From Roseomonas gilardii subsp. gilardii (GTDB lineage: Bacteria; Pseudomonadota; Alphaproteobacteria; Acetobacterales; Acetobacteraceae): DNA of 64,000 nucleotides. The DNA lies in contig NZ_CP095554.1 in the NCBI RefSeq assembly GCF_023078375.1, forward strand, positions 3,154,501-3,218,500, given 5' to 3'. The position numbers and the translations under genes were made by a program. The notes under the pieces are model-generated. The model was given only the letters and a program-made list of their open reading frames with translations, searched no databases and was not told the DNA's origin. Below, one piece after another: positions 1 to 64,000 of this stretch; within the stretch, counting starts at the first letter, position 1, and the number at the start of each line of letters is the position of its first letter.

Positions 1-641
1 CGGTTATAGGACAGGTTGTCGAACACCTGCTCCTGCCGGTCGTGATCCTTGGTGATGGCGAAGGCCATCAACTGGTCCAGCGACAAGCCGCCCTGGCGAT
101 AGACCTGCATCAGCTTCGGGCTGACCGCGCCGAGACGCATCCGCTGGCGGACGACATGCGGAGTCACGCCGAACCGGGCGGCAATCTCTTCCGCGCCCCA
201 TCCACGATTGTCCGCCAACTCCCGGAACCGCTCATACTGGTCGGCGGGATGCATCGCCTCGCGGGTGACGTTCTCGTCAAGCGAGATTTCTGCCGCATCG
301 TTCTCGGTATCCAGAACACAACGGATCGGTTCGGATTTCTTGATCTGCTTGCGCTTCACGCGCAGCATTTGCGCCAGCCTCCGGCCTTCGCCGATGGTCA
401 CGAAGTAGCTTCCGGTCGGTTCGCCGTCCGTGTTCGTCTCCGGCTCCACCACCAGATTTTGCAGCATCCCCTTGGCGGCGATGCTGGCTGCCAGCGCCTC
501 GATATGGGCTTCGCTGTGCGGGGTCTTGCGGGCATTGCGGGGCGACTTCTTGAGTTTCGACAGCGGCAAGGACAGCACCGCGCCGTTTTCTGCGGCGGGG
601 ACGTCGGAAACCGTGGCGGTCGTTTCGATAGTGTCGGTCAT
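1..641 (-). CDS. ParB/RepB/Spo0J-like partition protein, N-terminal part (runs off window)
   Basis: Translating the minus strand from the ATG at 641 gives an uninterrupted frame to the window edge (213 codons), so the C-terminus is missing. Residues about 20-110 carry a ParB-type N-terminal domain: a 'SKLKKSPRNARK' entry, the 'IGEGRRLAQML' signature (GEGRR form of the ParB box) and 'DENVTREAMHPADQ'. A helix-turn-helix-like stretch follows ('AARFGVTPHVVRQRMRLG'). Known relatives bind DNA and CTP in partition, but plasmid and island copies of this length are often accessory regulators. No ParA is visible here. Such a gene beside defence genes suggests a plasmid-derived or integrative element. 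The family call is firm; the role is not. Confidence 0.85.
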   Translation of the reverse strand, partial: MTDTIETTATVSDVPAAENGAVLSLPLSKLKKSPRNARKTPHSEAHIEALAASIAAKGMLQNLVVEPETNTDGEPTGSYFVTIGEGRRLAQMLRVKRKQIKKSEPIRCVLDTENDAAEISLDENVTREAMHPADQYERFRELADNRGWGAEEIAARFGVTPHVVRQRMRLGAVSPKLMQVYRQGGLSLDQLMAFAITKDHDRQEQVFDNLSYN

Positions 642-990
642 GGTCTTGATCCTTTGGCTTGGGTTTCGCGCAGCGAAGCGCCGCGCTGAAACCCTGCCCG
701 TCGGCGAGACCGGGGGGTGCAAGGAGCAAGGGCGGCCGGGACGGAGGGGGATCACCCGGCCTGCACAAGCGGATCGAAATCATGACTGAGAGTGTGAAAC
801 ACGCATCCGCGCGGAAGGCTGGGGAGACCGTCCCGGTCGAGCGTCAGCGATCCCTTGCGCCGCGCCAGGGGGCAGCGCCCCCAAGCAATTAGCCCGGCAT
901 GAGCGCGAGCAGGCGCCGGGCACGAGGACCGGATCAGGATGGATAAAGATCAAAACCTGAAAGCCATGCAGCCTGATCGCCGCGCCGCCT
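642..990. other. Non-coding stretch upstream of the ParB-like gene
   Basis: This 349-base stretch separates two minus-strand genes. Short frames on both strands have no recognisable content, no good ribosome site and Arg/Pro-rich composition typical of shadow frames. It probably holds the promoter of the ParB-like gene, but I see no convincing -35/-10 pair, repeat or terminator. Confidence 0.4.
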
Positions 991-1617
991 CTATACTTTC
1001 GGGTCAGCGTGACCCAGTTCAACCGCCTTGCGACGTTGGGCGGTCGTCAACGCACTCCAAAACCGATGAACGCGCGCAGTCGGCATTTGTCTGAGATCGT
1101 CGATATGTTGGGCGCGGCGAAGCTCGATCTGGAAGAACGACGGGTGATGATCGATGTTGAAGGCCTGAAGCTTCCAAAGCACGACGGCGGCGTATTTCGG
1201 CGTGAGCTTCTTGTTCTTGCGATAGTAATCCAGAGCCCCCGACAGGATGGGATTGTTCTCTTTCGCGGCAAGCTGTTCGAGTGTGCGGATGCAGGATTCC
1301 AACTGCATCTGTTGGGTCAGCTTGGTGAGGTGACGCTTCGCCTCGGCTGGCGACAGGCGCCGCCCTTTCTCCATGACCGCCACGTCGAATTGAAGTATGC
1401 AGTGGGAGCCGACCCAAAGCGTCGCATCGGTATAGTGATTGGCGATCTCGAAGTGGTAGCGAAGGTCTTGCTGGCCGCAGAGTTCACAGGTTTCGACGGG
1501 TTGCTCGTGATCGACTGTGTTGTCGGTGAAGGACCACTCGTCGAACGCAGCCGGCAGGTTTCCCGCCACTGAAAGCGGAAGAATACTGTCACGAACCCGT
1601 TGCGTGTATCCGCCCAT
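991..1617 (-). CDS. Hypothetical protein with a Cys/His cluster (possible zinc site)
   Basis: This is a 208-residue soluble protein that I do not recognise. Residues about 42-75 contain 'CELCGQQDLRYHF' and then 'GSHC', a spacing compatible with a small zinc-binding treble or ribbon. The rest is helical and basic ('KRHLTKLTQQMQ', 'LTPKYAAVVLWKLQ'), with no signal peptide or membrane segment. The ATG at 1617 is the only sensible start. It is divergent to the fic gene across about 100 bases with repeated ATTTAAG motifs. Proteins of this look are common cargo of plasmids and integrative elements, but that is an impression, not a family assignment. Confidence 0.7.
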   Translation of the reverse strand: MGGYTQRVRDSILPLSVAGNLPAAFDEWSFTDNTVDHEQPVETCELCGQQDLRYHFEIANHYTDATLWVGSHCILQFDVAVMEKGRRLSPAEAKRHLTKLTQQMQLESCIRTLEQLAAKENNPILSGALDYYRKNKKLTPKYAAVVLWKLQAFNIDHHPSFFQIELRRAQHIDDLRQMPTARVHRFWSALTTAQRRKAVELGHADPKV

Positions 1618-1716
1618 GATGGTGCCGCCCGTTATTTAAGACCGCTTAACTTAGCCCAACCTCTATTTAAGCCAAGTGGCAATTGCTTAAATAACGCTGC
1701 ACCCACATAATGGGGC
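1618..1716. promoter_or_regulatory. Divergent promoter region with three ATTTAAG-type repeats
   Basis: The spacer is AT-rich in a GC-rich setting. GTTATTTAAG at 1631-1640 and its exact inverse CTTAAATAAC at 1686-1695 bracket a third, direct copy TATTTAAG at 1664-1671. The arrangement resembles operator half-sites. The Fic protein encoded downstream has a C-terminal winged-helix domain and could bind here. This is inference from position and symmetry; no promoter elements are certain. Confidence 0.5.
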
Positions 1717-2898
1717 ATGTCCGAATCAGCTTCCAACCTCCGGCTAGGCCGCTTTGTCGAGACCTCGATTGCGGGCGAAATGGTGCGCGCCTTCGTGCCG
1801 CCTCCGCTGCCGCCGAAACCGCCGATCGACGTGCTGGATCTTCTGGAGCGGCTCAGTCTGGCGGAACGTGCCTTGGGGCGACTGGACGGCATCACCATGC
1901 TGCTGCCGCGTCAGGAACTGTTCCTCTACATGTATGTGAGGAAAGAAGCGGTGCTTTCATCCCAGATCGAGGGCACGCAATCGACTCTTTCGGATTTGCT
2001 CCGCTTCGAGACCGAGGCGCAGGCGGGACAGCCGATCGACGATATCCGCGAAGTGTCGAACTATGTCGATGCGATGATGTATGGGCTGGAGCGCCTGGAA
2101 GGCTTGCCGCTTTCGCTGCGTCTGATCCGCGAGATGCACGAACGCTTGCTGCAAAGCGGGCGTGGCGGCACGAAAAATCCCGGCGAGTTTCGGCGGTCTC
2201 AGAACTGGATCGGTGGCTCACGTCCAGGCAACGCGCTTTTTGTGCCGCCGCCGCCGACCGAGATGGATGGTTGTCTCGATGCGCTTGAGCGATTCATGCA
2301 CGAGGACGATTCGCGTTTGCCCGCCCTCATCAAGGCCGGGCTGCTGCATGTCCAGTTCGAGACCATCCACCCGTTTCTTGATGGCAACGGCAGGATCGGC
2401 CGCTTGCTGGTGACGTTGTATCTCTGCGTCAACGGTGTGCTGCGCAAGCCGCTCCTCTATTTGAGCCTGTACCTGAAAACTCATCGCGCCGATTATTACC
2501 GACTGCTTCAGGAGGTGCGCGAGCACGGGGCATGGGAAGCCTGGCTCGATTTCTTCCTCACCGGCGTGGCGGATACGGCAAATCAGGCGTTCGATGCAGC
2601 CACAAGGATTGTCGATCTGTTCAAGGAAGACCGCGAACGGATTACGACAGAGAGCGACCGGGCAGGCTCCGCGCTTCGTATCCATGATCTGTTTCAGCAG
2701 AACCCGTTCCTGACGGCCAACCAGCTCGTTCAGAAGACAGGTCTCTCAGCCCCCACGGTCAACGCTGCGCTCGCCGACCTGGAGCGGTTCGGCATCGTCG
2801 AGGAAATCACCGGGCGCAAACGGGGGCGCGTGTTCAGTTACCGGCGATATCTCGCCATCTTGAGCGAGGGAACCGACCCGCTCCCCACTGCGGCCTAA
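1717..2898 (+). CDS. Fic family protein (predicted AMPylase) with N-terminal inhibitory helix and C-terminal winged helix
   Basis: The protein has 393 residues. The Fic core motif is complete at residues 218-229, HPFLDGNGRIGR, with the catalytic His and phosphate-binding Asn/Arg. At 82-86 the sequence SQIEG, preceded by another Ser at 81, fits the inhibitory (S/T)xxxE(G/N) helix of class II Fic proteins; its Glu normally blocks ATP until relieved. The Fic_N-like part covers about 25-110. Residues about 320-375 form a winged-helix DNA-binding domain ('TANQLVQKTGLSAPTVNAAL'). The usual reaction is transfer of AMP to a protein hydroxyl; the target is unknown. Only 13 bases separate its stop from the SIR2-APAZ gene, so it probably heads that operon and may regulate it through the repeats upstream. 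Confidence 0.92.
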   Translation: MSESASNLRLGRFVETSIAGEMVRAFVPPPLPPKPPIDVLDLLERLSLAERALGRLDGITMLLPRQELFLYMYVRKEAVLSSQIEGTQSTLSDLLRFETEAQAGQPIDDIREVSNYVDAMMYGLERLEGLPLSLRLIREMHERLLQSGRGGTKNPGEFRRSQNWIGGSRPGNALFVPPPPTEMDGCLDALERFMHEDDSRLPALIKAGLLHVQFETIHPFLDGNGRIGRLLVTLYLCVNGVLRKPLLYLSLYLKTHRADYYRLLQEVREHGAWEAWLDFFLTGVADTANQAFDAATRIVDLFKEDRERITTESDRAGSALRIHDLFQQNPFLTANQLVQKTGLSAPTVNAALADLERFGIVEEITGRKRGRVFSYRRYLAILSEGTDPLPTAA

Positions 2899-2911
2899 CA
2901 AGGGGGAGACT

Positions 2912-4795
2912 GTGCCGATAAAAACTATATCCGCCGCACAATTTGCGACCGCCTTCGACCTGAGGCCCAATCTCGTGGCCTGGTTCCTAGGCGCTGGTGC
3001 ATCGGCCGCCTCCGGCATCCCGACCGGCTATGCAATGATCCGCGACTTCAAGGCGCAAATCTTTTGCCGCGAGACAAACCTGTCAAAGCGAGAGATCGAT
3101 ACGGCTGATCCAGTGTGGATCGACAGGATCGATGCCTTTTTTCGGCAAACGTCACTGTTGCCGCCTGACGGCGATCCTACGGAATATGCCAAGGCGTTCG
3201 AAGCGGTCTATCCAGAAGCCCGGCATCGCCGACAGTATATAGACGATGCGATCTCCAAGGGCACTCCCTGTTTTGGACATAAGGTGCTTGGCAGTCTTAT
3301 GGCTGCTGGCAAGGTCGATAGCGTTTTCACCACGAACTTCGATCCGCTTATCGAGGAATCGGCGCATTCGGCAAATGCGATCCTCCCGATAGACGGCCAG
3401 AACCGCCCGACTGTGGCGGCGATCGATTCCGCCGACCGTGCCATGCGGTGCCTGAATGAATCGGACTGGCCGTTGGTAGCGAAGCTCCACGGCGATTATC
3501 AGTCGATCACGATTAAGAACACGGGATCAGAACTGGAGGAACAGGACGCCCGAATGCGGCATGTGCTGGTGGAATCCGGCAAGCGCTTCGGAATGATCTT
3601 CGTCGGCTATAGTGGACGCGACGCTTCGATCATGGAGGCGCTGAACACGGTTCTGGATGGGCCGTCGCCATTTCCCAACGGGCTTTACTGGCTCACCTCG
3701 TCAGTTTCGCGCTTGCTGCCAGCAGTGATCGAATTCCTAGATCGTGCTCAAGCAGCCGGCGTGGACGTGGCCGTCGTCGAGTGCGCGACCTTCGACGAGC
3801 TGGCTGCGGATATCATCAAGATAACCGACCTGCCCCAGCCGCTTCTTGGCCGCGTGATGGCAGGGCGACCTACGCCGCGCCTCGTGCCCGTTCAGGTTCC
3901 ACATACCAAAGCCCGCGCCTTCCCGGTGCTGCGCTATTCGGCAATTCTGCTCCCATCGATGCCGACCGTAGCCAGACGCATCAGGCTGAGCCAATCAACG
4001 ACGTCGGCAGAAGTGCGCGAGATCTTCAAAGTGAAGGGATACCGAGCGACGGCAGCCGCGTTGGGGCGTGAGCTAGCGGCGTTCGGGCGGGACCAGGAAA
4101 TCCTGGATGCCTTGGCTCCGCTCGGCCCATCGCTCGCTGGCACGATCGACCTAGATCCGGTCGCCGATAGCTGGGCGGTGGGGTTGCTCTACGACACGCT
4201 TGTGCGGTCTCTCGCCCGACAGCGCCCGCTCATCCCACGCTACAGGCGTTCGGGCCATTCGCTCGTCGTTGCAACACCGCGCGATAGCGATGATCCTGAT
4301 CGAACGCGGCGTCAGCAACAAACCCTGTCCCGGCTGCGCGACGCCTACGGCACCAGTCTGTTTGGCACAGTGCCAAAGCTTGGCTTCCCGTTTCAGGAGG
4401 GTGTCCACCTCAAGCTGGAACGAGTCGATGGAAAGTGGTGGTGCGGCTTCGAGCCCTACACGTTTGTCCAGTTGCCCCGGCAAGATAGTTCCCAAACGGA
4501 CATTGCGGAGGGTCTGGTCGCCGAAGAAGCTCCGGCTGAAATGGGTATGCGAGCCGAGCGCCGAGGTGATCCTGCCGGTGACTGGCGCCGCGAGCGATGG
4601 GCTCCGCGCTATAATAGGAATTGGGCCAGCATTATTGGGGCTTGGGCACAGCTTCTAACCGAAACGGGAGGCACGACCCGAAGTGCCTTCGGGCTCGAAG
4701 AGGGCACTGGCATTGATGCCGTGTTCAAGGTGTCACCCGTCACAGGGTTCAGCCGACCATCGCATCACCATACCTACTTCGACAGGAGCAAATGA
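2912..4795 (+). CDS. SIR2-APAZ protein of a short-Argonaute (SPARSA-type) defence system
   Basis: The protein has 627 residues and starts at GTG 2912 behind AAGGGGGAG. The N-terminal SIR2 domain shows the glycine-rich NAD-binding loop (LGAGASAASGIPT, residues 26-38), TTNFD with Asn142, LHGD with His193 and a later FVGYSGRD. The C-terminal half (about 330-627) has no catalytic motif and fits an APAZ domain, the part that replaces the Argonaute N/PAZ lobes and pairs with a short Argonaute. In characterised SPARSA systems, guide-directed recognition of invading DNA switches on SIR2 hydrolysis of NAD+, stopping the infected cell. The stop overlaps the next start (ATGA at 4792-4795), so the two proteins are translationally coupled. 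Length and order match SIR2-APAZ/Ago pairs. Confidence 0.88.
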   Translation: MPIKTISAAQFATAFDLRPNLVAWFLGAGASAASGIPTGYAMIRDFKAQIFCRETNLSKREIDTADPVWIDRIDAFFRQTSLLPPDGDPTEYAKAFEAVYPEARHRRQYIDDAISKGTPCFGHKVLGSLMAAGKVDSVFTTNFDPLIEESAHSANAILPIDGQNRPTVAAIDSADRAMRCLNESDWPLVAKLHGDYQSITIKNTGSELEEQDARMRHVLVESGKRFGMIFVGYSGRDASIMEALNTVLDGPSPFPNGLYWLTSSVSRLLPAVIEFLDRAQAAGVDVAVVECATFDELAADIIKITDLPQPLLGRVMAGRPTPRLVPVQVPHTKARAFPVLRYSAILLPSMPTVARRIRLSQSTTSAEVREIFKVKGYRATAAALGRELAAFGRDQEILDALAPLGPSLAGTIDLDPVADSWAVGLLYDTLVRSLARQRPLIPRYRRSGHSLVVATPRDSDDPDRTRRQQQTLSRLRDAYGTSLFGTVPKLGFPFQEGVHLKLERVDGKWWCGFEPYTFVQLPRQDSSQTDIAEGLVAEEAPAEMGMRAERRGDPAGDWRRERWAPRYNRNWASIIGAWAQLLTETGGTTRSAFGLEEGTGIDAVFKVSPVTGFSRPSHHHTYFDRSK

Positions 4796-6241
4796 TGGCG
4801 AACCCAGCCCTCACCGAGCTGCCGCCATTCACGCTCTTGGATGAGCCAGACCTGTCGTTTTCGCCATCCGATGCCACCCAGGTAGATGTCCATCCATTGC
4901 GTGGCCTCCTGAACTTCGGGCCGTATTCGAAAGGATCGTTTAGCGGATACACCCCCGTATTCAATCGCGACGGTTGGCCCGGAGAGCGCTTTCCATCGTC
5001 GCGGTGACCTGATGAAGCTGTTGCGGGGCGTGCATCGGCCTTCCGACCGATCAGAATATGTGCCGGAATATCCCGGTTTTGAGAGCCTGTTCCGCGTGTC
5101 GCTTGATGCCGCGCCAGCGAGCGCGCACATCAAGTGGCCTGAACACCTCGACCAGTTGCCGGGCGACGGCAACGCGCAGCATCGCCTATACCTTGCAATG
5201 GATGCCGCGCTCCGCCGCCTCGACGCCGTTCGCAATGAGTTCGACGTTGTGCTGGTCCACTTTCCTGACAACTGGGACACGGCGACACGCGGAAAATTCT
5301 TTGACGCACACGATGTGCTGAAGGCTTTGGGCGCGAAGTATAATATTCCGACCCAGGTTCTGAATGATCGCGCCTTTACCTTCAGTTTTAAGGCCTCGCT
5401 CGCGTGGCGTCTTTCAACCGCACTTTATGTGAAGGCTGCGGGCACGCCATGGAAGCTCGCGCCGCTGAAGGGTGTGCCGGCGGACACCGCCTACATCGGC
5501 TTGGCTTATGCCCTGCGCGGTGACCAACAAGACGCGCATTATGTGACGTGCTGCTCGCAGGTCTTCGACATGGACGGCGGCGGAATGCAGTTCGTTGCGT
5601 TCGAGGCGCGCGACCCGGTGGCCGACGTGGCCGAAGCCCGCCGGAACCCCTTTCTAAGTCGCGACGACATGCGCGCGGTCCTTGCCCGTAGCTTGGAACT
5701 CTATCAGGGGCGCAATGGCGGCAACCTACCAAGGCGCATGGTCATTCACAAAACGACCGCGTTCAAGGAAGCTGAAATCGAGGGCGCGTTCGATGCGCTT
5801 AGCGGCGTAGCGGAAATAGAGTGCGTCGAGGTCAGTTCGGCATCGTGCTGGCGCGGCGTCTGGCTCATCAAGTCGGGCGTAGAGAAACCGCCGTCAAAAC
5901 CTTCGGGGTTTCCCGTGCCGCGCGGGACGATGGTGATCCGCACGGGCAATTCTGCCTTGATATGGGTGGCGGGCAATGCTCCCGAGGTCTCAACCAAAGG
6001 CGATTACTATCAGGGCAAGAAGAGCATTCCCCGGCCACTACAACTGATCCGTCATGCCGGCAGCGGGCCACTTGAACTCACTGCCCATGAGGCGTTGGCC
6101 CTCACGAAGATGGATTGGAATAACGACGCGCTCTACGACCCAGTACCGGTTAGCATTCGCTATTCGCAGAAACTGGCCCGCACGATAGCGAACGTCCCGG
6201 ACCTACCTCGGAATGTTTATCCTTATCGGTTGTTCATGTGA
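4792..6241 (+). pseudogene. Short prokaryotic Argonaute (MID-PIWI), interrupted by a one-base frameshift
   Basis: The first frame (ATG 4792 or 4795, ribosome site AGGAG at 4784-4788) encodes a typical short-pAgo beginning, including 'VDVHPLRGLLNFGPYS', but stops at 5007. The next frame, open through 6241, continues the protein: 'YSIATVGPESAFHRRGDL', 'VPEYPGFESLF', and the characteristic C-terminal tail 'RNVYPYRLFM'. Removing one C from the C5 run at 4952-4956 joins them into about 480 residues, the usual size for MID-PIWI Argonautes. As in other short pAgos, the expected position of the first PIWI catalytic Asp appears replaced ('AYIGLAYALR'), so the protein should bind guide and target without cutting. 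As given, only a 71-residue fragment plus a product from ATG 5012 could be made. Sequencing error and true inactivation are both possible. Confidence 0.85.
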
Positions 6242-6405
6242 TGAGGTTTCTACAAATTAGAAATGAGCCGAACCGATGGTATTGCTGAGAACTAAGTATG
6301 AAATCTGACTTAAATTATACTTCGTAAGAGACGCGCGCATTCTGCAATGCAAAGATGGCTTCGAATCGACGCCATATTATTTATCGGCCTTGGGGGAGGC
6401 ATACC
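6242..6405 (+). promoter_or_regulatory. AT-rich spacer, likely promoter of hamAB
   Basis: This is an AT-rich gap after the Argonaute stop. TATACT at 6316-6321 is a reasonable -10 element, but no matching -35 lies at the right distance. The strong ribosome site GGGGGAGG at 6392-6399 lies just before GTG 6406. No clear terminator hairpin follows the Argonaute gene, so read-through from the SPARSA operon is possible. Confidence 0.35.
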
Positions 6406-7221
6406 GTGACGACACCGAGCAATCTGAACTGGCTGGTCGATACTGGAGAGCGACAAGCAACGGCGTGTGGCCGTGAAATCGAGATATGGGAACTAAATCC
6501 GCAAGATGACGCTGAAATCCTTTCAAACTGGGCTCGGCATTTCCGCAACCACTACATCGCCGATGCTGATTTACCGTTCATGGCTGGCGGAACGGGACTC
6601 GGCAATCCCGATTATCTAAGGACCATTCTCTTTCCCGATGCGAAGGTGGCACCCGGACCGAGCCTCCGATCGGGAGATTTTGGCGAGATCGTCGTCGCCG
6701 ACTTTATCGAATATTTCCTAGGATATTGGTGCCCACGCGAGCTGCGCTACCAGGATCGCTGGAACCGAAATGACTCGACAAAGGGTTGCGATGTTATCGG
6801 GTTCAAGTTCGCGAACGAGGACAACCCCGGTCCGGCCGACGAGCTTTTTATCTTCGAGTCCAAATCTGGCATGTCTGCGTCCGGCGCGAACCGGCTCCAG
6901 GATGCGATCGATGACAGCGTAAAGGACAGACTTCGCGAGGGCATGAGCCTCAATGCGATTAAACGCCGTTTCTTCGATCGGGGCGAAATGGGCGATGCCC
7001 GAAAGGTCGAGCGCTTTCAAAACGAGGCCGACCGACCCTTTCGCCGGATCAACGGAGCGGCCGCCATTCTCGACGAGGCCGTCTTCGCCGAGACCGACAT
7101 GGCGGCGACCAACGGTGCGGCTCATTTTAACCAAGAGAATTTGCGCCTTCTGGTTATCCGCGGACCGTCATTGATGAAGCTCGTACATACGCTTTACGAG
7201 AGGGCAGCCGATGAGGCCTGA
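6406..7221 (+). CDS. hamA: HamA-like nuclease of a Hachiman defence system (DUF1837)
   Basis: The protein has 271 residues from GTG 6406, preferred because GGGGGAGG lies just upstream; an in-frame ATG at 6355 adds 17 residues but has no ribosome site. It fits the DUF1837/HamA family. The restriction-endonuclease-like core is visible as 'GDFGEIVVADFIEYF' (Glu94), 'KGCDVIGF' (Asp129) and 'ELFIFESKSG' (Glu151, Lys153), a PD-(D/E)xK arrangement. In known Hachiman systems HamA is a DNA nuclease held inactive by the helicase HamB and released on abnormal or damaged DNA, degrading DNA in the infected cell. It overlaps the helicase gene by 11 bases, as in other hamAB operons. Confidence 0.85.
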   Translation: MTTPSNLNWLVDTGERQATACGREIEIWELNPQDDAEILSNWARHFRNHYIADADLPFMAGGTGLGNPDYLRTILFPDAKVAPGPSLRSGDFGEIVVADFIEYFLGYWCPRELRYQDRWNRNDSTKGCDVIGFKFANEDNPGPADELFIFESKSGMSASGANRLQDAIDDSVKDRLREGMSLNAIKRRFFDRGEMGDARKVERFQNEADRPFRRINGAAAILDEAVFAETDMAATNGAAHFNQENLRLLVIRGPSLMKLVHTLYERAADEA

Positions 7222-9862
7222 GGCGACCGCGCTCACCATCCTATCCACCGCGCGAGCACGGGCAAAGATGCACGAATTCCGCGTCGCGCCAGCGGACTTC
7301 AATGCGTTGCCGCGCGACCCGTCGCTACTCTTCTCATTGGCAATCGGCATCTTGGGAGATGTTGCGGCCGCCGTCGCAGATACGCTCGATGTTGCAGGAG
7401 TGGCACCGGCCGTGCTTCCACAACCGCCCGGCTGGGACGAGTTGGATGAGGACCCACAAGATGTGCTACGCTTTTCCTCAGTTTTCTTCGATGCATATTT
7501 GAACGCGCAGCTCGATGCCGACTTAGACACCGAATTTTCACTCCTGTGCGCAGCGGCATACTACATCGCCGGGAATGTCGGCAGCGCGACGGTAATCATT
7601 CGGCACATGACGGAGCCGAGCCTCGACCTCGCGGGCGGGCTTGGTCATCTCGTCTACAGCATCCTCAAGAACAGCTTCGTTCCGACCGAGGCGGCCCATG
7701 CTCATCAAGGGGCGACGACTGAGCTTCTCCAGGCGCTAGCTGGCTATTTCAGCTTCGAGGCCGGGGCGGATGGCATTGCCGAAGCGTGCCGCGGAATCCG
7801 CGAGTATTTCCACCGATCCGGCTCACCGCGCGAATTGCTCTACGCCGACATTGCTGGCGCCTTGTGTGCACTCAAGCTCAGAAATTCTGCCCGGACGATC
7901 CTGCCAACAGCATCAGGCTTGGCGCCGGACGCGTGGCGCCAAGCGCTCGCGAAGTCGCATTTTCCGATCGAACTCTGGCCTGCTCAGCAGCGGATCGCGG
8001 ATGCTGGCGTGTTCGCTGGACGTTCCGTAGTCATTCAAATGCCGACCAGCGCTGGCAAGACTCGCGCCACGGAAATCATCATTCGATCGGCCTTTCTATC
8101 CGGTCGAGCACACCTTGCAGTGATCGTCGCACCCTATCGTTCGCTCTGCCACGACATCCGGGGCGACCTGGTAACGGCCTTTGCCGGTGAGAATGTGCGC
8201 CTGGACGAAGCATCAGACGCCTATCAATTCGACCTCGCGCTCGATGCGCTGCTCGCCGAAGACTCGGTGCTCATCGTGACGCCCGAAAAGCTCCTCTATA
8301 TGCTGCGCCGGGCTCCGGACCTCGCCCAGAGGATCGGTTTGGTGATCTATGACGAAGGACATCAATTCGACGGAATGACCCGGGGGCCGACCTACGAACT
8401 CCTCCTCACTTCGCTGCGCATGTCGCTACCCGCTGAAACCCAGATCATTCTCATCTCTGCCGTGATCGGCAACGCGCCGGATGTCGCTGCATGGCTGATC
8501 GGCGATGCTGATGCGGTTGTCGGCGCCGACGGTCTGCTACCGACGACGAAAAGCATCGCCTTTGCGAGCTGGCAGGATCAACGCGGGCGACTCGAATATG
8601 TGAAACCGGAGGATCCGGCCGAGCGAGAATATTTCGTGCCTCGCATTATCAGCGATATCGCTCTGCCGCTCCGCGGCAAGGAAACTGCCCAGCGCAGATT
8701 TCCGGAGAAAACCGGCGGTGACGTCGGTCTGTTCCTCGGCCTGCACGTCGTGCGCAACGGTAGCGTTGCGATCTTCTGCGGCCGAAAAGACAGCGTGACG
8801 AAGATCTGCTCGCGCGCTGTCGAAATCGTCGAGCGCGGCGTCGCCTTGGAATGGCCGATTGAAACCTCGGACGCCGCCGAGGTGGAGAAGATCCGAGCAC
8901 TTTGCGAAGTCGAGCTCGGAGCCGGCGTGTCAGCGACCCGCGCGGCAGCGCTTGGAATATTCGCCCATCACGCCGACACACCGCACGGTATCCGCCTCGC
9001 GATCGAACACGCCATGAAAGAAGGTATGGCGAAATTTGTCATTTGCACCTCGACCTTGGCGCAAGGGGTCAATTTTCCGCTAAAATATCTGATCATCACA
9101 TCGACGCGCCAAGGTGGCGAACAGATCCTGGTGCGCGACTTCCACAATCTGATGGGTCGTGCCGGTCGCGCGGGGATGCACACCGAGGGCAGTGTCATCT
9201 TCTCGACCCCGTCCATCTACGATCAGCGGCAGCAATTTCGCGGCCGATGGACGTGGGACCGCGCAACCGAACTTCTCGACGCCCGAAACTCTGAACCCTC
9301 TCGCAGCTCGATCCTGGCGTTGTTCGATGCGTATCAGCAGCGCCAACCGCCGATCGTACAAGAGCTTCCGCCCGATTGGCTCGACCTCGCGTTCGCCGAT
9401 GCCGCCCGGATAAATGAGGTGGTGGCCGCAGCGCTCGCGGCGCAACCCAATATCAGCGAACGGGAATTCCGCCGGTTCATCGAAGGTCGCGCCCGCGCTG
9501 TCCAGAATATCGCCGCTTTCCTCGTTGCCAACATAACCTTTGCCGAGGGAGAGGACGTCGCAGCGCGGATCGGCGAACTTGCGGCTAATACATTGGCTTA
9601 TCACCTCGCTGACGAGGAGACGCGGGTTCGTATCGTCGAAGTGTTTCGGTCGATCGGGGATTCGATCACGGCCAACACCGATGGCGACCAGCGCGCGCTT
9701 ATTCGACGGTCGCCCCTACCGCCTGCGGCGGTTGCAGAACTCAAAACTTGGCTGACTGAGAACCTTGAAACCTGCGACCGCAGTACAAGAGAACCGCCTG
9801 TTCGCCGAAATCTCTCCGTTGGTACTCCGTTTCACCACGTCCCGCGCGATCCAGGCGATTAG
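7211..9862 (+). CDS. hamB: HamB-like superfamily 2 helicase of a Hachiman system (C-terminus apparently frameshifted)
   Basis: The frame encodes 883 residues from ATG 7211, inside the end of hamA. The SF2 motifs are Walker A TSAGKT (279-284), 'LAVIVAPYRSL' (motif Ia), 'IVTPEKL', Walker B DEGH (381-384), motif III-like 'LISAV', and 'GRAGRAGM' in motif VI, followed by a helical C-terminal part. HamB proteins are ATP-driven helicases that hold and release HamA. The last about 30 residues, after 'TENLE' near 9769, become Arg/Pro-rich and unlike a helicase end, while another frame starting in this overlap continues with well-formed protein (9765-10328). I infer one extra base, probably in AAA 9768-9770; a repaired protein would have about 1040 residues. 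Confidence 0.85.
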   Translation: MRPEATALTILSTARARAKMHEFRVAPADFNALPRDPSLLFSLAIGILGDVAAAVADTLDVAGVAPAVLPQPPGWDELDEDPQDVLRFSSVFFDAYLNAQLDADLDTEFSLLCAAAYYIAGNVGSATVIIRHMTEPSLDLAGGLGHLVYSILKNSFVPTEAAHAHQGATTELLQALAGYFSFEAGADGIAEACRGIREYFHRSGSPRELLYADIAGALCALKLRNSARTILPTASGLAPDAWRQALAKSHFPIELWPAQQRIADAGVFAGRSVVIQMPTSAGKTRATEIIIRSAFLSGRAHLAVIVAPYRSLCHDIRGDLVTAFAGENVRLDEASDAYQFDLALDALLAEDSVLIVTPEKLLYMLRRAPDLAQRIGLVIYDEGHQFDGMTRGPTYELLLTSLRMSLPAETQIILISAVIGNAPDVAAWLIGDADAVVGADGLLPTTKSIAFASWQDQRGRLEYVKPEDPAEREYFVPRIISDIALPLRGKETAQRRFPEKTGGDVGLFLGLHVVRNGSVAIFCGRKDSVTKICSRAVEIVERGVALEWPIETSDAAEVEKIRALCEVELGAGVSATRAAALGIFAHHADTPHGIRLAIEHAMKEGMAKFVICTSTLAQGVNFPLKYLIITSTRQGGEQILVRDFHNLMGRAGRAGMHTEGSVIFSTPSIYDQRQQFRGRWTWDRATELLDARNSEPSRSSILALFDAYQQRQPPIVQELPPDWLDLAFADAARINEVVAAALAAQPNISEREFRRFIEGRARAVQNIAAFLVANITFAEGEDVAARIGELAANTLAYHLADEETRVRIVEVFRSIGDSITANTDGDQRALIRRSPLPPAAVAELKTWLTENLETCDRSTREPPVRRNLSVGTPFHHVPRDPGD

Positions 9863-10328
9863 CGATCAGAATGTAGTTCCGCGCTCTCTTGAGGAGTGGG
9901 TGGCGGGCAGATCCTATGCCGTGATCTTCGACATATTGGCTGAAGCAAGAGTTCGGGTCGGGCGTGACTATGTCACCGTCGAAGATGCTGTTGCGCTGTG
10001 CGAGAGCGGCTTCGGCTACGATGTTGCGATGATCGTTGCATCGATAGCGGACCTGACCGAGGACCTGGACGACGCACTGCACACGGACGTCAGCCTTCTG
10101 CAAAAGCAGATTAAATATGGCCTGACTGATCGCGCGGCGGTTGCGTTTCACGAGGCCGGGTTCGCGGATAGGCATGTCGCGAGCCTTCTCGGTCTTGTCT
10201 GGGGAAATGTAGTCGACCGTGGCGGCGTCCGCGCAGCTTGCCAGCAAGAGGAGATTGTGCGCGCGGTGCTCGCGCACATTCCGAGCTATTTCGTCAAGGT
10301 CGCTGCTGAGCTTGGAGGATGGGCCTAA
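9765..10328 (+). CDS. Probable displaced C-terminal segment of HamB
   Basis: This is a 187-residue frame opening with TTG inside the end of the helicase frame. It has no ribosome site and no independent motif. Its content is helical and well-formed ('LFAEISPLVLRF', 'SLEEWVAGRSYAVIFDIL', 'YGLTDRAAVAFHEAGFADR'), of the kind seen at the end of HamB and related defence helicases. Reading HamB through 'TENLE' and skipping one base gives a seamless join. The alternative is a separate small gene overlapping hamB by 98 bases, which I think less likely. Confidence 0.6.
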   Translation: MKPATAVQENRLFAEISPLVLRFTTSRAIQAISDQNVVPRSLEEWVAGRSYAVIFDILAEARVRVGRDYVTVEDAVALCESGFGYDVAMIVASIADLTEDLDDALHTDVSLLQKQIKYGLTDRAAVAFHEAGFADRHVASLLGLVWGNVVDRGGVRAACQQEEIVRAVLAHIPSYFVKVAAELGGWA

Positions 10329-10633
10329 CGCGGCCCATGCCGGTAGCTAGAGCGGAACGCTCATCTAATGACTGTGATGCAGCTCTATTTTCCCTCATTC
10401 CTATTTTGGAGGGCCATAGAGGGCTATGGAGTAGATATAGTTCTCATCGCTATCCCGCATGGCCCGCCAGATGACCCTCCCCTCCCCGCGGATCTCCATT
10501 CTCCATCCCTGCACGGCTTCGTTCGGCCTGCCGTAACGGATGTCGCGAAGCATGCCGTGCCGCCGACAAACGCTTTCCGTCAGGCCGCGTTCTTCCTGGC
10601 AGCAGAAATCCAGGACAGACAGGGAGGACAACC
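10329..10633. other. Transition between island and core genes; no certain gene
   Basis: This 305-base stretch moves from island-like composition to GC-rich core sequence. A 76-codon minus-strand frame (10401-10631, TTG start) has moderately natural composition ('QGWRMEIRGEGRVIWRAM') but no ribosome site or known family. I see no recombinase gene, transposon end or direct repeat marking a boundary. Confidence 0.35.
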
Positions 10634-10792
10634 ATGCGGCTGATCCTGTGCCTTGCGGCCCTTCTCATGCTGAGCGGTTGCGGATTGGTGGCCCTGCCCT
10701 TCCGTGCCACGGGCGATGTGGTGCAGGTGGTGCCCATCGTCGGCGGCCCTGTCGGCAAGCCGATCCATGCGGTGGGGGACGCGATCGACTGA
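10634..10792 (+). CDS. Small lipoprotein
   Basis: This is a 52-residue protein with a textbook lipoprotein signal: basic start 'MRLILCLAALLML' followed by lipobox LSGC, with Cys near residue 16. The short mature part ends 'VPIVGGPVGKPIHAVGDAID'. The ribosome site AGGGAGGA at 10621-10628 is well placed. Similar tiny lipoproteins are common in alphaproteobacteria and have no assigned role. It was found by direct translation and is shorter than usual ORF cut-offs. It appears to stand alone. Confidence 0.75.
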   Translation: MRLILCLAALLMLSGCGLVALPFRATGDVVQVVPIVGGPVGKPIHAVGDAID

Positions 10793-10870
10793 CGGCGCGC
10801 GTCGCCGGATGGCGGCCGCCACGGGGCATCCCATGCGGCCCGTTCTGCTTTCGGGCGCTGACCGGTGGCG

Positions 10871-11098
10871 CTATGCGCTCCGGTCGAGCCACTCGTCCAC
10901 GGCGGCCTTCGCGGCACCAGGCGTCGGGAATCGCGCGCCGTCCAGCGGATGTCCCGCCATGCGAAGAAAATTCTGATCCGGGAAGCGGTGCCCTGTCGTC
11001 TCGATGAGGGCGCCACGGTATTCCCAGGTCGGGCCACCTCTGAGCCCCTGGAAGGTCAGGAGACGCGCTTCACCCGGCCGTTTGTCGTCCGATTTCAT
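10871..11098 (-). CDS. Small hypothetical protein
   Basis: This is a 75-residue soluble protein from ATG 11098. It reads like a compact domain ('GGPTWEYRGALIETTGHRF', 'GHPLDGARFPTPGAAKAAV'), with a mixed N-terminal sheet and a C-terminal helix. There is no membrane segment or motif I can name. Its composition is natural and no better frame competes on the other strand. It stands alone next to the lipoprotein gene on the opposite strand. The function is unknown. Confidence 0.5.
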   Translation of the reverse strand: MKSDDKRPGEARLLTFQGLRGGPTWEYRGALIETTGHRFPDQNFLRMAGHPLDGARFPTPGAAKAAVDEWLDRSA

Positions 11099-11376
11099 AC
11101 ACTCACGCCGCGACTGTTGGGGAAAGCCGTGCTGTCTTGGCGCAAGTGGCCGGCCCCGGCGTCATCCATTCGGATGACGCCATGGTCGTCTACCACCATC
11201 CGTTCGGGCCGGGGATGATACGCAGAGCCATCATGGGCGAGTGGATGGCGCTATCCACCCAGAATGCCCATGGGTGAACCGGAATCCCCGCGCAACGCCT
11301 TAGCGTGCGAGCCGAATGACGAATTGTGGAATGGTTCAATTTGGTGAGGCTCAAACCGGCAGGAAACCTGCCGGAA

Positions 11377-11452
11377 TGGCGTCCCCTAGGGGATTCGAAC
11401 CCCTGTTGCCGCCGTGAGAGGGCGGTGTCCTAGGCCTCTAGACGAAGGGGAC
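11377..11452 (-). tRNA. tRNA-Glu (CTC anticodon)
   Basis: The reverse strand begins GTCCCCTTCGTCTAGAGG and ends AGGGGACGCCA. The seven-base acceptor stem GTCCCCT/AGGGGAC pairs perfectly. The anticodon stem CCGCC/GGCGG encloses loop CTCTCAC, anticodon CTC. The T arm contains GGTTCGAATCC. Discriminator G and CCA are encoded. Its 3' end points toward the defence island, the usual target orientation for integrases, although no second copy of the 3' end is seen in the window. Confidence 0.97.
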
Positions 11453-11605
11453 GTGGCCATCGGTGAGGTGGCTTCTATCGGAGCCCCGGCCGTCGATCAA
11501 GCCATCTCGGGCCGCTTATTTGCATCCCTGCCGCGCGTGGGCAGGGCTTCACGCCGCTCCCGCCCTCACGCAGCCGTGCGGGACGCCGATTCAGGCAGCC
11601 CGCCT

Positions 11606-11896
11606 TCACTCCCCTGGCCGCAGCTCGCCCAGCACCCGGCCAGAGCGCGGGTCGAGCAGCAGCACGCGCTCGCCCTGCGGCCCCTCGACCCAGATTGCCA
11701 CCCGGTCCCCCGCCCCGGCCAGGCCGCGGATGCGGGTGCCCGCCGGCTGCCCCAGCCCACCCTCGATCCTCTGGGCGGTGGACATGGCGCCGGGCGCGGC
11801 GGTGGACATGCGCTGGACGATCACCGCGATCAGCCCCACGGTGCCCGCGATAATCAGAACCCCCATGACGATGACGAGCACCTTGAGCGCGCGCAA
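11606..11896 (-). CDS. Small single-pass membrane protein (DUF6476-like)
   Basis: This is a 96-residue protein. The N-terminal transmembrane segment 'VLVIVMGVLIIAGTVGLIAV' is followed by a periplasmic part ending 'GERVLLLDPRSGRVLGELRPG', which resembles a small beta unit. It fits short conserved alphaproteobacterial proteins located next to rluD. The start is TTG 11896, because the frame has no ATG upstream. Its first bases overlap the 5' end of the divergent rluD-like gene, an unusual head-to-head arrangement. Confidence 0.7.
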   Translation of the reverse strand: MRALKVLVIVMGVLIIAGTVGLIAVIVQRMSTAAPGAMSTAQRIEGGLGQPAGTRIRGLAGAGDRVAIWVEGPQGERVLLLDPRSGRVLGELRPGE

Positions 11897-12873
11897 TCAG
11901 ACCCCCGATCTTTCCCTGGATTTCATCGCCACGCCGGAACAGGCGGGGCAGCGCCTGGACCGCGTCCTGGCGGAGGTGTCAGGGGCATTGTCGCGATCCC
12001 GTGTCAAGGCGCTGATCGAGGCCGGGCAGGCGCGGCGGGACGGCCAGCCTGTCGCCAACCCGTCCGAGGCGGTGCGTCCGGGCGGACGCTACAGCCTGCA
12101 CGTCCCGCCGCCGGAACCGGCCACGCCGCAGGCTCAGGCGATCCCCCTGACCATCCTGTACGAGGACCCGCATCTCATTGTGCTGAACAAGCCGGCCGGG
12201 CTGGTCGTGCATCCGGCGCCGGGCAACCAGGACGGGACGCTGGTGAACGCCCTCCTCGCCCATGCGGGGGAGGAGCTGACGGGCATCGGCGGGGAGAAGC
12301 GCCCCGGCATCGTCCACCGGCTGGACAAGGACACCAGCGGGGTGATGGTGGTGGCGAAGTCCGAGGCGGCACATCATGCGCTGTCGGAAGCCTTCGCCTC
12401 CCGCGATCTCGACCGCGAGTATCTGGCCCTGGTCTGGGGCTACCCTCCCCCGCAAGGGGGAGATCGAGGGCGATATCGGCCGGCATCCGATGGACCGGAA
12501 GCGCATGGCCGTGGTCACCCGGAACGGCAAGCACGCCCTCACCCGCTATGCCACGGAACAGGCCTGGGCGGGCGCCTGTGCCCTGCTCCGCTGCCGACTG
12601 GCGACCGGACGGACCCATCAGATCCGGGTCCATCTCTCGCACAAGGGGCACCCGCTGGTGGGGGACCCGGTCTATCTCCGCCGCACCCCCGCCTCCGCCA
12701 AAGCCCTCGGCGCGGAAACACGGGAAGCCCTGCTGGCCTTTCCGCGGCAGGCCTTGCACGCCGCGACTCTGGGCTTCCGCCACCCCATCACCGGAGAGGC
12801 GCTGAGCTTCGCCGCCCCGCTGCCACCGGACATGGCCGCGCTGCTGGATATGTTGAAGCGCGACGGAGAGTAA
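11865..12873 (+). pseudogene. RluA/RluD-family 23S rRNA pseudouridine synthase, frameshifted
   Basis: Residues about 20-80 form an S4 RNA-binding domain ('AGQRLDRVLAEVSGALSRSR'). The catalytic motif HRLDKDTSGVMVV carries the nucleophilic Asp. The frame then derails after 'REYLALVWG', and the next frame continues correctly: 'KGEIEGDIGRHPMDRKRM', 'RTHQIRVHLSHKGHPLVGD', to the stop at 12873. One extra C in the CCC or CCCCC runs at 12443-12451 explains it. RluD-type enzymes modify helix 69 of 23S rRNA and help ribosome assembly, so a true loss would be surprising; a sequence error is likely. The start is ATG 11865 or 11871. A clear terminator follows directly. Confidence 0.85.
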
Positions 12874-12874
12874 C

Positions 12875-12896
12875 CCGACTGTGACAGTCGGTTTTT
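12875..12896 (+). terminator. Rho-independent terminator after the rluD-like gene
   Basis: There is a perfect seven-base stem, CCGACTG (12875-12881) with CAGTCGG (12885-12891), a TGA loop and five T residues, two bases after the stop codon. This is the cleanest classical terminator in this part of the window and isolates rpoH from upstream transcription. Confidence 0.85.
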
Positions 12897-13103
12897 CTTG
12901 CAAACAAAGGGCGAACGCGCTAAAAACTCGCTGCGCCGCCGCAGCCAGGTGCCGCTCAAAAGCGTTAGCCGCGGAGAAAAGTTCCGACGTGACCGGAGCG
13001 ACCGCGAAACGCTGGGCCTGGCAACGGATGGGCACATTCCACAGCGGTCTCAGGACCCGCCGTCACGGGGGTTCCTGAAGCCGGAGAGGAGGCGAGTACA
13101 TAC

Positions 13104-13988
13104 ATGGCTTCCACTTCCATGATTCCAATGGCTCCCGAGGGCAATCTTTCCCGCTACCTCCAGGAGATCCGCAAGTTCCCGATGCTGGCGCCGGAGGAGG
13201 AGTACAACCTCGCCAAGCGCTGGAAGGACAGCGGGGACGAAGGGGCGGCCCACAAGCTCGTCACCTCCCACCTCCGCCTCGTCGCGAAGATCGCCATGGG
13301 CTACCGCGGCTACGGCCTGCCGGTGGGCGAGCTGATCAGCGAGGGCAATGTCGGCATGATGCAGGCGGTGAAGCGGTTCGACCCGGACCGTGGCTTCCGC
13401 CTCGCCACCTATGCCATGTGGTGGATCCGCGCCGCGATCCAGGAATACATCCTGCACTCCTGGTCGCTGGTGAAGATGGGCACCACCGCCGCGCAGAAGA
13501 AGCTGTTCTTCAACCTGCGCCGGCTGAAGGGCCAGATGGCGGCGCTGGAGGAAGGCGATCTGCAGCCGGAGCAGGTGGAGAAGATTTCCCGCGTGCTGCA
13601 GGTGCCGGAACAGGATGTGGTGTCGATGAACCGCCGCCTGGCTTCCTCGGACCAGAGCCTGAACGCCCCCGTCCGCGCCGATAGCGAGGGCGAGTGGCAG
13701 GATTGGCTGGTGGACGAGGGCGAGAGCCAGGAGAGTGAGCTCGCGGACCGGGAGGACATGTCCAACCGCCGCCACCTGCTCGACACGGCGCTGAAGACGC
13801 TGAACGAGCGTGAGCGCCATATCCTGATCGAACGCCGGCTGAAGGACGAGCCGACCACGCTGGAAGAGCTCTCGCAGCAGTACAACATCTCGCGCGAGCG
13901 TGTCCGCCAGATCGAGGTCCGCGCCTTCGAGAAGCTGCAGAAGTCGATGAAGAACCAGATCGCCGAGCAGCGTCTGGCCATCACCTGA
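13104..13988 (+). CDS. rpoH: RNA polymerase heat-shock sigma factor sigma-32
   Basis: The protein has 294 residues, the normal size. Region 2 includes 'LVTSHLRLVAKIAMGYRGYG' and 'GFRLATYAMWWIRAAI' (the -10 binding helix). The RpoH box QKKLFFNLRR (131-140) distinguishes RpoH from other group 3 factors. Region 4 is an HTH, 'TTLEELSQQYNISRERVRQI', for the -35 element. It directs core polymerase to heat-shock promoters (chaperones, proteases). GAGGAGG lies 12 to 18 bases before ATG 13104. A terminator upstream, about 200 bases of 5' sequence and a hairpin downstream indicate a single-gene unit. Some alphaproteobacteria have two rpoH genes; which one this is cannot be told. Confidence 0.95.
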   Translation: MASTSMIPMAPEGNLSRYLQEIRKFPMLAPEEEYNLAKRWKDSGDEGAAHKLVTSHLRLVAKIAMGYRGYGLPVGELISEGNVGMMQAVKRFDPDRGFRLATYAMWWIRAAIQEYILHSWSLVKMGTTAAQKKLFFNLRRLKGQMAALEEGDLQPEQVEKISRVLQVPEQDVVSMNRRLASSDQSLNAPVRADSEGEWQDWLVDEGESQESELADREDMSNRRHLLDTALKTLNERERHILIERRLKDEPTTLEELSQQYNISRERVRQIEVRAFEKLQKSMKNQIAEQRLAIT

Positions 13989-14012
13989 AAAGGGCCGCAC
14001 GGTCCTGATGCG

Positions 14013-14037
14013 AACGGCGGGGAAACCCGCCGTTTCC
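14013..14037 (+). terminator. Probable terminator after rpoH
   Basis: AACGGCGGG (14013-14021) and CCCGCCGTT (14026-14034) form a perfect nine-base stem with a GAAA tetraloop, 25 bases after the rpoH stop. The T tract is short, so termination strength is uncertain. Confidence 0.6.
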
Positions 14038-14172
14038 GATTCCGGGCTCACCTTCCAGTCCGCTATCCCCGACCGCCGATCCCCGGTCCTGGCAGCAGAT
14101 CCGCGGCCAAAGGCGCTTCCACCCCGCCCGATCTCGCTTATGGATGTCGGGACGGCGAAAGGAACGGCGCAG

Positions 14173-15531
14173 ATGGGGGTGGAGATGTCGGACACGGCGC
14201 AGCAGGCCCAGCGCCCCCGCCTGCGGCGCCGGTATTTCCGGCGGCTGCGGCGTCTTCCCCTGGTTTCGCCCCGCCTCTGGCTGCGGCGCATGGTCTTCTG
14301 GTTCGGCGCGGTGCTGGTGGGCCTCGTCGCCATCGGCTTCGCCGCCCTGGCCGACCGCGCCGGCGCGGGCTTCCGCCAACTGGTCACGCACTGGCCCCTG
14401 CTGGCGCTGCTGGTCTCCCCCGCCTGCTTCGCCCTGGCCAGCTACCTGACCCGCACCGTCTTCCCCGGCGCCCAGGGCAGCGGCATCCCCCAGGTCATCG
14501 CCACCCTGCACATGGACGATCCGAAGCTCATCTCCCAGGTCCTGTCCCTGCGGATCGCCGTGGGCAAGGTCCTGCTGACGCTGCTGGGCCTGCTCGGTGG
14601 CGGCTCGATCGGGCGCGAGGGACCGACCGTGCAGGTCGGCGCCTCGATCATGCAGGCCCTGGCCCAGCGGCTGCACCTTCCCCGCCCTGAGACCCGGCGC
14701 GCCATGGTGCTGGCGGGGGGCGCCGCCGGCGTCGCGGCCGCCTTCAACACGCCGCTGGCGGGGATCGTCTTCGCCATCGAGGAACTCAGCCATTCCTATG
14801 AGGGACGCACCAGCGGCAACGTCCTCACCGCCGTGGTGATCGGCGGCGTGGTCAGCCTGGCCCTGGTCGGGAACTACACCTATTTCGGCGTCACCCAGGT
14901 CGATCTCCCAATAGGGGCCGCCTGGGCCGCTGTCCCGCTCTGCGCCATCCTGGGCGGGCTTTGCGGCGGCGCCTTCAGTTGGATGCTGGTGCGCGCCTCC
15001 AGGGGGCTGCCCGGCTTGGCCGGGCGTTTCCTGATGCGCCACCCGGTGGGTTTCGCGGCGCTCTGCGGGCTGGTGGTGGCGCTGATCGGGCTGGCCAGCG
15101 GCGGCCTGACCTATGGCACCGGCTACGCCCAGGCGCGTGGGCTGATCGAAGGGGAGACCAGCCTCCCCGCCAGCTATTTCGCCGCCAAGCTGCTGGCGAC
15201 GGTGGTGTCATACTGCAGCGGCATTCCCGGCGGCATCTTCGCTCCCTCCCTCTCGGTCGGGGCCGGCTTCGGCGCCACGCTGGCGGAACTCCTGCCGGTC
15301 GCGCCACTCGGCGCCATGGTCCTGCTCGGCATGGTCGCCTATTTCTCGGGTGTGGTGCAGGCGCCGATCACGGCGGCCGTCATCGTCATGGAGATGACCG
15401 ACGGCCAGAATATGATCATCCCGCTGATGGCCACCTCCTTCATCGCGACCGGCGCCTCCCGGCTTATCTGCCGGCGTCCGCTCTACGGCGCCCTGGCGCG
15501 CCGTTTCCTGCATGCGGTGGAGCGGCGCTGA
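14173..15531 (+). CDS. ClC-family chloride channel / H+-Cl- antiporter
   Basis: The protein has 452 residues from ATG 14173, chosen because AAGGA lies nine bases upstream; ATG 14185 is an alternative. The ClC anion-pathway motifs are present: GSGIPQ, GREGP with the gating Glu, and the later GIPGGIFAPSL. 'GIVFAIEELSH' supplies the inner proton Glu position, favouring an exchanger over a passive channel. About ten membrane helices are evident. No CBS domains follow, as in bacterial ClcA. The family supports extreme acid resistance or anion balance. It stands alone, convergent with the oxidoreductase gene behind it. Confidence 0.92.
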   Translation: MGVEMSDTAQQAQRPRLRRRYFRRLRRLPLVSPRLWLRRMVFWFGAVLVGLVAIGFAALADRAGAGFRQLVTHWPLLALLVSPACFALASYLTRTVFPGAQGSGIPQVIATLHMDDPKLISQVLSLRIAVGKVLLTLLGLLGGGSIGREGPTVQVGASIMQALAQRLHLPRPETRRAMVLAGGAAGVAAAFNTPLAGIVFAIEELSHSYEGRTSGNVLTAVVIGGVVSLALVGNYTYFGVTQVDLPIGAAWAAVPLCAILGGLCGGAFSWMLVRASRGLPGLAGRFLMRHPVGFAALCGLVVALIGLASGGLTYGTGYAQARGLIEGETSLPASYFAAKLLATVVSYCSGIPGGIFAPSLSVGAGFGATLAELLPVAPLGAMVLLGMVAYFSGVVQAPITAAVIVMEMTDGQNMIIPLMATSFIATGASRLICRRPLYGALARRFLHAVERR

Positions 15532-15541
15532 AGCGCGTGCC

Positions 15542-16836
15542 TCATTCCTCCCGGGGGTCTGGCCCCCGGGTCGCGCCCTGTGCCGGCTCCACCGCCTGGG
15601 GCCGGTTCTCCGCGGCGGCACGGTAGACGGTCTCCATCAGGCGCATGTCCCGCAGCCCTTCCTCGCCCGGCGTGTGCGGCGTCTCGTCGGCCAGGACGCG
15701 CTCGGAGAAATGGTCGATCTCCAGCGCGAACTGGTTCCTGTGCCGGATCTTGCGCTCCTCCTGCCCGACGATGTTGCCGGACTTGCGGGACACGATCATG
15801 CGCTGCCCGACATAGGAGAAGGCATCCGGCATCTCCACGCTGCCGCCCTCGAAATGCAGCCGCAGCGTCTTGTCGTTGAAGGCGCCATAGGAGGCGAGGC
15901 AGTTCGCCATCACGCCGGAGGGGAAGCGCAGGCCGAAGGCGACGCTCTCCTCCACCTCCTTCCAGCGCTCGTCGCCCGGCGGGCTGTAGAGCCGCGCGCT
16001 GATCTCCACCGGCTCCTCCCCGGTGATGTAGCGCGTGGCGTTGAGGCAGTAGAGCCCGATATCGGGCATCGCCCCTCCCCGGCCAGGGCCTTGGAATAGC
16101 GCCATTGCGGCCCCGGCCCGTTGGCCTGGACATTGGTCGCCTCGATGAAGCGCAGCCTGCCCAGTTCGCCGGACCGCACCAGCGCGATCGCCGCGCGGTT
16201 ATAGGGTTCGTACTGGCAGCGATAGGCCACCATCAGCCTGACGCCAGCCCTGGCGCAGGCATCGACCATCTCCCCCGCCTCGGCGGAACTGGTCGCCATC
16301 GGCTTCTCGCAGAGCACATGCTTGCCGATCGCCGCCGCGCGCAGGGTGTATTCGCGGTGCATGCCGTTGGGCAGGACGATATAGACCGCCTTCACCGCCG
16401 GCAGGTCGCGCAGCGTCTCGAAATCCGCGTAGCCGAGCACCGAGGTTTCCGGGATGCCGTATTGCCGCGCCACCGCGCTGCCCTTCTCCGGGCTGCCCGT
16501 CACCAGCGCCGCCGGATAGGAGCTCTTGCACCCGGCGAAGGCGGGAAGGATCTCCTCCAGGCTCAGCCGCCCCAGCGCCACGATGGCATAGCCCAGGCGC
16601 TCCCCGGGTGCGCGCGGCGCGGGCGGTGGCGGCGTGCGCGGCTCGGCCTCGCTGCGCCAGTTCGGGAAGACCACCCTGCCGTTCTGCACCCGCCCGACAT
16701 CCATCTCGGACGGGGCCGGATAGCCCGGCGCGCCATTGGCCGCCGCATGGGCCGGGCCGAGAGCGAGGCCCATGGCGGACAGGCCGGAGACACGGATCAG
16801 GCCGCGCCGCGTGGCGGAGAAGCTGTCGTCGGGCAT
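15542..16836 (-). pseudogene. Gfo/Idh/MocA-family (GFOR-like) exported oxidoreductase, frameshifted
   Basis: The frame starts at ATG 16836 with a twin-arginine-like signal ('SATRRGLIRVSGLSAMGLAL', then 'AHAA'). The Rossmann part reads 'LGYAIVALGRLSLEEILPAF', 'VLPNGMHREYTLRAAAIGKH' and the family motif CEKPMA. After 'QWRYSKALAG' the frame is lost, and another continues with 'GAMPDIGLYCLNATRYITGE' to the stop at 15542. A missing base in the C-runs at 16072-16080 (GGGGAGGGG on the coding strand) explains it. Relatives include periplasmic glucose-fructose oxidoreductase with tightly bound NADP. The substrate is unknown. A repaired protein has about 430 residues. Confidence 0.82.
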
Positions 16837-16940
16837 GGCGGGGGGAAGCTCCGGTTCCGTCCCGCCCTCAACGCCGCGCCCCGCCGGGGGTTGAGGGCGG
16901 CACACGGCCTCGTGCCCGCCCCTCCCCGGAATCGCGCGGA

Positions 16941-18452
16941 TCAGAGACCCGCGAGATGCGCCGTGGCGAGCGCGGCTTCCTGCCGGTGGACCAGCGTGGA
17001 AACACTGGCCTGGAAGACGTGCAGGAAGGAGCCGGGATGGATGCCGATCCAGAGCGTCAGCACCACCAGCGGCGCGAAGATCAGCCTTTCCCGCACCGAA
17101 AGGTCCAGCAGCCCGCGCAGCTCGGCCCGGTGCAGGCGGCTGAACAGCACGGCCTTGTACATGCGCAGCATATAGGCGGCGCCCAGGACCATGCTACTGC
17201 CGGCCCCCAGGGTGAGCCAGGGGCTGACCTTCCAGGCGCCGACCAGCACCAGGAACTCGCCGGGGAAGGAGGCCGTGCCGGGCAGCGCCATGGCCGCCAG
17301 GGTGAAGATCATCGCCACCACCGCATAGGCCGGCATGACCTTCGCGATCCCGCCGAAATGCCCGATGTCGCGCGTGCGCACGCGGTCCTGCAGCACGCCG
17401 ATGCAGAGGAAGCCGGCGCCCGAGACCACGCCATGCGCCAGCATCTGCAACAGCGCGCCGGAGATGCCCTGCTCGTCGATGGAGAAGACGCCGATCGTGG
17501 CGATACCCATATGGGCAATCGAGGAATAGGCCACGATCTTCTTCATGTCCTGCTGCAGCAGGGCCACCAGGCTGGCATAGACCACGGCGATCGCCGACAG
17601 GGTCAGGACGAAGGGCGCCAGCGTTTCCGTCGCCTGCGGAAAGAGCGGGATGGAGAAGCGCAGGAAGCCATAGGCGCCCATGTTCAGCATCACGCCGCCG
17701 AGCATGACGGAGCCCGCGGTCGGCGCCTCGGCATAGGCTTCCGGCTGCCAGGTGTGGAAGGGCCACATCGGCATCTTCACTGCGAAGGCGGCGAAGAAGG
17801 CCAGGAACATCCACATCTGCGCGCCGCGCGACAGGTGCAGGCCCATGAGCTGCGTCAGGTCGGTGGAGCCGGCGTCGTACCAGATGGCCAGCACCGCCAG
17901 CAGCATCAGCAGCGCGCCCGCCAGCGTGTAGAAGAACAGCTTGAAGGCCGCCCGCACGCGGTGCGGTCCGCCCCAGATCCCGATGATCAGGAAGATCGGT
18001 ACCAGCGCCGCCTCGAAGAACACATAGAAGAGCAGCAGGTCGACGGCCGAGAAGACGCCGATCATCGCCGTTTCCAGCAGCAGGAAGGCGGCCATGTAGG
18101 TCCGGATGCGGGTCTGCTCCATCCGCCAGGATGCCAGGATGCAGATCGGCGTCAGCAGCGCCGTGAGCAGCACGAAGAGGACGGAGATGCCGTCCACCCC
18201 CATGTGATAGCTGATGCCGATGTCCGGCATCCAGTTCGCGTGCTCCTGGAACTGGTAGGAACCGCTGCCACCGTCGAAGCCGAACCAGAGCAGCGAGGAG
18301 AGCGCCAGGACGGCGAGGCTGGTGCCGAGCGCGATCCCGCGCACCAGTCGCCCGACCCTCTCATCCTCGCCGCGCAGGCACAGGATGGCGGCCACACCCG
18401 CCAGGGGCAGGAAGGTCAGGGTCGATAAGAGCGGAAAGCCAGCAGCGTTCAT
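16941..18452 (-). CDS. nuoM: NADH-quinone oxidoreductase subunit M (orphan copy)
   Basis: The protein has 503 residues with about 14 membrane helices. NuoM hallmarks are present: 'YHMGVDGISVLFVLLTALLT', the conserved Glu in 'FFEAALVPIFLIIGIWGG', 'KMPMWPFHTWQPEAYAEAPT' with its proton-path Lys, and 'DMKKIVAYSSIAHMG'. It forms an antiporter-like proton channel in the membrane arm of complex I. The start is MNAAG (18452); ATG 18482 is an alternative. nuoL and nuoN are not adjacent: the neighbours are an oxidoreductase and a non-coding stretch. Either it is a second copy, or it serves another antiporter-like complex. Confidence 0.93.
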   Translation of the reverse strand: MNAAGFPLLSTLTFLPLAGVAAILCLRGEDERVGRLVRGIALGTSLAVLALSSLLWFGFDGGSGSYQFQEHANWMPDIGISYHMGVDGISVLFVLLTALLTPICILASWRMEQTRIRTYMAAFLLLETAMIGVFSAVDLLLFYVFFEAALVPIFLIIGIWGGPHRVRAAFKLFFYTLAGALLMLLAVLAIWYDAGSTDLTQLMGLHLSRGAQMWMFLAFFAAFAVKMPMWPFHTWQPEAYAEAPTAGSVMLGGVMLNMGAYGFLRFSIPLFPQATETLAPFVLTLSAIAVVYASLVALLQQDMKKIVAYSSIAHMGIATIGVFSIDEQGISGALLQMLAHGVVSGAGFLCIGVLQDRVRTRDIGHFGGIAKVMPAYAVVAMIFTLAAMALPGTASFPGEFLVLVGAWKVSPWLTLGAGSSMVLGAAYMLRMYKAVLFSRLHRAELRGLLDLSVRERLIFAPLVVLTLWIGIHPGSFLHVFQASVSTLVHRQEAALATAHLAGL

Positions 18453-18804
18453 CCGGCGGAGCCTTGCAAGCGTCAGGGGCAAGCATCAGGGCAGGCAGGC
18501 GAAATCTTTCCTGTTTCGGAAAGATTCGTTGCACCGCACCATGTCGCGGGAGGCTCCGCCTATCGGCTTTTCTTTCCGGCCGCCAGCACAGGGATGAATA
18601 ACCGGCGATTTCCGACAGATTTTTCATGGAGAATCCATGAAAACACGAGGAAAATCAAGGAGTTTTATCTTATATAACTCTTTCTGTTCCGGTTTTATTG
18701 CTGCTTCTGGTCGTTTTACTTCCGGTTACACAGCCCCGGCAATCCCGGCGAAAGGCGGGCGAATGCCCCGCCCGCACCGTCCCCGGCCATCCGCCCCGCG
18801 GCGT
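18453..18804. other. Non-coding stretch upstream of nuoM, with a 10-base inverted repeat
   Basis: This 352-base stretch lies between nuoM (reading left) and the ABC ATPase stop. It contains a local AT-rich tract (about 18650-18720) and a perfect inverted repeat, TTTTCATGGA (18621-18630) with TCCATGAAAA (18634-18643). T residues precede the stem and A residues follow on both strands, so it is not a classical terminator; it could be an operator or mRNA hairpin. No gene is credible here. Confidence 0.5.
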
Positions 18805-19926
18805 TCAGCCGTCCTCCCGCACCGGCACCGCCGCCGCGCGGCTCCAGCCCAGCCGCAGCGGGAGCCCCTCCACGGGCTGCAACGGCGCACGCCAGGCCGG
18901 CAGTTGCACCCGCAGCACGCCGAGATCCCGCGTCGCCACGGACAGGTGGAAGGCGGTGCCGGCATAGGACCAGGACAGCACCGTCCCCTCCACCATGTTG
19001 TCCTCCTCCATGCCCTCGCCGAGCGGCAGGATCTTCTCGGGCCGCAACGACATCACCACGCCCTCCCCCGCCCGCGCCGTGCCGCGCGCGAGCAGGCGCG
19101 TGGCACCCAGGCGCAGCGCGATGGTGCCGTCCGCGCTGTCCTCCACCGTGCCGGCCAGGAAGTTGCTCTGCCCCAGGAAGCCCGCCACGAAACGCGTCGC
19201 GGGGCGCTCGTAGAGTTCCGCCGGCGAACCCTGCTGGATCAGCCGCCCATGGTTCAGGATCGCGATCCGGTCGGACAGGGAAAGCGCCTCCTCCTGATCG
19301 TGTGTAACGTTGATGAAGGTGCGGCCGACGCGGCGATGCAGCGCCTTCAGCTCGTCCTGCAACTCGGCGCGCAGCTTCTTGTCCAGCGCGGACAGGGGCT
19401 CGTCCAGCAGCAGCAGTGCCGGATCGAAGACCAGCGCCCGCGCCAGCGCCACGCGCTGCTGCTGCCCGCCGGAAAGCTGGTGCGGCCGCCTTTCGGCGAA
19501 ACGGCCCAGTTGCACGAGGTCCAGCGCGGCGCGCACGCGGGACTCGCGCTCCGCCCGCCCGATCCGCCGCACACGCAGCGGGAAGGCGACATTCTCCGCC
19601 ACCGTCATCTGCGGGAACAGCGCATAGCCCTGGAAGACCATGCCGAAGGAGCGCTTCTCCGGCGGCAGGGCGGTGATGTCGCGCCCGTCCAGCAGCACCT
19701 GGCCGGCGGAGGGTTCGACGAATCCCGCGATCACCATCAGCAGCGTGGTCTTGCCGGAGCCGGAAGGGCCGAGCAGCGTCAGGAATTCGCCGCGCCCGAC
19801 CTCCAGCGACACATCGGCCACCGCCGCCGCCTCGCCATAGCGGCGCGTGACGCCGCGCAGCGACAGCGCATGACCGGCACCGGCCGGGACGGCGGTGGCC
19901 GCGGGGCGTTCCAGCACGATGCTCAT
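18805..19926 (-). CDS. ABC transporter ATP-binding protein (polyamine/iron/Fbp type)
   Basis: The protein has 373 residues. Walker A is GPSGSGKTT, the Q-loop 'GMVFQGYALFPQMTV', the signature LSGGQQQR, Walker B LLLLDEPLSALD and the switch His 'INVTHDQEEAL'. A C-terminal TOBE/OB-like domain (about 270-373) places it with PotA, FbpC and MalK-like importers. It should energise a binding-protein-dependent importer, but no permease or binding protein is nearby. The ATG at 19926 overlaps the stop of a 33-codon frame (ATGA), itself four bases from the GhrA-like reductase, so all three are probably one transcript. The substrate is unknown. Confidence 0.9.
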   Translation of the reverse strand: MSIVLERPAATAVPAGAGHALSLRGVTRRYGEAAAVADVSLEVGRGEFLTLLGPSGSGKTTLLMVIAGFVEPSAGQVLLDGRDITALPPEKRSFGMVFQGYALFPQMTVAENVAFPLRVRRIGRAERESRVRAALDLVQLGRFAERRPHQLSGGQQQRVALARALVFDPALLLLDEPLSALDKKLRAELQDELKALHRRVGRTFINVTHDQEEALSLSDRIAILNHGRLIQQGSPAELYERPATRFVAGFLGQSNFLAGTVEDSADGTIALRLGATRLLARGTARAGEGVVMSLRPEKILPLGEGMEEDNMVEGTVLSWSYAGTAFHLSVATRDLGVLRVQLPAWRAPLQPVEGLPLRLGWSRAAAVPVREDG

Positions 19927-20024
19927 GAGCGATACTCCGGCTGTTCGCGGTCCAGCCTGCGGCACATCGCCTCGGCCGGCACGTGCTTCGGATCAGGCTT
20001 TCGTGGCGGGTCGTAGAGCAGCAT
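19923..20024 (-). CDS. Possible 33-residue coupling ORF between reductase and ABC ATPase
   Basis: The ATG at 20024 lies one base after the reductase stop (TGACATG) and the stop overlaps the ATPase start as ATGA. The product is charged, with 'LLYDPPRKPDPKHVPAEAM' near its start, and has no signal or membrane segment. Position and exact coupling on both sides suggest it is translated, either as a small protein or as a relay for translating the ATPase. No family is recognised. Confidence 0.4.
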   Translation of the reverse strand: MLLYDPPRKPDPKHVPAEAMCRRLDREQPEYRS

Positions 20025-20025
20025 G

Positions 20026-20964
20026 TCAGTAGCCCCGTTCCGGGTCATAGAGATTGGGCAGCCGGCCACCCGCCTCATGCGTGGCGATGGCCTCCGCGAT
20101 ATAGCGCGCCCGCTCGCGCAGGCTGGCCAGCGAGGCGAGGTGCGGCGTCACGATCACCTTGGGATGCGACCAGAGCGGGCTGTCGGAGGCCAGCGGCTCC
20201 GGCTCGAAGACATCCAGCAGCGCGCCGTCCAGATGCCCGCTGTCCAGCGCCGCCAGCAGATCCGGCACCGCGAGATGCGAGCCGCGCCCGACATTCACGA
20301 CCTGCGCGCCCCGGGGCAGCAGGGACAGCACGCGTGCATCGATCAGCCCCCGGGTTTCCGGCGTCGAGGGCAGCAGGCAGACCAGGATATCAGTGCGCGC
20401 CAGGAAGGCCCCCAGCTCCTCCACCCCGGCGAAGGATTCGACACCCGGCAGGTCCTTGCGCGTGCGCGACCAGCCCGCGACAGGAAAGCCCAGTGCCCGC
20501 AGCATCCGCGCCGCCGTGCCGCCCAGATTGCCCAGGCCCATGATGCCGACGCGCCGCTCCGCCGCGGTGAAACGAGGGTGGAAATTGTCCCACCGCGCCT
20601 CCGCCTGCGCCAGCGCCATCCGCCGTGCCCCGCGCAGCAGGGACAGGCAGGCCCAGCTCACGAACTCGCCCATGCGCTGGCCCGTTTCCAGCCCGCCCAT
20701 GCGCACCAGCGGGAGATGGCGCGGCCATTCCGGATCGCGCACGATGTTGTCCACTCCGGCGGCGGAGGAGAAGACGATGCGCAGGTTGGACAGGCGCCTC
20801 AGCCGGCCGGGTTCCGGGTCCCAGACCACGACATAGGAGACCTCCTCCGGCGCCACGGCGGCATCGTCCCACCAGCGGATCTCCAGGCGCGGGTTCACGG
20901 CCCGGAAGGCGTCACGCCATTTCGGGACCGCCGCCTCGCCGCCCGACTTCACCAGAACAATCAC
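20026..20964 (-). CDS. Glyoxylate/hydroxypyruvate reductase A-like 2-hydroxyacid dehydrogenase
   Basis: The protein has 312 residues from GTG 20964, the same length as GhrA; the open frame upstream is repeat-derived and not coding. The NAD(P)-binding fold is 'VGIMGLGNLGGTAARML'. The catalytic triad of the D-2-hydroxyacid dehydrogenases appears as Arg in 'VNVGRGSHL', Glu in 'VFEPEPL' and His in 'VTPHLASL'. It likely reduces glyoxylate or hydroxypyruvate with NADPH. It is first of three closely packed genes, with the ABC ATPase downstream. A 15-base tandem repeat lies just upstream. Confidence 0.9.
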   Translation of the reverse strand: MIVLVKSGGEAAVPKWRDAFRAVNPRLEIRWWDDAAVAPEEVSYVVVWDPEPGRLRRLSNLRIVFSSAAGVDNIVRDPEWPRHLPLVRMGGLETGQRMGEFVSWACLSLLRGARRMALAQAEARWDNFHPRFTAAERRVGIMGLGNLGGTAARMLRALGFPVAGWSRTRKDLPGVESFAGVEELGAFLARTDILVCLLPSTPETRGLIDARVLSLLPRGAQVVNVGRGSHLAVPDLLAALDSGHLDGALLDVFEPEPLASDSPLWSHPKVIVTPHLASLASLRERARYIAEAIATHEAGGRLPNLYDPERGY

Positions 20965-21031
20965 TTGCTCGCCCCCATTCCGGCCGCAACGCCGCCCGGC
21001 CGCGTCCATGCCATGCATGCCCCATGCCGCC

Positions 21032-21091
21032 CCGGTTCCTATCATACCGGTTCCTATCATACCGGTTCCTATCATACCGGTTCCCGTCATG
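21032..21091. repeat. 15-bp tandem repeat, three exact copies plus one degenerate
   Basis: The unit CCGGTTCCTATCATA occurs at 21032-21046, 21047-21061 and 21062-21076, then as CCGGTTCCCGTCATG at 21077-21091. The array sits about 70 bases upstream of the ghrA-like GTG and about 220 bases upstream of the divergent gene at 21311, within a non-coding stretch. Copy number may vary between strains, and the units could be repeated protein-binding sites. Confidence 0.85.
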
Positions 21092-21310
21092 CCGGGCCGG
21101 TCCAGACGGTTCCGCCGGGCCATCCCGGGAGGGGCGCATTCCATATCGGGGCGGTCGGGAATGTCCATGGCCCGCGCCCTCGCGGCGGGGGTGAACCCGA
21201 TGGCGGCAGCGCCGTTACCCTCGCGGAGATCACCCCGGCCCTGGGCTGTCCCTTCGGGGACGCCGAACGATCCGCGCAGGGCCGGAACCATCCGGCAGGA
21301 GGAAAACACC

Positions 21311-21685
21311 ATGGCCGCCGATCCGACCACGATGCAGCAGGCTTCAGGCCCCGGCACCAAGCGGGAGGAAGACCAGAAGGAGGCGCTGAAGGACACCTTC
21401 CCCGCCAGCGACCCGGTGGGGCATGACGGTGGCCGTGGCTCGCGCGCCGTTCCTCCCGCGATGGAGGAGGACAATCCCGCCCCGCTCGCGGACGGAAAGA
21501 CCCTGTCCTACACCTTCGGCGACCCTGAGAAGGCCAAGCTGGCCGGGGAAGGCGTGGTCCGCGCCGGCCTAGCCGAACGCAGCCGCCTCTCGGTGGATGG
21601 GTCCTCCCTGCGCCTGGAGGTCACGCGGGGCGCGGCTGGGGATGTCGACCGGATGCTGCAACAGGCTGGCGGCCGCGCGTCCTGA
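21311..21685 (+). CDS. Conserved small acidic hypothetical protein
   Basis: The protein has 124 residues from ATG 21311 with GGAGGAAAA just upstream. The N-terminal third is hydrophilic and probably disordered and holds 'KEALKDTFPASDPV', a short motif that recurs in small alphaproteobacterial proteins of unknown function. The C-terminal part ('LSYTFGDPEKAKLAGEGVV' onward) looks like a small folded domain. No signal or membrane segment is present. Its stop overlaps the probable start of the YdcF-like gene, suggesting coupling. The function is unknown. Confidence 0.7.
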   Translation: MAADPTTMQQASGPGTKREEDQKEALKDTFPASDPVGHDGGRGSRAVPPAMEEDNPAPLADGKTLSYTFGDPEKAKLAGEGVVRAGLAERSRLSVDGSSLRLEVTRGAAGDVDRMLQQAGGRAS

Positions 21686-21735
21686 ACCTGGGTCCCCGGA
21701 AACCCCGCGCCGCCATCGTCATCTTCGGCGCGGCG

Positions 21736-22212
21736 GTGCGGCCCGATGGCTCCCCCAGCCAGACCCTGCGGCGGCGGGTGGAGGCGGCGCTGGCGCATGG
21801 CCGTCGCCGTCACCCTCCGCCGCTCTATGTGCCGACCGGGGCGAAGGGCCGGCATGGGCCGAGCGAGGCCAGCGTGATGGCCCGCCTGCTCCGCGAGGGT
21901 GGGGTTCCACCGGAGGATATCCTGGAGGAGCCGACCGGCACGGATACGCTGTCATCCGCCCGTGCCGTCGCCGGCCTGTTGCGGAACTGGCAGGGTCCGG
22001 TGCTGGTGGCCTCCTCGGGCTATCATATCCCGCGCTGCGTGCTGCTGCTGCGCCTGCTGGGTCTCCCGGCCCGCCATGGCCCGGCGGCCCGCGCGGCCCC
22101 CGGCTTCCAGGACTGGCGCTGGCGCCTGCGCGAGGCCCCGGCCATTCCCTATGACGCCGCCCTGGCGCTCTGGCACCGCCGCGCCGGACGCGGATCGGCC
22201 CCGGCGGGCTGA
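21736..22212 (+). CDS. YdcF/DUF218-like protein, true start probably further upstream
   Basis: From GTG 21736 the frame gives 158 residues with DUF218 features: 'YVPTGAKGRHGPSEASVMA', 'GTDTLSSARAVAGLL' and 'VLVASSGYHIPRC'. The family's first strand ('AAIVIFGAAVRPDG') lies in frame but upstream of this start. No ATG, GTG or TTG exists upstream in that frame for more than 100 bases. CTG 21682 overlaps the preceding stop as CTGA and would restore the domain at 176 residues. DUF218 proteins are often membrane-associated and linked to envelope functions; this one has no membrane helix. The biochemical role is unknown. Confidence 0.7.
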   Translation: MRPDGSPSQTLRRRVEAALAHGRRRHPPPLYVPTGAKGRHGPSEASVMARLLREGGVPPEDILEEPTGTDTLSSARAVAGLLRNWQGPVLVASSGYHIPRCVLLLRLLGLPARHGPAARAAPGFQDWRWRLREAPAIPYDAALALWHRRAGRGSAPAG

Positions 22213-22276
22213 CCCCTTCCCGCCCCCGCCCCACCATGCTTCCTGTGCCGCCGCGTCAGGGCGAAGGAGCTGGGCC

Positions 22277-22996
22277 ATGCGGGTCAATGGGGCGGAACGG
22301 GTGCTGGGAATCCTCGGCGGCATGGGGCCCCTGGCCGGGGCGCAGTTCCTGCTGCGGCTGACGCTGCTGACCCCGGCGCGGCGGGACCAGGACCATGTTC
22401 CCGCCGTGCTGTGGTCCGACCCCCGCATCCCCGACCGCACCGAGGCGCGGCTGCATGGCGGGGAGGACCCGCTGCCCGCGCTGCTGCGCGGCATCCGCGG
22501 GCTGGAGGCGGCGGGCTGCGGCGCGATCGCCATCCCCTGCAACACCGCCCATGGCTGGTATGAGGCGATGCGGGCGGCTACCTCCCTGCCGGTCCTCCAC
22601 ATCGTCGATGCGGCGGCCGAGGAGTTAAGGCGCCAGGGCCTGGTGGGTGCCAGGGTCGGGCTGATGGCCACGGCGGGCACCCTGGCGATGCGGCTGTACC
22701 AGGAACGCTTCGACGTCCTGGGCCATGAGGTGATCACGCCGGACGAGGCCCAGATGCGCGACAAGGTCGGGCCGGGAATCGCGTTGGTGAAGGCGAACCG
22801 CGTGGAGGAAGCCTATGCGCCCCTGGCGGAGGTGGCGCGGAGCCTGATCGCGCGGGGCGCGGAGGCCGTGGTGCTGGGCTGCACGGAGATCCCGCTGGGG
22901 ATCCAGACCGGGCCCGCCCTGCCCTTTCCGGTGGTGGACACGATCGACGCGCTGGCCCGCGTCTCGATCGGATGGGCGAAGGGGCCGGTGGAGTAG
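22277..22996 (+). CDS. Aspartate/glutamate racemase family protein
   Basis: The protein has 239 residues from ATG 22277, with GAAGGAG nine bases upstream. It starts 'VLGILGGMGPLAGAQFL'. The two catalytic cysteines of the cofactor-independent racemases are in 'AIPCNTAHGWY' and 'VVLGCTEIPLG'. Such enzymes interconvert L- and D-aspartate or glutamate by a two-base mechanism. The length and GGMGP start favour aspartate racemase (YgeA-like) over MurI. It lies downstream of the YdcF-like gene with a 64-base gap and may share its transcript. Confidence 0.9.
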   Translation: MRVNGAERVLGILGGMGPLAGAQFLLRLTLLTPARRDQDHVPAVLWSDPRIPDRTEARLHGGEDPLPALLRGIRGLEAAGCGAIAIPCNTAHGWYEAMRAATSLPVLHIVDAAAEELRRQGLVGARVGLMATAGTLAMRLYQERFDVLGHEVITPDEAQMRDKVGPGIALVKANRVEEAYAPLAEVARSLIARGAEAVVLGCTEIPLGIQTGPALPFPVVDTIDALARVSIGWAKGPVE

Positions 22997-23104
22997 GAAG
23001 AACCGGCCGGCGGATCAGGAAGGCGGGCCGGCCCTTCGGGCGTCACACGGGAAAGGTGGAAGGCGAAGGTCCGGCCAGTCTCAAAGGGTGGCCGGGATGG
23101 CGCC

Positions 23105-23353
23105 TCAGTCGTCGTCGCACTCGCAGCCATTGGTCGGGCCCTTGTCGGCCCGGATGATGTGATGGTCCACCCACTCGGCCACCAGGCGCTGCGCCTCGCT
23201 CACCGAGGCTTCCGGATGATGAATGCGGTACAGGGCCGTGCAGGCTCGGAACGACGACAGATCGTCGTTGCCGCCCTCCCGCAGCTCACGGTAGGCGGTC
23301 ACAACGGCCCGCTCGCAGCGGCGGACGATGTGGCTGAACTCCTGACCCATCAT
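23105..23353 (-). CDS. Small hypothetical protein with acidic Cys-containing tail
   Basis: The protein has 82 residues from ATG 23353. It is helical ('SHIVRRCERAVVTAYRELRE', 'SEAQRLVAEWVDHHI') and ends 'NGCECDDD', a short acidic tail with two cysteines that could hold a metal. No family is recognised. A TTGAGAAT/TCGCAA dyad lies about 24 bases upstream of the start, which raises the possibility of iron-dependent control, unproven. It stands alone between convergent and divergent neighbours. Confidence 0.65.
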   Translation of the reverse strand: MMGQEFSHIVRRCERAVVTAYRELREGGNDDLSSFRACTALYRIHHPEASVSEAQRLVAEWVDHHIIRADKGPTNGCECDDD

Positions 23354-23376
23354 ACACTCCAGCGTTTGCGAGTTAT

Positions 23377-23393
23377 TTGAGAATCGCTCGCAA
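23377..23393. promoter_or_regulatory. Possible Fur-type box upstream of the 82-residue protein gene
   Basis: TTGAGAATCGCTCGCAA lies in an AT-richer stretch 24-40 bases upstream of the start at 23353. On the coding strand it reads as TTGCGAGCGATTCTCAA, close to proteobacterial Fur-box patterns (TTGCGAATGATTCTCA-like). This is a pattern match by eye; no quantitative score was computed. Confidence 0.3.
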
Positions 23394-23602
23394 TTCGTTC
23401 CTAGGTTATATTCTCACCTGAACGCCTATTCAAGCGTTCAAGCCGGCAGGCCCCTGCTCCCTGCGCGATTCCCTTAATCCGGACCTGTCAGGGACGGATT
23501 TAAGGCAAAGATGCTGCCGACGTCACGCCTTATCACCTGGCCATGGACGCCCCGGACCGTTGGCACATGCCCCCGGCCCGGATGGCGGAAGGCCCCGGCC
23601 GG

Positions 23603-24679
23603 TCAGGCGCCGCCGACCAGCGCCGCCAGCGCCTTGCCCAGATCCTCCGTCCCGGCCTGCCCGCCCATGTCGCGGGTGCGCGGCCCGCCCTCGGCCAGCA
23701 GCTTCTCGATGGCGTCGGTGATCGCCCGCGCGGCCTCCGCCTCCCCCAGATGCTCCAGCATCATGGCGCCGGACCAGATCTGGCCGATGGGGTTGCAGAT
23801 GCCCTTGCCGGCGATGTCGGGGGCGGAGCCGTGCACCGGCTCGAACATCGAGGGATGCAGCTTCTCCGGGTTGATGTTGGCCGAGGGCGCGATGCCGATG
23901 GAGCCCGCCACCGCAGGGCCGAGATCGGAGAGGATGTCGCCGAACAGGTTGGAGCCCACCACCACATCGAACCAGTCCGGATGCTGCACGAAATGGGCGC
24001 AGAGGATGTCGATATGGTACTGGTCCGTCTGCACCTCCGGATACTGCGCCGCCATGGCGGCGAAGCGTTCGTCCCAGAAGGGCATGGTGAAGGTGATGCC
24101 GTTGGACTTGGTGGCCGAGGTCACCTTGCGCCGCTTGCGCGTCTTCGCGAGGTCGAAGGCATAGCGCAGGATGCGGTCCACCCCGGTCCGGGTGAAGACG
24201 CTGTCCTGCGTCACGAATTCCCGCCCGGTGCCGGGGAACATGCGGCCGCCGGTGCTGCTGTACTCGCCCTCGGTGTTCTCGCGCACCACCACGAAGTCGA
24301 TATCGGCCGGGCCGCGCCCGGCCAAGGGCGTGCGCACGCCCGGCATCAGCCGGCAGGGGCGGACACTGGCATACTGGTCGAAGCCGCGCCGCATCGGGAT
24401 CAGCAGGCCCCAGAGCGAGACATGGTCCGGCACGCCCGGCCAGCCCACCGCGCCCAGAAAGACGGAATCGGCTTCGCGGAGCTGTTCCAGCCCGTCCTCC
24501 GGCATCATCGCCCCGGTGTTCAGGTAGCGGTCGCAGGACCAGTCGTATTCCTTGCATTCCAGGGAGAAACCGAAGCGCCGCCCCGCCGCTTCCAGCACCC
24601 GGAGCCCTTCCGGCACGGTCTCGCGCCCGATTCCATCGCCCGGGATCACGGCGATACGGTGCTTGCGCGGCTCGGCCAT
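23603..24679 (-). CDS. Tartrate/D-malate dehydrogenase (isopropylmalate dehydrogenase family)
   Basis: The protein has 358 residues; ATG 24679 has AAGGGGA at a proper distance. Family motifs are 'IAVIPGDGIGRETVPEGLRV', 'VVRENTEGEYSSTGG', the catalytic Lys region 'TSATKSNGITFTMPFW' and 'SNLFGDILSDLGPAVAGSIG'. The 'DWSCDRYLNTGAMMP' region and SLWGLLIP favour the tartrate/D-malate subgroup (TtuC/DmlA) over LeuB, and no leuC/leuD are nearby. It oxidatively decarboxylates D-malate or tartrate with NAD+ and a divalent metal. It reads divergently from the NDH-2 gene. Confidence 0.88.
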   Translation of the reverse strand: MAEPRKHRIAVIPGDGIGRETVPEGLRVLEAAGRRFGFSLECKEYDWSCDRYLNTGAMMPEDGLEQLREADSVFLGAVGWPGVPDHVSLWGLLIPMRRGFDQYASVRPCRLMPGVRTPLAGRGPADIDFVVVRENTEGEYSSTGGRMFPGTGREFVTQDSVFTRTGVDRILRYAFDLAKTRKRRKVTSATKSNGITFTMPFWDERFAAMAAQYPEVQTDQYHIDILCAHFVQHPDWFDVVVGSNLFGDILSDLGPAVAGSIGIAPSANINPEKLHPSMFEPVHGSAPDIAGKGICNPIGQIWSGAMMLEHLGEAEAARAITDAIEKLLAEGGPRTRDMGGQAGTEDLGKALAALVGGA

Positions 24680-24789
24680 CGGCATTCCCCTTGATGTCGG
24701 ATGGCAGGTTGGCGCCACCGTGGGCCAGCGGCAAGGCCGCCTCCCCGGCCGGCCTCCCTGGTTCGGCCTTCGGGGCCGAGGAGGAAAGC

Positions 24790-26115
24790 ATGTCAGGCAG
24801 TCACGGTGACAACCGGGCAGCGACGGCGGAGCCGCGCCGCATCGTGGTGGTGGGTGGCGGAGCGGCGGGGCTGGACCTTTCCATCCGCCTGGCGAGCCGC
24901 CGACGCCGGCCCGTCCCCTATGCCGTCACCCTGGTGGACCGCAGCGGCAGCTATGTCTGGAAGCCACGGTTGCACGAGGTCGCGGCCGGCACGCTCGACA
25001 CCTCGCAGGAACAGGTCTCCTACCTCGCCCATGCGCGGCGGCACGGTTTCACCTACTGGCCCGGCCTGCTGCGCGGGCTGGACCGGGGCCGGCGGCGGCT
25101 GACGCTGGGCACGCTGCAAGGCCCGGACGGGCAGGACACCGTCACCACCCGGCTGACCTACGACACGCTCGTGCTCGCGGTCGGCAGCCATGCCGATGAT
25201 TTCGGCACGCCCGGCGCCCAGGAACACTGCCGCTTCATCGACAGCCGCGATCAGGCGGAAGCCTTCACCGTCGCGCTGCGCGAGGAGATCATCCGGACCC
25301 TCACGGACCGTCCGGACCGCACCCTGTCCATCGCCATCGTCGGGGCGGGCGCCACGGGCACGGAGCTGGCCGGGGAGATCAACCATGCGCTCGACCTCGC
25401 CGCCGGCTATGGCCTGCCGGGGCTGCGGCAGCGCATCCACATCACGCTGATCGAGGCCGCGCCCCGCATCCTGCCCGCCCTGCCTGAACGCGTTTCCGCC
25501 GCCGCGACGCGGGTGCTGGGCGAGATCGGGGTGGAGGTGCTGACCGGCGATCCGGTGGCCTCCGTCGATGCGCACGGCCTGACGCTGAAGAGCGGGCGCC
25601 GGATCGACGCCGCGCTGCGGGTCTGGGCCGCGGGCATCCGCGCCCCCGCCGTGCTGCGGGAGATGGACGGGCTGGAGGTGGACCGGGCGAACCGCCTGGT
25701 CGTGCGGCCCAGCCTGCAGACCACGCGCGACCCGGCGATCTTCGCGCTGGGCGATTGCAGCGCCCTGGTGCCGGAGGGCGCCGAGCGCCCCCTCCCCGCC
25801 ACGGCCCAGGTGGCGCACCAGGAGGCCCGGCACCTCGCCGCGCATCTGCCGGATTTCCTGGCGGGCCGGGATCTGCCACCCTTCCGCTACAAGGAGCACG
25901 GCTCCCTGGTCTCCCTGGGCGGCTACGACGCCTTTGGCAGCCTGGGCCGGCTCGGCGTGCTGCCCGGCGGCTTCATCGAGGGGCGCTTCGCCCAGCTCAG
26001 CTACAACCTGCTCTACCGGCAGTACCAGTATGTGGTGCATGGCCGGCGCGTGCCGCTGATCTGGGCGGCGGAGGTGCTGCAGAGGCTCGCCAAGCCCCGG
26101 CTGCGGCTGGACTGA
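24790..26115 (+). CDS. ndh: Type II NADH dehydrogenase (NDH-2)
   Basis: The protein has 441 residues from ATG 24790 behind GAGGAAA. The FAD-binding loop is 'RIVVVGGGAAGLDLSIRLA'. The second dinucleotide-binding fold for NADH is 'IAIVGAGATGTELAGEI'. 'IFALGDCSAL' is the FAD-closing motif, and 'FGSLGRLGVLPGGFIEGRFA' sits in the C-terminal membrane-anchoring part, which ends with 'LLYRQYQYVVHG'. It transfers electrons from NADH to quinone at the inner membrane without pumping protons. Together with the nuoM-encoded complex I subunit, the cell seems to have both NADH entry routes. Confidence 0.92.
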   Translation: MSGSHGDNRAATAEPRRIVVVGGGAAGLDLSIRLASRRRRPVPYAVTLVDRSGSYVWKPRLHEVAAGTLDTSQEQVSYLAHARRHGFTYWPGLLRGLDRGRRRLTLGTLQGPDGQDTVTTRLTYDTLVLAVGSHADDFGTPGAQEHCRFIDSRDQAEAFTVALREEIIRTLTDRPDRTLSIAIVGAGATGTELAGEINHALDLAAGYGLPGLRQRIHITLIEAAPRILPALPERVSAAATRVLGEIGVEVLTGDPVASVDAHGLTLKSGRRIDAALRVWAAGIRAPAVLREMDGLEVDRANRLVVRPSLQTTRDPAIFALGDCSALVPEGAERPLPATAQVAHQEARHLAAHLPDFLAGRDLPPFRYKEHGSLVSLGGYDAFGSLGRLGVLPGGFIEGRFAQLSYNLLYRQYQYVVHGRRVPLIWAAEVLQRLAKPRLRLD

Positions 26116-26141
26116 TCCCCCCGGAGGCGGCCCGGGCGCGC

Positions 26142-26663
26142 TCAGCCCTCCGCCAGCAGAGCCGCCGTGTCGGGCGCGTTCATCGCGCGGGCGGCGTCCA
26201 GCGCCGTCATGCCCCGGGCGTCCCGCGCCTCGCGGCTGGCACCGTGTTCCAGCAGCAGCCGGACGAGTCCCGTCCGGTTGAACATGGCCGCCATCATCAG
26301 CGCCGTGCGCCCGTCGCCGCCATGCCCCTCGATGCGCGCGCCATGTTCCAGCAGAAGCCGCACGATCGCCTCGCCCCCCTTGAAGCAGGCGGCGGCCAGC
26401 GGCGTCTGCCCCCGGTCATTGGCGACCTCCGGATCGGCGCCGCCCTCCAGCAGCACGCGCACCGTCTCCGTCCGCAGATGATAGGCCGCCAGCATCAGCA
26501 GCGTGTCACCCTTGTCGTTGCGCAGGTTGGGCGGCAGTCCCTGCGCCAGCAGGGCGCGCATCTGGTCCGCGCCGCCGCCGCGCGCCAGGTCGAAGACGCG
26601 CCCGGCGAAGGCGATGGTTTCCTCATCCGGATGTGGCCGGAGCGTGGGGGTCGAATCCGTCAT
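26142..26663 (-). CDS. Ankyrin-repeat protein
   Basis: The protein has 173 residues from ATG 26663. Four ankyrin units are visible, each about 33 residues: 'GDTLLMLAAYHLRTETVRVL', 'GQTPLAAACFKGGEAIVRLL', 'GRTALMMAAMFNRTGLVRLL' and 'GMTALDAARAMNAPDTAALL'. There is no signal peptide, so it is probably cytosolic. Bacterial ankyrin proteins of this size usually mediate protein contacts; catalase-linked AnkB is one example. No partner gene is adjacent. It is convergent with ndh. Confidence 0.9.
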   Translation of the reverse strand: MTDSTPTLRPHPDEETIAFAGRVFDLARGGGADQMRALLAQGLPPNLRNDKGDTLLMLAAYHLRTETVRVLLEGGADPEVANDRGQTPLAAACFKGGEAIVRLLLEHGARIEGHGGDGRTALMMAAMFNRTGLVRLLLEHGASREARDARGMTALDAARAMNAPDTAALLAEG

Positions 26664-26848
26664 CCGCCTGCCTCTCTCTATCGGCACGGGGGCCGCTGCG
26701 GGCCCGTCCCCGGCTGAACGCCCGGCCCGCCGCCGGGCTGCGGCGGCGCCGGCCATCCCTCCTCTGTCAAAGCATCTTCATCCGGCGGCCAGCCCACCCG
26801 GAGGGTTTCCGTGGAAAACTGCGCCTTCGCTTCGGATTCGGGACCGCC

Positions 26849-27565
26849 TTGCGCTTCATCGAGACCTTCGACCTCTGGCCCTTCCTCGACACCGTGGTCA
26901 GCCTCGCCGCCGCCTTCCTCTTCGGCACCGCCATCGGTGCGGAACGGCAGTACCGGCAGCGGACGGCCGGGCTGCGCACCAACGTGCTGGTCGCCGTCGG
27001 CGCCGCCGCCTTCGTGGACCTCGCCATGCGGATCGCCGGCCCCACCGAGGCGACTCGGGTCGTCTCCTATGTCGTCTCCGGCATCGGCTTCCTGGGCGCC
27101 GGCGTGATCATGAAGGAGGGGATGAACGTCCGCGGCCTGAACACCGCCGCCACCCTCTGGTGCGCCGCCGCGGTCGGGGCCTGCGCCGGGGCCGACATGG
27201 TGGCGGAGGCCGGGCTCCTCACCCTCTTCGTCATCGTCGGCAACACGCTGTTGCGGCCGCTGGTGAACGCCATCAACCGCCGGCCGATCGACGAGCGCGC
27301 CTCCGAGGCGACCTACGAGATCAGCCTGGCCGCCGCCATCGAGGACCTGCCGCGCCTGCGCGAGCTCCTCGCCGACCGGATGGAACAGGCGCATTACCCG
27401 GCTGGCGACATCGCCTTGCGCCCGCTCGGCGAGGAAAGCGGGGAGGTCGTCGCCACGCTGCTCAGCACCGCCGTGAACCCGCCGGAAATGGATGCGCTGG
27501 TCGCGGGGCTGGAGCGGCTGCCGGGTGTCACCCATGCGACCTGGGCGATGCGCACCAGCGACTGA
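26849..27565 (+). CDS. MgtC/SapB family membrane protein
   Basis: The protein has about 238 residues. The MgtC core is clear: 'AAAFLFGTAIGAERQYRQRT', 'GLRTNVLVAVGAAAFVDLA', 'VVSGIGFLGAGVIMKEG' and 'VRGLNTAATLWCAAAVGACA', with four to five membrane helices. A cytoplasmic ACT-like tail (about 155-238) ends 'LPGVTHATWAMRTSD'. MgtC proteins aid growth under low magnesium and modulate the F-ATPase in some pathogens; SapB-type members are less known. TTG 26849 is the best available start, because the frame has no upstream ATG near the domain. Confidence 0.87.
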   Translation: MRFIETFDLWPFLDTVVSLAAAFLFGTAIGAERQYRQRTAGLRTNVLVAVGAAAFVDLAMRIAGPTEATRVVSYVVSGIGFLGAGVIMKEGMNVRGLNTAATLWCAAAVGACAGADMVAEAGLLTLFVIVGNTLLRPLVNAINRRPIDERASEATYEISLAAAIEDLPRLRELLADRMEQAHYPAGDIALRPLGEESGEVVATLLSTAVNPPEMDALVAGLERLPGVTHATWAMRTSD

Positions 27566-27605
27566 TGCCGCCCGGCGGAAGTTCCGCCCCGCCGCCTTAC
27601 CGCCC

Positions 27606-28580
27606 CTACTGCTTCTCGATCCCCGCGGCTTTCGCGACCTCGGTCCATTTGGCGACCTCGGCGGCCACGAAGCGCTGCGCCTCCTCCGGGCTGTTGCCGA
27701 CCACCGTTGCGCCCAGCCCCGCCATCCGTTCCCGCACCGCCGGGGTCTGGAGCTGCGCCACCGTATCGGCCGAGATCCGCCGCGCCACCGGCTGCGGCAG
27801 GCCGGCGGGCCCGATCAGCGCGCCCCAGGTCGCCGCCTCATAGCCGGGGAAGCCGCTTTCCGCGACGGTCGGCACGTCCGGCAGCGACGGCAGGCGCCGC
27901 GCCGCCGTGGTCGCCAGCACCTTCAGCTTGCCCGCCTGCACATGGCCCAGCACCGAGGGCAGCGGGTCGAACATCACATCCACCCGCCCGGCCATCAGGT
28001 CCGGATGCGCGGCGGTGGAGCCGCGATAGGGCACATGCGTCATCTTCACCCCGGCGCGCGCGGCGAACATCTCCGCCGCTAGGTGCACCGCGCCGCCAGT
28101 GCCGGCGAAGCTGATCTGCCCCTCCTTGCGCCGCGCCAGCCCGGCGAGCTGCTGCGGCGTGCTGGCGGGGAAGTCGGGCGCCGCCACCAGCAGCAGCGGC
28201 ACGCTGTAGACCACGGTCAGCGTGGTCAGGTCCTTCAGCGTGTCGAAGGGCGTGGTGTAGAGCGGCACGTTCACCGCGTGGTTCACCGAGATCATCGCCA
28301 GCGTGTGCCCGTCCGGCGGCGATTTCGCGACGACATCCGTGCCGATGATGCCGTTGGCCCCGGCGCGGTTCTCCACCACCACCGGCTGGACCCATTGCTT
28401 CGACAGCGGCTCCGCCAGCAGCCGCGCGGCGATGTCGGCGGAGCCGCCGGGGGTATAGGGCACGATCACCCGCACGGCATGGGACGGGAAGCCGGCGGCC
28501 TGCGCCCCCGCCCGGCGGGGCAGCACGAAGGGCGCGGCCAGCAGCGGCAAAGGCAGCAGGGTGCGGCGACGGATGGACAT
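27606..28580 (-). CDS. Bug-family tripartite tricarboxylate transporter substrate-binding protein
   Basis: The protein has 324 residues. The N-terminal export signal ('RRRTLLPLPLLAAPFVLP', cleavage near AGAQA) is followed by Bug signatures: 'RVIVPYTPGGSADIAARLLA', 'VVENRAGANGIIGTDVVAKS' and 'DVPTVAESGFPGYEA'. These periplasmic proteins bind carboxylates or other small organic ligands and often act without neighbouring TctAB membrane genes, as here. Acetobacteraceae carry many paralogues. The ligand cannot be predicted. It is convergent with the mgtC-like gene. Confidence 0.93.
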   Translation of the reverse strand: MSIRRRTLLPLPLLAAPFVLPRRAGAQAAGFPSHAVRVIVPYTPGGSADIAARLLAEPLSKQWVQPVVVENRAGANGIIGTDVVAKSPPDGHTLAMISVNHAVNVPLYTTPFDTLKDLTTLTVVYSVPLLLVAAPDFPASTPQQLAGLARRKEGQISFAGTGGAVHLAAEMFAARAGVKMTHVPYRGSTAAHPDLMAGRVDVMFDPLPSVLGHVQAGKLKVLATTAARRLPSLPDVPTVAESGFPGYEAATWGALIGPAGLPQPVARRISADTVAQLQTPAVRERMAGLGATVVGNSPEEAQRFVAAEVAKWTEVAKAAGIEKQ

Positions 28581-28706
28581 GCTTCTCTTCCCCAGCCCGG
28601 ATTCTTCCGGATTTTTCCCGTGCCCGCCGCCCTGGCAGGGCCGGCGGGCCGAGGCGGGGAAGCCTGCTCCGGATAGGAGCCCGGAACAAGCCGGGGTGCC
28701 GGGCGC

Positions 28707-29723
28707 TCAGCCCGCCGGGGCCTCCCCGGACAGCAGCCCCGCCGCCAGGATCTCCGCCGCCACCCGCCCGCTCTCGTCCAGCGGCGCGCGCGCGAAGGGC
28801 TCCGGGAAGCCGGAGAAGGGCCGCGCCTGCCCCGCCTCGTAGAGGCTGCGGTGCAGGGCCGCGTGGCGCGGCGCCGCCGAGGGATCGAGGCCCGGCATGG
28901 CCACGAAGACCGGCGCGGCGACGGCCAGGGCCTCGGAAAGCATGGAAACGCTGTCGCCCGTCACCACCACCGCGTCCGCCCAGGCCAGGAAGCCGGTGAA
29001 GGGGTTCGGCCCCGCATCCCCCCAGCGGAAGAGCCGTCCCGGACTTCCGCCCAGGCCCCGCGCCACGGCCTCGGTGGCGGCCTCCCCCGTGCGCCGGCTG
29101 GTGGTCGCCATGACGCTGCCGGAGCCTGCGGCGACGCGGGCGGCGAGCTCCCCGGCGGCGGCGGGGTCCATCCCCTCCCCCCGGACCGGGCCGCCGATCA
29201 GCAGGGCGGTGCGTGGCCGGGGCAGTTCCGCCAGCGCCGCCCATTCCGTCCGCGCCGCGGCGAGCCGTGCCTGCGAGAGGCGGTGCGTGGCGCCCAGGAC
29301 CGGCAGGATATTCCGTGGCAGCGGCGGCGCCGTTCCGGCGAGGTCGTGCCGCCCCAGCACCAGCCGGTCGAAGCCCCCGCCGCCGAAGCTCCAGATACCG
29401 AAGCCGGGGCGCATGCAATGGACCGTCCGCGCCCCGCGCCGCCCGAGCCAGAGCGCCACCGGGGCGGAGCGGCGCCCGGCCGAGACCACCAGCGCCGGCG
29501 TGGCAGCCCGGCGGATTTCCTCCCGCACCGGCGGCGCCAGGCCGGCCAGGGTCGGCCAGGGCCAGGGGATGCGCGCGAGCGGCCCCCAGGCGAGCGGGAT
29601 GCTGCGGAAGGGCTCGCCCAGGCGCTCCTGCAGCCGCTCCGCGATGCCCAGGGCCTGGGCCGCCGTGCCGGCGCGCGGGTCGGCCAGCACCCAGATGCGG
29701 GACGCCGCCCTGCGATCGGTCAT
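28707..29723 (-). CDS. ELM1 / mitochondrial-fission-type family protein (DUF1022)
   Basis: The protein has 338 residues and starts 'RIWVLADPRAGTAAQALGIA'. The nucleotide-sugar-enzyme-like fold is visible as 'LLIGGPVRGEG' and 'ADAVVVTGDSVSMLSEALAV', typical of this family, which is widespread in alphaproteobacteria and named after plant ELM1. The bacterial role is unproven; the fold resembles GT-B glycosyltransferases. It reads divergently from pyrE with a 51-base gap, so their promoters must share that spacer. Confidence 0.85.
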   Translation of the reverse strand: MTDRRAASRIWVLADPRAGTAAQALGIAERLQERLGEPFRSIPLAWGPLARIPWPWPTLAGLAPPVREEIRRAATPALVVSAGRRSAPVALWLGRRGARTVHCMRPGFGIWSFGGGGFDRLVLGRHDLAGTAPPLPRNILPVLGATHRLSQARLAAARTEWAALAELPRPRTALLIGGPVRGEGMDPAAAGELAARVAAGSGSVMATTSRRTGEAATEAVARGLGGSPGRLFRWGDAGPNPFTGFLAWADAVVVTGDSVSMLSEALAVAAPVFVAMPGLDPSAAPRHAALHRSLYEAGQARPFSGFPEPFARAPLDESGRVAAEILAAGLLSGEAPAG

Positions 29724-29774
29724 GGACGGGACACGGCGCGGAGGCTAACCCACGCCAGATCAGGAGAACCACGC

Positions 29775-30506
29775 ATGACTGCCCGACACGCCTCTGACTG
29801 GGACCGCGATGCCGCGCTGACCACCGCGCGCATCCTCTTGGAGATCAAGGCGGTCAACTTCCGGCCCGAGGAGCCTTACACCTTCACCTCCGGCTGGAAG
29901 AGCCCCGTCTATATCGATTGCCGCCGGATCATCTACTTCCCCCGCGCCCGCCAGAAGATCTGCGAGCTGGCGGTGGAGAAGATCGGCCGCCACATCGGCT
30001 ACGAGACCATCGAGGCCGTGGTGGGCGGCGAGACCGCCGGCATCCCCTATGCCGCCTGGATCGCCGACCGCATGATGGCGCCCATGGCCTATGTGCGGAA
30101 GAAGCCCAAGGGCTTCGGTCGCAACGCCCAGATCGAGGGCGACGTGCCCGAGGGCAAGCGCACGCTGCTGGTCGAGGACCTGACCACCGATGGCGGCTCC
30201 AAGATCCGCTTCACCCAGGCGCTGCGCGACGCGGGCGCGATCTGCGACCACACCTTCGTCGTCTTCTTCTACGGCGTCTTCCCCGGCGCCTTCGACACGA
30301 TGAAGGAGATGAACCTCAGCCTGCACCACCTCGCCACCTGGTGGGACGTGCTGGAGGTCTGCCGCGAGCGCCCCTATTTCGAGGAAAGCGCCCTGCGCGA
30401 GGTCCGCAAGTTCCTGGAGGACCCGGTCGGCTGGTCCGGCGCGCATGGCGGCGTGAGCAGCGCCGAGGAAGCCAAGGCGCTGATGCAGGCCAAGACCGCC
30501 GGCTGA
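29775..30506 (+). CDS. pyrE: Orotate phosphoribosyltransferase
   Basis: The protein has 243 residues, the longer alphaproteobacterial form. The PRPP-binding motif is 'RTLLVEDLTTDGGSKIRF'. The loop 'VRKKPKGFGRNAQIEG' is the catalytic flexible loop, and 'TFTSGWKSPVYIDCR' the start-side substrate region. It joins orotate to PRPP, giving OMP in pyrimidine synthesis. CAGGAG precedes ATG 29775. A strong terminator follows, so it is probably a single-gene unit. Confidence 0.96.
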   Translation: MTARHASDWDRDAALTTARILLEIKAVNFRPEEPYTFTSGWKSPVYIDCRRIIYFPRARQKICELAVEKIGRHIGYETIEAVVGGETAGIPYAAWIADRMMAPMAYVRKKPKGFGRNAQIEGDVPEGKRTLLVEDLTTDGGSKIRFTQALRDAGAICDHTFVVFFYGVFPGAFDTMKEMNLSLHHLATWWDVLEVCRERPYFEESALREVRKFLEDPVGWSGAHGGVSSAEEAKALMQAKTAG

Positions 30507-30519
30507 ACCCGGCCCGGAC

Positions 30520-30559
30520 CCTGCGGGGGCGGGGCCGGCGTTCCGCCCCCGCAGGTTTT
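30520..30559 (+). terminator. Strong rho-independent terminator after pyrE
   Basis: CCTGCGGGGGCGG (30520-30532) pairs perfectly with CCGCCCCCGCAGG (30543-30555) over 13 bases around a ten-base loop, followed by TTTT. It starts 14 bases after the pyrE stop. Confidence 0.85.
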
Positions 30560-30620
30560 CAGGCGCTTAACGCAACCCGTGATTGTATCTATTCTCGCGC
30601 TCTGGCACGGGAATCACGGA

Positions 30621-31871
30621 ATGGCACGGGATCAGGACCGCTTCGGGTCGGCGGAGGGCCCGGAACGAGGACCGCCCGGCGGTACCCTGCCTCTCTTCTC
30701 GCTTGCCGCGGTGATCGCCACGGCCGGGATCTTCGGGCTGACCTACAGCCTGACCGCACCGCTCATCGCGCTCGAGATGGCCAGCCAAGGGCTGGACGAG
30801 ACGCTGATCGGGCTGAACGCCGCCATGCATGCCCTGGGCGTGCTGCTGATCGCGCCGGTGCTGCCGCATCTCTCGGCCCGCCATGGCGCCCGCCCCCTGG
30901 TCCTCCTGGCCCTCGCCCTCACGGCCGTGCTCCTCCTCCTGTTCCCGGCCATGCCCTCCTTCTGGCTCTGGTTCCCGCTGCGCCTGGGCCTGGGCATCGC
31001 GGCCGAGATCCTTTTCGTCCTGTCCGAGACCTGGAGCAGCGAGCTGGCCACGGACGAGACCCGTGGCCGGGTGATGGCGGTCTATACGGCCGTCCTGTCG
31101 CTGGGCTTCGCCGCCGGGCCGCTGATCCTCCTGGTGACCGGCAGTGCCGGCGCCCTTCCCTTCGCCGCCGGCGCCGCCGTGGCCCTGGCGGCCACCCTGG
31201 CCATCCTCCATCCGCGCATCCGTCAGCCGGCGAGGCGCAGCACGCATCACGGCAACCTGCTGCATGCGATGCGCATCGCCCCCATCGCGATGGCGACCAC
31301 GGCGCTGAACGCGGCGATCGAAACGGCGGGCCTCTCCTTCATCGCCCTCTATGCCCTGCGGCTGGGCTGGAGCGAGCAGCAGGGCACGCAGCTCATCACC
31401 GCGCTCATGCTGGGCGCCATCGTGCTGCAACTGCCGATCGGCTGGCTCAGCGACCGGATGGACCGGCGGCGGCTGATGTTCTGGCTGGCGGTCCTCTCGG
31501 CGTCCGGAGCGATGGTCTGGCCGTTCCTGCTGCGCCATCCCTACCTCGCCTATCCGACCCTGTTCGTGTGGGGCGGCCTCTTCGTCGGCATCTACACCAC
31601 CATGCTGGCGCTGATCGGCAGCCGCTTCCGTGGCAGCGCCCTGGTGGGCGTCTATGCCGCCATGGGGCTGCTCTGGGGCGGCGGGGCCCTGCTCGGCCCC
31701 GCTCTGGCGGGGCTGGCGCTCGACCTCACCCCGCACGGCCTGCCCATTTTCGCCGCCCTCGCCTGCGCCGCCTTCGCCGTGCTGGTGTTCCGCCTGCGCG
31801 AGGACGGCCTGGATGCGGAAACCCGGGAGGCCCCGTTCCCGGAGGCGCCGGTCCGGGAGGGCCAGCCATGA
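30621..31871 (+). CDS. MFS transporter
   Basis: The protein has 416 residues with 12 predicted helices. Characteristic loops are 'PHLSARHGARPLVLLALAL' after helix 2 and 'GWLSDRMDRRRLMFWLAVL' in the second half, both variants of the MFS GxxxDRxGRR motif. 'LGLGIAAEILFVLSETWSSE' with 'DETRGRVMAVY' resembles the YcaD-type subgroup. The substrate is unknown; drug or metabolite efflux is common for this group. Its stop overlaps the next start as ATGA, so it is coupled to the HdeD-peptidase fusion gene. Confidence 0.88.
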   Translation: MARDQDRFGSAEGPERGPPGGTLPLFSLAAVIATAGIFGLTYSLTAPLIALEMASQGLDETLIGLNAAMHALGVLLIAPVLPHLSARHGARPLVLLALALTAVLLLLFPAMPSFWLWFPLRLGLGIAAEILFVLSETWSSELATDETRGRVMAVYTAVLSLGFAAGPLILLVTGSAGALPFAAGAAVALAATLAILHPRIRQPARRSTHHGNLLHAMRIAPIAMATTALNAAIETAGLSFIALYALRLGWSEQQGTQLITALMLGAIVLQLPIGWLSDRMDRRRLMFWLAVLSASGAMVWPFLLRHPYLAYPTLFVWGGLFVGIYTTMLALIGSRFRGSALVGVYAAMGLLWGGGALLGPALAGLALDLTPHGLPIFAALACAAFAVLVFRLREDGLDAETREAPFPEAPVREGQP

Positions 31872-33196
31872 TCCGCATCGTCCTTCTCCTGCTCGGGCGG
31901 GAATTCGTGCAGCGCCGCTGGTGGACCCTGGCCCTGGCCGGCGGCCTCTGGGCCCTTCTGGGCATTGCCCTGGTGATCGACGCGCTGGATGGGCAGACCG
32001 TCATCCGGGCCCGGGATTTCGGCTATTTCCTGCTGGCGGAGGGCCTGCTCACCCTGCCCGCCGCGTTCGGCAGCCAGGGAACGGCCCGGCGGCTCCGCCT
32101 GGCCAAGGCCGGCATCTTCCTGGTCATCGCCGCCCTGGTGTTCACGGCGCACCGCTCCAGCCACTTCGCCCTGGCCATGCTGTTCGGCACCGCCTTCCTC
32201 GTCGATGGCGCGCTGAGGATCGCCAGCGCCCATGTCGTCCGCTTCCCCGGCTGGCGCTCCTCCCTGGCCGCCGGCATCTTCGAGATCCTGCTCGGCATCG
32301 CGACGCTGCAGCCCTGGCCCACCTGGTACGAAGCCACGATCGGCTTCAATATCGGCTGCCTGCTGGCCATCTCCGGCGCCGGTGTGCTGCGCGTCGGCTG
32401 GCGCCTGCGCAACCTGCCCGCGGATGCCCCGCTCTCCGCCCTGTTCGGCGGTGCCTGGTCCCTCGCCTATCCCGAGGCGGCGCCGGAGACACTGGAGGAC
32501 GGCATGCCGGTCCTCACCGTCCATGTCTGGACGCCGACCGGCACGGCCACGACCCCGCTGCACCAGCGCGCCGTGAACCGCTATGTCGCGGCGGTGGACC
32601 AGAACGGGACCATCTCCACCGGCCATGCCGCGCTGGAATGCCTGCCGGATGTCTATGTCAGCCATTATCCGGCGGTGGAGATCGACCGCTCGCCCTCCGA
32701 GTTCACCCAGACCCTGCGCGCGGTGCGCGAGAACGACGTCCCGGGCCGCTTCCAGCCCAGCTATGCCGAGGAGGCGGCGGGCTGGTGCCCCTCGACGGTG
32801 CAGGTGCGCTTCCGGAACTTCGATGCCGCCCGGCTGCGCCGCTTCTGGAACGCCTATCGCCACGATGACACCTACAACCTGACCTCGCGGAACTGCTCCA
32901 GTGCCGTCGCCCATGCGCTCGATGCGGCACTGGAAGGGATCTACCGCAAGCAACAGCGCCCCTGGTCCCGCCTGACCCGCGCCTGGTTCAGCCCGGAGCT
33001 CTGGGTGGCAGGCATGCTGCGCGACCGCGCGGAGACCATGGCCTGGACCCCTGGTCTGGTGCTCGACTACGCCCGTGCCCTGAGCGCGCTGGTCGAGGAT
33101 TCCCATCCCTCCTGGCGCCTGAACGCCTGGCGTCGCCTGTCGCGCCGGAGCGGCGACAGGCCATCCACGGAGTATGGCTCGCCGGGCGAAGGCTGA
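31868..33196 (+). CDS. HdeD-like membrane domain fused to a possible permuted papain-like peptidase domain
   Basis: The protein has 442 residues. Residues 1-180 contain six membrane helices in an HdeD/DUF308 pattern ('AGIFEILLGIATLQPWPTWY'). After a linker, residues about 210-420 are soluble, with 'GHAALECLP' (His253) and later 'TSRNCSSAVAHAL' (Cys343). His before Cys is the order seen in circularly permuted NlpC/P60 or LRAT-type papain folds; this assignment is by eye. HdeD proteins are linked to acid or envelope stress. The coupled MFS gene suggests a shared membrane function. Confidence 0.75.
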   Translation: MIRIVLLLLGREFVQRRWWTLALAGGLWALLGIALVIDALDGQTVIRARDFGYFLLAEGLLTLPAAFGSQGTARRLRLAKAGIFLVIAALVFTAHRSSHFALAMLFGTAFLVDGALRIASAHVVRFPGWRSSLAAGIFEILLGIATLQPWPTWYEATIGFNIGCLLAISGAGVLRVGWRLRNLPADAPLSALFGGAWSLAYPEAAPETLEDGMPVLTVHVWTPTGTATTPLHQRAVNRYVAAVDQNGTISTGHAALECLPDVYVSHYPAVEIDRSPSEFTQTLRAVRENDVPGRFQPSYAEEAAGWCPSTVQVRFRNFDAARLRRFWNAYRHDDTYNLTSRNCSSAVAHALDAALEGIYRKQQRPWSRLTRAWFSPELWVAGMLRDRAETMAWTPGLVLDYARALSALVEDSHPSWRLNAWRRLSRRSGDRPSTEYGSPGEG

Positions 33197-33307
33197 GGCT
33201 CCGCCGGAGGAGCTGGCCGGGCGAGTTTCAAAAGCAGCCGCCCTGTGCTGGAGTCCGGGGTTGCAGTTCGGGGCCGGAATTCCGGAAACAGCAGGGAGCC
33301 GCCATCT

Positions 33308-35035
33308 TTGGGCCAGGACCAAGCCGCGCATCGCCACAGCCTTCTCTCCCGGCTGGGCCGCCGCTCCCTTCTTCGGGCCACGCTCGCCTCGGCGCCGCTC
33401 CTGCCCGCCCTGGCCGGGCGGGGCCGGGCCCAGGCCTCGGCGGCGCGCGACAGCCTGACCATCGGCATCACCCAGTACCCTTCCACCCTGCACCCGAATA
33501 TCGAGAGCATGATGGCCAAGGCCTATGCGCTCGGCTTCGCACACCGGCCGCTCACCGCCTATGGGCCGGACTGGACGCTCCAGGCCCTGGGCTGCGAGAC
33601 CCTGCCCAGCCTGGAGAACGGCCTCGCGGCGCTGGAACGGACCCCGGAGGGCAAGCCCGGGATGCGCGTCACCTGGCGGCTGCGGGAGGGCTGGCTCTGG
33701 GGCGACGGAATGCCCGTGACGGCGGAGGATTTCCGCTTCGCCTGGGAGGCCGGGCGCAGCTTCGAGACGGGCTTCGGCGGCGCCGAGTTCTATCGCAGCG
33801 CCTATGAGTTCCTGTCTCCCGACCCGCGCACCGTCACGCTGCGGATGGACCGGCTTTCCTTCGACTACGCCTCGGCCGGGAATTTCGTGCCCCTGCCCGC
33901 GCATCTGGAACGCGCCCGCTGGGAGGCCGACCGGCGCAACTACCGCTCCCGCACCCTCTACGACACGGACAGCACGAACCCCGGCCTCTGGTGCGGCCCC
34001 TACCGCGTCGCCGCCGTGCAGCCGGGCGCCAGCCTGACGCTGGAGCGCAACGAGCGCTGGAACGGCCCCACCCCGGCCTTCCGCCGGATCGTGCTGCGCG
34101 CGATCGAGAACACCGCCGCGCTGGAGGCCCAGCTCCTGGCCGGGCAGATCGACATGGTGCCGGGCGAGATGGGCTTCCCGCTGGAACAGGCCGTGGCGCT
34201 GGAGAAGCGCGCCGGCGACCGCTTCCGCCTCTTCACCCGCCCAGGCCTGGTCTGGGAGCATATCGACCTGCGGCTCGACAACCCGGTGCTGGAGGACCGG
34301 CGGGTGCGGCAGGCCCTGCTCTGCGGCATGGACCGGGCCCGCATCGCCCAGACGCTCTATGGCGGCCGCCAGCCCCTGGCTCGCAGCGGCGTGCACCCCG
34401 ACGACCCGATGTACAGCCCCGCCACGCCCGACTGGCCCTTCGATCCCAGGCGCGCCCAGGCTCTGCTGGAGGAGGCCGGGTGGCGGCCCGGCCCCGGCGG
34501 CATCCGGGTGAACGCGGCGGGCGGGAAGCTGAGCCTGGAATTCAACACCACCGCCGGCAACCGGGCGCGGGAACAGGTGCAGCAGATCATCCAGGGCATG
34601 TGGAAGGCGATCGGCGCCGAGGCCCGCATCCGCAACGAGCCGCCGCGCGTGCTGTTCGGCGAGACCCTGTCGCAGCGCCGCTTCACCGGCGCCGCGCTCT
34701 TCGCCTGGGTCAGCAGCCCGGAGAACGTGCCCCGCACCACCCTGCATTCCAGCGAGATCCCCACCGCCGAGCGGAACTGGTCGGGGCAGAACTACCCGGG
34801 CTTCCGGAACGCGGAGATGGATGCGCTGCTGGAGGAACTGCCGCAGGAGCTCGACCCGGAGAAGCGCAGGCCGCTCTGGGCGCGGCTACAGGCCATCACC
34901 GCCACGGAACTGCCCGCCCTGCCGCTCTGGCACCGTGCCGAGGCGCATGTCTGGCCACTCTGGCTCTCGGGGGTGGAACCGACCGGGCACCTGAACCCCT
35001 CCTCGCTCTGGGTCACGGGCTGGAAGGCCGCCTGA
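33308..35035 (+). CDS. Peptide/nickel-type ABC transporter substrate-binding protein
   Basis: The protein has 575 residues from TTG 33308, which has GGGAG nine bases upstream. The signal is Tat-like ('LGRRSLLRATLASAPLLPAL', cleavage near GRAQA). The SBP_bac_5 body includes 'GMRVTWRLREGWLWGDGMPV', 'GPYRVAAVQPGASLTLERNE' and 'NPVLEDRRVRQALLCGMDRA'. It should capture an oligopeptide, glycoside or similar ligand in the periplasm and deliver it to the two permeases directly downstream (gap of four bases, then overlap). No ATPase gene is present in this operon. Confidence 0.93.
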   Translation: MGQDQAAHRHSLLSRLGRRSLLRATLASAPLLPALAGRGRAQASAARDSLTIGITQYPSTLHPNIESMMAKAYALGFAHRPLTAYGPDWTLQALGCETLPSLENGLAALERTPEGKPGMRVTWRLREGWLWGDGMPVTAEDFRFAWEAGRSFETGFGGAEFYRSAYEFLSPDPRTVTLRMDRLSFDYASAGNFVPLPAHLERARWEADRRNYRSRTLYDTDSTNPGLWCGPYRVAAVQPGASLTLERNERWNGPTPAFRRIVLRAIENTAALEAQLLAGQIDMVPGEMGFPLEQAVALEKRAGDRFRLFTRPGLVWEHIDLRLDNPVLEDRRVRQALLCGMDRARIAQTLYGGRQPLARSGVHPDDPMYSPATPDWPFDPRRAQALLEEAGWRPGPGGIRVNAAGGKLSLEFNTTAGNRAREQVQQIIQGMWKAIGAEARIRNEPPRVLFGETLSQRRFTGAALFAWVSSPENVPRTTLHSSEIPTAERNWSGQNYPGFRNAEMDALLEELPQELDPEKRRPLWARLQAITATELPALPLWHRAEAHVWPLWLSGVEPTGHLNPSSLWVTGWKAA

Positions 35036-35039
35036 CCCC

Positions 35040-35999
35040 GTGCTGCGGCTGATCGGCTGGCGCCTGCCGCAGATGGCGCTGTCGCTGGCGCTGCTGTCCC
35101 TGCTCGCCTGGCTGGCGATCGGGCTGATGCCGGGGGACCCGGTCTCCCTCGCCGCCCTCAGCGATCCGCACCTCACCGCCGAGGATGTCGCGCGGCTGCG
35201 GGCGCTGCACGGGCTCGACCAGCCGCTGCTGCTGCGCTGGTGGGCCTGGGCCGGGGCCGTGCTGCGGGGCGAGTTCGGCTATTCCCGCCTCTATGCCCGC
35301 CCGGCGGCGCAGATCCTGCTGCCCGCCCTGCGCGCGACGCTGGAGCTGCTCGGCGCCGCGCTGCTGCTCTCGGCCGGGCTCGGCGTGGCCATGGGGGTCC
35401 TGGCGGCGCTGCGCCCACGCTTCGCCCCGGCGGTGGAGACGGTGGCGATCCTCGGCCAGTCCGTGCCGGTCTTCTGGTTCGCCATCCTGGCCATCCTGCT
35501 CTTCGCGGTGCGGCTGGGCTGGCTGCCGGCCGGCGGCACGGCAGAGGAGGGCTGGCCCGCGGAATGGCGCTTCCTGCTCTTGCCGGTGGTGACGCTGGCC
35601 TTCCATGGCCTCGCCGCCTATGCGCGGCACACGGCGGCGGCGATGCGCGGCGTGCTGGGGCAGAACTTCATCCTGGCGGCGCGGGCACGCGGGGCAGGCG
35701 GGGCGCGCATCGCCTGGACCCATGCCTTCCCCAATGCCGCCATCCCCGTGCTCGCCATCGCGGCGGTGGATGTCGGGGCGCTGGTCTCCGGCGCGCTGGT
35801 GACGGAAACGGTCTTCGCCCGGCCCGGCATGGGGAAGCTGCTCTACGACGCGGTGATGGGCAACGACTACAACCTCGCCCTCCTCGCCCTGCTGCTGGTG
35901 GCGCTGGTGACCATGCTGGCGACGCTGGGGGCCGACCTGCTGCAACAGGCGCTGGACCCGCGGCTGGACCCGTCGATGGGCGGGGAGGCGCCGCGGTGA
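35040..35999 (+). CDS. ABC transporter permease, DppB type
   Basis: The protein has 319 residues from GTG 35040, four bases after the binding-protein stop. The N-terminal helix and 'GLMPGDPVSLAAL' match the DppB/GsiC start. The EAA loop for ATPase contact reads 'NFILAARARGAGGARIAWTH', followed by 'LVTETVFARPGMGKLLYDAV'. Six membrane helices are predicted. It forms one half of the translocation pore. Its stop overlaps the DppC-type start. Confidence 0.92.
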   Translation: MLRLIGWRLPQMALSLALLSLLAWLAIGLMPGDPVSLAALSDPHLTAEDVARLRALHGLDQPLLLRWWAWAGAVLRGEFGYSRLYARPAAQILLPALRATLELLGAALLLSAGLGVAMGVLAALRPRFAPAVETVAILGQSVPVFWFAILAILLFAVRLGWLPAGGTAEEGWPAEWRFLLLPVVTLAFHGLAAYARHTAAAMRGVLGQNFILAARARGAGGARIAWTHAFPNAAIPVLAIAAVDVGALVSGALVTETVFARPGMGKLLYDAVMGNDYNLALLALLLVALVTMLATLGADLLQQALDPRLDPSMGGEAPR

Positions 36000-36817
36000 T
36001 CCGCTTCCGCCTCGGCCTCTCGCTGCTCGCCCTGCTGCTCCTGCTGGCCCTGCTCGCCGGGGCGATCAGCCAGCTTCTCGGCCTCGATCCGGAGGCGCAG
36101 GATCTTCTCGCCCGCTTCGCGCCGCCCTCGCCGGACCATCCGCTCGGCACGGATGAGCTGGGGCGCGACCTGCTGGCCCGGCTGCTGGGCGGGGCGCGGG
36201 TCTCGCTCGCCGTCGGGCTGGCCACCGCCCTGCTCGCCACGGCGCTGGGGACGGGGATCGGCCTGCTGGCCGCCTGGCGCGGCGGCTGGCTGGACGCGCT
36301 GCTGATGCGGCTCGCCGACGGGCTGCTGGCCCTGCCCGCCCTGCCGCTGCTGGTCCTGCTCGCGGCCATGGACACCAGCGCCATCGGCCTGCCGCGCGGC
36401 GAGACGGCGGCGGATGTCACGCGGATCGTGCTGATCCTCTCGGCGTTCGGCTGGGTCGGCGTGGCGCGGCTGGTGCGCGCCGCCGCCCGTTCCGTCCTGG
36501 CGCGGGACTGGGTGCGCGCGGCGCGGGCCCTGGGCGCGGGCGAGACCCGGGTGCTGTTCCGCCATGTGCTGCCGAGCCTCGCACCCTCCATCGCCGTGGC
36601 GGCCTCGCTCACCGCCGCCGGGGCGATCCTGGCGGAAAGCACGCTCTCCTTCCTGGGGCTCGGTATCCAGCCGCCCGCGCCGTCCTGGGGCAACATGCTC
36701 GCCAATGCGCAGGACCTGGTGCTGTCCGCGCCGGAGGTCGCCATCTGGCCCGGCCTCGCGATCATGCTGGCCGTGGCGGGCTGCACCCTGCTGGCGGATG
36801 GGGTCCGCCGGCGCTGA
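35996..36817 (+). CDS. ABC transporter permease, DppC type
   Basis: The protein has 273 residues from GTG 35996, overlapping the previous stop (GTGA), with GGGGAGG upstream. 'HPLGTDELGRDLLARLLGGA' is the DppC/OppC hallmark. The EAA loop is 'DWVRAARALGAGETRVLFRH', followed by 'ESTLSFLGLGIQPPAPSWGN'. It is the second pore subunit. Usually one or two ATPase genes follow; here the next gene is an unrelated amidotransferase, so an ATPase must come from elsewhere. Confidence 0.92.
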   Translation: MIRFRLGLSLLALLLLLALLAGAISQLLGLDPEAQDLLARFAPPSPDHPLGTDELGRDLLARLLGGARVSLAVGLATALLATALGTGIGLLAAWRGGWLDALLMRLADGLLALPALPLLVLLAAMDTSAIGLPRGETAADVTRIVLILSAFGWVGVARLVRAAARSVLARDWVRAARALGAGETRVLFRHVLPSLAPSIAVAASLTAAGAILAESTLSFLGLGIQPPAPSWGNMLANAQDLVLSAPEVAIWPGLAIMLAVAGCTLLADGVRRR

Positions 36818-36939
36818 GCCGGCGCCGGAAAGCCACGGGAACGGAGGCATCCCGGCCGGAATGACATGCGGGAAACTTTTTCTGCCACATGGATCGGGTT
36901 TAGAATGGCCTTTCCCTGAAACCGCCAAAGGCCCTGATC

Positions 36940-37728
36940 GTGTGCCGATTCCTTGCCTATCACGGTGAGCCCATTCTCATGGACACGCTGGTGGCGACGC
37001 CCTGTCACTCGCTGATCCACCAGTCCTTGCATGCCTCCGAATGCAAGACGGAGACGAATGGCGATGGCTTCGGTCTCGGCTGGTACGGGGAGCGTGAGGT
37101 GCCGGGGCTTTATCGCGAACTCCGCCCGGCCTGGTCGGACGAGAACCTGCTTTCCATCGCCTCGCAGGTCCGCTCCCGGCTCTTCTTCGCCCATGTGCGG
37201 GCGGCCACCGGCACGGCCACGACGCGGGCGAACTGCCACCCCTATTCGCATGGCCGCTGGCTCTTCATGCACAACGGCCAAGCCGGGGGCTGGAGCACGA
37301 TCCGCCGCAAGGTCGAGGCGCTGATCCCCGATGAGCTCTACCCCGCCCGGGGCGGCACCTCGGACAGCGAGGCGCTGTTCCTGGCCGCCCTCGCCGCCGG
37401 CATGGAGGAGGACCCGGTGGGCGCGGTGATGCGCACGCTGCACCGGGTGCGTGGGCTGATGGACGAGGCCGGGATCGAGGCCCCGCTGCGCTTCACCGCC
37501 GCCCTGTCGGATGGGCGCAGCCTCTGGGCCTTCCGCTGGGCCTGCGACGCGCAGCCCCCCTCGCTCTACCACCGCCACACGCCGAGCGGCCTGGTGCTGG
37601 TGTCCGAGCCGATCGACGAGAACCGGGCGCACTGGCAGGAGGTGCCGCGCGGGCATGCGCTGGTGCTGCATCCGGATGCGGCGCCGGCCATCCAGTCCCT
37701 GGAGCCGGCGATGGGGCGTGCGGCCTGA
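36940..37728 (+). CDS. Class II glutamine amidotransferase (YafJ/EgtC-like)
   Basis: The protein has 262 residues from GTG 36940, giving the sequence MCRFLAYHGEP; the Cys at position 2 becomes the N-terminal nucleophile after Met removal. Ntn-hydrolase glutaminase features include 'NGDGFGLGWYG', 'FFAHVRAATGTATTRANCHP' and 'WLFMHNGQAGGW'. No synthetase domain is fused. Relatives hydrolyse gamma-glutamyl amides, for example EgtC in ergothioneine synthesis, but no egt genes are near. The substrate is unknown. It is probably transcribed alone. Confidence 0.9.
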   Translation: MCRFLAYHGEPILMDTLVATPCHSLIHQSLHASECKTETNGDGFGLGWYGEREVPGLYRELRPAWSDENLLSIASQVRSRLFFAHVRAATGTATTRANCHPYSHGRWLFMHNGQAGGWSTIRRKVEALIPDELYPARGGTSDSEALFLAALAAGMEEDPVGAVMRTLHRVRGLMDEAGIEAPLRFTAALSDGRSLWAFRWACDAQPPSLYHRHTPSGLVLVSEPIDENRAHWQEVPRGHALVLHPDAAPAIQSLEPAMGRAA

Positions 37729-37779
37729 CGGCCAGGGCGGAAGGCGGGCGATGCCGCGCCTCCATCCTGCGATCCTTAC

Positions 37780-37796
37780 TTGCGAATGCATCGCAA
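37780..37796. promoter_or_regulatory. Dyad TTGCGA-N5-TCGCAA upstream of a small gene, possible Fur-type site
   Basis: The perfect six-base arms TTGCGA and TCGCAA flank ATGCA in an AT-richer stretch about 80 bases upstream of ATG 37877. The half-sites resemble the site found upstream of the 82-residue protein gene at 23353. A Fur or other FUR-family box is plausible but unscored. Confidence 0.3.
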
Positions 37797-37876
37797 TATC
37801 GAATAACCTGCGCATGTTCCTTCCCGGCCCATGCCGGGTCGCGCCGGACCCCCCTTCGAGGCACGGAATTGCCGCC

Positions 37877-38113
37877 ATGACCTGCTACCGTTCGATCGGC
37901 CTCACCGAACTCGTCGCCCTGATGGCCTCCCACCGCTCGGTCGAGGCGGGACAGTCTCCCCGCCCAGGCGAGCTCGACCCGGAGGAGTTCACGCGGATCA
38001 CGGCCTATCTGAACAATGGCACGCGGCTGCCCGCGCCGCCCGGTTTCCGGCCCGGCGGCCAGGGTGGGCCGCGCTTCCGCACGGCCGCGGAACGCTACAA
38101 CCGGGCTCCATGA
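37877..38113 (+). CDS. Small hypothetical protein
   Basis: The protein has 78 residues from ATG 37877. It begins 'MTCYRSIGLTELVALMASHR' and has a helix-rich first half ('LDPEEFTRITAYLNN') and a Pro/Gly/Arg-rich tail. No signal peptide, membrane segment or known motif is present. A possible regulatory dyad lies upstream at 37780. A 14-base direct duplication (GGCTCCATGAAACC at 38104 and 38119) covers its stop codon. Composition and isolation support a real but uncharacterised gene. Confidence 0.5.
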   Translation: MTCYRSIGLTELVALMASHRSVEAGQSPRPGELDPEEFTRITAYLNNGTRLPAPPGFRPGGQGGPRFRTAAERYNRAP

Positions 38114-38146
38114 AACCAGGCTCCATGAAACCTGGGCGGAGGGCCG

Positions 38147-40450
38147 CTATTCCGCCGCTTCCAGCACCGGCGGCGGCTCATGCACCCGGATCTCCGGCAG
38201 CGCCCCCGCCCAGGCCTCGACCTGCACGAGGCAGGACTGCGCCGCGCAGCCCTGGCCGAGGCGGGAGGTGCCGACATCCTGCGTCAGCACATTGGCGTTG
38301 CCATGGACGCAGAGCGTCTCGCCGCCGACCTCCTGCGGGTCCCACCAGGCGCCGGTGGCCAGGGCGACCACGCCGGGGCGGATCTCCCCGCTCAGCCGCA
38401 GCCCGGCCAGCAGGGCGCCGCGCGCGTTGAAGACCCGCACCACCGCCCCGTCCTCCAGGCCGCGTGCCGCCGCATCCGCCGGGTGCATCAGCATCGGCTC
38501 CCGGCCCTGGATCTTGCTCGCCAGCGAGACGCGCCCGTCATCCATCTGCCCATGCAGCCGTGTCGCCGGCTGGTAGGAGAGCAGGTGCAGCGGGAAGCGT
38601 TCCGCCAGCGGCGCGCCCAGCCATTCGCGCGGTTCCCGCCAGACGGGATGGCCGGGGATCTCCTCATAGCCGAAGCGGGAGATGGTTTCGGAAAAGAGCT
38701 CCACCTTGCCGGAGGGCGTGTTCAGCGGGTTCGCCGCCGGATCGCGGGCGAAGCCGTCGAAGATCGTGAAGCCCTCGTTCGGCGGCGGGATCTCGACATG
38801 GCCCTCGGCCCAGAAGCGGTCGAAATCCGGGACCGCCACGCCGAAATGCGCGCAGGAGCGCTGCCATTGGCCATAGAGGTGCCGCAGCCAGGCCGACTCG
38901 TCCCGCCCCTGGGTGAAGCGGTCGCGGAAGCCGAGTTCCTCCGCCATGTCGGCCAGCATGTCATGGTCGTTGCGCGCCTGCCCCTGTGGCGGGACGGCCC
39001 GGTGCATGGCCCGCACGAAGCGGTCGGAGGAGGAGGAGCCGATGTCGTTGCGCTCCAGCGTCGTGGTGGCGGGCAGCACGATGTCGGCCATCCGCGCCGG
39101 GGCGGTCCACCAGGGCTCCTGCACGATCACCGTCTCGGCGCGGTTCCAGGCGCGGCGGAGGCGGTTCAGGTCCTGGTGGTGGTGGAAGGGATTGCCGCCG
39201 GCCCACCAGATCAGGCGGATCTCCGGCAGGGTGATGTCGCGCCCGTTGTAGGACAGCACCTCGCCCGGCCGTTCCAGCAGTTCCACAACGCGGGAAACGG
39301 GGATCGAGGGGCCGGGATTGCGCGTCGCCGGCAGGTTCACGCTGGGCAGGCGGCGGCGCGGCGTGCCCATGCCGTTCATCGAGCCATAGCCGAAGACGAT
39401 CCCCCGGCCCGGTTCGCCGATCCCGCCCAGGGCGCTGGCCAGGGCGACCAGCGCCCACCAGGGCTGCTCGCCATGCTCGGCGCGCTGGAGCGACCAGGTG
39501 GCGGTGACCATGGTGGCCGTCCCGGTGGCCTCGCGCGCCAGGCGGCGGATGGTCTCCGCCGGGACCTCGCAGAGCGGCGCGGCCCAGTCCGGGCTCTTCG
39601 CCACGCCATCCGCCTCGCCCAGCACATAGGCGCGCAGCCGCTCCCAGCCCATGGTGCAGCGGGCGAGGAAGTCCCGGTCCTCCAGCCCCTCGCCGATCAG
39701 CACATGCAGCAGGGCGAAGGCCAGCGCGGCGTCGCTGTTGGGGCGGATGGGCACCCATTCCGCGCCGAGGAATTCGGCGCAGTCCCCGCGGAAGGGGGAG
39801 ATGTTGACGAAGCGCACCCCGGCCCCGGCGGCGCGGCGCATCTGGGCCGCGTAGTCATGGCTGCCGGCGCCGCCCGCCGTGACCAGCCCGTTCTTCAGCG
39901 GCAGCCCGCCGAAGCAGAGCATCAGCCGCGTATGGCGTGCGACGGTGTCCCAGTCCGTCACCGGCCCCTGGAGCACGTCGTTCGTGCCCAGGACATGCGG
40001 CATCAGGGTCATGCCGGCGCCGTAGGAATAGTTCGTCACCTGCGAGGTGAAGCCGCCGCCCAGGCCGAGGAAGCGGTGCAGCTGTGAACGCGCGTGATGG
40101 AAGCGCCCGGCCGAGCTCCAGCCATAGGAACCGCCGAGGATGGCGGCGTCCCCCGCCTCCGCCCGCACCCGCCGGCTCTCCTGCGCCGCGAGGCGGATGG
40201 CACGGTCCCAGGACACCGGCACGAAACGGTCGCGCCCGCGCTCCGACCCCGCGCGCTCGCCGCGCAGCCAGCCCTCCCGGATATGGGGGCGGTCGATGCG
40301 GCTGCGGGCATGCACCGCGTCGGGGATGCTGGCCAGCAGCGCCCCCGGCGCCGCATCGCGCGCGAAGGGCCGCGCCTCGCGCAGCCGCCCATCCTCCACC
40401 ACCGCGTCGAAGGCTCCCCAATGCGCGCTGTGCGGATGGATACGACTCAT
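38147..40450 (-). CDS. Molybdopterin-dependent oxidoreductase, BisC/TorZ (DMSO reductase) family
   Basis: The protein has 767 residues. 'ILGGSYGWSSAGRFHHARSQ' places a Ser (about residue 113) where DMSO-reductase family members ligate molybdenum. 'IWWAGGNPFHHHQDLNRL', 'WWTAPARMADIVLPATTTLE' and 'LNTPSGKVELFSETISRFGY' are MGD-binding signatures. There is no N-terminal Fe-S cluster motif and no signal peptide, which fits cytosolic biotin- or methionine-sulfoxide reductase (BisC). It reduces S- or N-oxides. No chaperone or membrane subunit gene is beside it. Confidence 0.9.
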   Translation of the reverse strand: MSRIHPHSAHWGAFDAVVEDGRLREARPFARDAAPGALLASIPDAVHARSRIDRPHIREGWLRGERAGSERGRDRFVPVSWDRAIRLAAQESRRVRAEAGDAAILGGSYGWSSAGRFHHARSQLHRFLGLGGGFTSQVTNYSYGAGMTLMPHVLGTNDVLQGPVTDWDTVARHTRLMLCFGGLPLKNGLVTAGGAGSHDYAAQMRRAAGAGVRFVNISPFRGDCAEFLGAEWVPIRPNSDAALAFALLHVLIGEGLEDRDFLARCTMGWERLRAYVLGEADGVAKSPDWAAPLCEVPAETIRRLAREATGTATMVTATWSLQRAEHGEQPWWALVALASALGGIGEPGRGIVFGYGSMNGMGTPRRRLPSVNLPATRNPGPSIPVSRVVELLERPGEVLSYNGRDITLPEIRLIWWAGGNPFHHHQDLNRLRRAWNRAETVIVQEPWWTAPARMADIVLPATTTLERNDIGSSSSDRFVRAMHRAVPPQGQARNDHDMLADMAEELGFRDRFTQGRDESAWLRHLYGQWQRSCAHFGVAVPDFDRFWAEGHVEIPPPNEGFTIFDGFARDPAANPLNTPSGKVELFSETISRFGYEEIPGHPVWREPREWLGAPLAERFPLHLLSYQPATRLHGQMDDGRVSLASKIQGREPMLMHPADAAARGLEDGAVVRVFNARGALLAGLRLSGEIRPGVVALATGAWWDPQEVGGETLCVHGNANVLTQDVGTSRLGQGCAAQSCLVQVEAWAGALPEIRVHEPPPVLEAAE

Positions 40451-40699
40451 GCTGGGGCTCTCATGGCTCTGATGCTGTGGCGCGGCATGCCATCTCTGCC
40501 ACAGCCTGCCTCCGGGAAGGAGGTGGATTGTGCCGGGAAAGGCCCCTCCGGCGGCATATCGTGCCTCGGAACGGTGGGCTTGGCAGCATCCGTGCGGATC
40601 ATGTGCCCGCGCGCGTGAATCCTGCTCCTCCCCCTGGGCGCCCGCGCGGATACGGGCCTAGGATGCCGCCTTCCGACCCAGCAGAAAGGCGCCTCCGAC

Positions 40700-42094
40700 A
40701 TGCCTCCCCGCGCGAATTCCGCCGCTGCCCGCGACGCCGCCTATGTCCTGCATCCCAGCACCGAGCTCAAGGCGCAAAGCCAGAACGGCTCGCTGGTCAT
40801 CGATCGCGGCGAGGGCGTGCGCGTCTGGGACGAGAGCGGCAAGGAATACCTGGAGGCGGTCGCTGGCCTGTGGTGCGCCTCGCTGGGCTTCAGCAACGAC
40901 CGGCTGCGCGAGGCCGCGGACCGGCAGATGCGCAAGCTGCCCTACTATCACGGCTTCGGCGCCAAGTCGCATGAGCCGATGATCGAGCTGGCCGAGATGC
41001 TGGTGCAGCGCGCGCCCGTGCCGATGGGCCGCGCCTTCTTCGCCAATTCCGGCTCCGAGGCCAACGACACGGCCGTGAAGATGGTCTGGTACTACAACAA
41101 CGCCATCGGCCGCCCGCAGAAGAAGAAGATCATCTCCCGCCTGCGCGCCTATCACGGCATCACCGTCGCCGCCGCCTCGCTGACCGGCCTGCCGACGAAC
41201 CACAAGCTCTTCGACCTGCCGCTGCCGGGCTTCTTCCACGTCGCCACGCCGCACCACTACCACGGCGCCGAGCCGGGCGAGACCGAGGAAGCCTTCGCCT
41301 CCCGCCTCGTCGATGAGGTCGAGCAGCTGATCCTGCGCGAGGGGCCGGAGACGGTGGCGGCGATGTGGGCCGAGCCGGTGATGGGCGCCGGCGGCGTCGT
41401 CATCCCGCCGCGCACCTATTACGAGAAGCTGCAGGCCGTGCTGAAGAAGTACGACGTGCTCTTCGTCGCCGACGAGGTGATCTGCGGCTTCGGGCGCACC
41501 GGTTCCTACTGGGGCTCGCAGACCTTCGACCTGAAGCCGGACATCATCGTCTGCGCCAAGGCGCTCTCCTCCTCCTTCCTGCCGATCTCCGGCGTGCTGG
41601 TGACGCAGCAGGTCTTCGACGGGCTGGCGGAAGGCAGCGCCTCGGTCGGCGTCTTCGGCCATGGCTACACCTATTCCGGCCATCCGGTCTCGGCGGCGGT
41701 CGCGATCGAGACGCTGAAGATCTATGACGAGATGAACATGGTCGAGCATGCGCAGCGCGTCGGCGCGCATATGCAGGCCGAGTTGCGCCGCCGCTTCGGC
41801 GACCATCCGCTGGTGGGCGAGGTGCGCGGCATCGGCATGATCGGAGCGGTCGAGATCGTCGAGGACAAGGCCAGCCACCGGAACTTCGACGCGGGGAAGA
41901 AGCTGGGCTACCGCCTCGCCGCGCTCGGCGAGAAGGAAGGCGTGCTGACCCGTGCCCTGGGCAACGACACCATCGCCTTCTCCCCGCCGATCATCGCCAC
42001 CGAGGGCGAGGTGGACGAGATGCTGGAGCGGTTCTCCCGCGCGCTCGACAGCTTCACGGTCGAGTTGCGCCGCGAGAATCTGACGGTCGTTTGA
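40700..42094 (+). CDS. Class III aminotransferase (omega-transaminase type)
   Basis: The protein has 464 residues. The PLP Lys is Lys287 in 'IIVCAKALSSSFLPISG', and Asp258 in 'VLFVADEVICGFGRTG' contacts the pyridine nitrogen. 'FFANSGSEANDTAVKMVWYY' binds the phosphate. 'LPYYHGFGAKSHEP' is typical of pyruvate-dependent omega-transaminases acting on amines, beta-alanine or putrescine. Its stop overlaps the next gene's TTG start, an unexpected coupling to an O-antigen-ligase-like gene that may point to amino-sugar or glycan modification, or be chance. Confidence 0.92.
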   Translation: MPPRANSAAARDAAYVLHPSTELKAQSQNGSLVIDRGEGVRVWDESGKEYLEAVAGLWCASLGFSNDRLREAADRQMRKLPYYHGFGAKSHEPMIELAEMLVQRAPVPMGRAFFANSGSEANDTAVKMVWYYNNAIGRPQKKKIISRLRAYHGITVAAASLTGLPTNHKLFDLPLPGFFHVATPHHYHGAEPGETEEAFASRLVDEVEQLILREGPETVAAMWAEPVMGAGGVVIPPRTYYEKLQAVLKKYDVLFVADEVICGFGRTGSYWGSQTFDLKPDIIVCAKALSSSFLPISGVLVTQQVFDGLAEGSASVGVFGHGYTYSGHPVSAAVAIETLKIYDEMNMVEHAQRVGAHMQAELRRRFGDHPLVGEVRGIGMIGAVEIVEDKASHRNFDAGKKLGYRLAALGEKEGVLTRALGNDTIAFSPPIIATEGEVDEMLERFSRALDSFTVELRRENLTVV

Positions 42095-43335
42095 CCAGCC
42101 TCGCCTCCGTGGGCCTGTCGGGCCGGGCTCCCTGGAGGAGCCCGGCCTTTCCGCTTGCGGTGGGTGCGGCCATCGCCCCCGCCGTGGCCGTGCTGCAATC
42201 CAAGGCGATGGCGCCGATTGCCCTTGCCTGCCTGCTGCTGTCCATCCTCGCCGCCCGGCGCGCCCAGGGGCGCTGGCCGCTGCCCGGGGGCCTGCCCTTC
42301 GCGGCCGCCCTGGCCCTGGCCCTCTGGGGCGGGCTTTCCGCCCTCTGGGCCGTCGAGCCGCGCCAGAGCCTGACCACCGCTGCGCAGTTCGGCGGCATCG
42401 TCCTGCTGGCCGCCGCCGCGGCGCGCGGGGTGGCGGAGGAGGATTCGCGCCCGCTCGCGCTCTGCCTCTTCTGGGGCGTGCTGGCCGGGCTGGCCCTGGC
42501 CACGATCGACAACCTCACCGGCAACAGCATCCGCATGGGCATCCGTGGCCTGCATGTCTGGTCGCCGGAGATCACCTTCGGACTGAAGCCCGCGGCCTCG
42601 GTCATGGCGTTGCTGCTGCCGCTGCTACCGGCCGCCCCCCTGCCCCGCGCCGCGCGGATCGGGGGCACCGTGCTGGGCGCCGTCGCCCTGCTCGCCCTGC
42701 CGGGGGATACGGCGCGCATCGCCGGGCTGCTGGGCCTCGCCGTGGCCGGGTGCTTCGCCTGGATGCCCGCGCGCCCGGCCCGGACCCTCGCCACCGCCGG
42801 CGTGGCGGCGGTGGTGCTGCTGGCCCCGATGGCGACCGCGCTGCTCGCCCGGCCGGACATCGCCACGCATCTGCCGCTTTCCGCCGTGCACCGGGTGCTG
42901 ATCTGGGATTTCGCGCGCGGCCGCGCGGCCGAGCGCCCCTGGCTGGGCTGGGGCATGGAAGCCAGCCGCGCCATCCCCGGCGGCCGCGACAACTTCCCCG
43001 AGGAGAACCTTGCCCGGCTGGGCATGACCGGCCCCGAGGCGCGCGCCTTCTTCGACCGCCCCGGCGTGGAGGCGCTGCCGCTGCATCCGCACAACGCGCC
43101 GCTCCAACTGCGCCTGGAACTGGGCTGGCCGGGGCTGCTGCTCTGCGCCGGGATCTGGGCGGCGCTGGCCTTCCGGGCGCCGGGGCCGCTGGCGCTGGGC
43201 GTCCTGGCTTCCGCCCTGGTGACTTTCCTCTTCTCCTATGGCGCCTGGCAGCCCTGGTGGGTGGCCAGCCAGGCCATCGCCATCGCCATGGTCTCGGGCC
43301 TCGGCCTGGGCCGCACTTCGGGGCGGCAGCCGTGA
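42091..43335 (+). CDS. O-antigen ligase/polymerase-like membrane protein
   Basis: The protein has 414 residues from TTG 42091 (TTGA overlap with the transaminase stop). About ten hydrophobic helices are broken by a periplasmic loop around residues 270-335 with 'RPWLGWGMEASRAIPGG' and 'LPLHPHNAPLQLRLELGWPG', the Wzy/WaaL-type pattern in which a conserved His sits in 'HPHNAPLQ'. Such proteins ligate or polymerise undecaprenyl-linked glycans at the periplasmic face. Its stop overlaps the DUF115-like gene start, so both probably serve surface glycans. Confidence 0.85.
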   Translation: MTSLASVGLSGRAPWRSPAFPLAVGAAIAPAVAVLQSKAMAPIALACLLLSILAARRAQGRWPLPGGLPFAAALALALWGGLSALWAVEPRQSLTTAAQFGGIVLLAAAAARGVAEEDSRPLALCLFWGVLAGLALATIDNLTGNSIRMGIRGLHVWSPEITFGLKPAASVMALLLPLLPAAPLPRAARIGGTVLGAVALLALPGDTARIAGLLGLAVAGCFAWMPARPARTLATAGVAAVVLLAPMATALLARPDIATHLPLSAVHRVLIWDFARGRAAERPWLGWGMEASRAIPGGRDNFPEENLARLGMTGPEARAFFDRPGVEALPLHPHNAPLQLRLELGWPGLLLCAGIWAALAFRAPGPLALGVLASALVTFLFSYGAWQPWWVASQAIAIAMVSGLGLGRTSGRQP

Positions 43336-44546
43336 GCCGGGTCGAGGGGCTGAACATCCGCCACAGCCCGGCCTCCGGCCTGTTGCAGATCGGCCTGCGG
43401 CTGGCCGGCCCGCTGCCGTCCGGAGCGGTGCAGGGGCAGTTGCGTGGCCTGCCGCCTTTGGCCAATGCCGCCGTGGAGATCTTCCCCGCCCCCGGTGGCG
43501 AGACGAGGATCGAGGCCACGGCGGTGCTGCCGCCGGGGCTGGGGCCGGAATCCGTGCGACTCCTGCTTTCCAGCGATGAGGAGCCGCTGCTCTCCCTGAC
43601 GCCCCTGCCGGCGACGCCGGAACGGGCCGGGCTCGCCACGCTGGAGCCGATGGAGGGCGGCGGTGCCGTCGTGCGGGCCTGGGCCGAACCCGGCCTTCGC
43701 CCCGGGCTGTGGGCGGATCACCGGGCGGAACCGCTCCGGCCGGCGGGCGGCGGCCTCTGGCAGGCCCGCCTGCCAGAGGCGCCGGTGAGGCTCGCCGTCA
43801 CGCTGGGGCCGGACCGTGGGCTGGTCACCAACCCGCTTTCCGCCTGGCTGGCGCCCCATCCAGGATCGGACCCGCGCCTGGACACCCTGCGCGGCCGCCA
43901 TGCCGGGCAGGTCGCCTGGCTGATCGGCAATGGCCCTTCCGTGCGGCCGGAGGAGTTGGACCGGCTCCAGGGCCGGCTGACCGTCGCCTTCAACCGCTTC
44001 CATCTCGCCCGCGACAGCATGCTCTTCCGCCCGACCTATACGCTGAGCGGCGATGGGCAGGTGATCGGCGATTTCGGCGCGGAGATCGTCGGGGAAGCCG
44101 GCGGCCCTGTCTTCCTGGCGGCCGAAACGCGGCCGGACCTGCCCGGCGACTGGATCTGGCTGCGTCAGGCCGCCGTCTGGCCGACCCTCTTCTCGCTCGA
44201 TCCACGGCGGGTGGTGGGGGCCGGCGGCTCCTCGCTCTTCGCCGCCTTCCAACTCCTCTGGTGGATGGGGGTCCGCCGCTTCGTGATCTACGGGGCCGAT
44301 TTCCACTTCGAGGGCGCGGAGCCCGGCGGGGATGGCCTCGCCCATGCCGAGGGCAACCACTTCATCCCTGGCTATCGCGGCGGCAAGGGCTGGATTCCGC
44401 CCGCCTGGCGCGACATCTGCACGGGCTTCCTGCTGGCCCGCCATCTGGCGGAGGCGGAAGGTGGCTGGGTCCGCAACGCCACGCATGGTGGCCAGCTGGA
44501 GATCTTTCCCCGCACCTGCTTCGAGGATGCGCTGCGCCTGCGCTGA
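43332..44546 (+). CDS. DUF115 (6-hydroxymethylpterin-pyrophosphokinase MptE-like) domain protein
   Basis: The protein has 404 residues from GTG 43332, overlapping the preceding stop (GTGA). Residues 1-180 are a beta-rich unknown part. Residues about 190-400 carry the DUF115 core: 'VAWLIGNGPSVRPEELDRLQ', 'VAFNRFHLA' and 'FVIYGADFHFEG'. Related domains occur in Maf flagellin glycosylation proteins and in archaeal MptE. It is paralogous in this core to the protein at 53251-54441. A role in glycan transfer or sugar phosphate chemistry is plausible, unproven. Confidence 0.75.
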   Translation: MSRVEGLNIRHSPASGLLQIGLRLAGPLPSGAVQGQLRGLPPLANAAVEIFPAPGGETRIEATAVLPPGLGPESVRLLLSSDEEPLLSLTPLPATPERAGLATLEPMEGGGAVVRAWAEPGLRPGLWADHRAEPLRPAGGGLWQARLPEAPVRLAVTLGPDRGLVTNPLSAWLAPHPGSDPRLDTLRGRHAGQVAWLIGNGPSVRPEELDRLQGRLTVAFNRFHLARDSMLFRPTYTLSGDGQVIGDFGAEIVGEAGGPVFLAAETRPDLPGDWIWLRQAAVWPTLFSLDPRRVVGAGGSSLFAAFQLLWWMGVRRFVIYGADFHFEGAEPGGDGLAHAEGNHFIPGYRGGKGWIPPAWRDICTGFLLARHLAEAEGGWVRNATHGGQLEIFPRTCFEDALRLR

Positions 44547-44584
44547 GCCAGGCCCGGGAAAGCCTGGGGGTCCGCCGGACGGTA

Positions 44585-45934
<1,350 letters not shown>

Positions 45935-46139
45935 GGAAACTCCGGCCTTCCCCAGTCGAATGGTTGCATTTCATACGGCATTTGCAACTTTCCTGCAGCA
46001 GCTTTTCGCCGCCTCCCCCGGCCGGAGTTTTCGGTCCGCTACCGGGTGGGCCGTGACGAAGCTCTCGCCATGGCGTTGAGGCCATGCAGCGGCCGCGCCG
46101 CGGAGGACCAGACCGTCAGAGGGCCCGAGAGGAAGCGAG

Positions 46140-46841
46140 ATGAGCAACGGCATGAAGTCCACCCCGGCCATCCTGGATATCCTGGCGAGGCGACATGGCT
46201 TCAGCATGGAGGCGGCACAGGAGGCCCACCGCGCCCTTCGCGCCGGCAAGGGGCGGCAGGCACAGTTCAACCACCCCGAGCTCGGCGGCATGGGCCAATG
46301 GGCTGGGGACGGCATGGTCATGATCGGCGACATGTTCAACGGCGCGCTCAAGATCAGGGTCGATGCCCTGCTCGGCGACCTCGCGGCCAGGATGCGGGAC
46401 ATGCCGGCGGAGGACCAGCCGGAGGCCGCCCTGCCGGAAGGATCGGGCCGGAGCTGGTGGCCGGAGGGACTCGGCACGCCCGCCACCAGCGGGGCGCAGG
46501 ACGGGCAGCGCTATGCCTGGTTCCCCGAGGCACGCCGCCTTGCCATCGAGGAGGCCGGGGCGGTCACCCTCTACGACACCGGCGAGCACCGGATCGGCGG
46601 CGTGTCGCAATCCCAGTCCGGCAGTGGATCCGGGCAGATGCGCTTCAGCAGCCAGCATGGCGAGCTGCGCCTGTCGGAGCTTCCGCTCGCCCCGAGGCCA
46701 GGCAGCGCGGCCGGCGCGCCGGAAGGAGCGGCGGATGGGCCGCTTTCCTCCCTGGAGCGCCTGGGCAGGCTCTACCAGCAGGGCCTACTGACCGAAGAGG
46801 AGTTCCGCGACAGCAAGGCGGCACTGCTGCGCCGCCTCTGA
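46140..46841 (+). CDS. Hypothetical protein with C-terminal SHOCT domain
   Basis: The protein has 233 residues from ATG 46140. The N-terminal half is helical with a Gly/Met-rich stretch ('GMGQWAGDGMVMIGDMFNG'). The middle is a small beta region ('AWFPEARRLAIEEAG'). The last 30 residues form SHOCT, 'RLGRLYQQGLLTEEEFRDSK', a short C-terminal helix pair thought to mediate oligomerisation or lipid contact. No signal peptide is present. It stands alone, with a hairpin separating it from the convergent hydantoinase genes. The function is unknown. Confidence 0.8.
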   Translation: MSNGMKSTPAILDILARRHGFSMEAAQEAHRALRAGKGRQAQFNHPELGGMGQWAGDGMVMIGDMFNGALKIRVDALLGDLAARMRDMPAEDQPEAALPEGSGRSWWPEGLGTPATSGAQDGQRYAWFPEARRLAIEEAGAVTLYDTGEHRIGGVSQSQSGSGSGQMRFSSQHGELRLSELPLAPRPGSAAGAPEGAADGPLSSLERLGRLYQQGLLTEEEFRDSKAALLRRL

Positions 46842-46844
46842 TGC

Positions 46845-46866
46845 GGGCCGGGGGCCACCCCGGCCC
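46845..46866. terminator. Hairpin between convergent genes
   Basis: GGGCCGGGG (46845-46853) pairs perfectly with CCCCGGCCC (46858-46866) around a GCCA loop in the 32-base gap between two convergent genes. The T tract is poor in both directions, so it is at best a weak bidirectional terminator. Confidence 0.4.
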
Positions 46867-46873
46867 TTCCGCC

Positions 46874-48523
46874 TCAGCGGCGCGTCACCAGCCCGTCCGC
46901 GATGTCGCGCTCCATCAGTGCCGGATCGCGCTCGGCCGGATCGCCCATGCCACCGCCGCCCGGCAGCTTGAGCAGCAGGCGGCGCCCCGCCGGGATGACC
47001 TGATAGCCCTTGGGCCGCAGCACCGTGCCGTCGTCCAGCCCGACCCAGCCCGGCGCGCCGTCCTGCCCGCCGTCGCGGCCCTTGGGCGCATTCTCCACGC
47101 GGTCGAAGATGGCGTTCACCGCGAACTCGGCCTCGCCCTTCGTGCCGATCTCCATGACCTGCCCCATGCCGCCGCGGGTGCGGCCGGCACCGCCGGAATC
47201 CGGGCGCAGCTCCTTCTTCCAGAAGATCACCGGGGCGACGTTCTCGGTCGCCTCCACCGGCATGGTCCGCACGCCGGAGGGGAAGGCGATGCCGTCCAAC
47301 CCGTCCCGCTTCGGACGGGCGCCGGTGCCGCCGGAATTGAAGGTGATGATCTCGAAATCCGGCAAGGCGGCATTCTGTCCGCTCACCTCGGAGCCACCGC
47401 GCAGCGGCGGGTTCCACAGCGCCGAGGCGCCCTCCGCCGTCACCCGGTCCGGCACCGCCTGGTGCAGGCAGCCCATCATCAGGTCGGGCAGGAGCTGCCC
47501 GATGATGTGCCGCACCGCCACCGGATAGGGGCGCGGCGCGTTCAGGATGCAGCCCTCGGGGATCACCATGCGGAAGGGCAGAAGGCTGGCCCAGTTGTTC
47601 GGGATCTCCGGCGCCACGACGCATTTGATGCCAAAGCAGGCATAGGCGCGGCAATAGGCGGCCGGCACGTTGATGGCGCGCCCCGAGAGCCCCGAGGTGC
47701 CCTCGTAGTCCACCGCGATATGGTCGCCCGCGATGGTCATGGCCGCGCGCAGTTCGACCGGCGCCTCGTAGCCGTCGGAGCGGATCGAAGCCCGGTAGGT
47801 GCCCCGCGGCAACTTCGCGATCTCCGCCAGCGTGGCGCGCAGGCTGCTGTCGAAGATGAAGCCGGCGAGGTCGTCCAGGCCCTCCATCGCGAACTCGTCC
47901 ATCATCTCGACGAGGCGCCGCACGCCGGCATCGTTGCAGGCGCAGAGGGAATAGACGTCGCCCTCCAGTTCCGCCGGGGTGCGGGTGCCGGCGCGCAGGA
48001 TGTCGAAGAAGGTCTCGTTCGCCCTGCCCTGGTCGAAGCACTTCACGATGGGGATGTAGATCCCCTCCTCGAAGACCGAGCGCGCCTCCGGCCCCATGCC
48101 GCGCCCGCCGACATCGATGACATGCGCGGTGTTGGCGAAGAGGCCGACGATCCTGCCATTGCGGAAGGCGGGCGTGACCACCGTCAGGTCGTGCAGGTGC
48201 CCCGTGCCCAGCCAGGGATCGTTGGTGATGTAGTGGTCGCCCTCCTTCATGGTCTCGACCGGGAACTTCGCGAGGAAATGCCCGACGCTTTCCATCATGG
48301 AGTTCACATGCCCCGGCGTGCCGGTCACGGCCTGGGCCAGCATGCGCCCCTGCAGGTCAAAGATGCCGGCGGACAGGTCGCCCGCCTCCCGCACCGTGGT
48401 GCTGAAGGCGGTGCGGATCATGGTCTGCGCCTGTTCCTCCACCACGGCGATCAGGCGGTTCCACTGGATCTGCCGCTGGATCGCGGCGAGGGGGTTCGCC
48501 GCGGCCTTCTGCACGTCGTCCAT
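46874..48523 (-). CDS. hyuB: Hydantoinase B / oxoprolinase family protein
   Basis: The protein has 549 residues, full length for HyuB. The family sequence includes 'RTAFSTTVREAGDLSAGIFD', 'ITNDPWLGTGHLHDLTVVTP' and the Gly-rich end 'LLLKLPGGGGMGDPAERDP'. Together with HyuA it forms an ATP-dependent cyclic-amide hydrolase or acetone-carboxylase-like enzyme; the exact substrate (hydantoins, 5-oxoproline) is open. The ATG at 48523 overlaps the last base of the hyuA stop, so subunits are made together. Confidence 0.92.
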   Translation of the reverse strand: MDDVQKAAANPLAAIQRQIQWNRLIAVVEEQAQTMIRTAFSTTVREAGDLSAGIFDLQGRMLAQAVTGTPGHVNSMMESVGHFLAKFPVETMKEGDHYITNDPWLGTGHLHDLTVVTPAFRNGRIVGLFANTAHVIDVGGRGMGPEARSVFEEGIYIPIVKCFDQGRANETFFDILRAGTRTPAELEGDVYSLCACNDAGVRRLVEMMDEFAMEGLDDLAGFIFDSSLRATLAEIAKLPRGTYRASIRSDGYEAPVELRAAMTIAGDHIAVDYEGTSGLSGRAINVPAAYCRAYACFGIKCVVAPEIPNNWASLLPFRMVIPEGCILNAPRPYPVAVRHIIGQLLPDLMMGCLHQAVPDRVTAEGASALWNPPLRGGSEVSGQNAALPDFEIITFNSGGTGARPKRDGLDGIAFPSGVRTMPVEATENVAPVIFWKKELRPDSGGAGRTRGGMGQVMEIGTKGEAEFAVNAIFDRVENAPKGRDGGQDGAPGWVGLDDGTVLRPKGYQVIPAGRRLLLKLPGGGGMGDPAERDPALMERDIADGLVTRR

Positions 48524-50613
48524 CACGCGACCTCCCGGTTCAGTTCCAGATAGCCCAGCCCGTCCATGGCACAGCTCCAGCCCGGGCCGACCAGGGTGCT
48601 CGTCTCCGCCTCGGCGACGATGCAGGGCCCCTGCACCACCGCGCCGGGCGGGAAGGCCGCGCGGTCGTAGACCTGCCAGTCCGTGGCCTCGCCCGTCACC
48701 GTGTCGCACACCTTCTGCGTCCGCACCGGCCGGGGCGCCGGGGCCTTCGCGGCGGCCGCCACCGGGGCAGCCTTGTCGGTGAGGGTGGCAACGGTGAGCG
48801 CGAAGCTCAGGATCTCCACATCCGAGCCCGGCACCGGCCGGTCGTAGAAGCGGGCGTATTCGCTGTCATAGGCGGCGCGGATCGCGGCGATGTCGCCCTC
48901 CACCAGCGGCCGCGCGGGCAGTTCCACGGCGATCTCATGCCCCTGGCCGACATAGCGCATATAGGCGATGCGCTTCTCCTCCGTGGGCCGGCCGAAGGCG
49001 CCCGGCGCCACCATGGCGCTGGCCTCGCGCGACATCTCCTCCAGCAGCCCGTTCACCGCGGCGAGGTTGAAGGTCGCGAAGCGCTGGTAGAGCGAGCGCA
49101 CGACCTCATAGCCCACGGGCGCCCGCAGGAAGCCGATGGCGGAGCCGACGCCGGCGCCCGAGGGCACCAGCATCCGGCGGATGCCGATCTTCTCCGCGAC
49201 ACGGTAGCCATGCACCGGCCCGCCGCCGCCGAAGGCGATCATGGCGCAGCCGTCGAAGCTCGTGCCTGCCTCGATGGCATGGACACGGGCCGCGTTGGCC
49301 ATGTTCTCGTCCACCATCTCGATCACGCCCAGCGCCGCCATTTCCGGCGACAGGCCGAGCGGGCCGGCCACATGCGCCTCCAGCGCCGCCGCCGACTTCT
49401 CCGGATGCAGCGTCAGGCTGCCGCCCGCGAAGCTGGCGGGGTCGTAGCGGCCGAGCATCAGGTTGCTGTCCGTCACCGCGGGCCGCTCCCCGCCGCGCCC
49501 GTAGCAGGCCGGGCCCGGATCGGCACCCGCGCTTTCCGGCCCGACCTGGATCAGGCCGAGGCTGTCGATGCTGGCGAGCGAGCCGCCGCCGGCGCCGATC
49601 TCCACCATCTCCAGCACGGGGATGCGCAGCGGCAGGCCGGAGCCTTTCTTGAAGCGGCCGACGCGCGCCACCTCGAAGCTCCGGCTGGCATGGGGCGCGT
49701 AATCCTCGATCAGGCAGACCTTCGCCGTGGTGCCGCCCATATCGAAGGAGAGCACCTTCGGCAGCCCGCGCTGCCGCGCCACATGGGCGGAGAAGATCGC
49801 CCCGCCCGCCGGGCCGGATTCCACCAGCCGGATCGGGAAGCGCGAGGCGGTCTCGAAGGTGGTGAGCCCGCCGCCCGAGAGCATCATGAAGAGCGGCGCG
49901 GAGAGCCCCATCTCCCGCAGCCCGACCTGCAGCCGCGCGAGGTAGCGCGCCATCAGCGGCTGCACATAGGCATTGGCGACGGTGGTGGAGAAGCGCTCCC
50001 ACTCCCGCATTTCCGGGCTGACCTCGGAAGACAGCGAAACCGAAAGCTCCGGCCAGAGGTCGCGCACGATGGTGGCGGCGCGGCGCTCGTGCTCCGGGTT
50101 GACGAAGCTGTGCAGGAAGCCGATCGCCAGCGCCTCGACACCCTGTTCCCGCATCACCGCGACCTGGGCGCGCACGGCGTCCTCGTCCAACGGCAGCAGC
50201 ACCTGGCCGCGATGGTCCAGCCGCTCCGGCACCGGCAGGCGCAGGCGGCGCGGCACCAGCGGCTCCGGCAGGGCGATGTTCAGGTCGTACTGGTCGTAGC
50301 GGCTTTCATTGCCCAGGGCGAGCACGTCGCGGAAGCCCTCGGTGGTCAGCAGCGCGGTCTTCGCGCCCTTGCGCTCGATCACCGCATTGGTGGCCAGCGT
50401 CGTGCCGTGTACCAGCAGCGACACCTCGGAGGCGGCGAGCCCGGCCTTGGCCAGCACCGCGCGCACGCCTTCCAGCAGCCCCTTCTCCGGCGCCGCCGGG
50501 GTGGTCAGCACCTTGGCCGTCCAGCGCTCCGTGCCGGCCTCCGTGACCCGTTCCACGGCGAGGTCGGTGAAGGTGCCGCCGATATCGGCGGCCAGGCGGA
50601 TATCGGCGCTCAT
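48523..50613 (-). CDS. hyuA: Hydantoinase A / oxoprolinase family protein
   Basis: The protein has 696 residues. The ATP-binding phosphate-1 motif is 'RLAADIGGTFTDLAVERV', the second nucleotide motif 'VLSFDMGGTTAKVCLIEDYA' and the C-terminal one 'MIAFGGGGPVHGYRVAEKIG', an actin/ASKHA fold. 'LLVHGTTLATNAVIERKGAK' is the hydantoinase_A signature. It phosphorylates the substrate amide so that the partner B subunit can complete hydrolysis. It is first gene of the hyuAB pair. No hydantoin permease lies beside them. Confidence 0.93.
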   Translation of the reverse strand: MSADIRLAADIGGTFTDLAVERVTEAGTERWTAKVLTTPAAPEKGLLEGVRAVLAKAGLAASEVSLLVHGTTLATNAVIERKGAKTALLTTEGFRDVLALGNESRYDQYDLNIALPEPLVPRRLRLPVPERLDHRGQVLLPLDEDAVRAQVAVMREQGVEALAIGFLHSFVNPEHERRAATIVRDLWPELSVSLSSEVSPEMREWERFSTTVANAYVQPLMARYLARLQVGLREMGLSAPLFMMLSGGGLTTFETASRFPIRLVESGPAGGAIFSAHVARQRGLPKVLSFDMGGTTAKVCLIEDYAPHASRSFEVARVGRFKKGSGLPLRIPVLEMVEIGAGGGSLASIDSLGLIQVGPESAGADPGPACYGRGGERPAVTDSNLMLGRYDPASFAGGSLTLHPEKSAAALEAHVAGPLGLSPEMAALGVIEMVDENMANAARVHAIEAGTSFDGCAMIAFGGGGPVHGYRVAEKIGIRRMLVPSGAGVGSAIGFLRAPVGYEVVRSLYQRFATFNLAAVNGLLEEMSREASAMVAPGAFGRPTEEKRIAYMRYVGQGHEIAVELPARPLVEGDIAAIRAAYDSEYARFYDRPVPGSDVEILSFALTVATLTDKAAPVAAAAKAPAPRPVRTQKVCDTVTGEATDWQVYDRAAFPPGAVVQGPCIVAEAETSTLVGPGWSCAMDGLGYLELNREVA

Positions 50614-50831
50614 CGGTCTGCTTCCGCCGGGGGAAAGGCTTGCGGCGCAAGGAGGCGCTGCGGCATCGGTGTCACTCCACGGTTCAGGCCGCGCAAGGGG
50701 CAGAGCCTAGCCCCCGGCGCGTGGTGCGGATGTCGCCAGCAAGGAACGTGCCGGGCATCCGCCGATCCTGCGCCCGGGTTCTCCGCGCGAAAAGCCTCCC
50801 CCGCTCCCTGACCGCCTCCGGGCGGAGCCGC

Positions 50832-52199
50832 TCAGGCGACCGAGACCGCCTTGATGTTCACGAACTCCCGGATGCCGAAATGCGAGAGTTCCCGCCCATA
50901 GCCGCTCTCCTTCACACCCCCGAAAGGCAGGCGCGGATCGGAGACCACGGGCTGGTTGACGAAGGCCGCGCCGCATTCCAGCGCCTCGGCGGCGATCCGT
51001 TCACCGCGCGCCAGGTCCCGGGTGAAGACGCCGCCGCCCAGGCCGAAGGCCGAGGCATTGGCCACGGCGATGGCCTCCGACTCGTCCCGCACCCCGATCA
51101 CCGAGGCGACGGGGCCGAAGATCTCCTCGTCATGGGCCGGCATGCCCGGCTTGAGGCCGGTGAGGACCGTGGCCGGATAGAAGGCACCCGGCCCGTCCGG
51201 CACCTCCCCACCCAGCAGCAGCCGCGCGCCCTGGTCGATGCTCTGCCGCACCTGCCCGTGCAACTCGTCGCGCAGGTCCCGCCGGGCGATGGGGCCGTAT
51301 TCGGTGTCCTTGTCGAAGGGATCGCCGAAGCGGCCAGCCTTCATCGCCTCCACCAGCAGCGCCTCGAACCGCTCGCGGACGGATTCGACCACGATGAAGC
51401 GCTTGGCGGCGATGCAGCTCTGGCCGGAATTGATCAGCCGTCCCTTGGCGCAGGCCGTGGCCGCCGCCTCCAGCTCGGCATCCTCCAGGATCAGGTAGGC
51501 ATCGCTGCCGCCCAGCTCCAGCACCGTTTTCTTCAGCACCGAGCCCGCCTTGGCCGCCACCTTGCGCCCGGCCGGGCCGCTGCCGGTCAGGGTCACGGCG
51601 CGGACCAGCGGATGTTCGATCACCGCATCCACCGCATCGCTGCCGATCAGCAGGGTGCGGAACAGGTTGCGCGGGAAACCCGCCTCACGGAAGATCTCCT
51701 CGATCGCCAGGGCGCAGCCAGGGACGTTGGAGGCATGCTTCAGCACCCCGGCATTGCCCGCCATCAGGCCGGGCGCGGCGAAGCGGAAGACCTGCCAGAA
51801 GGGGAAGTTCCAGGGCATCACCGCCAGCACGACGCCGAGCGGGTTGAAGGCGACGAAGCTCTTGCGCGCCTCCGTCGGGGCATCCTCGCGGCTCAGGAAG
51901 CGCTCCGCGTTCTCCGCGTAGAAATCGCAGGTCGTGGCGCATTTGCGGGCCTCGGCCTCGCCCGCCGTCACCGGCTTGCCCATCTCGGTCGCCATCAGCC
52001 GGCCGAATTCCGGGGCGCGGTCGCGCAGGATGGCGGCCGCCCTGCGCATCGGCGCCGCGCGCTCGGCGAAGCTGGCGTGGCGCCAGTCGAGGAAGGCCCG
52101 GTGCGCCGCCTCCACGGCCCGCGCCACCTCCGCGGGCGGCAGGACCTCGTATTCCTTCACGGTCCGGCCGTTCACCGGATTCACCGAAGCGATCGCCAT
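50832..52199 (-). CDS. NAD(P)-dependent aldehyde dehydrogenase (succinate-semialdehyde dehydrogenase-like)
   Basis: The protein has 455 residues. The catalytic Glu228 is in 'VLELGGSDAYLILED' and the nucleophile Cys262 in 'NSGQSCIAAKRF'. 'VMPWNFPFWQVFRFAAPGLM' is the cofactor/substrate entry region, and the length matches the short SSADH group (Sad/GabD2 type). It oxidises an aldehyde to the acid, probably succinate semialdehyde. The neighbouring hyuAB genes lie 218 bases upstream of its stop on the same strand, with no evidence of coupling. Confidence 0.9.
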   Translation of the reverse strand: MAIASVNPVNGRTVKEYEVLPPAEVARAVEAAHRAFLDWRHASFAERAAPMRRAAAILRDRAPEFGRLMATEMGKPVTAGEAEARKCATTCDFYAENAERFLSREDAPTEARKSFVAFNPLGVVLAVMPWNFPFWQVFRFAAPGLMAGNAGVLKHASNVPGCALAIEEIFREAGFPRNLFRTLLIGSDAVDAVIEHPLVRAVTLTGSGPAGRKVAAKAGSVLKKTVLELGGSDAYLILEDAELEAAATACAKGRLINSGQSCIAAKRFIVVESVRERFEALLVEAMKAGRFGDPFDKDTEYGPIARRDLRDELHGQVRQSIDQGARLLLGGEVPDGPGAFYPATVLTGLKPGMPAHDEEIFGPVASVIGVRDESEAIAVANASAFGLGGGVFTRDLARGERIAAEALECGAAFVNQPVVSDPRLPFGGVKESGYGRELSHFGIREFVNIKAVSVA

Positions 52200-52377
52200 G
52201 CGGGGGCCTCCTCTGTGCTCGCGCGGAGCCGGGCAGGATGCCGCGCCGGGTCCCTCGAGAAGGGCCGGCGTGGTCCGGAGGCTTATCTAGGCAGGCATCC
52301 GCGAGGATCGGCCCGGGTGACGGGCTCGTGATGCGCCAGGCCCGGAAAGGCCACCCACAGGGAAGGCACCGGCGCGG

Positions 52378-53118
52378 TCAGACATGCTGCCCGCCATTGA
52401 TGTGGATCTCCGCCCCGTTGATGTAGGAGGAGGCCTGGGAGCAGAGGAAGAGGATGGTCTCCGCCACCTCCCGCGCCTCGCCCAGCCGCCGCATCGGGAT
52501 CTGCTCCTCGACGATCTTCTCCGTGCCGGGCGAGAGGATGCTGGTGCGGATCTCGCCCGGGGCGATGGCGTTCACGCGGATGCCATGGGCGCCGAACTCA
52601 TGCGCCATCTCCCGCGTCAGGGCGTTCAGCGCCGCCTTGGAACAGGCATAGGCGGGCCCGGCGAAGGGATGCACGCGCGAGCCGACGATGGAGGTGACGT
52701 TGACGATGTTGCCGCCCGCCGCGTGCAGCTCCTCGAACAAGCCGCGCGCCAGCAGGGCGATGGAGAAGAGGTTGACGTTGAAGACCGCGTTCCAGGCGGC
52801 ATAGTCCGTCTGCATCACCCCCATGCGGCTGCCGCCCGGCCCCTTGGGGGAGATGCCGGCATTGTTCACCAGCGCATGCAGCCTCCCGTCCGGCAGGCGC
52901 TGCTTCACCAGGGCGATCAGCTCGCCCACCTGCACCGGGTCGGAGAGATCGGCCTGGAGATGGCTTTCCCGCGCCTCGGGCCAGCGGCATTCCTCGGAAA
53001 AGGGCTGCCGCGACACGGTGAGGATCCGCCAGCCTTCCTCCTGGAAGCGCTTGACCGTGGCATGGCCGATTCCCCGGCTGGCCCCGGTCAGCAGCATGGT
53101 CTTGCGGGATGTGGACAT
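52378..53118 (-). CDS. Short-chain dehydrogenase/reductase
   Basis: The protein has 246 residues. The cofactor motif is TGASRGIG (11-18), the structural motif NNAG (85-88), and the active-site residues are Ser143, Tyr157 and Lys161 ('YACSK'). 'IRVNAIAPGEIRTSILSPG' is the usual post-active-site stretch. It reduces or oxidises a keto/hydroxy group with NAD(P). It lies 132 bases downstream of the glycan operon end, on the same strand, so a role in sugar-nucleotide chemistry is possible but not shown. Confidence 0.9.
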   Translation of the reverse strand: MSTSRKTMLLTGASRGIGHATVKRFQEEGWRILTVSRQPFSEECRWPEARESHLQADLSDPVQVGELIALVKQRLPDGRLHALVNNAGISPKGPGGSRMGVMQTDYAAWNAVFNVNLFSIALLARGLFEELHAAGGNIVNVTSIVGSRVHPFAGPAYACSKAALNALTREMAHEFGAHGIRVNAIAPGEIRTSILSPGTEKIVEEQIPMRRLGEAREVAETILFLCSQASSYINGAEIHINGGQHV

Positions 53119-53250
53119 GCGGGACCCCTCGGTGCGCTGCCGTCCCTCCCTATTCCCTCCCCCGCGCCGCGACCAGCGTCAATTCGGGATGCCACGCCTT
53201 CCCCTCGCCGCACCGCCCGCAACAAGGCGGCGATGCGGCGGGGTGCCCGT

Positions 53251-54441
53251 TCAGAACAGGCTTTCGAAGCCGACCTTCGGAAAGGCGTCGAGATGCGTGC
53301 CCGGCGTGGCGTTCAGCACCTCCACCCCGTTCGCCGCGCCCCAGAGGTGGCAGTAGCTGTAGCAGACCTCCGACCAGGCGGTGCGCGGCGGCACGAAGAT
53401 GCGGTTGCTGGTGTAGTTGTTGGTGAAGTGCGTCGGCCCCTGGGCGGTGTTGCCTTCCCAGAAGTCGAAGCCCAGCCGGGTGCGCTTCACCAGCTCTTCC
53501 GGCGGGATATGCGCCGTCGGATTCGGGTCCTGCTCGTCCTGCCCGCGCCGCCGCACCTTGGCGATCGGGTAGGAATGGTCCACCCCCACCAGCACGATCG
53601 GGTTGCAGCCCATCATGGCGGCGATCTGGATCAGCACGATCGTGACGGTGAAGCTGTTGAACAGCATCGCCGGCGTTTCCCCGAACTGCGGGAAGTTCAG
53701 GATCTGCTCGCCCGCCACGATCTCGCCCGGCATCGGCGCCGGCACCTGATTGGGCATGCGCAGGAAGCCGAGATACTCGAAGGGGATGAACTTGATGGAT
53801 TCCGCATCCATCCCCGCCTCGTATTCCTCGCGGTACATCTCGATCTGCAACCGGTCCGAGATGGCCCAGTAGGGGAAAGCCAGGCCCCAGTCGGCATAGC
53901 CCATGAAGGAGCGGTTGGAGCCGAGGGCGATCTCCCCCTTCAGCCGCCCCATGTCGATCTGCCGCAGGCTGGGCCCGTTGCCGACCACGAAAGCGCGCTG
54001 CCCCGCATGGCGGTTGCGGAAGGTGTCCAGCAGCAGCGGCAGCTCGATCCGCAGTTCCCGCGTCCGGCCCAGGAAGTGGAAGCGCCGGGCGCCAAGCGCA
54101 TGCATCACCCGCACCGCCGGATAGCGGTCGTTCCAGGCGGGCTGTTCCTCGCCGCTGAGGAAGACCATGGACATGCGCGCGGGCTCGCTGAGGATCACCG
54201 CCTCCCGCGCCCCCACCGGCCCCAGCAGCGGGCGCAGCCGCAGCGCTTCCGGCCGGTCCGGCGAATCCGGGATGGCGTGATGCACCAGGCCGTGGCGCCG
54301 CGCGATGCCGGCGGCGATCGGGGCGTCCTCCTCGTCCGACAGGATGACCGGCACGCTGCCGCCGAAAAGACGGTTCGGCGCCGCGCGGAGCCATTCCTCG
54401 GCCAGGTCGGCATCCGCCGCATTCACATGGACGAAGCTCAT
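53251..54441 (-). CDS. DUF115 domain protein of the surface-glycan operon
   Basis: The protein has 396 residues. After an N-terminal region of unknown type (1-150), the DUF115 core begins 'AFVVGNGPSLRQIDMGRLKG', continues 'IALGSNRSFMGYADWGLAF' and ends with 'CNPIVLVGVDHSYPIAKVRR'. The GNGPS core matches the paralogue at 43332-44546. Such domains occur in Maf-type flagellin glycosylation proteins and often accompany sugar-phosphate enzymes. ATG 54441 overlaps the preceding stop by four bases, making it the last of a coupled four-gene run. Confidence 0.82.
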   Translation of the reverse strand: MSFVHVNAADADLAEEWLRAAPNRLFGGSVPVILSDEEDAPIAAGIARRHGLVHHAIPDSPDRPEALRLRPLLGPVGAREAVILSEPARMSMVFLSGEEQPAWNDRYPAVRVMHALGARRFHFLGRTRELRIELPLLLDTFRNRHAGQRAFVVGNGPSLRQIDMGRLKGEIALGSNRSFMGYADWGLAFPYWAISDRLQIEMYREEYEAGMDAESIKFIPFEYLGFLRMPNQVPAPMPGEIVAGEQILNFPQFGETPAMLFNSFTVTIVLIQIAAMMGCNPIVLVGVDHSYPIAKVRRRGQDEQDPNPTAHIPPEELVKRTRLGFDFWEGNTAQGPTHFTNNYTSNRIFVPPRTAWSEVCYSYCHLWGAANGVEVLNATPGTHLDAFPKVGFESLF

Positions 54442-55118
54442 GCCGCCACCTTCACCTTATCCTTGCCCGCCGGGTCCTGGGCCACCGCTTCCTTGCCCGC
54501 AGGCCCAGACTCGGCCGGTTTCTTCACCGCCTCCGCCCTGGCCACCTTCGCGGCATCCGCGGGCTTCTCCGCCGCCTTTGCCGGGGACTTGGGCGCCGGG
54601 GGTGCCGGTTTCGGTTCGGCCGGGGCCGGCGGCTTCGCGGCGGCGGCGGGCTTCTCCGGTTTCTTCTCCGCCGGGGGCGGAGGCCGGTCCACGGCCAGCA
54701 GCAGCGGCCCGGCGAGGCGGCCGCCGCCCGGATGCGGCAGGCTGCGGGTCAGGCGCAGCTCCAGCCGCCCGGACCCGGCTCCCTCCACAGGGGCTTCGAG
54801 CGCCACCACATCCCCCAGCCCGGCGAATTCCGCCGGGACCGGCACGGGCCGCAGCGCCAGCGGCTTGCCCTCCAGCGTCACGGACAGGGTGCCGAAGGGC
54901 GAGAGGTCGGCGGGCGCCAGGAGCAGGCGGAGGGAGCCCACCGGCCCCTCCACCGGCGGCAGGGTGAGCATGGCCGCCGGCGCAGGGCCGATCCGGCGCG
55001 ACGGCAACCCCTGGAGGAACTCCACCTCCCAGAAGCCGGACAGGGTCAGGTTCTCCCGCAGCAAAAGGCGCCGGGCCTCCGCCGCATGGGCCATCGCGAC
55101 GGGGAGCAGGGCGTTCAT
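54438..55118 (-). CDS. Hypothetical protein with long Pro/Ala/Lys-rich tail
   Basis: The protein has 226 residues. Residues 1-145 look like a beta-sandwich unit ('GTLSVTLEGKPLALRPVPVP', 'GSGRLELRLTRSLPHPGGG'), similar in feel to the beta modules inside the adjacent glycosyltransferase. Residues about 150-226 are low-complexity Lys/Pro/Ala, likely disordered. No signal peptide is present. It overlaps both neighbours by four bases (ATGA), so it is surely translated with them. The function is unknown; an accessory for the glycosyltransferase is a guess. Confidence 0.75.
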   Translation of the reverse strand: MNALLPVAMAHAAEARRLLLRENLTLSGFWEVEFLQGLPSRRIGPAPAAMLTLPPVEGPVGSLRLLLAPADLSPFGTLSVTLEGKPLALRPVPVPAEFAGLGDVVALEAPVEGAGSGRLELRLTRSLPHPGGGRLAGPLLLAVDRPPPPAEKKPEKPAAAAKPPAPAEPKPAPPAPKSPAKAAEKPADAAKVARAEAVKKPAESGPAGKEAVAQDPAGKDKVKVAA

Positions 55119-58100
55119 GCGGCCTCCGCGGTGGAAAGGGGCACGGATTCGGCGATGCCCCGCCCCACCCGGACAGGCTCGATCTCCTCCAGCGCCGCAT
55201 AGGGGGCGCCGGGCAGGACCGGCACCGGCAGGGTGCCGGAGGCCAGCTCCCTCGGCGTCGCCAGCGGCCAGGGGCTGCCGATCGCGGAGGCACCGCCCAG
55301 GGCGAGGATGGGGATGCCGCGCGCCGCCATGGCGCCGCAGAAGGGCGCGACGCAGGCCGACGGGGCGAAATCCACCACGCCGCGCACCAGGGCGGGGTCC
55401 AGCAGCAGGGCGGAGGCCGCCCAGGCCACCGGGAGATCCCGCGGCAGGCCCAGCCTGGCCCGCAGGCTCTCCACCGGCTCCAGCGGCGGCGCATCCACCA
55501 CGCAGAGCAGCGACAGCGCCGCCTTGCGCAGCGGCGCGGCGAGGCGCGACATGGCCTCGCGCAGCACCGCCGGTTCGGCCAGGGTGGCGTCGAGCAGCAG
55601 CCAGGGCCCCTCCCCCACGCCTTCCGGCGGCGTCATGCCGGGCAGGGTCAGGGCGCGCAGCAGCCCCGGCCCATCCAGGCCGATCATCCCGGGGCCCGCC
55701 TGCAAGCCGAAGCCCAGCCGCCCTGCCCGGAACGCCCCCAGCTCCGTGCCGAGCAGCAGCGTGGTGGCGCGCAGCCCGTCCGGAATGGCGCTGCGCCGCT
55801 TGGCCCCGCGCATGATCACCCGCCCCAGCCCCGGCTCGGCCGACAGCAGCGACAGGCTATGGGCCAGGGCGTCCTCGCCCGGATGCAGGTCGTTCACCAG
55901 CAGCAGCCCGTCGCAGAGCTCCTGCCAGCGGGACAGGTCCGGGGTGAAGCCATGCGGATTGCCGTGCAGCAGCAGCAGCAGCGGCCCGCGCCGGCGCAGC
56001 TCGGCCAGCAGCGCGCGTTCCGCCGCGCCGCGCAGGTGGTCGAGGACCGTCCCCTTCCCGATCACCACCAGGGTCGCATCGGAGGACGGGTCCTCCAGCA
56101 GCCCGGGCGGCAGCCAGGCGAGGTCGGCGCCGTAGCGCGCACCCTTGCCCCGGCGCATCCGCGTCGGCGCGGTGGCGATCGCATGCGCCACCTCCCCGCC
56201 CCGGATGAATTCCACCCGCACCTCCTCTCCGGGCAGGTCCGGCGCCCGGCCGTTCAGGGCAAAGCCGGAATAGGCATCGCCATAGGCGCGGTTCTTGTTG
56301 TGCAGCCCGGTCTGCAGCCGGTCCGGCAGGGTCTCGCCAAGCAGCTCGCCATCGAGCAGCACGCGGATCGCCTCCACGCGCGGGCGGGACAGGACATGCC
56401 CTTCCACCTCCAGCACCCCGTATTCGTCGAGCGCGACGCGCTTCAGCTCGGCCAGGATCGGCAGGCTGGTCGGGTCCTCGCCCTGCGAGAGATGCGGCTC
56501 CGCCACGCCCGGCGCGGCCTTCTCCCACTTCGCCGGCAGGGCCTGCACCGCGACGCCGGCACGGCTGTAGCCAACCAGGGTGAAGGCGCCCGCCGCCTCC
56601 AGCATCCAGCTTTCCTCGGGGCCGAGATGGGCGCTGAAGCCCGGTGTCTGCTGTGGGAAGCCTTCCAGCTTGCCCATCACGTCGGGCCGCGCTCTTCCGC
56701 CCTGCAGCCAGACCCGGCGCGGCCCGGCGAAGCCTTCCAGCAGGAAGGGCACGGGCGCCCCGGCCGCCCAACCATGGACCAGGCTGCTGCCGGCCTCGCG
56801 CAGGAACTTCATGCCGCCGCTGCGCCACCAGCTCGGCGGCTTGGCCGGCCGCGCCTTGGCCAGCTCCACCAGGTCATAGACCCGTGTGGCATGGTCCAGC
56901 ACCTCGCCCGAGGCGGAGAGCACGACGGCGCTGACCTGCACCGCATGGCTCATGGCGACATGCGGGCGCACCAGCCCGAAGCCGCATTCCTCCATGCCGA
57001 TCCAGGGATTCTCCTTGAGCACGTCCTTGCGCACCATGCCGCGCACCGCCTCGCCGAGCAGTTCGCCATCGGCGCGCAGCACCACGCGGGCATCGGGCGG
57101 CGCGGCGGCCCAGCCCTTGATCTCCAGCAGCCAGCCCGGATGCATCACCGCCGCGCCCAGGTTGAGCCGCTTGGGCTCCGGCCGCTTCGGCAGCTTCGCC
57201 GGCACCGCGATCACCGGCTTCGGCGGCAGCGGCTTCGCCAGGAAGCTCTCCAGTGCCGCCAGCGCCGCCTGCCCGCAGCGTTCCACCGAGGAAACGGCCT
57301 CCACCACCCGCGGCAGATGCGCCCAGTCCTCCGGCGAGGACTTCATCACCCGCAGCACACCCTCGCGCAGCTTCGCCACGTCACCGACCGGCGCGGTGAT
57401 CAGCGCGTCGCCGCAGACCTCCTTCACCACGTCGAGGTCGTAGCACACGCAGGGCGTGCCCACGGTCAGCGCCTCGATCGGCGGCAGGCCATAGCCCTCG
57501 AACCAGGAGGGATAGAGCAGCATCCGCGCCCGCCGCAGCTCGACGAATTTCTGCGTGTCGCTGGCCAGCGGATACACCTCGACCTCGACGCCGTAGCGCC
57601 GGGCCACCGGCACCAGCGCGTCGCGATAGGCCTCGTCCAGCTTCGGGCTGCCGACGATCAGCGACAGCGTCCAGCCGCGCATCTCCTCGCAGAGCACGTC
57701 GATCAGGTCGCCCGCGCCCTTGTGCGGGTCGCGCGGCCGCACGAAGCTCAGGATGCGCTTCTCGCGGTACTGCACCGCCGCCCGCGCCGCCGCGTCGAGG
57801 TTGATCGGCTGGTGCCAGTGCCCGAATTCCAGCCGCTCGTCATCGTACCAGAGGCGCGCGTATTTCTCGGATTCGCGGGAATTGCTGAGGATCAGCACGC
57901 CGTTCTCGGCGACATCCTCGGTGGCGAGCTTCCATTCGCGCCACAGCACCTCGTCGCGCGGCACCGGCACGGCGGCGTTGAACCAGTTCGGCGTCTCGAA
58001 GTTGAAGATGCACATCCGCGCCCCGCGCCGCCGCGCGAAGCCGCGCGCGCCGACATAGACCATGCGGTCCAGCGACTGGGTCGGGATCAGCACCACGACG

Positions 58101-58327
58101 TCGAAGCGGCCTTCCGGCAGCGCCGTCAGGAAGTCCTTGGTGACATGGATGCCGATCTTCCCCGGCCGCCCGAAGGCGTGCAGGTCCTCGTGGAAGACGG
58201 GGACATGGTTGGTGACGAAGGCCACCTCGGCCCCGGCGCGGGCAAGGCACTGCGCCAGCACATAGGCCGCGAGCCGGCCGCCGCCGTAATTGCCGGGCGC
58301 GTTGGTGACGAAGATCGCGACCCGCAT
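55115..58327 (-). CDS. Large multidomain GT-B glycosyltransferase (GT4-like)
   Basis: The protein has 1070 residues. Residues 1-370 form a GT-B glycosyltransferase: 'IFVTNAPGNYGGGRLAAYVL' at the start, 'ILSFVRPRDPHKGAGDLIDV' linking the lobes, and the nucleotide-sugar motif 'LLYPSWFEGYGLPPIEALTV' with its EX7E-like glutamates. Residues about 400-730 hold beta modules ('LLEIKGWAAAPPDARVVLRA', 'VLLDGELLGETLPDRLQ'), and the final about 330 form another alpha/beta region. It is far longer than single-domain GT4 enzymes. It probably adds sugars to a surface glycan or protein in the cytoplasm. Overlaps with both neighbours show an operon. Confidence 0.88.
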   Translation of the reverse strand: MRVAIFVTNAPGNYGGGRLAAYVLAQCLARAGAEVAFVTNHVPVFHEDLHAFGRPGKIGIHVTKDFLTALPEGRFDVVVLIPTQSLDRMVYVGARGFARRRGARMCIFNFETPNWFNAAVPVPRDEVLWREWKLATEDVAENGVLILSNSRESEKYARLWYDDERLEFGHWHQPINLDAAARAAVQYREKRILSFVRPRDPHKGAGDLIDVLCEEMRGWTLSLIVGSPKLDEAYRDALVPVARRYGVEVEVYPLASDTQKFVELRRARMLLYPSWFEGYGLPPIEALTVGTPCVCYDLDVVKEVCGDALITAPVGDVAKLREGVLRVMKSSPEDWAHLPRVVEAVSSVERCGQAALAALESFLAKPLPPKPVIAVPAKLPKRPEPKRLNLGAAVMHPGWLLEIKGWAAAPPDARVVLRADGELLGEAVRGMVRKDVLKENPWIGMEECGFGLVRPHVAMSHAVQVSAVVLSASGEVLDHATRVYDLVELAKARPAKPPSWWRSGGMKFLREAGSSLVHGWAAGAPVPFLLEGFAGPRRVWLQGGRARPDVMGKLEGFPQQTPGFSAHLGPEESWMLEAAGAFTLVGYSRAGVAVQALPAKWEKAAPGVAEPHLSQGEDPTSLPILAELKRVALDEYGVLEVEGHVLSRPRVEAIRVLLDGELLGETLPDRLQTGLHNKNRAYGDAYSGFALNGRAPDLPGEEVRVEFIRGGEVAHAIATAPTRMRRGKGARYGADLAWLPPGLLEDPSSDATLVVIGKGTVLDHLRGAAERALLAELRRRGPLLLLLHGNPHGFTPDLSRWQELCDGLLLVNDLHPGEDALAHSLSLLSAEPGLGRVIMRGAKRRSAIPDGLRATTLLLGTELGAFRAGRLGFGLQAGPGMIGLDGPGLLRALTLPGMTPPEGVGEGPWLLLDATLAEPAVLREAMSRLAAPLRKAALSLLCVVDAPPLEPVESLRARLGLPRDLPVAWAASALLLDPALVRGVVDFAPSACVAPFCGAMAARGIPILALGGASAIGSPWPLATPRELASGTLPVPVLPGAPYAALEEIEPVRVGRGIAESVPLSTAEAA

Positions 58328-60189
58328 CAGGCGGCCCTCCTCCGATCGCGTGCGATGATCCGGATGCCCTCCGCCTCCAGCCGCCGCAGCGCGGGGGCCA
58401 GGGCGGCCGCCTCGGCCGGCGCGATGGCCAGGCGCAGCGAGACGCAGCCGGCATGCAGCACGAAGGCCAGCAGCGGCAGCAGCCGGGACGAGGCAGCCGG
58501 TGTCCTGGCTCCCTGGGAAAGCTCCGGGGAAAGAAGCGGGGCGAGCCATGCCTCGCCATAGCCGATGGTCGCGCCCGCGCCCCGCGATGGCGGCCGCCCC
58601 CAGAAGGCCGGGGCGCGCGCATCGAACAGGCTGGCGAGGCGGCCACGGCGCGGATCGCCGGCCCAGCCCAGTTCCACCACATCTGCCTCCAGTCCCGGCT
58701 CGCCACCAGCGAGGAGCACCAGGTCCTCCTCGCTGGGCGAGGGACGGTAGACGGCGGCATCGGCCAGCAAAGCGATGCCGCCCGCCCGGATGCCGCGCAG
58801 CGCCGTGAGGGCGCGCCGGTCGCCGGTCGAGGGCCCCGGCAGCAGCGGTATCGCCTCCAGCCCCCATTCCTCGACGATGGCCGCCAGCGCCTCGCCCTCC
58901 GCGCCGACAGCCGGCACCAGAAGCCGCGCCACGCCGTCGCGCATCGCGCGCGCCAGGGGCTTCACGGGGGGCTGCACGCCGGACCCCGTGGCGCCGCCCA
59001 GGGCATAGAGCCGGCCCCGCGCCAGTCTCGACAGCTCTCCGGTCCACTCGTTGACTTCCGTGCCGTCCAGCAGCAACCCGGTCCGCCCCTCGCCCTCCGG
59101 ATCGGCGAGGCGCGCCTCCAGCACAAAATGACGCAGCGCCCGGTCCAGGGCCTCGGTCGAAGGGCCTGTCATGGGCAGGCCCAGCCCGCGCGCAAGCCCC
59201 GCGGCCGGCGCCCCGTCCCGCAGCACGACGGACGGCACCTCCGGGCAGATGCGGGAAAGGCTGGCGCGCAAGGGCTCGGAGGAAAGGATGACCCTGATGC
59301 CACGCAGCCTGTCGCGCATCTGCCCCACCAGCTTCTGCCGGTGCTGCGGGATGTAGACGAGGCGCGGCGCCGTCACCGCCTCGGCCGACAGCAGGCAGGC
59401 GCGCGGGAAGGCCAGCGCCGGCTTGCCGAAGCGCAGCAGCAATTGCGGGGTCTCGCCCAGCAGCAGGGCGGGCAGGCGCACGCCCTCGGCGGGCTTGGCG
59501 ATGCGCTGCATCACCTGTTCCAGCGCGGGATCGCCGGGGAAGGGTTCCCATTCCGAGGCGGGCTGGCCACGGGTCGGCACGGCCAGCATCGCCAGATCGA
59601 AATGCGCCAGCATCCGGGCCGTGGCGTCGGCGAAGCTCCCGGCATCGGAGACCAGCAGGAGCCAGGGGGAATGCCCTTCCCCGCGCAATCCCGCGGCCAG
59701 CGCGCAAAGCCTGTCCCAGCCCGAACCCTCGGTCGCCATGGCGAGGAACAGCACCACCGCGCCCGGTCCTTCGCGCAGGGCCGCCACCGCATCGGGGCAG
59801 CGCGAGACCAGGGCGGGCGACGGGCGGTTCGCGGCCAGTGGGCCCAGGCAGCCATGCGGCCGCAGGGCGCGGTCGTGCCGCCCGTCCTTCGTGGTGACGG
59901 TCAGCACCGGCACGACATCGCGCTCCGGCAGGTGCAGGCGGGCCTCGAAACGGCCCTCGCCCAGCGGATGCACCACCTCCGGCGCGTCCTGACCGATATC
60001 GAGGAGGACGCTCCCGGTATCCGTGCCCGCCAGGTCCATCCGCAATGTGAAGAAACCGGCCTCATCGAGACTGGCCTCGATGACCTGCCCCGGCGCGGCT
60101 GTATCAGGGCAGCCGCCACCCTCGGGTTCGTAAGCGATCATGTCCGGTTGTCGGCGCTCGCGGAACATTGAAGTTGCACCTTTCAGCAT
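58327..60189 (-). CDS. Large hypothetical protein of the surface-glycan operon
   Basis: The protein has about 620 residues and is the first gene of the coupled run. A beta-rich N-terminus ('LDEAGFFTLRMDLAGTDTGS') is followed by alternating alpha/beta segments that look GT-B-like ('AVVLFLAMATEGSGWDRLCA', 'RLVYIPQHRQKLVGQMRDRL'), but I see no conserved donor motif. Its final about 200 residues resemble in style the C-terminal part of the next protein, hinting at a shared module. The start is unclear: ATG 60189, 60168 and 60141 are all possible. Its stop overlaps the glycosyltransferase start. Confidence 0.7.
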   Translation of the reverse strand: MLKGATSMFRERRQPDMIAYEPEGGGCPDTAAPGQVIEASLDEAGFFTLRMDLAGTDTGSVLLDIGQDAPEVVHPLGEGRFEARLHLPERDVVPVLTVTTKDGRHDRALRPHGCLGPLAANRPSPALVSRCPDAVAALREGPGAVVLFLAMATEGSGWDRLCALAAGLRGEGHSPWLLLVSDAGSFADATARMLAHFDLAMLAVPTRGQPASEWEPFPGDPALEQVMQRIAKPAEGVRLPALLLGETPQLLLRFGKPALAFPRACLLSAEAVTAPRLVYIPQHRQKLVGQMRDRLRGIRVILSSEPLRASLSRICPEVPSVVLRDGAPAAGLARGLGLPMTGPSTEALDRALRHFVLEARLADPEGEGRTGLLLDGTEVNEWTGELSRLARGRLYALGGATGSGVQPPVKPLARAMRDGVARLLVPAVGAEGEALAAIVEEWGLEAIPLLPGPSTGDRRALTALRGIRAGGIALLADAAVYRPSPSEEDLVLLAGGEPGLEADVVELGWAGDPRRGRLASLFDARAPAFWGRPPSRGAGATIGYGEAWLAPLLSPELSQGARTPAASSRLLPLLAFVLHAGCVSLRLAIAPAEAAALAPALRRLEAEGIRIIARDRRRAA

Positions 60190-60405
60190 GCCCACAACCA
60201 GAGCAAGCGTTAATGGTGTTTACCTAAAGAGACAGACGCAGACTCCCGAATTGTCTCAACTTCTGAGAAGCGTTATAAACGTTTTACACACTAAATGGTT
60301 GTATCATGCAATCTTGCGGTGCAAAATAACCCCAAGTTTACCCACCCATGGTTGTCGTCCTCGGGGTCGTCAACCCGGGCAGCCACCAAAAAAGGGACTC
60401 ACCGC
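60190..60405. promoter_or_regulatory. Divergent promoter region of the two glycan operons
   Basis: This is a 216-base AT-rich island in GC-rich DNA between oppositely reading operons. It contains stretches such as GTTATAAACGTTTTACACAC near 60270 that could serve as promoters in either direction. No perfect inverted repeat stands out. A shared control region for both operons is the natural reading. Confidence 0.45.
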
Positions 60406-61440
60406 ATGAAAGTGGGGATCATCGGCTACGGGAAGATGGGGCAGATCCGCGCCAACGCCATCGAGGGCGGACGGCATGCGGAGATCGCCACCGTCTTCGA
60501 CACGGCACGCCTGCCGGACTGCCCGTATCCCTATGCCAGCTCGGCCGAGGAGATCATCGCCGATCCCAGCCTCGACGCGGTCTTCGTCTGCACGCCGAAC
60601 TGGCTGAACCGCCCGCTGACCATCGCCGGTCTGCGCGCGGGCAAGCACGTCTTCTGCGAGAAGCCTCCCTGCTTCAACGGCACCGAGATGCGCGAGATCA
60701 TCGGTGTCGAGCGGGAATGCGGCCGGGTCCTGATGTACGGCTTCAACCACCGGCACCACGGCGCGATCCTGCGCATGAAGGAGATGGTGGAGGAAGGCGA
60801 GTTCGGCCGCATCCTCTGGATGCGCGGCCGCTACGGCAAGAGCGTGGACGGCGACTACCTGAAGGGCTGGCGCGCCGACCGGAACCTCGCCGGCGGCGGC
60901 ATCCTGCTCGACCAGGGCATCCACATGCTCGACCTGCTGCTGCACCTGAACGGCCGCCCGTTCGACGAGGTGCAGGCCATGGTCTCCAACCTCTACTGGA
61001 AGACGCCGGGCATCGAGGACAACGTCTTCGCCCTGATGCGCGACAGCGCCACGGGCTGCGCCGTCTCCTTCCACTCGACCATGACCCAGTGGCGGCACCT
61101 CTTCTCGCTGGAGGTCTTCCTGGAGCGTGGCTACCTCACCCTGAACGGGCTCAAGACCTCCTCCGGAACCTATGGCGAGGAAGTCCTGACCATCGCTCGC
61201 AACCGCGCCAAGGCACCGGCCGCGAGCTTCGACAGCGAGGAGAAGATCCACTTCGAGGTGGATGCCTCCTGGCAGCGCGAGGTGGACGCCTTCTTCGAGT
61301 CGGTGCGCACCGGCTCGCCCGTCACCTACGGCTCCTCGGCGCAGGCGCTGCAGGTGCTCGACCTGATCGACCGCATCTACGCCCATGAACGGCACGAATC
61401 CGCCAATCTGCGCGAGATGCTCCTGGGACATGCGGACTGA
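60406..61440 (+). CDS. Gfo/Idh/MocA family oxidoreductase
   Basis: The protein has 344 residues from ATG 60406. The NAD(P)-binding start is 'KVGIIGYGKMGQIRANAI'. The family motif is CEKPPCF, and the substrate-side part has 'RADRNLAGGGILLDQGIHML', in which the conserved Asp and His act in catalysis. Such enzymes oxidise a sugar or sugar-nucleotide hydroxyl. It starts a plus-strand operon with a SIS isomerase (13-base gap) and a cytidylyltransferase (four-base gap), pointing to synthesis of an activated, modified sugar for the divergent glycan operon. Confidence 0.92.
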   Translation: MKVGIIGYGKMGQIRANAIEGGRHAEIATVFDTARLPDCPYPYASSAEEIIADPSLDAVFVCTPNWLNRPLTIAGLRAGKHVFCEKPPCFNGTEMREIIGVERECGRVLMYGFNHRHHGAILRMKEMVEEGEFGRILWMRGRYGKSVDGDYLKGWRADRNLAGGGILLDQGIHMLDLLLHLNGRPFDEVQAMVSNLYWKTPGIEDNVFALMRDSATGCAVSFHSTMTQWRHLFSLEVFLERGYLTLNGLKTSSGTYGEEVLTIARNRAKAPAASFDSEEKIHFEVDASWQREVDAFFESVRTGSPVTYGSSAQALQVLDLIDRIYAHERHESANLREMLLGHAD

Positions 61441-61453
61441 GGGGAAGAGAGTG

Positions 61454-62050
61454 ATGGACACCAACGTCAAGGACGCCATCGTGACCAATGACTGGCACGG
61501 CTGGCTCGAGAACTACTTCCAGCGCTACACGTCGGAAGCTTTCGACGAGAAGCACTACCCGATGCTGATCGCCTTCCGCGATCTCTGCCTGAAGATCCGC
61601 GCCAGCAAGAACAAGCTTCTCTTCGCCGGCAATGGCGCCTCGGCTTCCATCTCCTCGCATGGCGCGGTGGACTTCACCAAGCAGGGCCGCGTCCGCGCGG
61701 TGGACTTCAACGAGCCCAACCTGATCACCTGCTTCGCCAACGACTACGGCTACGAGAACTGGATCTGGCGCGCCATGGAGCGCTATGCCGATCCGGGCGA
61801 CGCGGTGGTGCTGATCTCCGTCAGCGGCACCTCGCCGAACGCGGTGAAGGCCGCCGAATGGGCCCGCAGGAACGACGTCACCGTCGTCACCTTCACCGGC
61901 AAGTCGCCGGACAATCCCCTGAAGGCCCAGGGCGACATCAACTTCCACATCCCCTCCGGCGCCTATAACGTGGTCGAGGGCGTGCACAACATCTGGCTGA
62001 CCACCGTCGTCGACATGCTGGTCGGCGAGGCCGAGTACAGCGTGGTCTGA
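61454..62050 (+). CDS. SIS-domain sugar isomerase (phosphoheptose-isomerase-like)
   Basis: The protein has 198 residues. The SIS core is 'KLLFAGNGASASISSHGAVD' with the substrate-phosphate Ser residues, 'LITCFANDYGYENWIWRAME', and the second phosphate loop 'VVLISVSGTSPNAVKAAEWA'. It resembles GmhA, which makes D-glycero-D-manno-heptose 7-phosphate from sedoheptulose 7-phosphate. Its placement before a cytidylyltransferase rather than the HldE/GmhB set suggests a different or derived sugar. Confidence 0.9.
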   Translation: MDTNVKDAIVTNDWHGWLENYFQRYTSEAFDEKHYPMLIAFRDLCLKIRASKNKLLFAGNGASASISSHGAVDFTKQGRVRAVDFNEPNLITCFANDYGYENWIWRAMERYADPGDAVVLISVSGTSPNAVKAAEWARRNDVTVVTFTGKSPDNPLKAQGDINFHIPSGAYNVVEGVHNIWLTTVVDMLVGEAEYSVV

Positions 62051-62054
62051 CGCC

Positions 62055-62750
62055 ATGCGCATCCTGGCCATGATTCCTGCCCGCATGGGCAGCCAGCGCC
62101 TGAAGCAGAAGAACCTCAAGGAGATCCGCGGCGCGCCGCTGATCGCGCATGCGATCCGCAAGTGCCAGGAGGCCGGGGTCTTCGACGAGGTCTGGGTGAA
62201 TTCCGAGCACCCGGCCTTCGGCCCCGTGGCACTGGCCGAGGGCGCCCGCTTCCACCAGCGCCCGGAGCATCTCGGCTCCAACACCGCGACCTCCGAGCAG
62301 TTCGTCGCGGAGTTCCTGGAGAAGCGGAGCTGCGACGCGGTGGTGCAGGTGCATTCCATCGCGCCGCTGCTGACGGCGGAGGAGGTCCGCTCCTTCGTCA
62401 ACCGGTTGCGGGAAGGCCAGGAGGACGCGTTGCTGAGCGTCATCCACGAGAACCTGGAATGCATGCATCGCGGCGCGCCGGTGAACTTCACCTTCGCCGA
62501 GAAGACCAACAGCCAGGACCTGCTGCCGGTCGAGCGGATCACCTGGTCGATCACCGGCTGGCGGCGCGAGACCTATCTGGAAGCCTTCGCCGCGGGCCGC
62601 TGCGCCACCTATTCCGGCCGCATCGGCACCTGGCCCGTGGGCCGGATGGCCGGGCACGTGATCAAGACGCAGGAGGATTTCGACATCGCCGAGGCGCTCT
62701 GGGACACGGTGCACCGTCCCGCCGCGGCGCTGGGTGCCGCCGCCGCCTGA
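62055..62750 (+). CDS. CMP-sugar cytidylyltransferase (NeuA/KdsB-like)
   Basis: The protein has 231 residues. The nucleotide-binding start is 'ILAMIPARMGSQRLKQKNLK', the hallmark of acylneuraminate/KDO cytidylyltransferases. 'GAPLIAHAIRKCQEAG' and 'CDAVVQVHSIAPLLTAEEVR' follow the family pattern. It activates an acidic sugar with CTP, releasing pyrophosphate. The sugar is unknown: no sialic, legionaminic or pseudaminic synthase (NeuB type) is within the window. It is the last gene of the three-gene operon, with a terminator-like hairpin after it. Confidence 0.88.
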   Translation: MRILAMIPARMGSQRLKQKNLKEIRGAPLIAHAIRKCQEAGVFDEVWVNSEHPAFGPVALAEGARFHQRPEHLGSNTATSEQFVAEFLEKRSCDAVVQVHSIAPLLTAEEVRSFVNRLREGQEDALLSVIHENLECMHRGAPVNFTFAEKTNSQDLLPVERITWSITGWRRETYLEAFAAGRCATYSGRIGTWPVGRMAGHVIKTQEDFDIAEALWDTVHRPAAALGAAAA

Positions 62751-62775
62751 CGGCGCGGCGCATCGCCTGACAGGA

Positions 62776-62812
62776 AGCGCCGGGAGGGAGACCTTCCGGC
62801 GCTCCGTCTTTC
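62776..62812 (+). terminator. Probable terminator after the CMP-sugar operon
   Basis: AGCGCCGG (62776-62783) pairs with CCGGCGCT (62796-62803) around a 12-base loop, then CCGTCTTTC. It lies 25 bases after the cytidylyltransferase stop and before the convergent hydratase gene; the T tract is modest. Confidence 0.55.
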
Positions 62813-62816
62813 CGGC

Positions 62817-63602
62817 TCAGGCCGGAACCCGCATCTCCACCGCGCCGAAGCGTCCGAAGGAGGCCCGCACCAGCCCGGGCCGCGGCGGTTGCAGGCAACC
62901 TGTGCAGGAACCGGTCAGCACGTATTGCCCCGTCTGGATCGTGTAGCCACGCGCATTGGCCAGGGCCACGAAGGCCACGGTGGCGCCGAAGGGACCACCC
63001 TCCACCAGCGCGCCGGTGCCGGACGCCGCCTCGGCTCCGTCGAAGCTGACGGAGACCCGCAGCTCCAGCAGCTCCTCCGGCGTCCAGTCCGCGACACCCT
63101 CCCCGACGATGCCGAGCCCCGAGGCGCCGTTGTCGGCGATCAGGCCGAAGGCGCCGAACTGCCCCAGCGCGGCGAAGCGCGTCTGCGGCACCTCGATCGC
63201 GGGATGCAGGCCGGTGATCGCCGCCCGCACCTCCTCCGCCGACCAGGGCGCGCCGCGCGGGTCCAGGTCACGGCCGAAGCGGAAGGCGATCTCGCTCTCC
63301 ACGCCCACCTGCGGCAGGTCCGAGGCGGCGGGACCGGCCCCGGAGGGCAGCACGCGCTCCGCTGGCAGCACCCCGAAGAAGCCGCGCTCCAGCCCGAAGC
63401 CCTCGCGCACCGACTTCACCGTGGCGCCCAGCTTCCAGGCCCCGATCCTGCGGATCGTGCCCGCCACCACCGCGTCCTGCACCGCCTCGGCTTCCGCCAG
63501 GCTGGCCGGGATCTCGGCCGGCTGCGGCGCCAGGACGGCGCGGTCCCGCACCGCCGCGATCAGCTTCGCCGCCAGCGCGCGGCGCTCCGCCACGCCGCTC
63601 AC
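62817..63602 (-). CDS. 2-keto-4-pentenoate hydratase / fumarylacetoacetate-hydrolase family protein
   Basis: The protein has 261 residues from GTG 63602, which overlaps the preceding gene's stop as GTGA. Family features are 'GAWKLGATVKSVREGFGLER', 'PQVGVESEIAFRFGRDL' with metal-binding Glu residues, 'GLHPAIEVPQTRF' and 'LTGSCTGCLQPPRPGLVRAS'. Related enzymes hydrate 2-oxopent-4-enoate or decarboxylate 4-oxalocrotonate in catechol meta-cleavage, but no such genes are near. The substrate is open. It is coupled to an inositol-monophosphatase-family gene. Confidence 0.87.
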   Translation of the reverse strand: MSGVAERRALAAKLIAAVRDRAVLAPQPAEIPASLAEAEAVQDAVVAGTIRRIGAWKLGATVKSVREGFGLERGFFGVLPAERVLPSGAGPAASDLPQVGVESEIAFRFGRDLDPRGAPWSAEEVRAAITGLHPAIEVPQTRFAALGQFGAFGLIADNGASGLGIVGEGVADWTPEELLELRVSVSFDGAEAASGTGALVEGGPFGATVAFVALANARGYTIQTGQYVLTGSCTGCLQPPRPGLVRASFGRFGAVEMRVPA

Positions 63603-64000
63603 GAGGGTGCCCTCCCGGTCACGGCGCGCACATGCATCGGCCCGCCGACCTCGCCCGTGATGGCGATCTCGCCGCCCGCGCCCTCCACCAGCGCGCAACC
63701 GGCGGCGACGTCGTACCAGTTGATGCCTTCCTCCTCGTAGCCGTCGAAGCGCCCGCAGGCGACCCAGGCCAGGGAGAGGGCGGCGCTGCCGATCATCCGG
63801 ATCTTGGTCCAGCCCTCGAACCGGCCGATCACCCGCGCCAGGCCCTCGGGCGAGTGGTCCGCCTTGGCGGGCAGGCCGGTGGACAGCACCGCGCGCGGCC
63901 GGGCCGGCGGCTCGACCGGCACGCCGTTCTGCCGGAAGCCCAGCCCCGGCCCGCCGGAGAAGAGCTCGTCGCGGTTGAAGTCATAGATCGCGCCCAGCAC
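63599..64000 (-). CDS. Inositol-monophosphatase family protein, C-terminal part (truncated by window end)
   Basis: Only the last 133 residues are present; the N-terminus lies beyond 64000. 'MIGSAALSLAWVACGRFDGY' and 'INWYDVAAGCALVEGAGGEI' are the second signature of the IMPase/FBPase/histidinol-phosphatase family, including the metal-binding Asp in WYDVAAG. Members cleave phosphate from inositol-1-phosphate, histidinol phosphate or similar. The coupling to the hydratase gene downstream is by a four-base overlap. Confidence 0.85.
   Translation of the reverse strand: MLGAIYDFNRDELFSGGPGLGFRQNGVPVEPPARPRAVLSTGLPAKADHSPEGLARVIGRFEGWTKIRMIGSAALSLAWVACGRFDGYEEEGINWYDVAAGCALVEGAGGEIAITGEVGGPMHVRAVTGRAPS

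Follow-up and report, generated by a model that had tools for sequence, protein, structure and literature searches.

Are defence genes that lie back to back on a chromosome mere neighbours, or can they be wired into one circuit? The question is raised by a locus of Roseomonas gilardii subsp. gilardii in which a Fic gene precedes a short Argonaute pair of the SPARSA type and the two genes of a Hachiman system. Short Argonaute systems are suicide devices; to our knowledge, how cells hold them silent between infections is poorly understood. The lineage described below suggests that the same enzyme may have been given two different catches: perhaps a weak start codon where Fic is absent, and a captured, self-regulated Fic operator in the present locus. 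Should this be so, defence genes that are stacked can act as layered circuits, not just neighbours, and shared operators become a route to finding such couplings.

The locus was analysed within a window of 64,000 nucleotides (the whole stretch of DNA considered here). Proteins of the block were searched against Pfam (E up to 0.01), PADLOC and NCBIfam. As shown in Table 1, the segment between 1717 and 10328 consists of Fic, SIR2-APAZ, pAgo, HamA and HamB genes, all matched by PADLOC or Pfam profiles, so that both the gene content and the span of the original prediction were correct. The span cannot be read as six clean coding sequences, the pAgo and HamB frames being broken. Pfam added the families Fic_N, Fic, HTH_24, SIR2_2, HamA, DEAD and Helicase_C, and gave none for the pAgo ORF at E up to 0.01. 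The block is indeed less GC-rich, with 0.53-0.62 in 1-kb windows vs 0.64-0.72 to its right. On its left side, the HTH_ParB match of the ParB-like gene is scarcely over threshold (23.2 vs 22.6 bits). The 208-aa protein has no match in PADLOC, Pfam or NCBIfam at E 0.01, and is 92-94% identical to proteins encoded beside Fic in three related loci (L045, L047 and L049).

Table 1. Features of the defence block and its surroundings (window coordinates).
Feature	Position	Strand	Remarks
ParB-like gene of the element, 5' part	1..755	-	ORF runs on to window -1386; Pfam HTH_ParB
208-aa protein, divergent from Fic	991..1617	-	Kept in related elements
Three-box array, proposed operator	1633..1693		TATTTAAG at 1633-1640 (+), 1664-1671 (+), 1686-1693 (-)
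SoFic-like class II Fic AMP-transferase, C-terminal winged HTH	1717..2898	+	Profiles; motifs HPFLDGNGR, SSQIEG
SIR2-APAZ, NADase subunit of SPARSA	2912..4795	+	Profiles; GTG start after GGGGGAG
Short pAgo (MID-PIWI) of SPARSA	4792..6241	+	ATGA overlap with SIR2-APAZ stop; frame broken near 4950-4962
HamA (DUF1837), Hachiman nuclease	6355..7221	+	PADLOC, Pfam
HamB, SF2 helicase of Hachiman	7211..10328	+	ORFs 7211-9862 and 9765-10328; frame broken near 9773
Element right terminus	10340..10469		att core CCGCCA at 10464-10469
tRNA-Glu, beyond the element, within conserved flanking DNA	11377..11452	-	

As judged from its borders and gene content, the defence block is the right-end cargo of a conjugative-type element of approximately 45.5 kb integrated at a tRNA-Ser gene. 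The element runs from this tRNA, 35 kb to the left of the window, to window position ~10469; its left border coincides exactly with the end of tRNA-Ser. In a close relative (G011) the site is empty and the matches to the two flanks adjoin, sharing 6 bp. In locus L050 similarity to the window ends at the same att core and gives way to different DNA. Profiles identify a serine recombinase, a DUF3363 relaxase, a TraG-type coupling protein, TrbI/CagX/TrbL/TrbE/TrbB-type proteins, a RepA-type and a ParB-like protein. Recombinase, att core repeat, relaxase, coupling protein, type IV secretion genes and the empty site in a relative are together what would be expected of an integrative and conjugative element. 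The same profile set is found in Trb-type elements with a serine recombinase; the likeness is one of profiles, not to a named reference element, and the present element differs in sitting at tRNA-Ser(GGA). The tRNA-Glu gene, whose 3' end faces the block and which had been proposed as its boundary, was discarded as the integration site since, by the empty-site comparison, the element stops some 0.9 kb before reaching it on the right and begins at tRNA-Ser on the left. The block is one end of an element whose other end could not be seen from the window. Presence of these genes at the locus in all relatives, which would have spoken against the original prediction, was not found: the G011 site is empty, and SIR2-APAZ gave no match in 13 of the 14 other genomes of the genus and a distant one (26%) in the remaining genome. 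The "defence island" lies on a transferable element, and its Fic-SPARSA cargo is met again in hosts belonging to several families, at 91-97% SIR2 identity.

The Fic protein matches the PADLOC SoFic profile (2.1e-127) and aligns with SoFic structures over residues 30-385. Its Fic motif and its N-terminal inhibitory motif, of the class II type, read intact, and Pfam places an HTH_24 winged domain at the C-terminus. As the score against the NCBI SoFic equivalog is 179 bits for a cut-off of 550, the protein is named SoFic-like only. It also differs from SoFic, a single-protein anti-phage Fic, in heading a SPARSA pair, and the 13-bp gap that follows it is too small for an AS1-like antitoxin gene. 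In the parts of the SoFic paper available to us, the C-terminal domain is described as a control of toxicity and DNA binding is not mentioned.

Upstream of the Fic gene, the box TATTTAAG occurs in three copies, the only exact ones in the 64-kb window (shuffled sequences give 0.00). Three boxes with at most one mismatch are present in eight of nine Fic-SPARSA loci, the window included, and at six of eight stand-alone Fic loci, in the same order in five of those six. The array is missing from two of four Fic genes at 65-70% identity (L098 and L099), and the box core was not seen at nearly all more distant ones, a counter-point to the explanation that we favour. Another is that the surroundings of the boxes yielded no sigma-70-like promoter. 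We also considered that the boxes might be part of SPARSA itself. This was ruled out, as the core was found within 300 bp upstream of SIR2 in none of 35 loci lacking a close Fic (drawn from 48 by leaving out the nine with a close Fic and L060, L083, L087 and L092; L077, which carries a different Fic, is counted among the 35). Conserved palindromic boxes upstream of a Fic-HTH gene are reminiscent of CccR, a Fic-HTH protein of Yersinia pseudotuberculosis which, according to the portion of the report consulted, acts on a long-spaced palindrome to repress its own gene (PMC9755527). By description, the two share a Fic domain with a C-terminal HTH, an S-x-x-x-E-G inhibitory motif and a long-spaced palindrome upstream; sequence and spacing of the boxes are different, and the array in the window would govern a second defence system too. 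The original prediction of a "Fic regulator" was thus a fair guess as far as the winged domain and the box array go, regulation itself remaining putative. Given arrays before stand-alone Fic genes, none near SIR2 genes without a close Fic, and the autorepressor precedent, we infer that the switch belonged to Fic and that SPARSA came under it by capture.

Profiles support the pair that follows as SPARSA, as had been predicted. SIR2-APAZ matches the PADLOC Aga_SIR2-PNTD1-PNTD2 profile (1.9e-222; SIR2-PNTD profile over residues 42-615), and its Asn142 and His193 align with N142 and H186 of GsSir2, for which catalytic roles are described in the text consulted (PMC10781750); the SIR2 domain, carrying both residues, is fused to APAZ. 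The frame-broken pAgo gene retains an ORF (5012-6241) matching pAgo_I (1.2e-189, profile 64-457 of 457). Both proteins align with a solved pair, PDB 8in8, which we take to be SPARSA from Geobacter (SIR2 at 4.7e-57, pAgo at 2.6e-85). The window pair shares with it the catalytic Asn/His and the overlapping gene arrangement, and differs in being led by a Fic gene and box array and in its broken pAgo frame.

It also differs at its start. In the Fic-led lineage SIR2 begins with GTG, whereas many relatives lacking a close Fic show ATC just upstream: ATC stands at the possible start in 20 of 35 Fic-less relatives, half of these 20 also having a nearby ATG, and a possible ATG start lies at codon 6 in 13 of the 35. 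Translation of the NADase in many Fic-less relatives may therefore begin on AUC. In literature that was mostly open-access, no text was seen that connects SPARSA with Fic or with an unusual start codon; a single paper names SIR2-APAZ and Fic, each once, and another describes Hachiman, Argonaute and SoFic in Pseudomonas islands (in the part of that source consulted).

In all nine other loci having the Fic-SIR2 junction, the Fic stop codon lies 11-13 bp before a GTG-started SIR2-APAZ gene (13 bp in the window); by this measure Fic beside SPARSA is not a chance neighbour. A SIR2 tree of 43 rows puts eight of the nine Fic-bearing rows, the window included, with Fic-less L075 in one group (support 100/98). 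The ninth, L084, is a recombinant: its Fic and SIR2 half are window-like, and windowed identity indicates that the junction is retained while the APAZ half and pAgo are of another kind. A second, independent gain of Fic in L084, as the three changes of Fic label on the SIR2 tree would have it, was discarded on this ground. The pAgo tree is less tidy, with four label changes. A single origin of the junction is preferred on these data, though not proven. As the link is largely confined to one clade, it could have been inherited without function.

Altogether, the parts are known and their arrangement is new. Our explanation, to which we give a probability of about 0.6, is that a three-box operator brought by fic controls fic, sir2-apaz and ago as a single transcription unit, on the element integrated at tRNA-Ser. 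Fic, presumably an auto-inhibited class II AMP-transferase, with its C-terminal winged domain, would bind its own operator as a dimer and keep the operon low. An invader that disturbs, consumes or titrates Fic would derepress the operon; Fic would then poison the cell by AMPylation, and SPARSA output would rise. Guided by small RNAs to invading DNA, SPARSA would destroy NAD+. Hachiman, which follows after a gap of 113 bp and perhaps has its own promoter, would separately sense damaged DNA. A bolder and, for now, doubtful extension is that the safety catch was swapped: the AUC-start brake of many Fic-less SPARSA relatives would have been lost on capture behind a self-repressing Fic toxin, leaving GTG and a strong ribosome site, and the three-box operator of Fic would have taken its place, so that loss of Fic to an invader triggers a second, Argonaute-guided suicide system in a two-tier response.

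The locus might instead be an ordinary defence island in which a SoFic-like gene, SPARSA and Hachiman are unrelated and the boxes serve Fic alone, SPARSA being only read through. Many plasmids carry Fic but not SPARSA (matches in 166 records for Fic vs three for SIR2-APAZ at E 1e-60). Moreover, pAgo is followed by TmtA in L084 and by a reverse transcriptase in both L054 and L086, so that other kinds of defence gene are often found alongside. A plasmid search with the whole block matched two of 72,556 records, neither over more than 80% of the query; by position one is HamAB and one Fic. However, all nine junction relatives keep the 11-13 bp spacing and start on GTG, unlike loci without a close Fic, which makes this reading rather unlikely in our eyes.

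We see little chance that Fic acts on SPARSA biochemically, by AMPylating it or a regulator, the layout then reflecting stoichiometry and not control of transcription. The intact catalytic and inhibitory motifs and the tight linkage of the genes would fit, but direct evidence for SPARSA as an AMPylation substrate is lacking, and against the idea stand the winged HTH and a box array that stand-alone close relatives of Fic retain. Just as improbable is that the boxes are bound by a different regulator of the element, for instance a ParB-family protein or the product of the 208-aa gene, which starts about 100 bp away on the opposite strand. In L124 the annotation places a recombinase gene and two RepB (ParB-family) genes directly behind the stand-alone Fic; yet L123 and L126 keep the boxes and have no such partition gene annotated within 5 kb (L125 carries no annotation and is uninformative here). 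Regulation of the unit by Fic itself remains the reading that we prefer.

This copy has two of its five genes broken, which counts against this explanation. In the present assembly pAgo starts at 4792 and runs for 71 codons to a stop, the remainder lying in another frame. It reads through in all seven relatives compared (483 aa), as does HamB in four of four (1039 aa), which rules out programmed frameshifting. The breaks may be assembly errors or recent decay, and this particular copy may be inactive. That it is a dead relic, SPARSA and Hachiman both lost to recent frameshifts, is a serious possibility, if somewhat short of an even chance, and is compatible with capture of SPARSA by the Fic operator. 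Besides the intact frames of the relatives, it has in its favour that the coding sequence of about 8.4 kb holds two breaks, above an implied background of about 0.4. On the other hand, this assembly also splits conserved genes lying outside the element, 4/36 and 4/29 as against 1/36 and 3/39 in two relatives, and 6/103 vs 2/91, rluD included, in a larger sample; the differences are small and some splits resemble gene-start artefacts.

The nuclease gene overlapping a helicase gene, read as Hachiman in the original prediction, is supported as such by profiles: HamA matches its PADLOC profile at 3.3e-107, and the first piece of HamB at E=0 (1059 bits, profile 1-851 of 1037), the second piece (9765-10325) completing the profile from 852 to 1035 at 2.4e-38. 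The pair has the adjacent DUF1837 and SF2 helicase genes of Hachiman, with an overlap of 11 bp. On a Gemmobacter plasmid, HamAB is present with no SPARSA annotated alongside. The window copy differs from known Hachiman in its broken HamB frame and in adjoining a Fic-led SPARSA. Alignment to the solved proteins is at 6.3e-42 for HamB and weak (0.004) for HamA.

The original prediction of Fic, a SIR2-APAZ protein, a short Argonaute, a PD-(D/E)xK protein (HamA) and an SF2 helicase was borne out by PADLOC, whose SoFic, SIR2-PNTD, pAgo_I, HamA and HamB profiles each gave a strong match to one of five genes, all on the + strand within the first 10.5 kb of the window (see the table). The lower GC content proposed for this block was also recovered (0.53-0.62, against 0.64-0.72 to its right). 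Pfam families matched were Fic_N, Fic, a C-terminal winged HTH, SIR2_2, HamA, DEAD and Helicase_C; the pAgo ORF matched no family in the Pfam search. This ORF aligns to the solved pAgo (2.6e-85) and HamB to the solved HamB (6.3e-42), while the alignment of HamA to the solved HamA is weak (0.004). Read directly from its sequence, the Fic protein carries the Fic motif HPFLDGNGR and a class II inhibitory motif, SSQIEG. The class names are explained in PMC12249575. Asn142 and His193 of the SIR2 protein correspond in the alignment to N142 and H186 of the solved SPARSA protein, residues that PMC10781750 describes as catalytic.

A scan of species-representative genomes yielded 48 loci with a SIR2-APAZ relative, some of them partial and one (L092) only 27% identical. 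In nine (L045-L050, L084, L085 and L088) the SIR2-APAZ gene is closely preceded by a Fic relative with at least 89% identity. In the window and in all nine relatives SIR2 starts on GTG, 11-13 bases past the end of Fic, and the start sequence GTGCCGATAAAAACTAT is similar throughout, L049 differing by one base. The window's SIR2-APAZ is 97% identical to its Novosphingobium capsulatum counterpart. The contig of L046, which holds a near-identical Fic-SPARSA, carries the label of a Trueperaceae (Deinococcota) MAG and may be misbinned. At L077 SPARSA is preceded, at a distance of about 440 bp, by a different SoFic-like gene.

A tree was built from 43 SIR2 proteins, nine of them Fic-bearing (L088 was left out as too short). 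In it, eight Fic-bearing rows and the Fic-less L075 form one group (support 100/98) with L084 outside, and three changes of Fic label are needed. The pAgo tree (42 rows) is less resolved and needs four. DNA identity between L084 and the window is 82-97% from 1650 to about 3750, covering Fic and the SIR2 half, and 62-83% through the APAZ half and pAgo. Judged from these identities, L084 is a recombinant, with a window-like Fic and SIR2 half and an APAZ half and pAgo from another lineage. The simplest history is a single capture, after which L084 exchanged its APAZ half and pAgo, and L075 lost the link.

The Fic gene is preceded by an array of short boxes. The 64-kb window contains TATTTAAG three times, always between 1633 and 1693, before Fic; 100 shuffles gave 0.00. 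When up to one mismatch was allowed and the count confined to the 120 bases upstream of the Fic gene, three boxes were found in eight of nine Fic-SPARSA loci (the window, L045, L047, L048, L050, L084, L085 and L088), spaced by 31 and 22 bases. The ninth, L049, has two boxes plus a third with an inserted base; L046, whose Fic gene lacks its start, lay outside the count. Stand-alone Fic genes, from genomes (L094-L097) and plasmids (L123-L126), have three boxes in six of eight cases and two in L097 and L126. The middle box is inverted in L124 (distances 29 and 24), and all three boxes read TAATTAAG in L095, a joint change such as binding sites would show. Among four Fic genes at 65-70% identity, L100 and L101 have three boxes 30 and 21 bases apart, L098 has one and L099 none; the box core recurs in only one of the more distant genes L102-L122 (L120). 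Shuffled upstream regions contained 0.05-0.18 boxes on average and two at most. The box core is absent within 300 bases upstream of SIR2 in all 35 SPARSA loci without a close Fic. The array thus belongs to Fic and its close kin.

SPARSA depletes cell NAD+ upon meeting matching DNA, and the present copy may do likewise. A precedent for the array is CccR of Yersinia pseudotuberculosis, a Fic-HTH toxin acting on its own upstream palindrome: according to PMC9755527, it represses its own gene through a palindrome with a 26-base spacer. By analogy, we infer that Fic probably binds the boxes, holds its own operon low and thereby controls SPARSA. Both Fic and SPARSA would then rise when an invader inactivates, sequesters or titrates Fic. 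HamAB would sense damaged DNA separately from Fic-SPARSA; PMC12278908 describes HamAB as a detector of damaged DNA and HamA as a nuclease. Each part (Fic, SPARSA, Hachiman) is known already; no description of a Fic-led SPARSA operon, of the box array or of the start-codon difference considered below was found in the open-access literature searched.

In the 35 loci without a close Fic, the codon immediately preceding the position of the window's GTG is ATC in 20, ATT in two and ATA in one, with a Shine-Dalgarno-like stretch just upstream in all 23. From the preceding in-frame stop to codon 10, eight of the 35 have no ATG, GTG or TTG; one of these, L091, has CAT at the codon in question and is a partial match. 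The first canonical start codon comes only past the NAD-binding GAGAS motif in L061, L079 and L091. Against an AUC start, 13 of the 35 loci, ten of them among the 20 with ATC, have an ATG at codon 6 that could serve as the start, and 11 of the 35 have a canonical codon 3 to 9 bases upstream of where the window's gene starts. When the 22 ATC/ATT loci were aligned, the ribosome-site stretch proved conserved (G at -13 in 22/22) and the spacer variable; as these loci were chosen for ATC/ATT, only the ribosome site counts as independent evidence. The ribosome-site stretch precedes the ATC by about 7 bases and the codon-6 ATG by about 25. In a Rhizobium ruizarguesonis plasmid record, the start is annotated 120 bases into the match. 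Many Fic-less SPARSA NADases may start on AUC, with AUU also possible. Because all nine Fic-led relatives have GTG, while the Fic-less L075 of the same clade has ATC, we think that the Fic-led lineage has GTG in place of ATC.

HamAB follows in four of the 48 loci (L048, L050, L083 and L085), besides the window. It is a separable sub-cassette, because in L045, L046, L047 and L049 the DNA resembles that of the window only as far as the pAgo stop codon (6239-6241). Similarity continues to 10469 in L048, L050 and L083 (the last diverging shortly before that position) and to 10423 in L085. A Gemmobacter plasmid has HamAB with no SPARSA annotated beside it. Elsewhere TmtA or a defence-type reverse transcriptase follows pAgo; neighbours after pAgo in L047, L058, L063 and L075 gave no match in the same scan, nor did L076. 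Directly upstream of SPARSA, three loci have a reverse transcriptase-protease gene (RT-Protease_XI), and Qat anti-phage genes are annotated upstream of the pair in a R. ruizarguesonis plasmid (L156).

Features of the defence block, the element and the compared loci
Feature	Location	Strand	Basis
Fic gene	1717-2898	+	PADLOC SoFic 2.1e-127
SIR2-APAZ gene	2912-4795	+	PADLOC SIR2-PNTD 1.9e-222
Short pAgo gene	4792-6241	+	PADLOC pAgo_I 1.2e-189
hamA	6355-7221	+	PADLOC HamA 3.3e-107
hamB	7211-10328	+	PADLOC HamB E=0
rluD, split	window 11463-12884 and 12376-12873		profile matches in two frames
tRNA-Ser, anticodon GGA	3119338-3119428		3' end is exact left border of element
Metabolic/regulatory cargo, outside window	G000:C1:3134220-3142053 (window's own genome)		ORFs named by eye
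Recombination within SIR2-APAZ gene	L084:8808-13329		windowed DNA identity
TmtA after pAgo	L084:13447-18267		
Defence-type reverse transcriptase after pAgo	L054:13359-14843; L086:12142-13659		
RT-Protease_XI upstream of SPARSA	L066:8249-9895; L090:8266-9846; L091:8108-9007		PADLOC
Qat genes upstream of SPARSA	L156:1-1142		annotation
ATC/ATT loci (22/35)	L051-L059, L061-L063, L065, L066, L070, L074, L075, L077, L079, L082, L086, L090		
Loci without canonical start to codon 10	L057, L061, L066, L070, L074, L077, L079, L091		

Two frames of the block are broken. The start of the pAgo gene and the SIR2 stop share an ATGA, and the pAgo frame meets a stop after 71 codons, the rest forming a 409-residue ORF in a different frame. 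The HamB profile match is divided between ORF 7211-9862 (positions 1-851) and ORF 9765-10328 (852-1035). Both are uninterrupted in the relatives compared (pAgo, 483 aa, 7/7; HamB, 1039 aa, 4/4), and each gene is two bases shorter in the window. Conserved flank genes are split in 4 of 36 cases in this assembly with the same-genus genome G011 as reference and in 4 of 29 with G006 (10 and 11 absent or partly matched genes set aside); the relatives themselves gave 1/36 for G011 (1 set aside) and 3/39 for G006 (6 set aside). A larger sample gave 6/103 in this assembly versus 2/91 in G011 (68 and 47 set aside). Several counted splits sit at doubtful gene starts; the split is clear in rluD, which adjoins the element and whose two parts match the same profiles in different frames. 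The implied background of about one split per 20 kb predicts about 0.4 in the block's 8.4 kb or so of coding DNA, where two were observed. Either assembly error or recent decay may account for the two breaks, and the working state of this genome's own copy hinges on these two frames. By eye, a Gfo/Idh-like ORF (window 15910-16905) also looks frame-shifted.

The defence block is one end of a conjugative-type element of about 45.5 kb. The nearest relatives, G011 and G006, are about 90% identical at the DNA level in the flanks; their match ends at genome position 3119428, the 3' end of tRNA-Ser, and resumes at about 3164964 (window 10464). The flank comparison did reveal an empty site: in G011 the two flank matches meet with a six-base overlap, CCGCCA. 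G006 has 1.7 kb of other DNA at the same site (G006:C2:19557-21296). The tRNA-Glu originally proposed as a border is not supported as one; the DNA that spans it also matches beside rluD in G011, G006 and a further genome, G003. Nor are the genes shared by all relatives, SIR2-APAZ being unmatched in 13 of 14 other genomes of the genus, with one distant match (26%) in the remaining one.

The element encodes a large serine recombinase at its left end, TrbI, a CagX protein, TrbL, TrbE-like and TrbB-like ATPases, a TraG-type coupling protein, a DUF3363 relaxase, a RepA-type initiator and a ParB-like protein. Its cargo, as named by eye, comprises LysR and MerR regulators, molybdenum-type oxidoreductase subunits, a metallo-beta-lactamase-fold hydrolase, an isochorismatase-like protein and an MFS transporter. 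L050 (Shinella daejeonensis) resembles the window as far as 10469, where the att core ends, and has other DNA beyond; in L048 (Agaricicola taiwanensis) the contig itself ends there. Related recombinases were found in five of six searched genomes with Fic-led SPARSA (best matches in the hosts of L047, 96%; L050, 86%; L048, 86%; L045, 76%; L049, 52%) and not in the host of L085. A repeat inside the element, at its ParB end (window 633-907 and -3400 to -3154), is 77% alike, and the contigs of L045 and L048 end or begin in DNA resembling it. At L056:2035-19045 and L075:8563-18709, a Fic-less SPARSA is flanked by TraG-like and TrbB-like genes of related elements.
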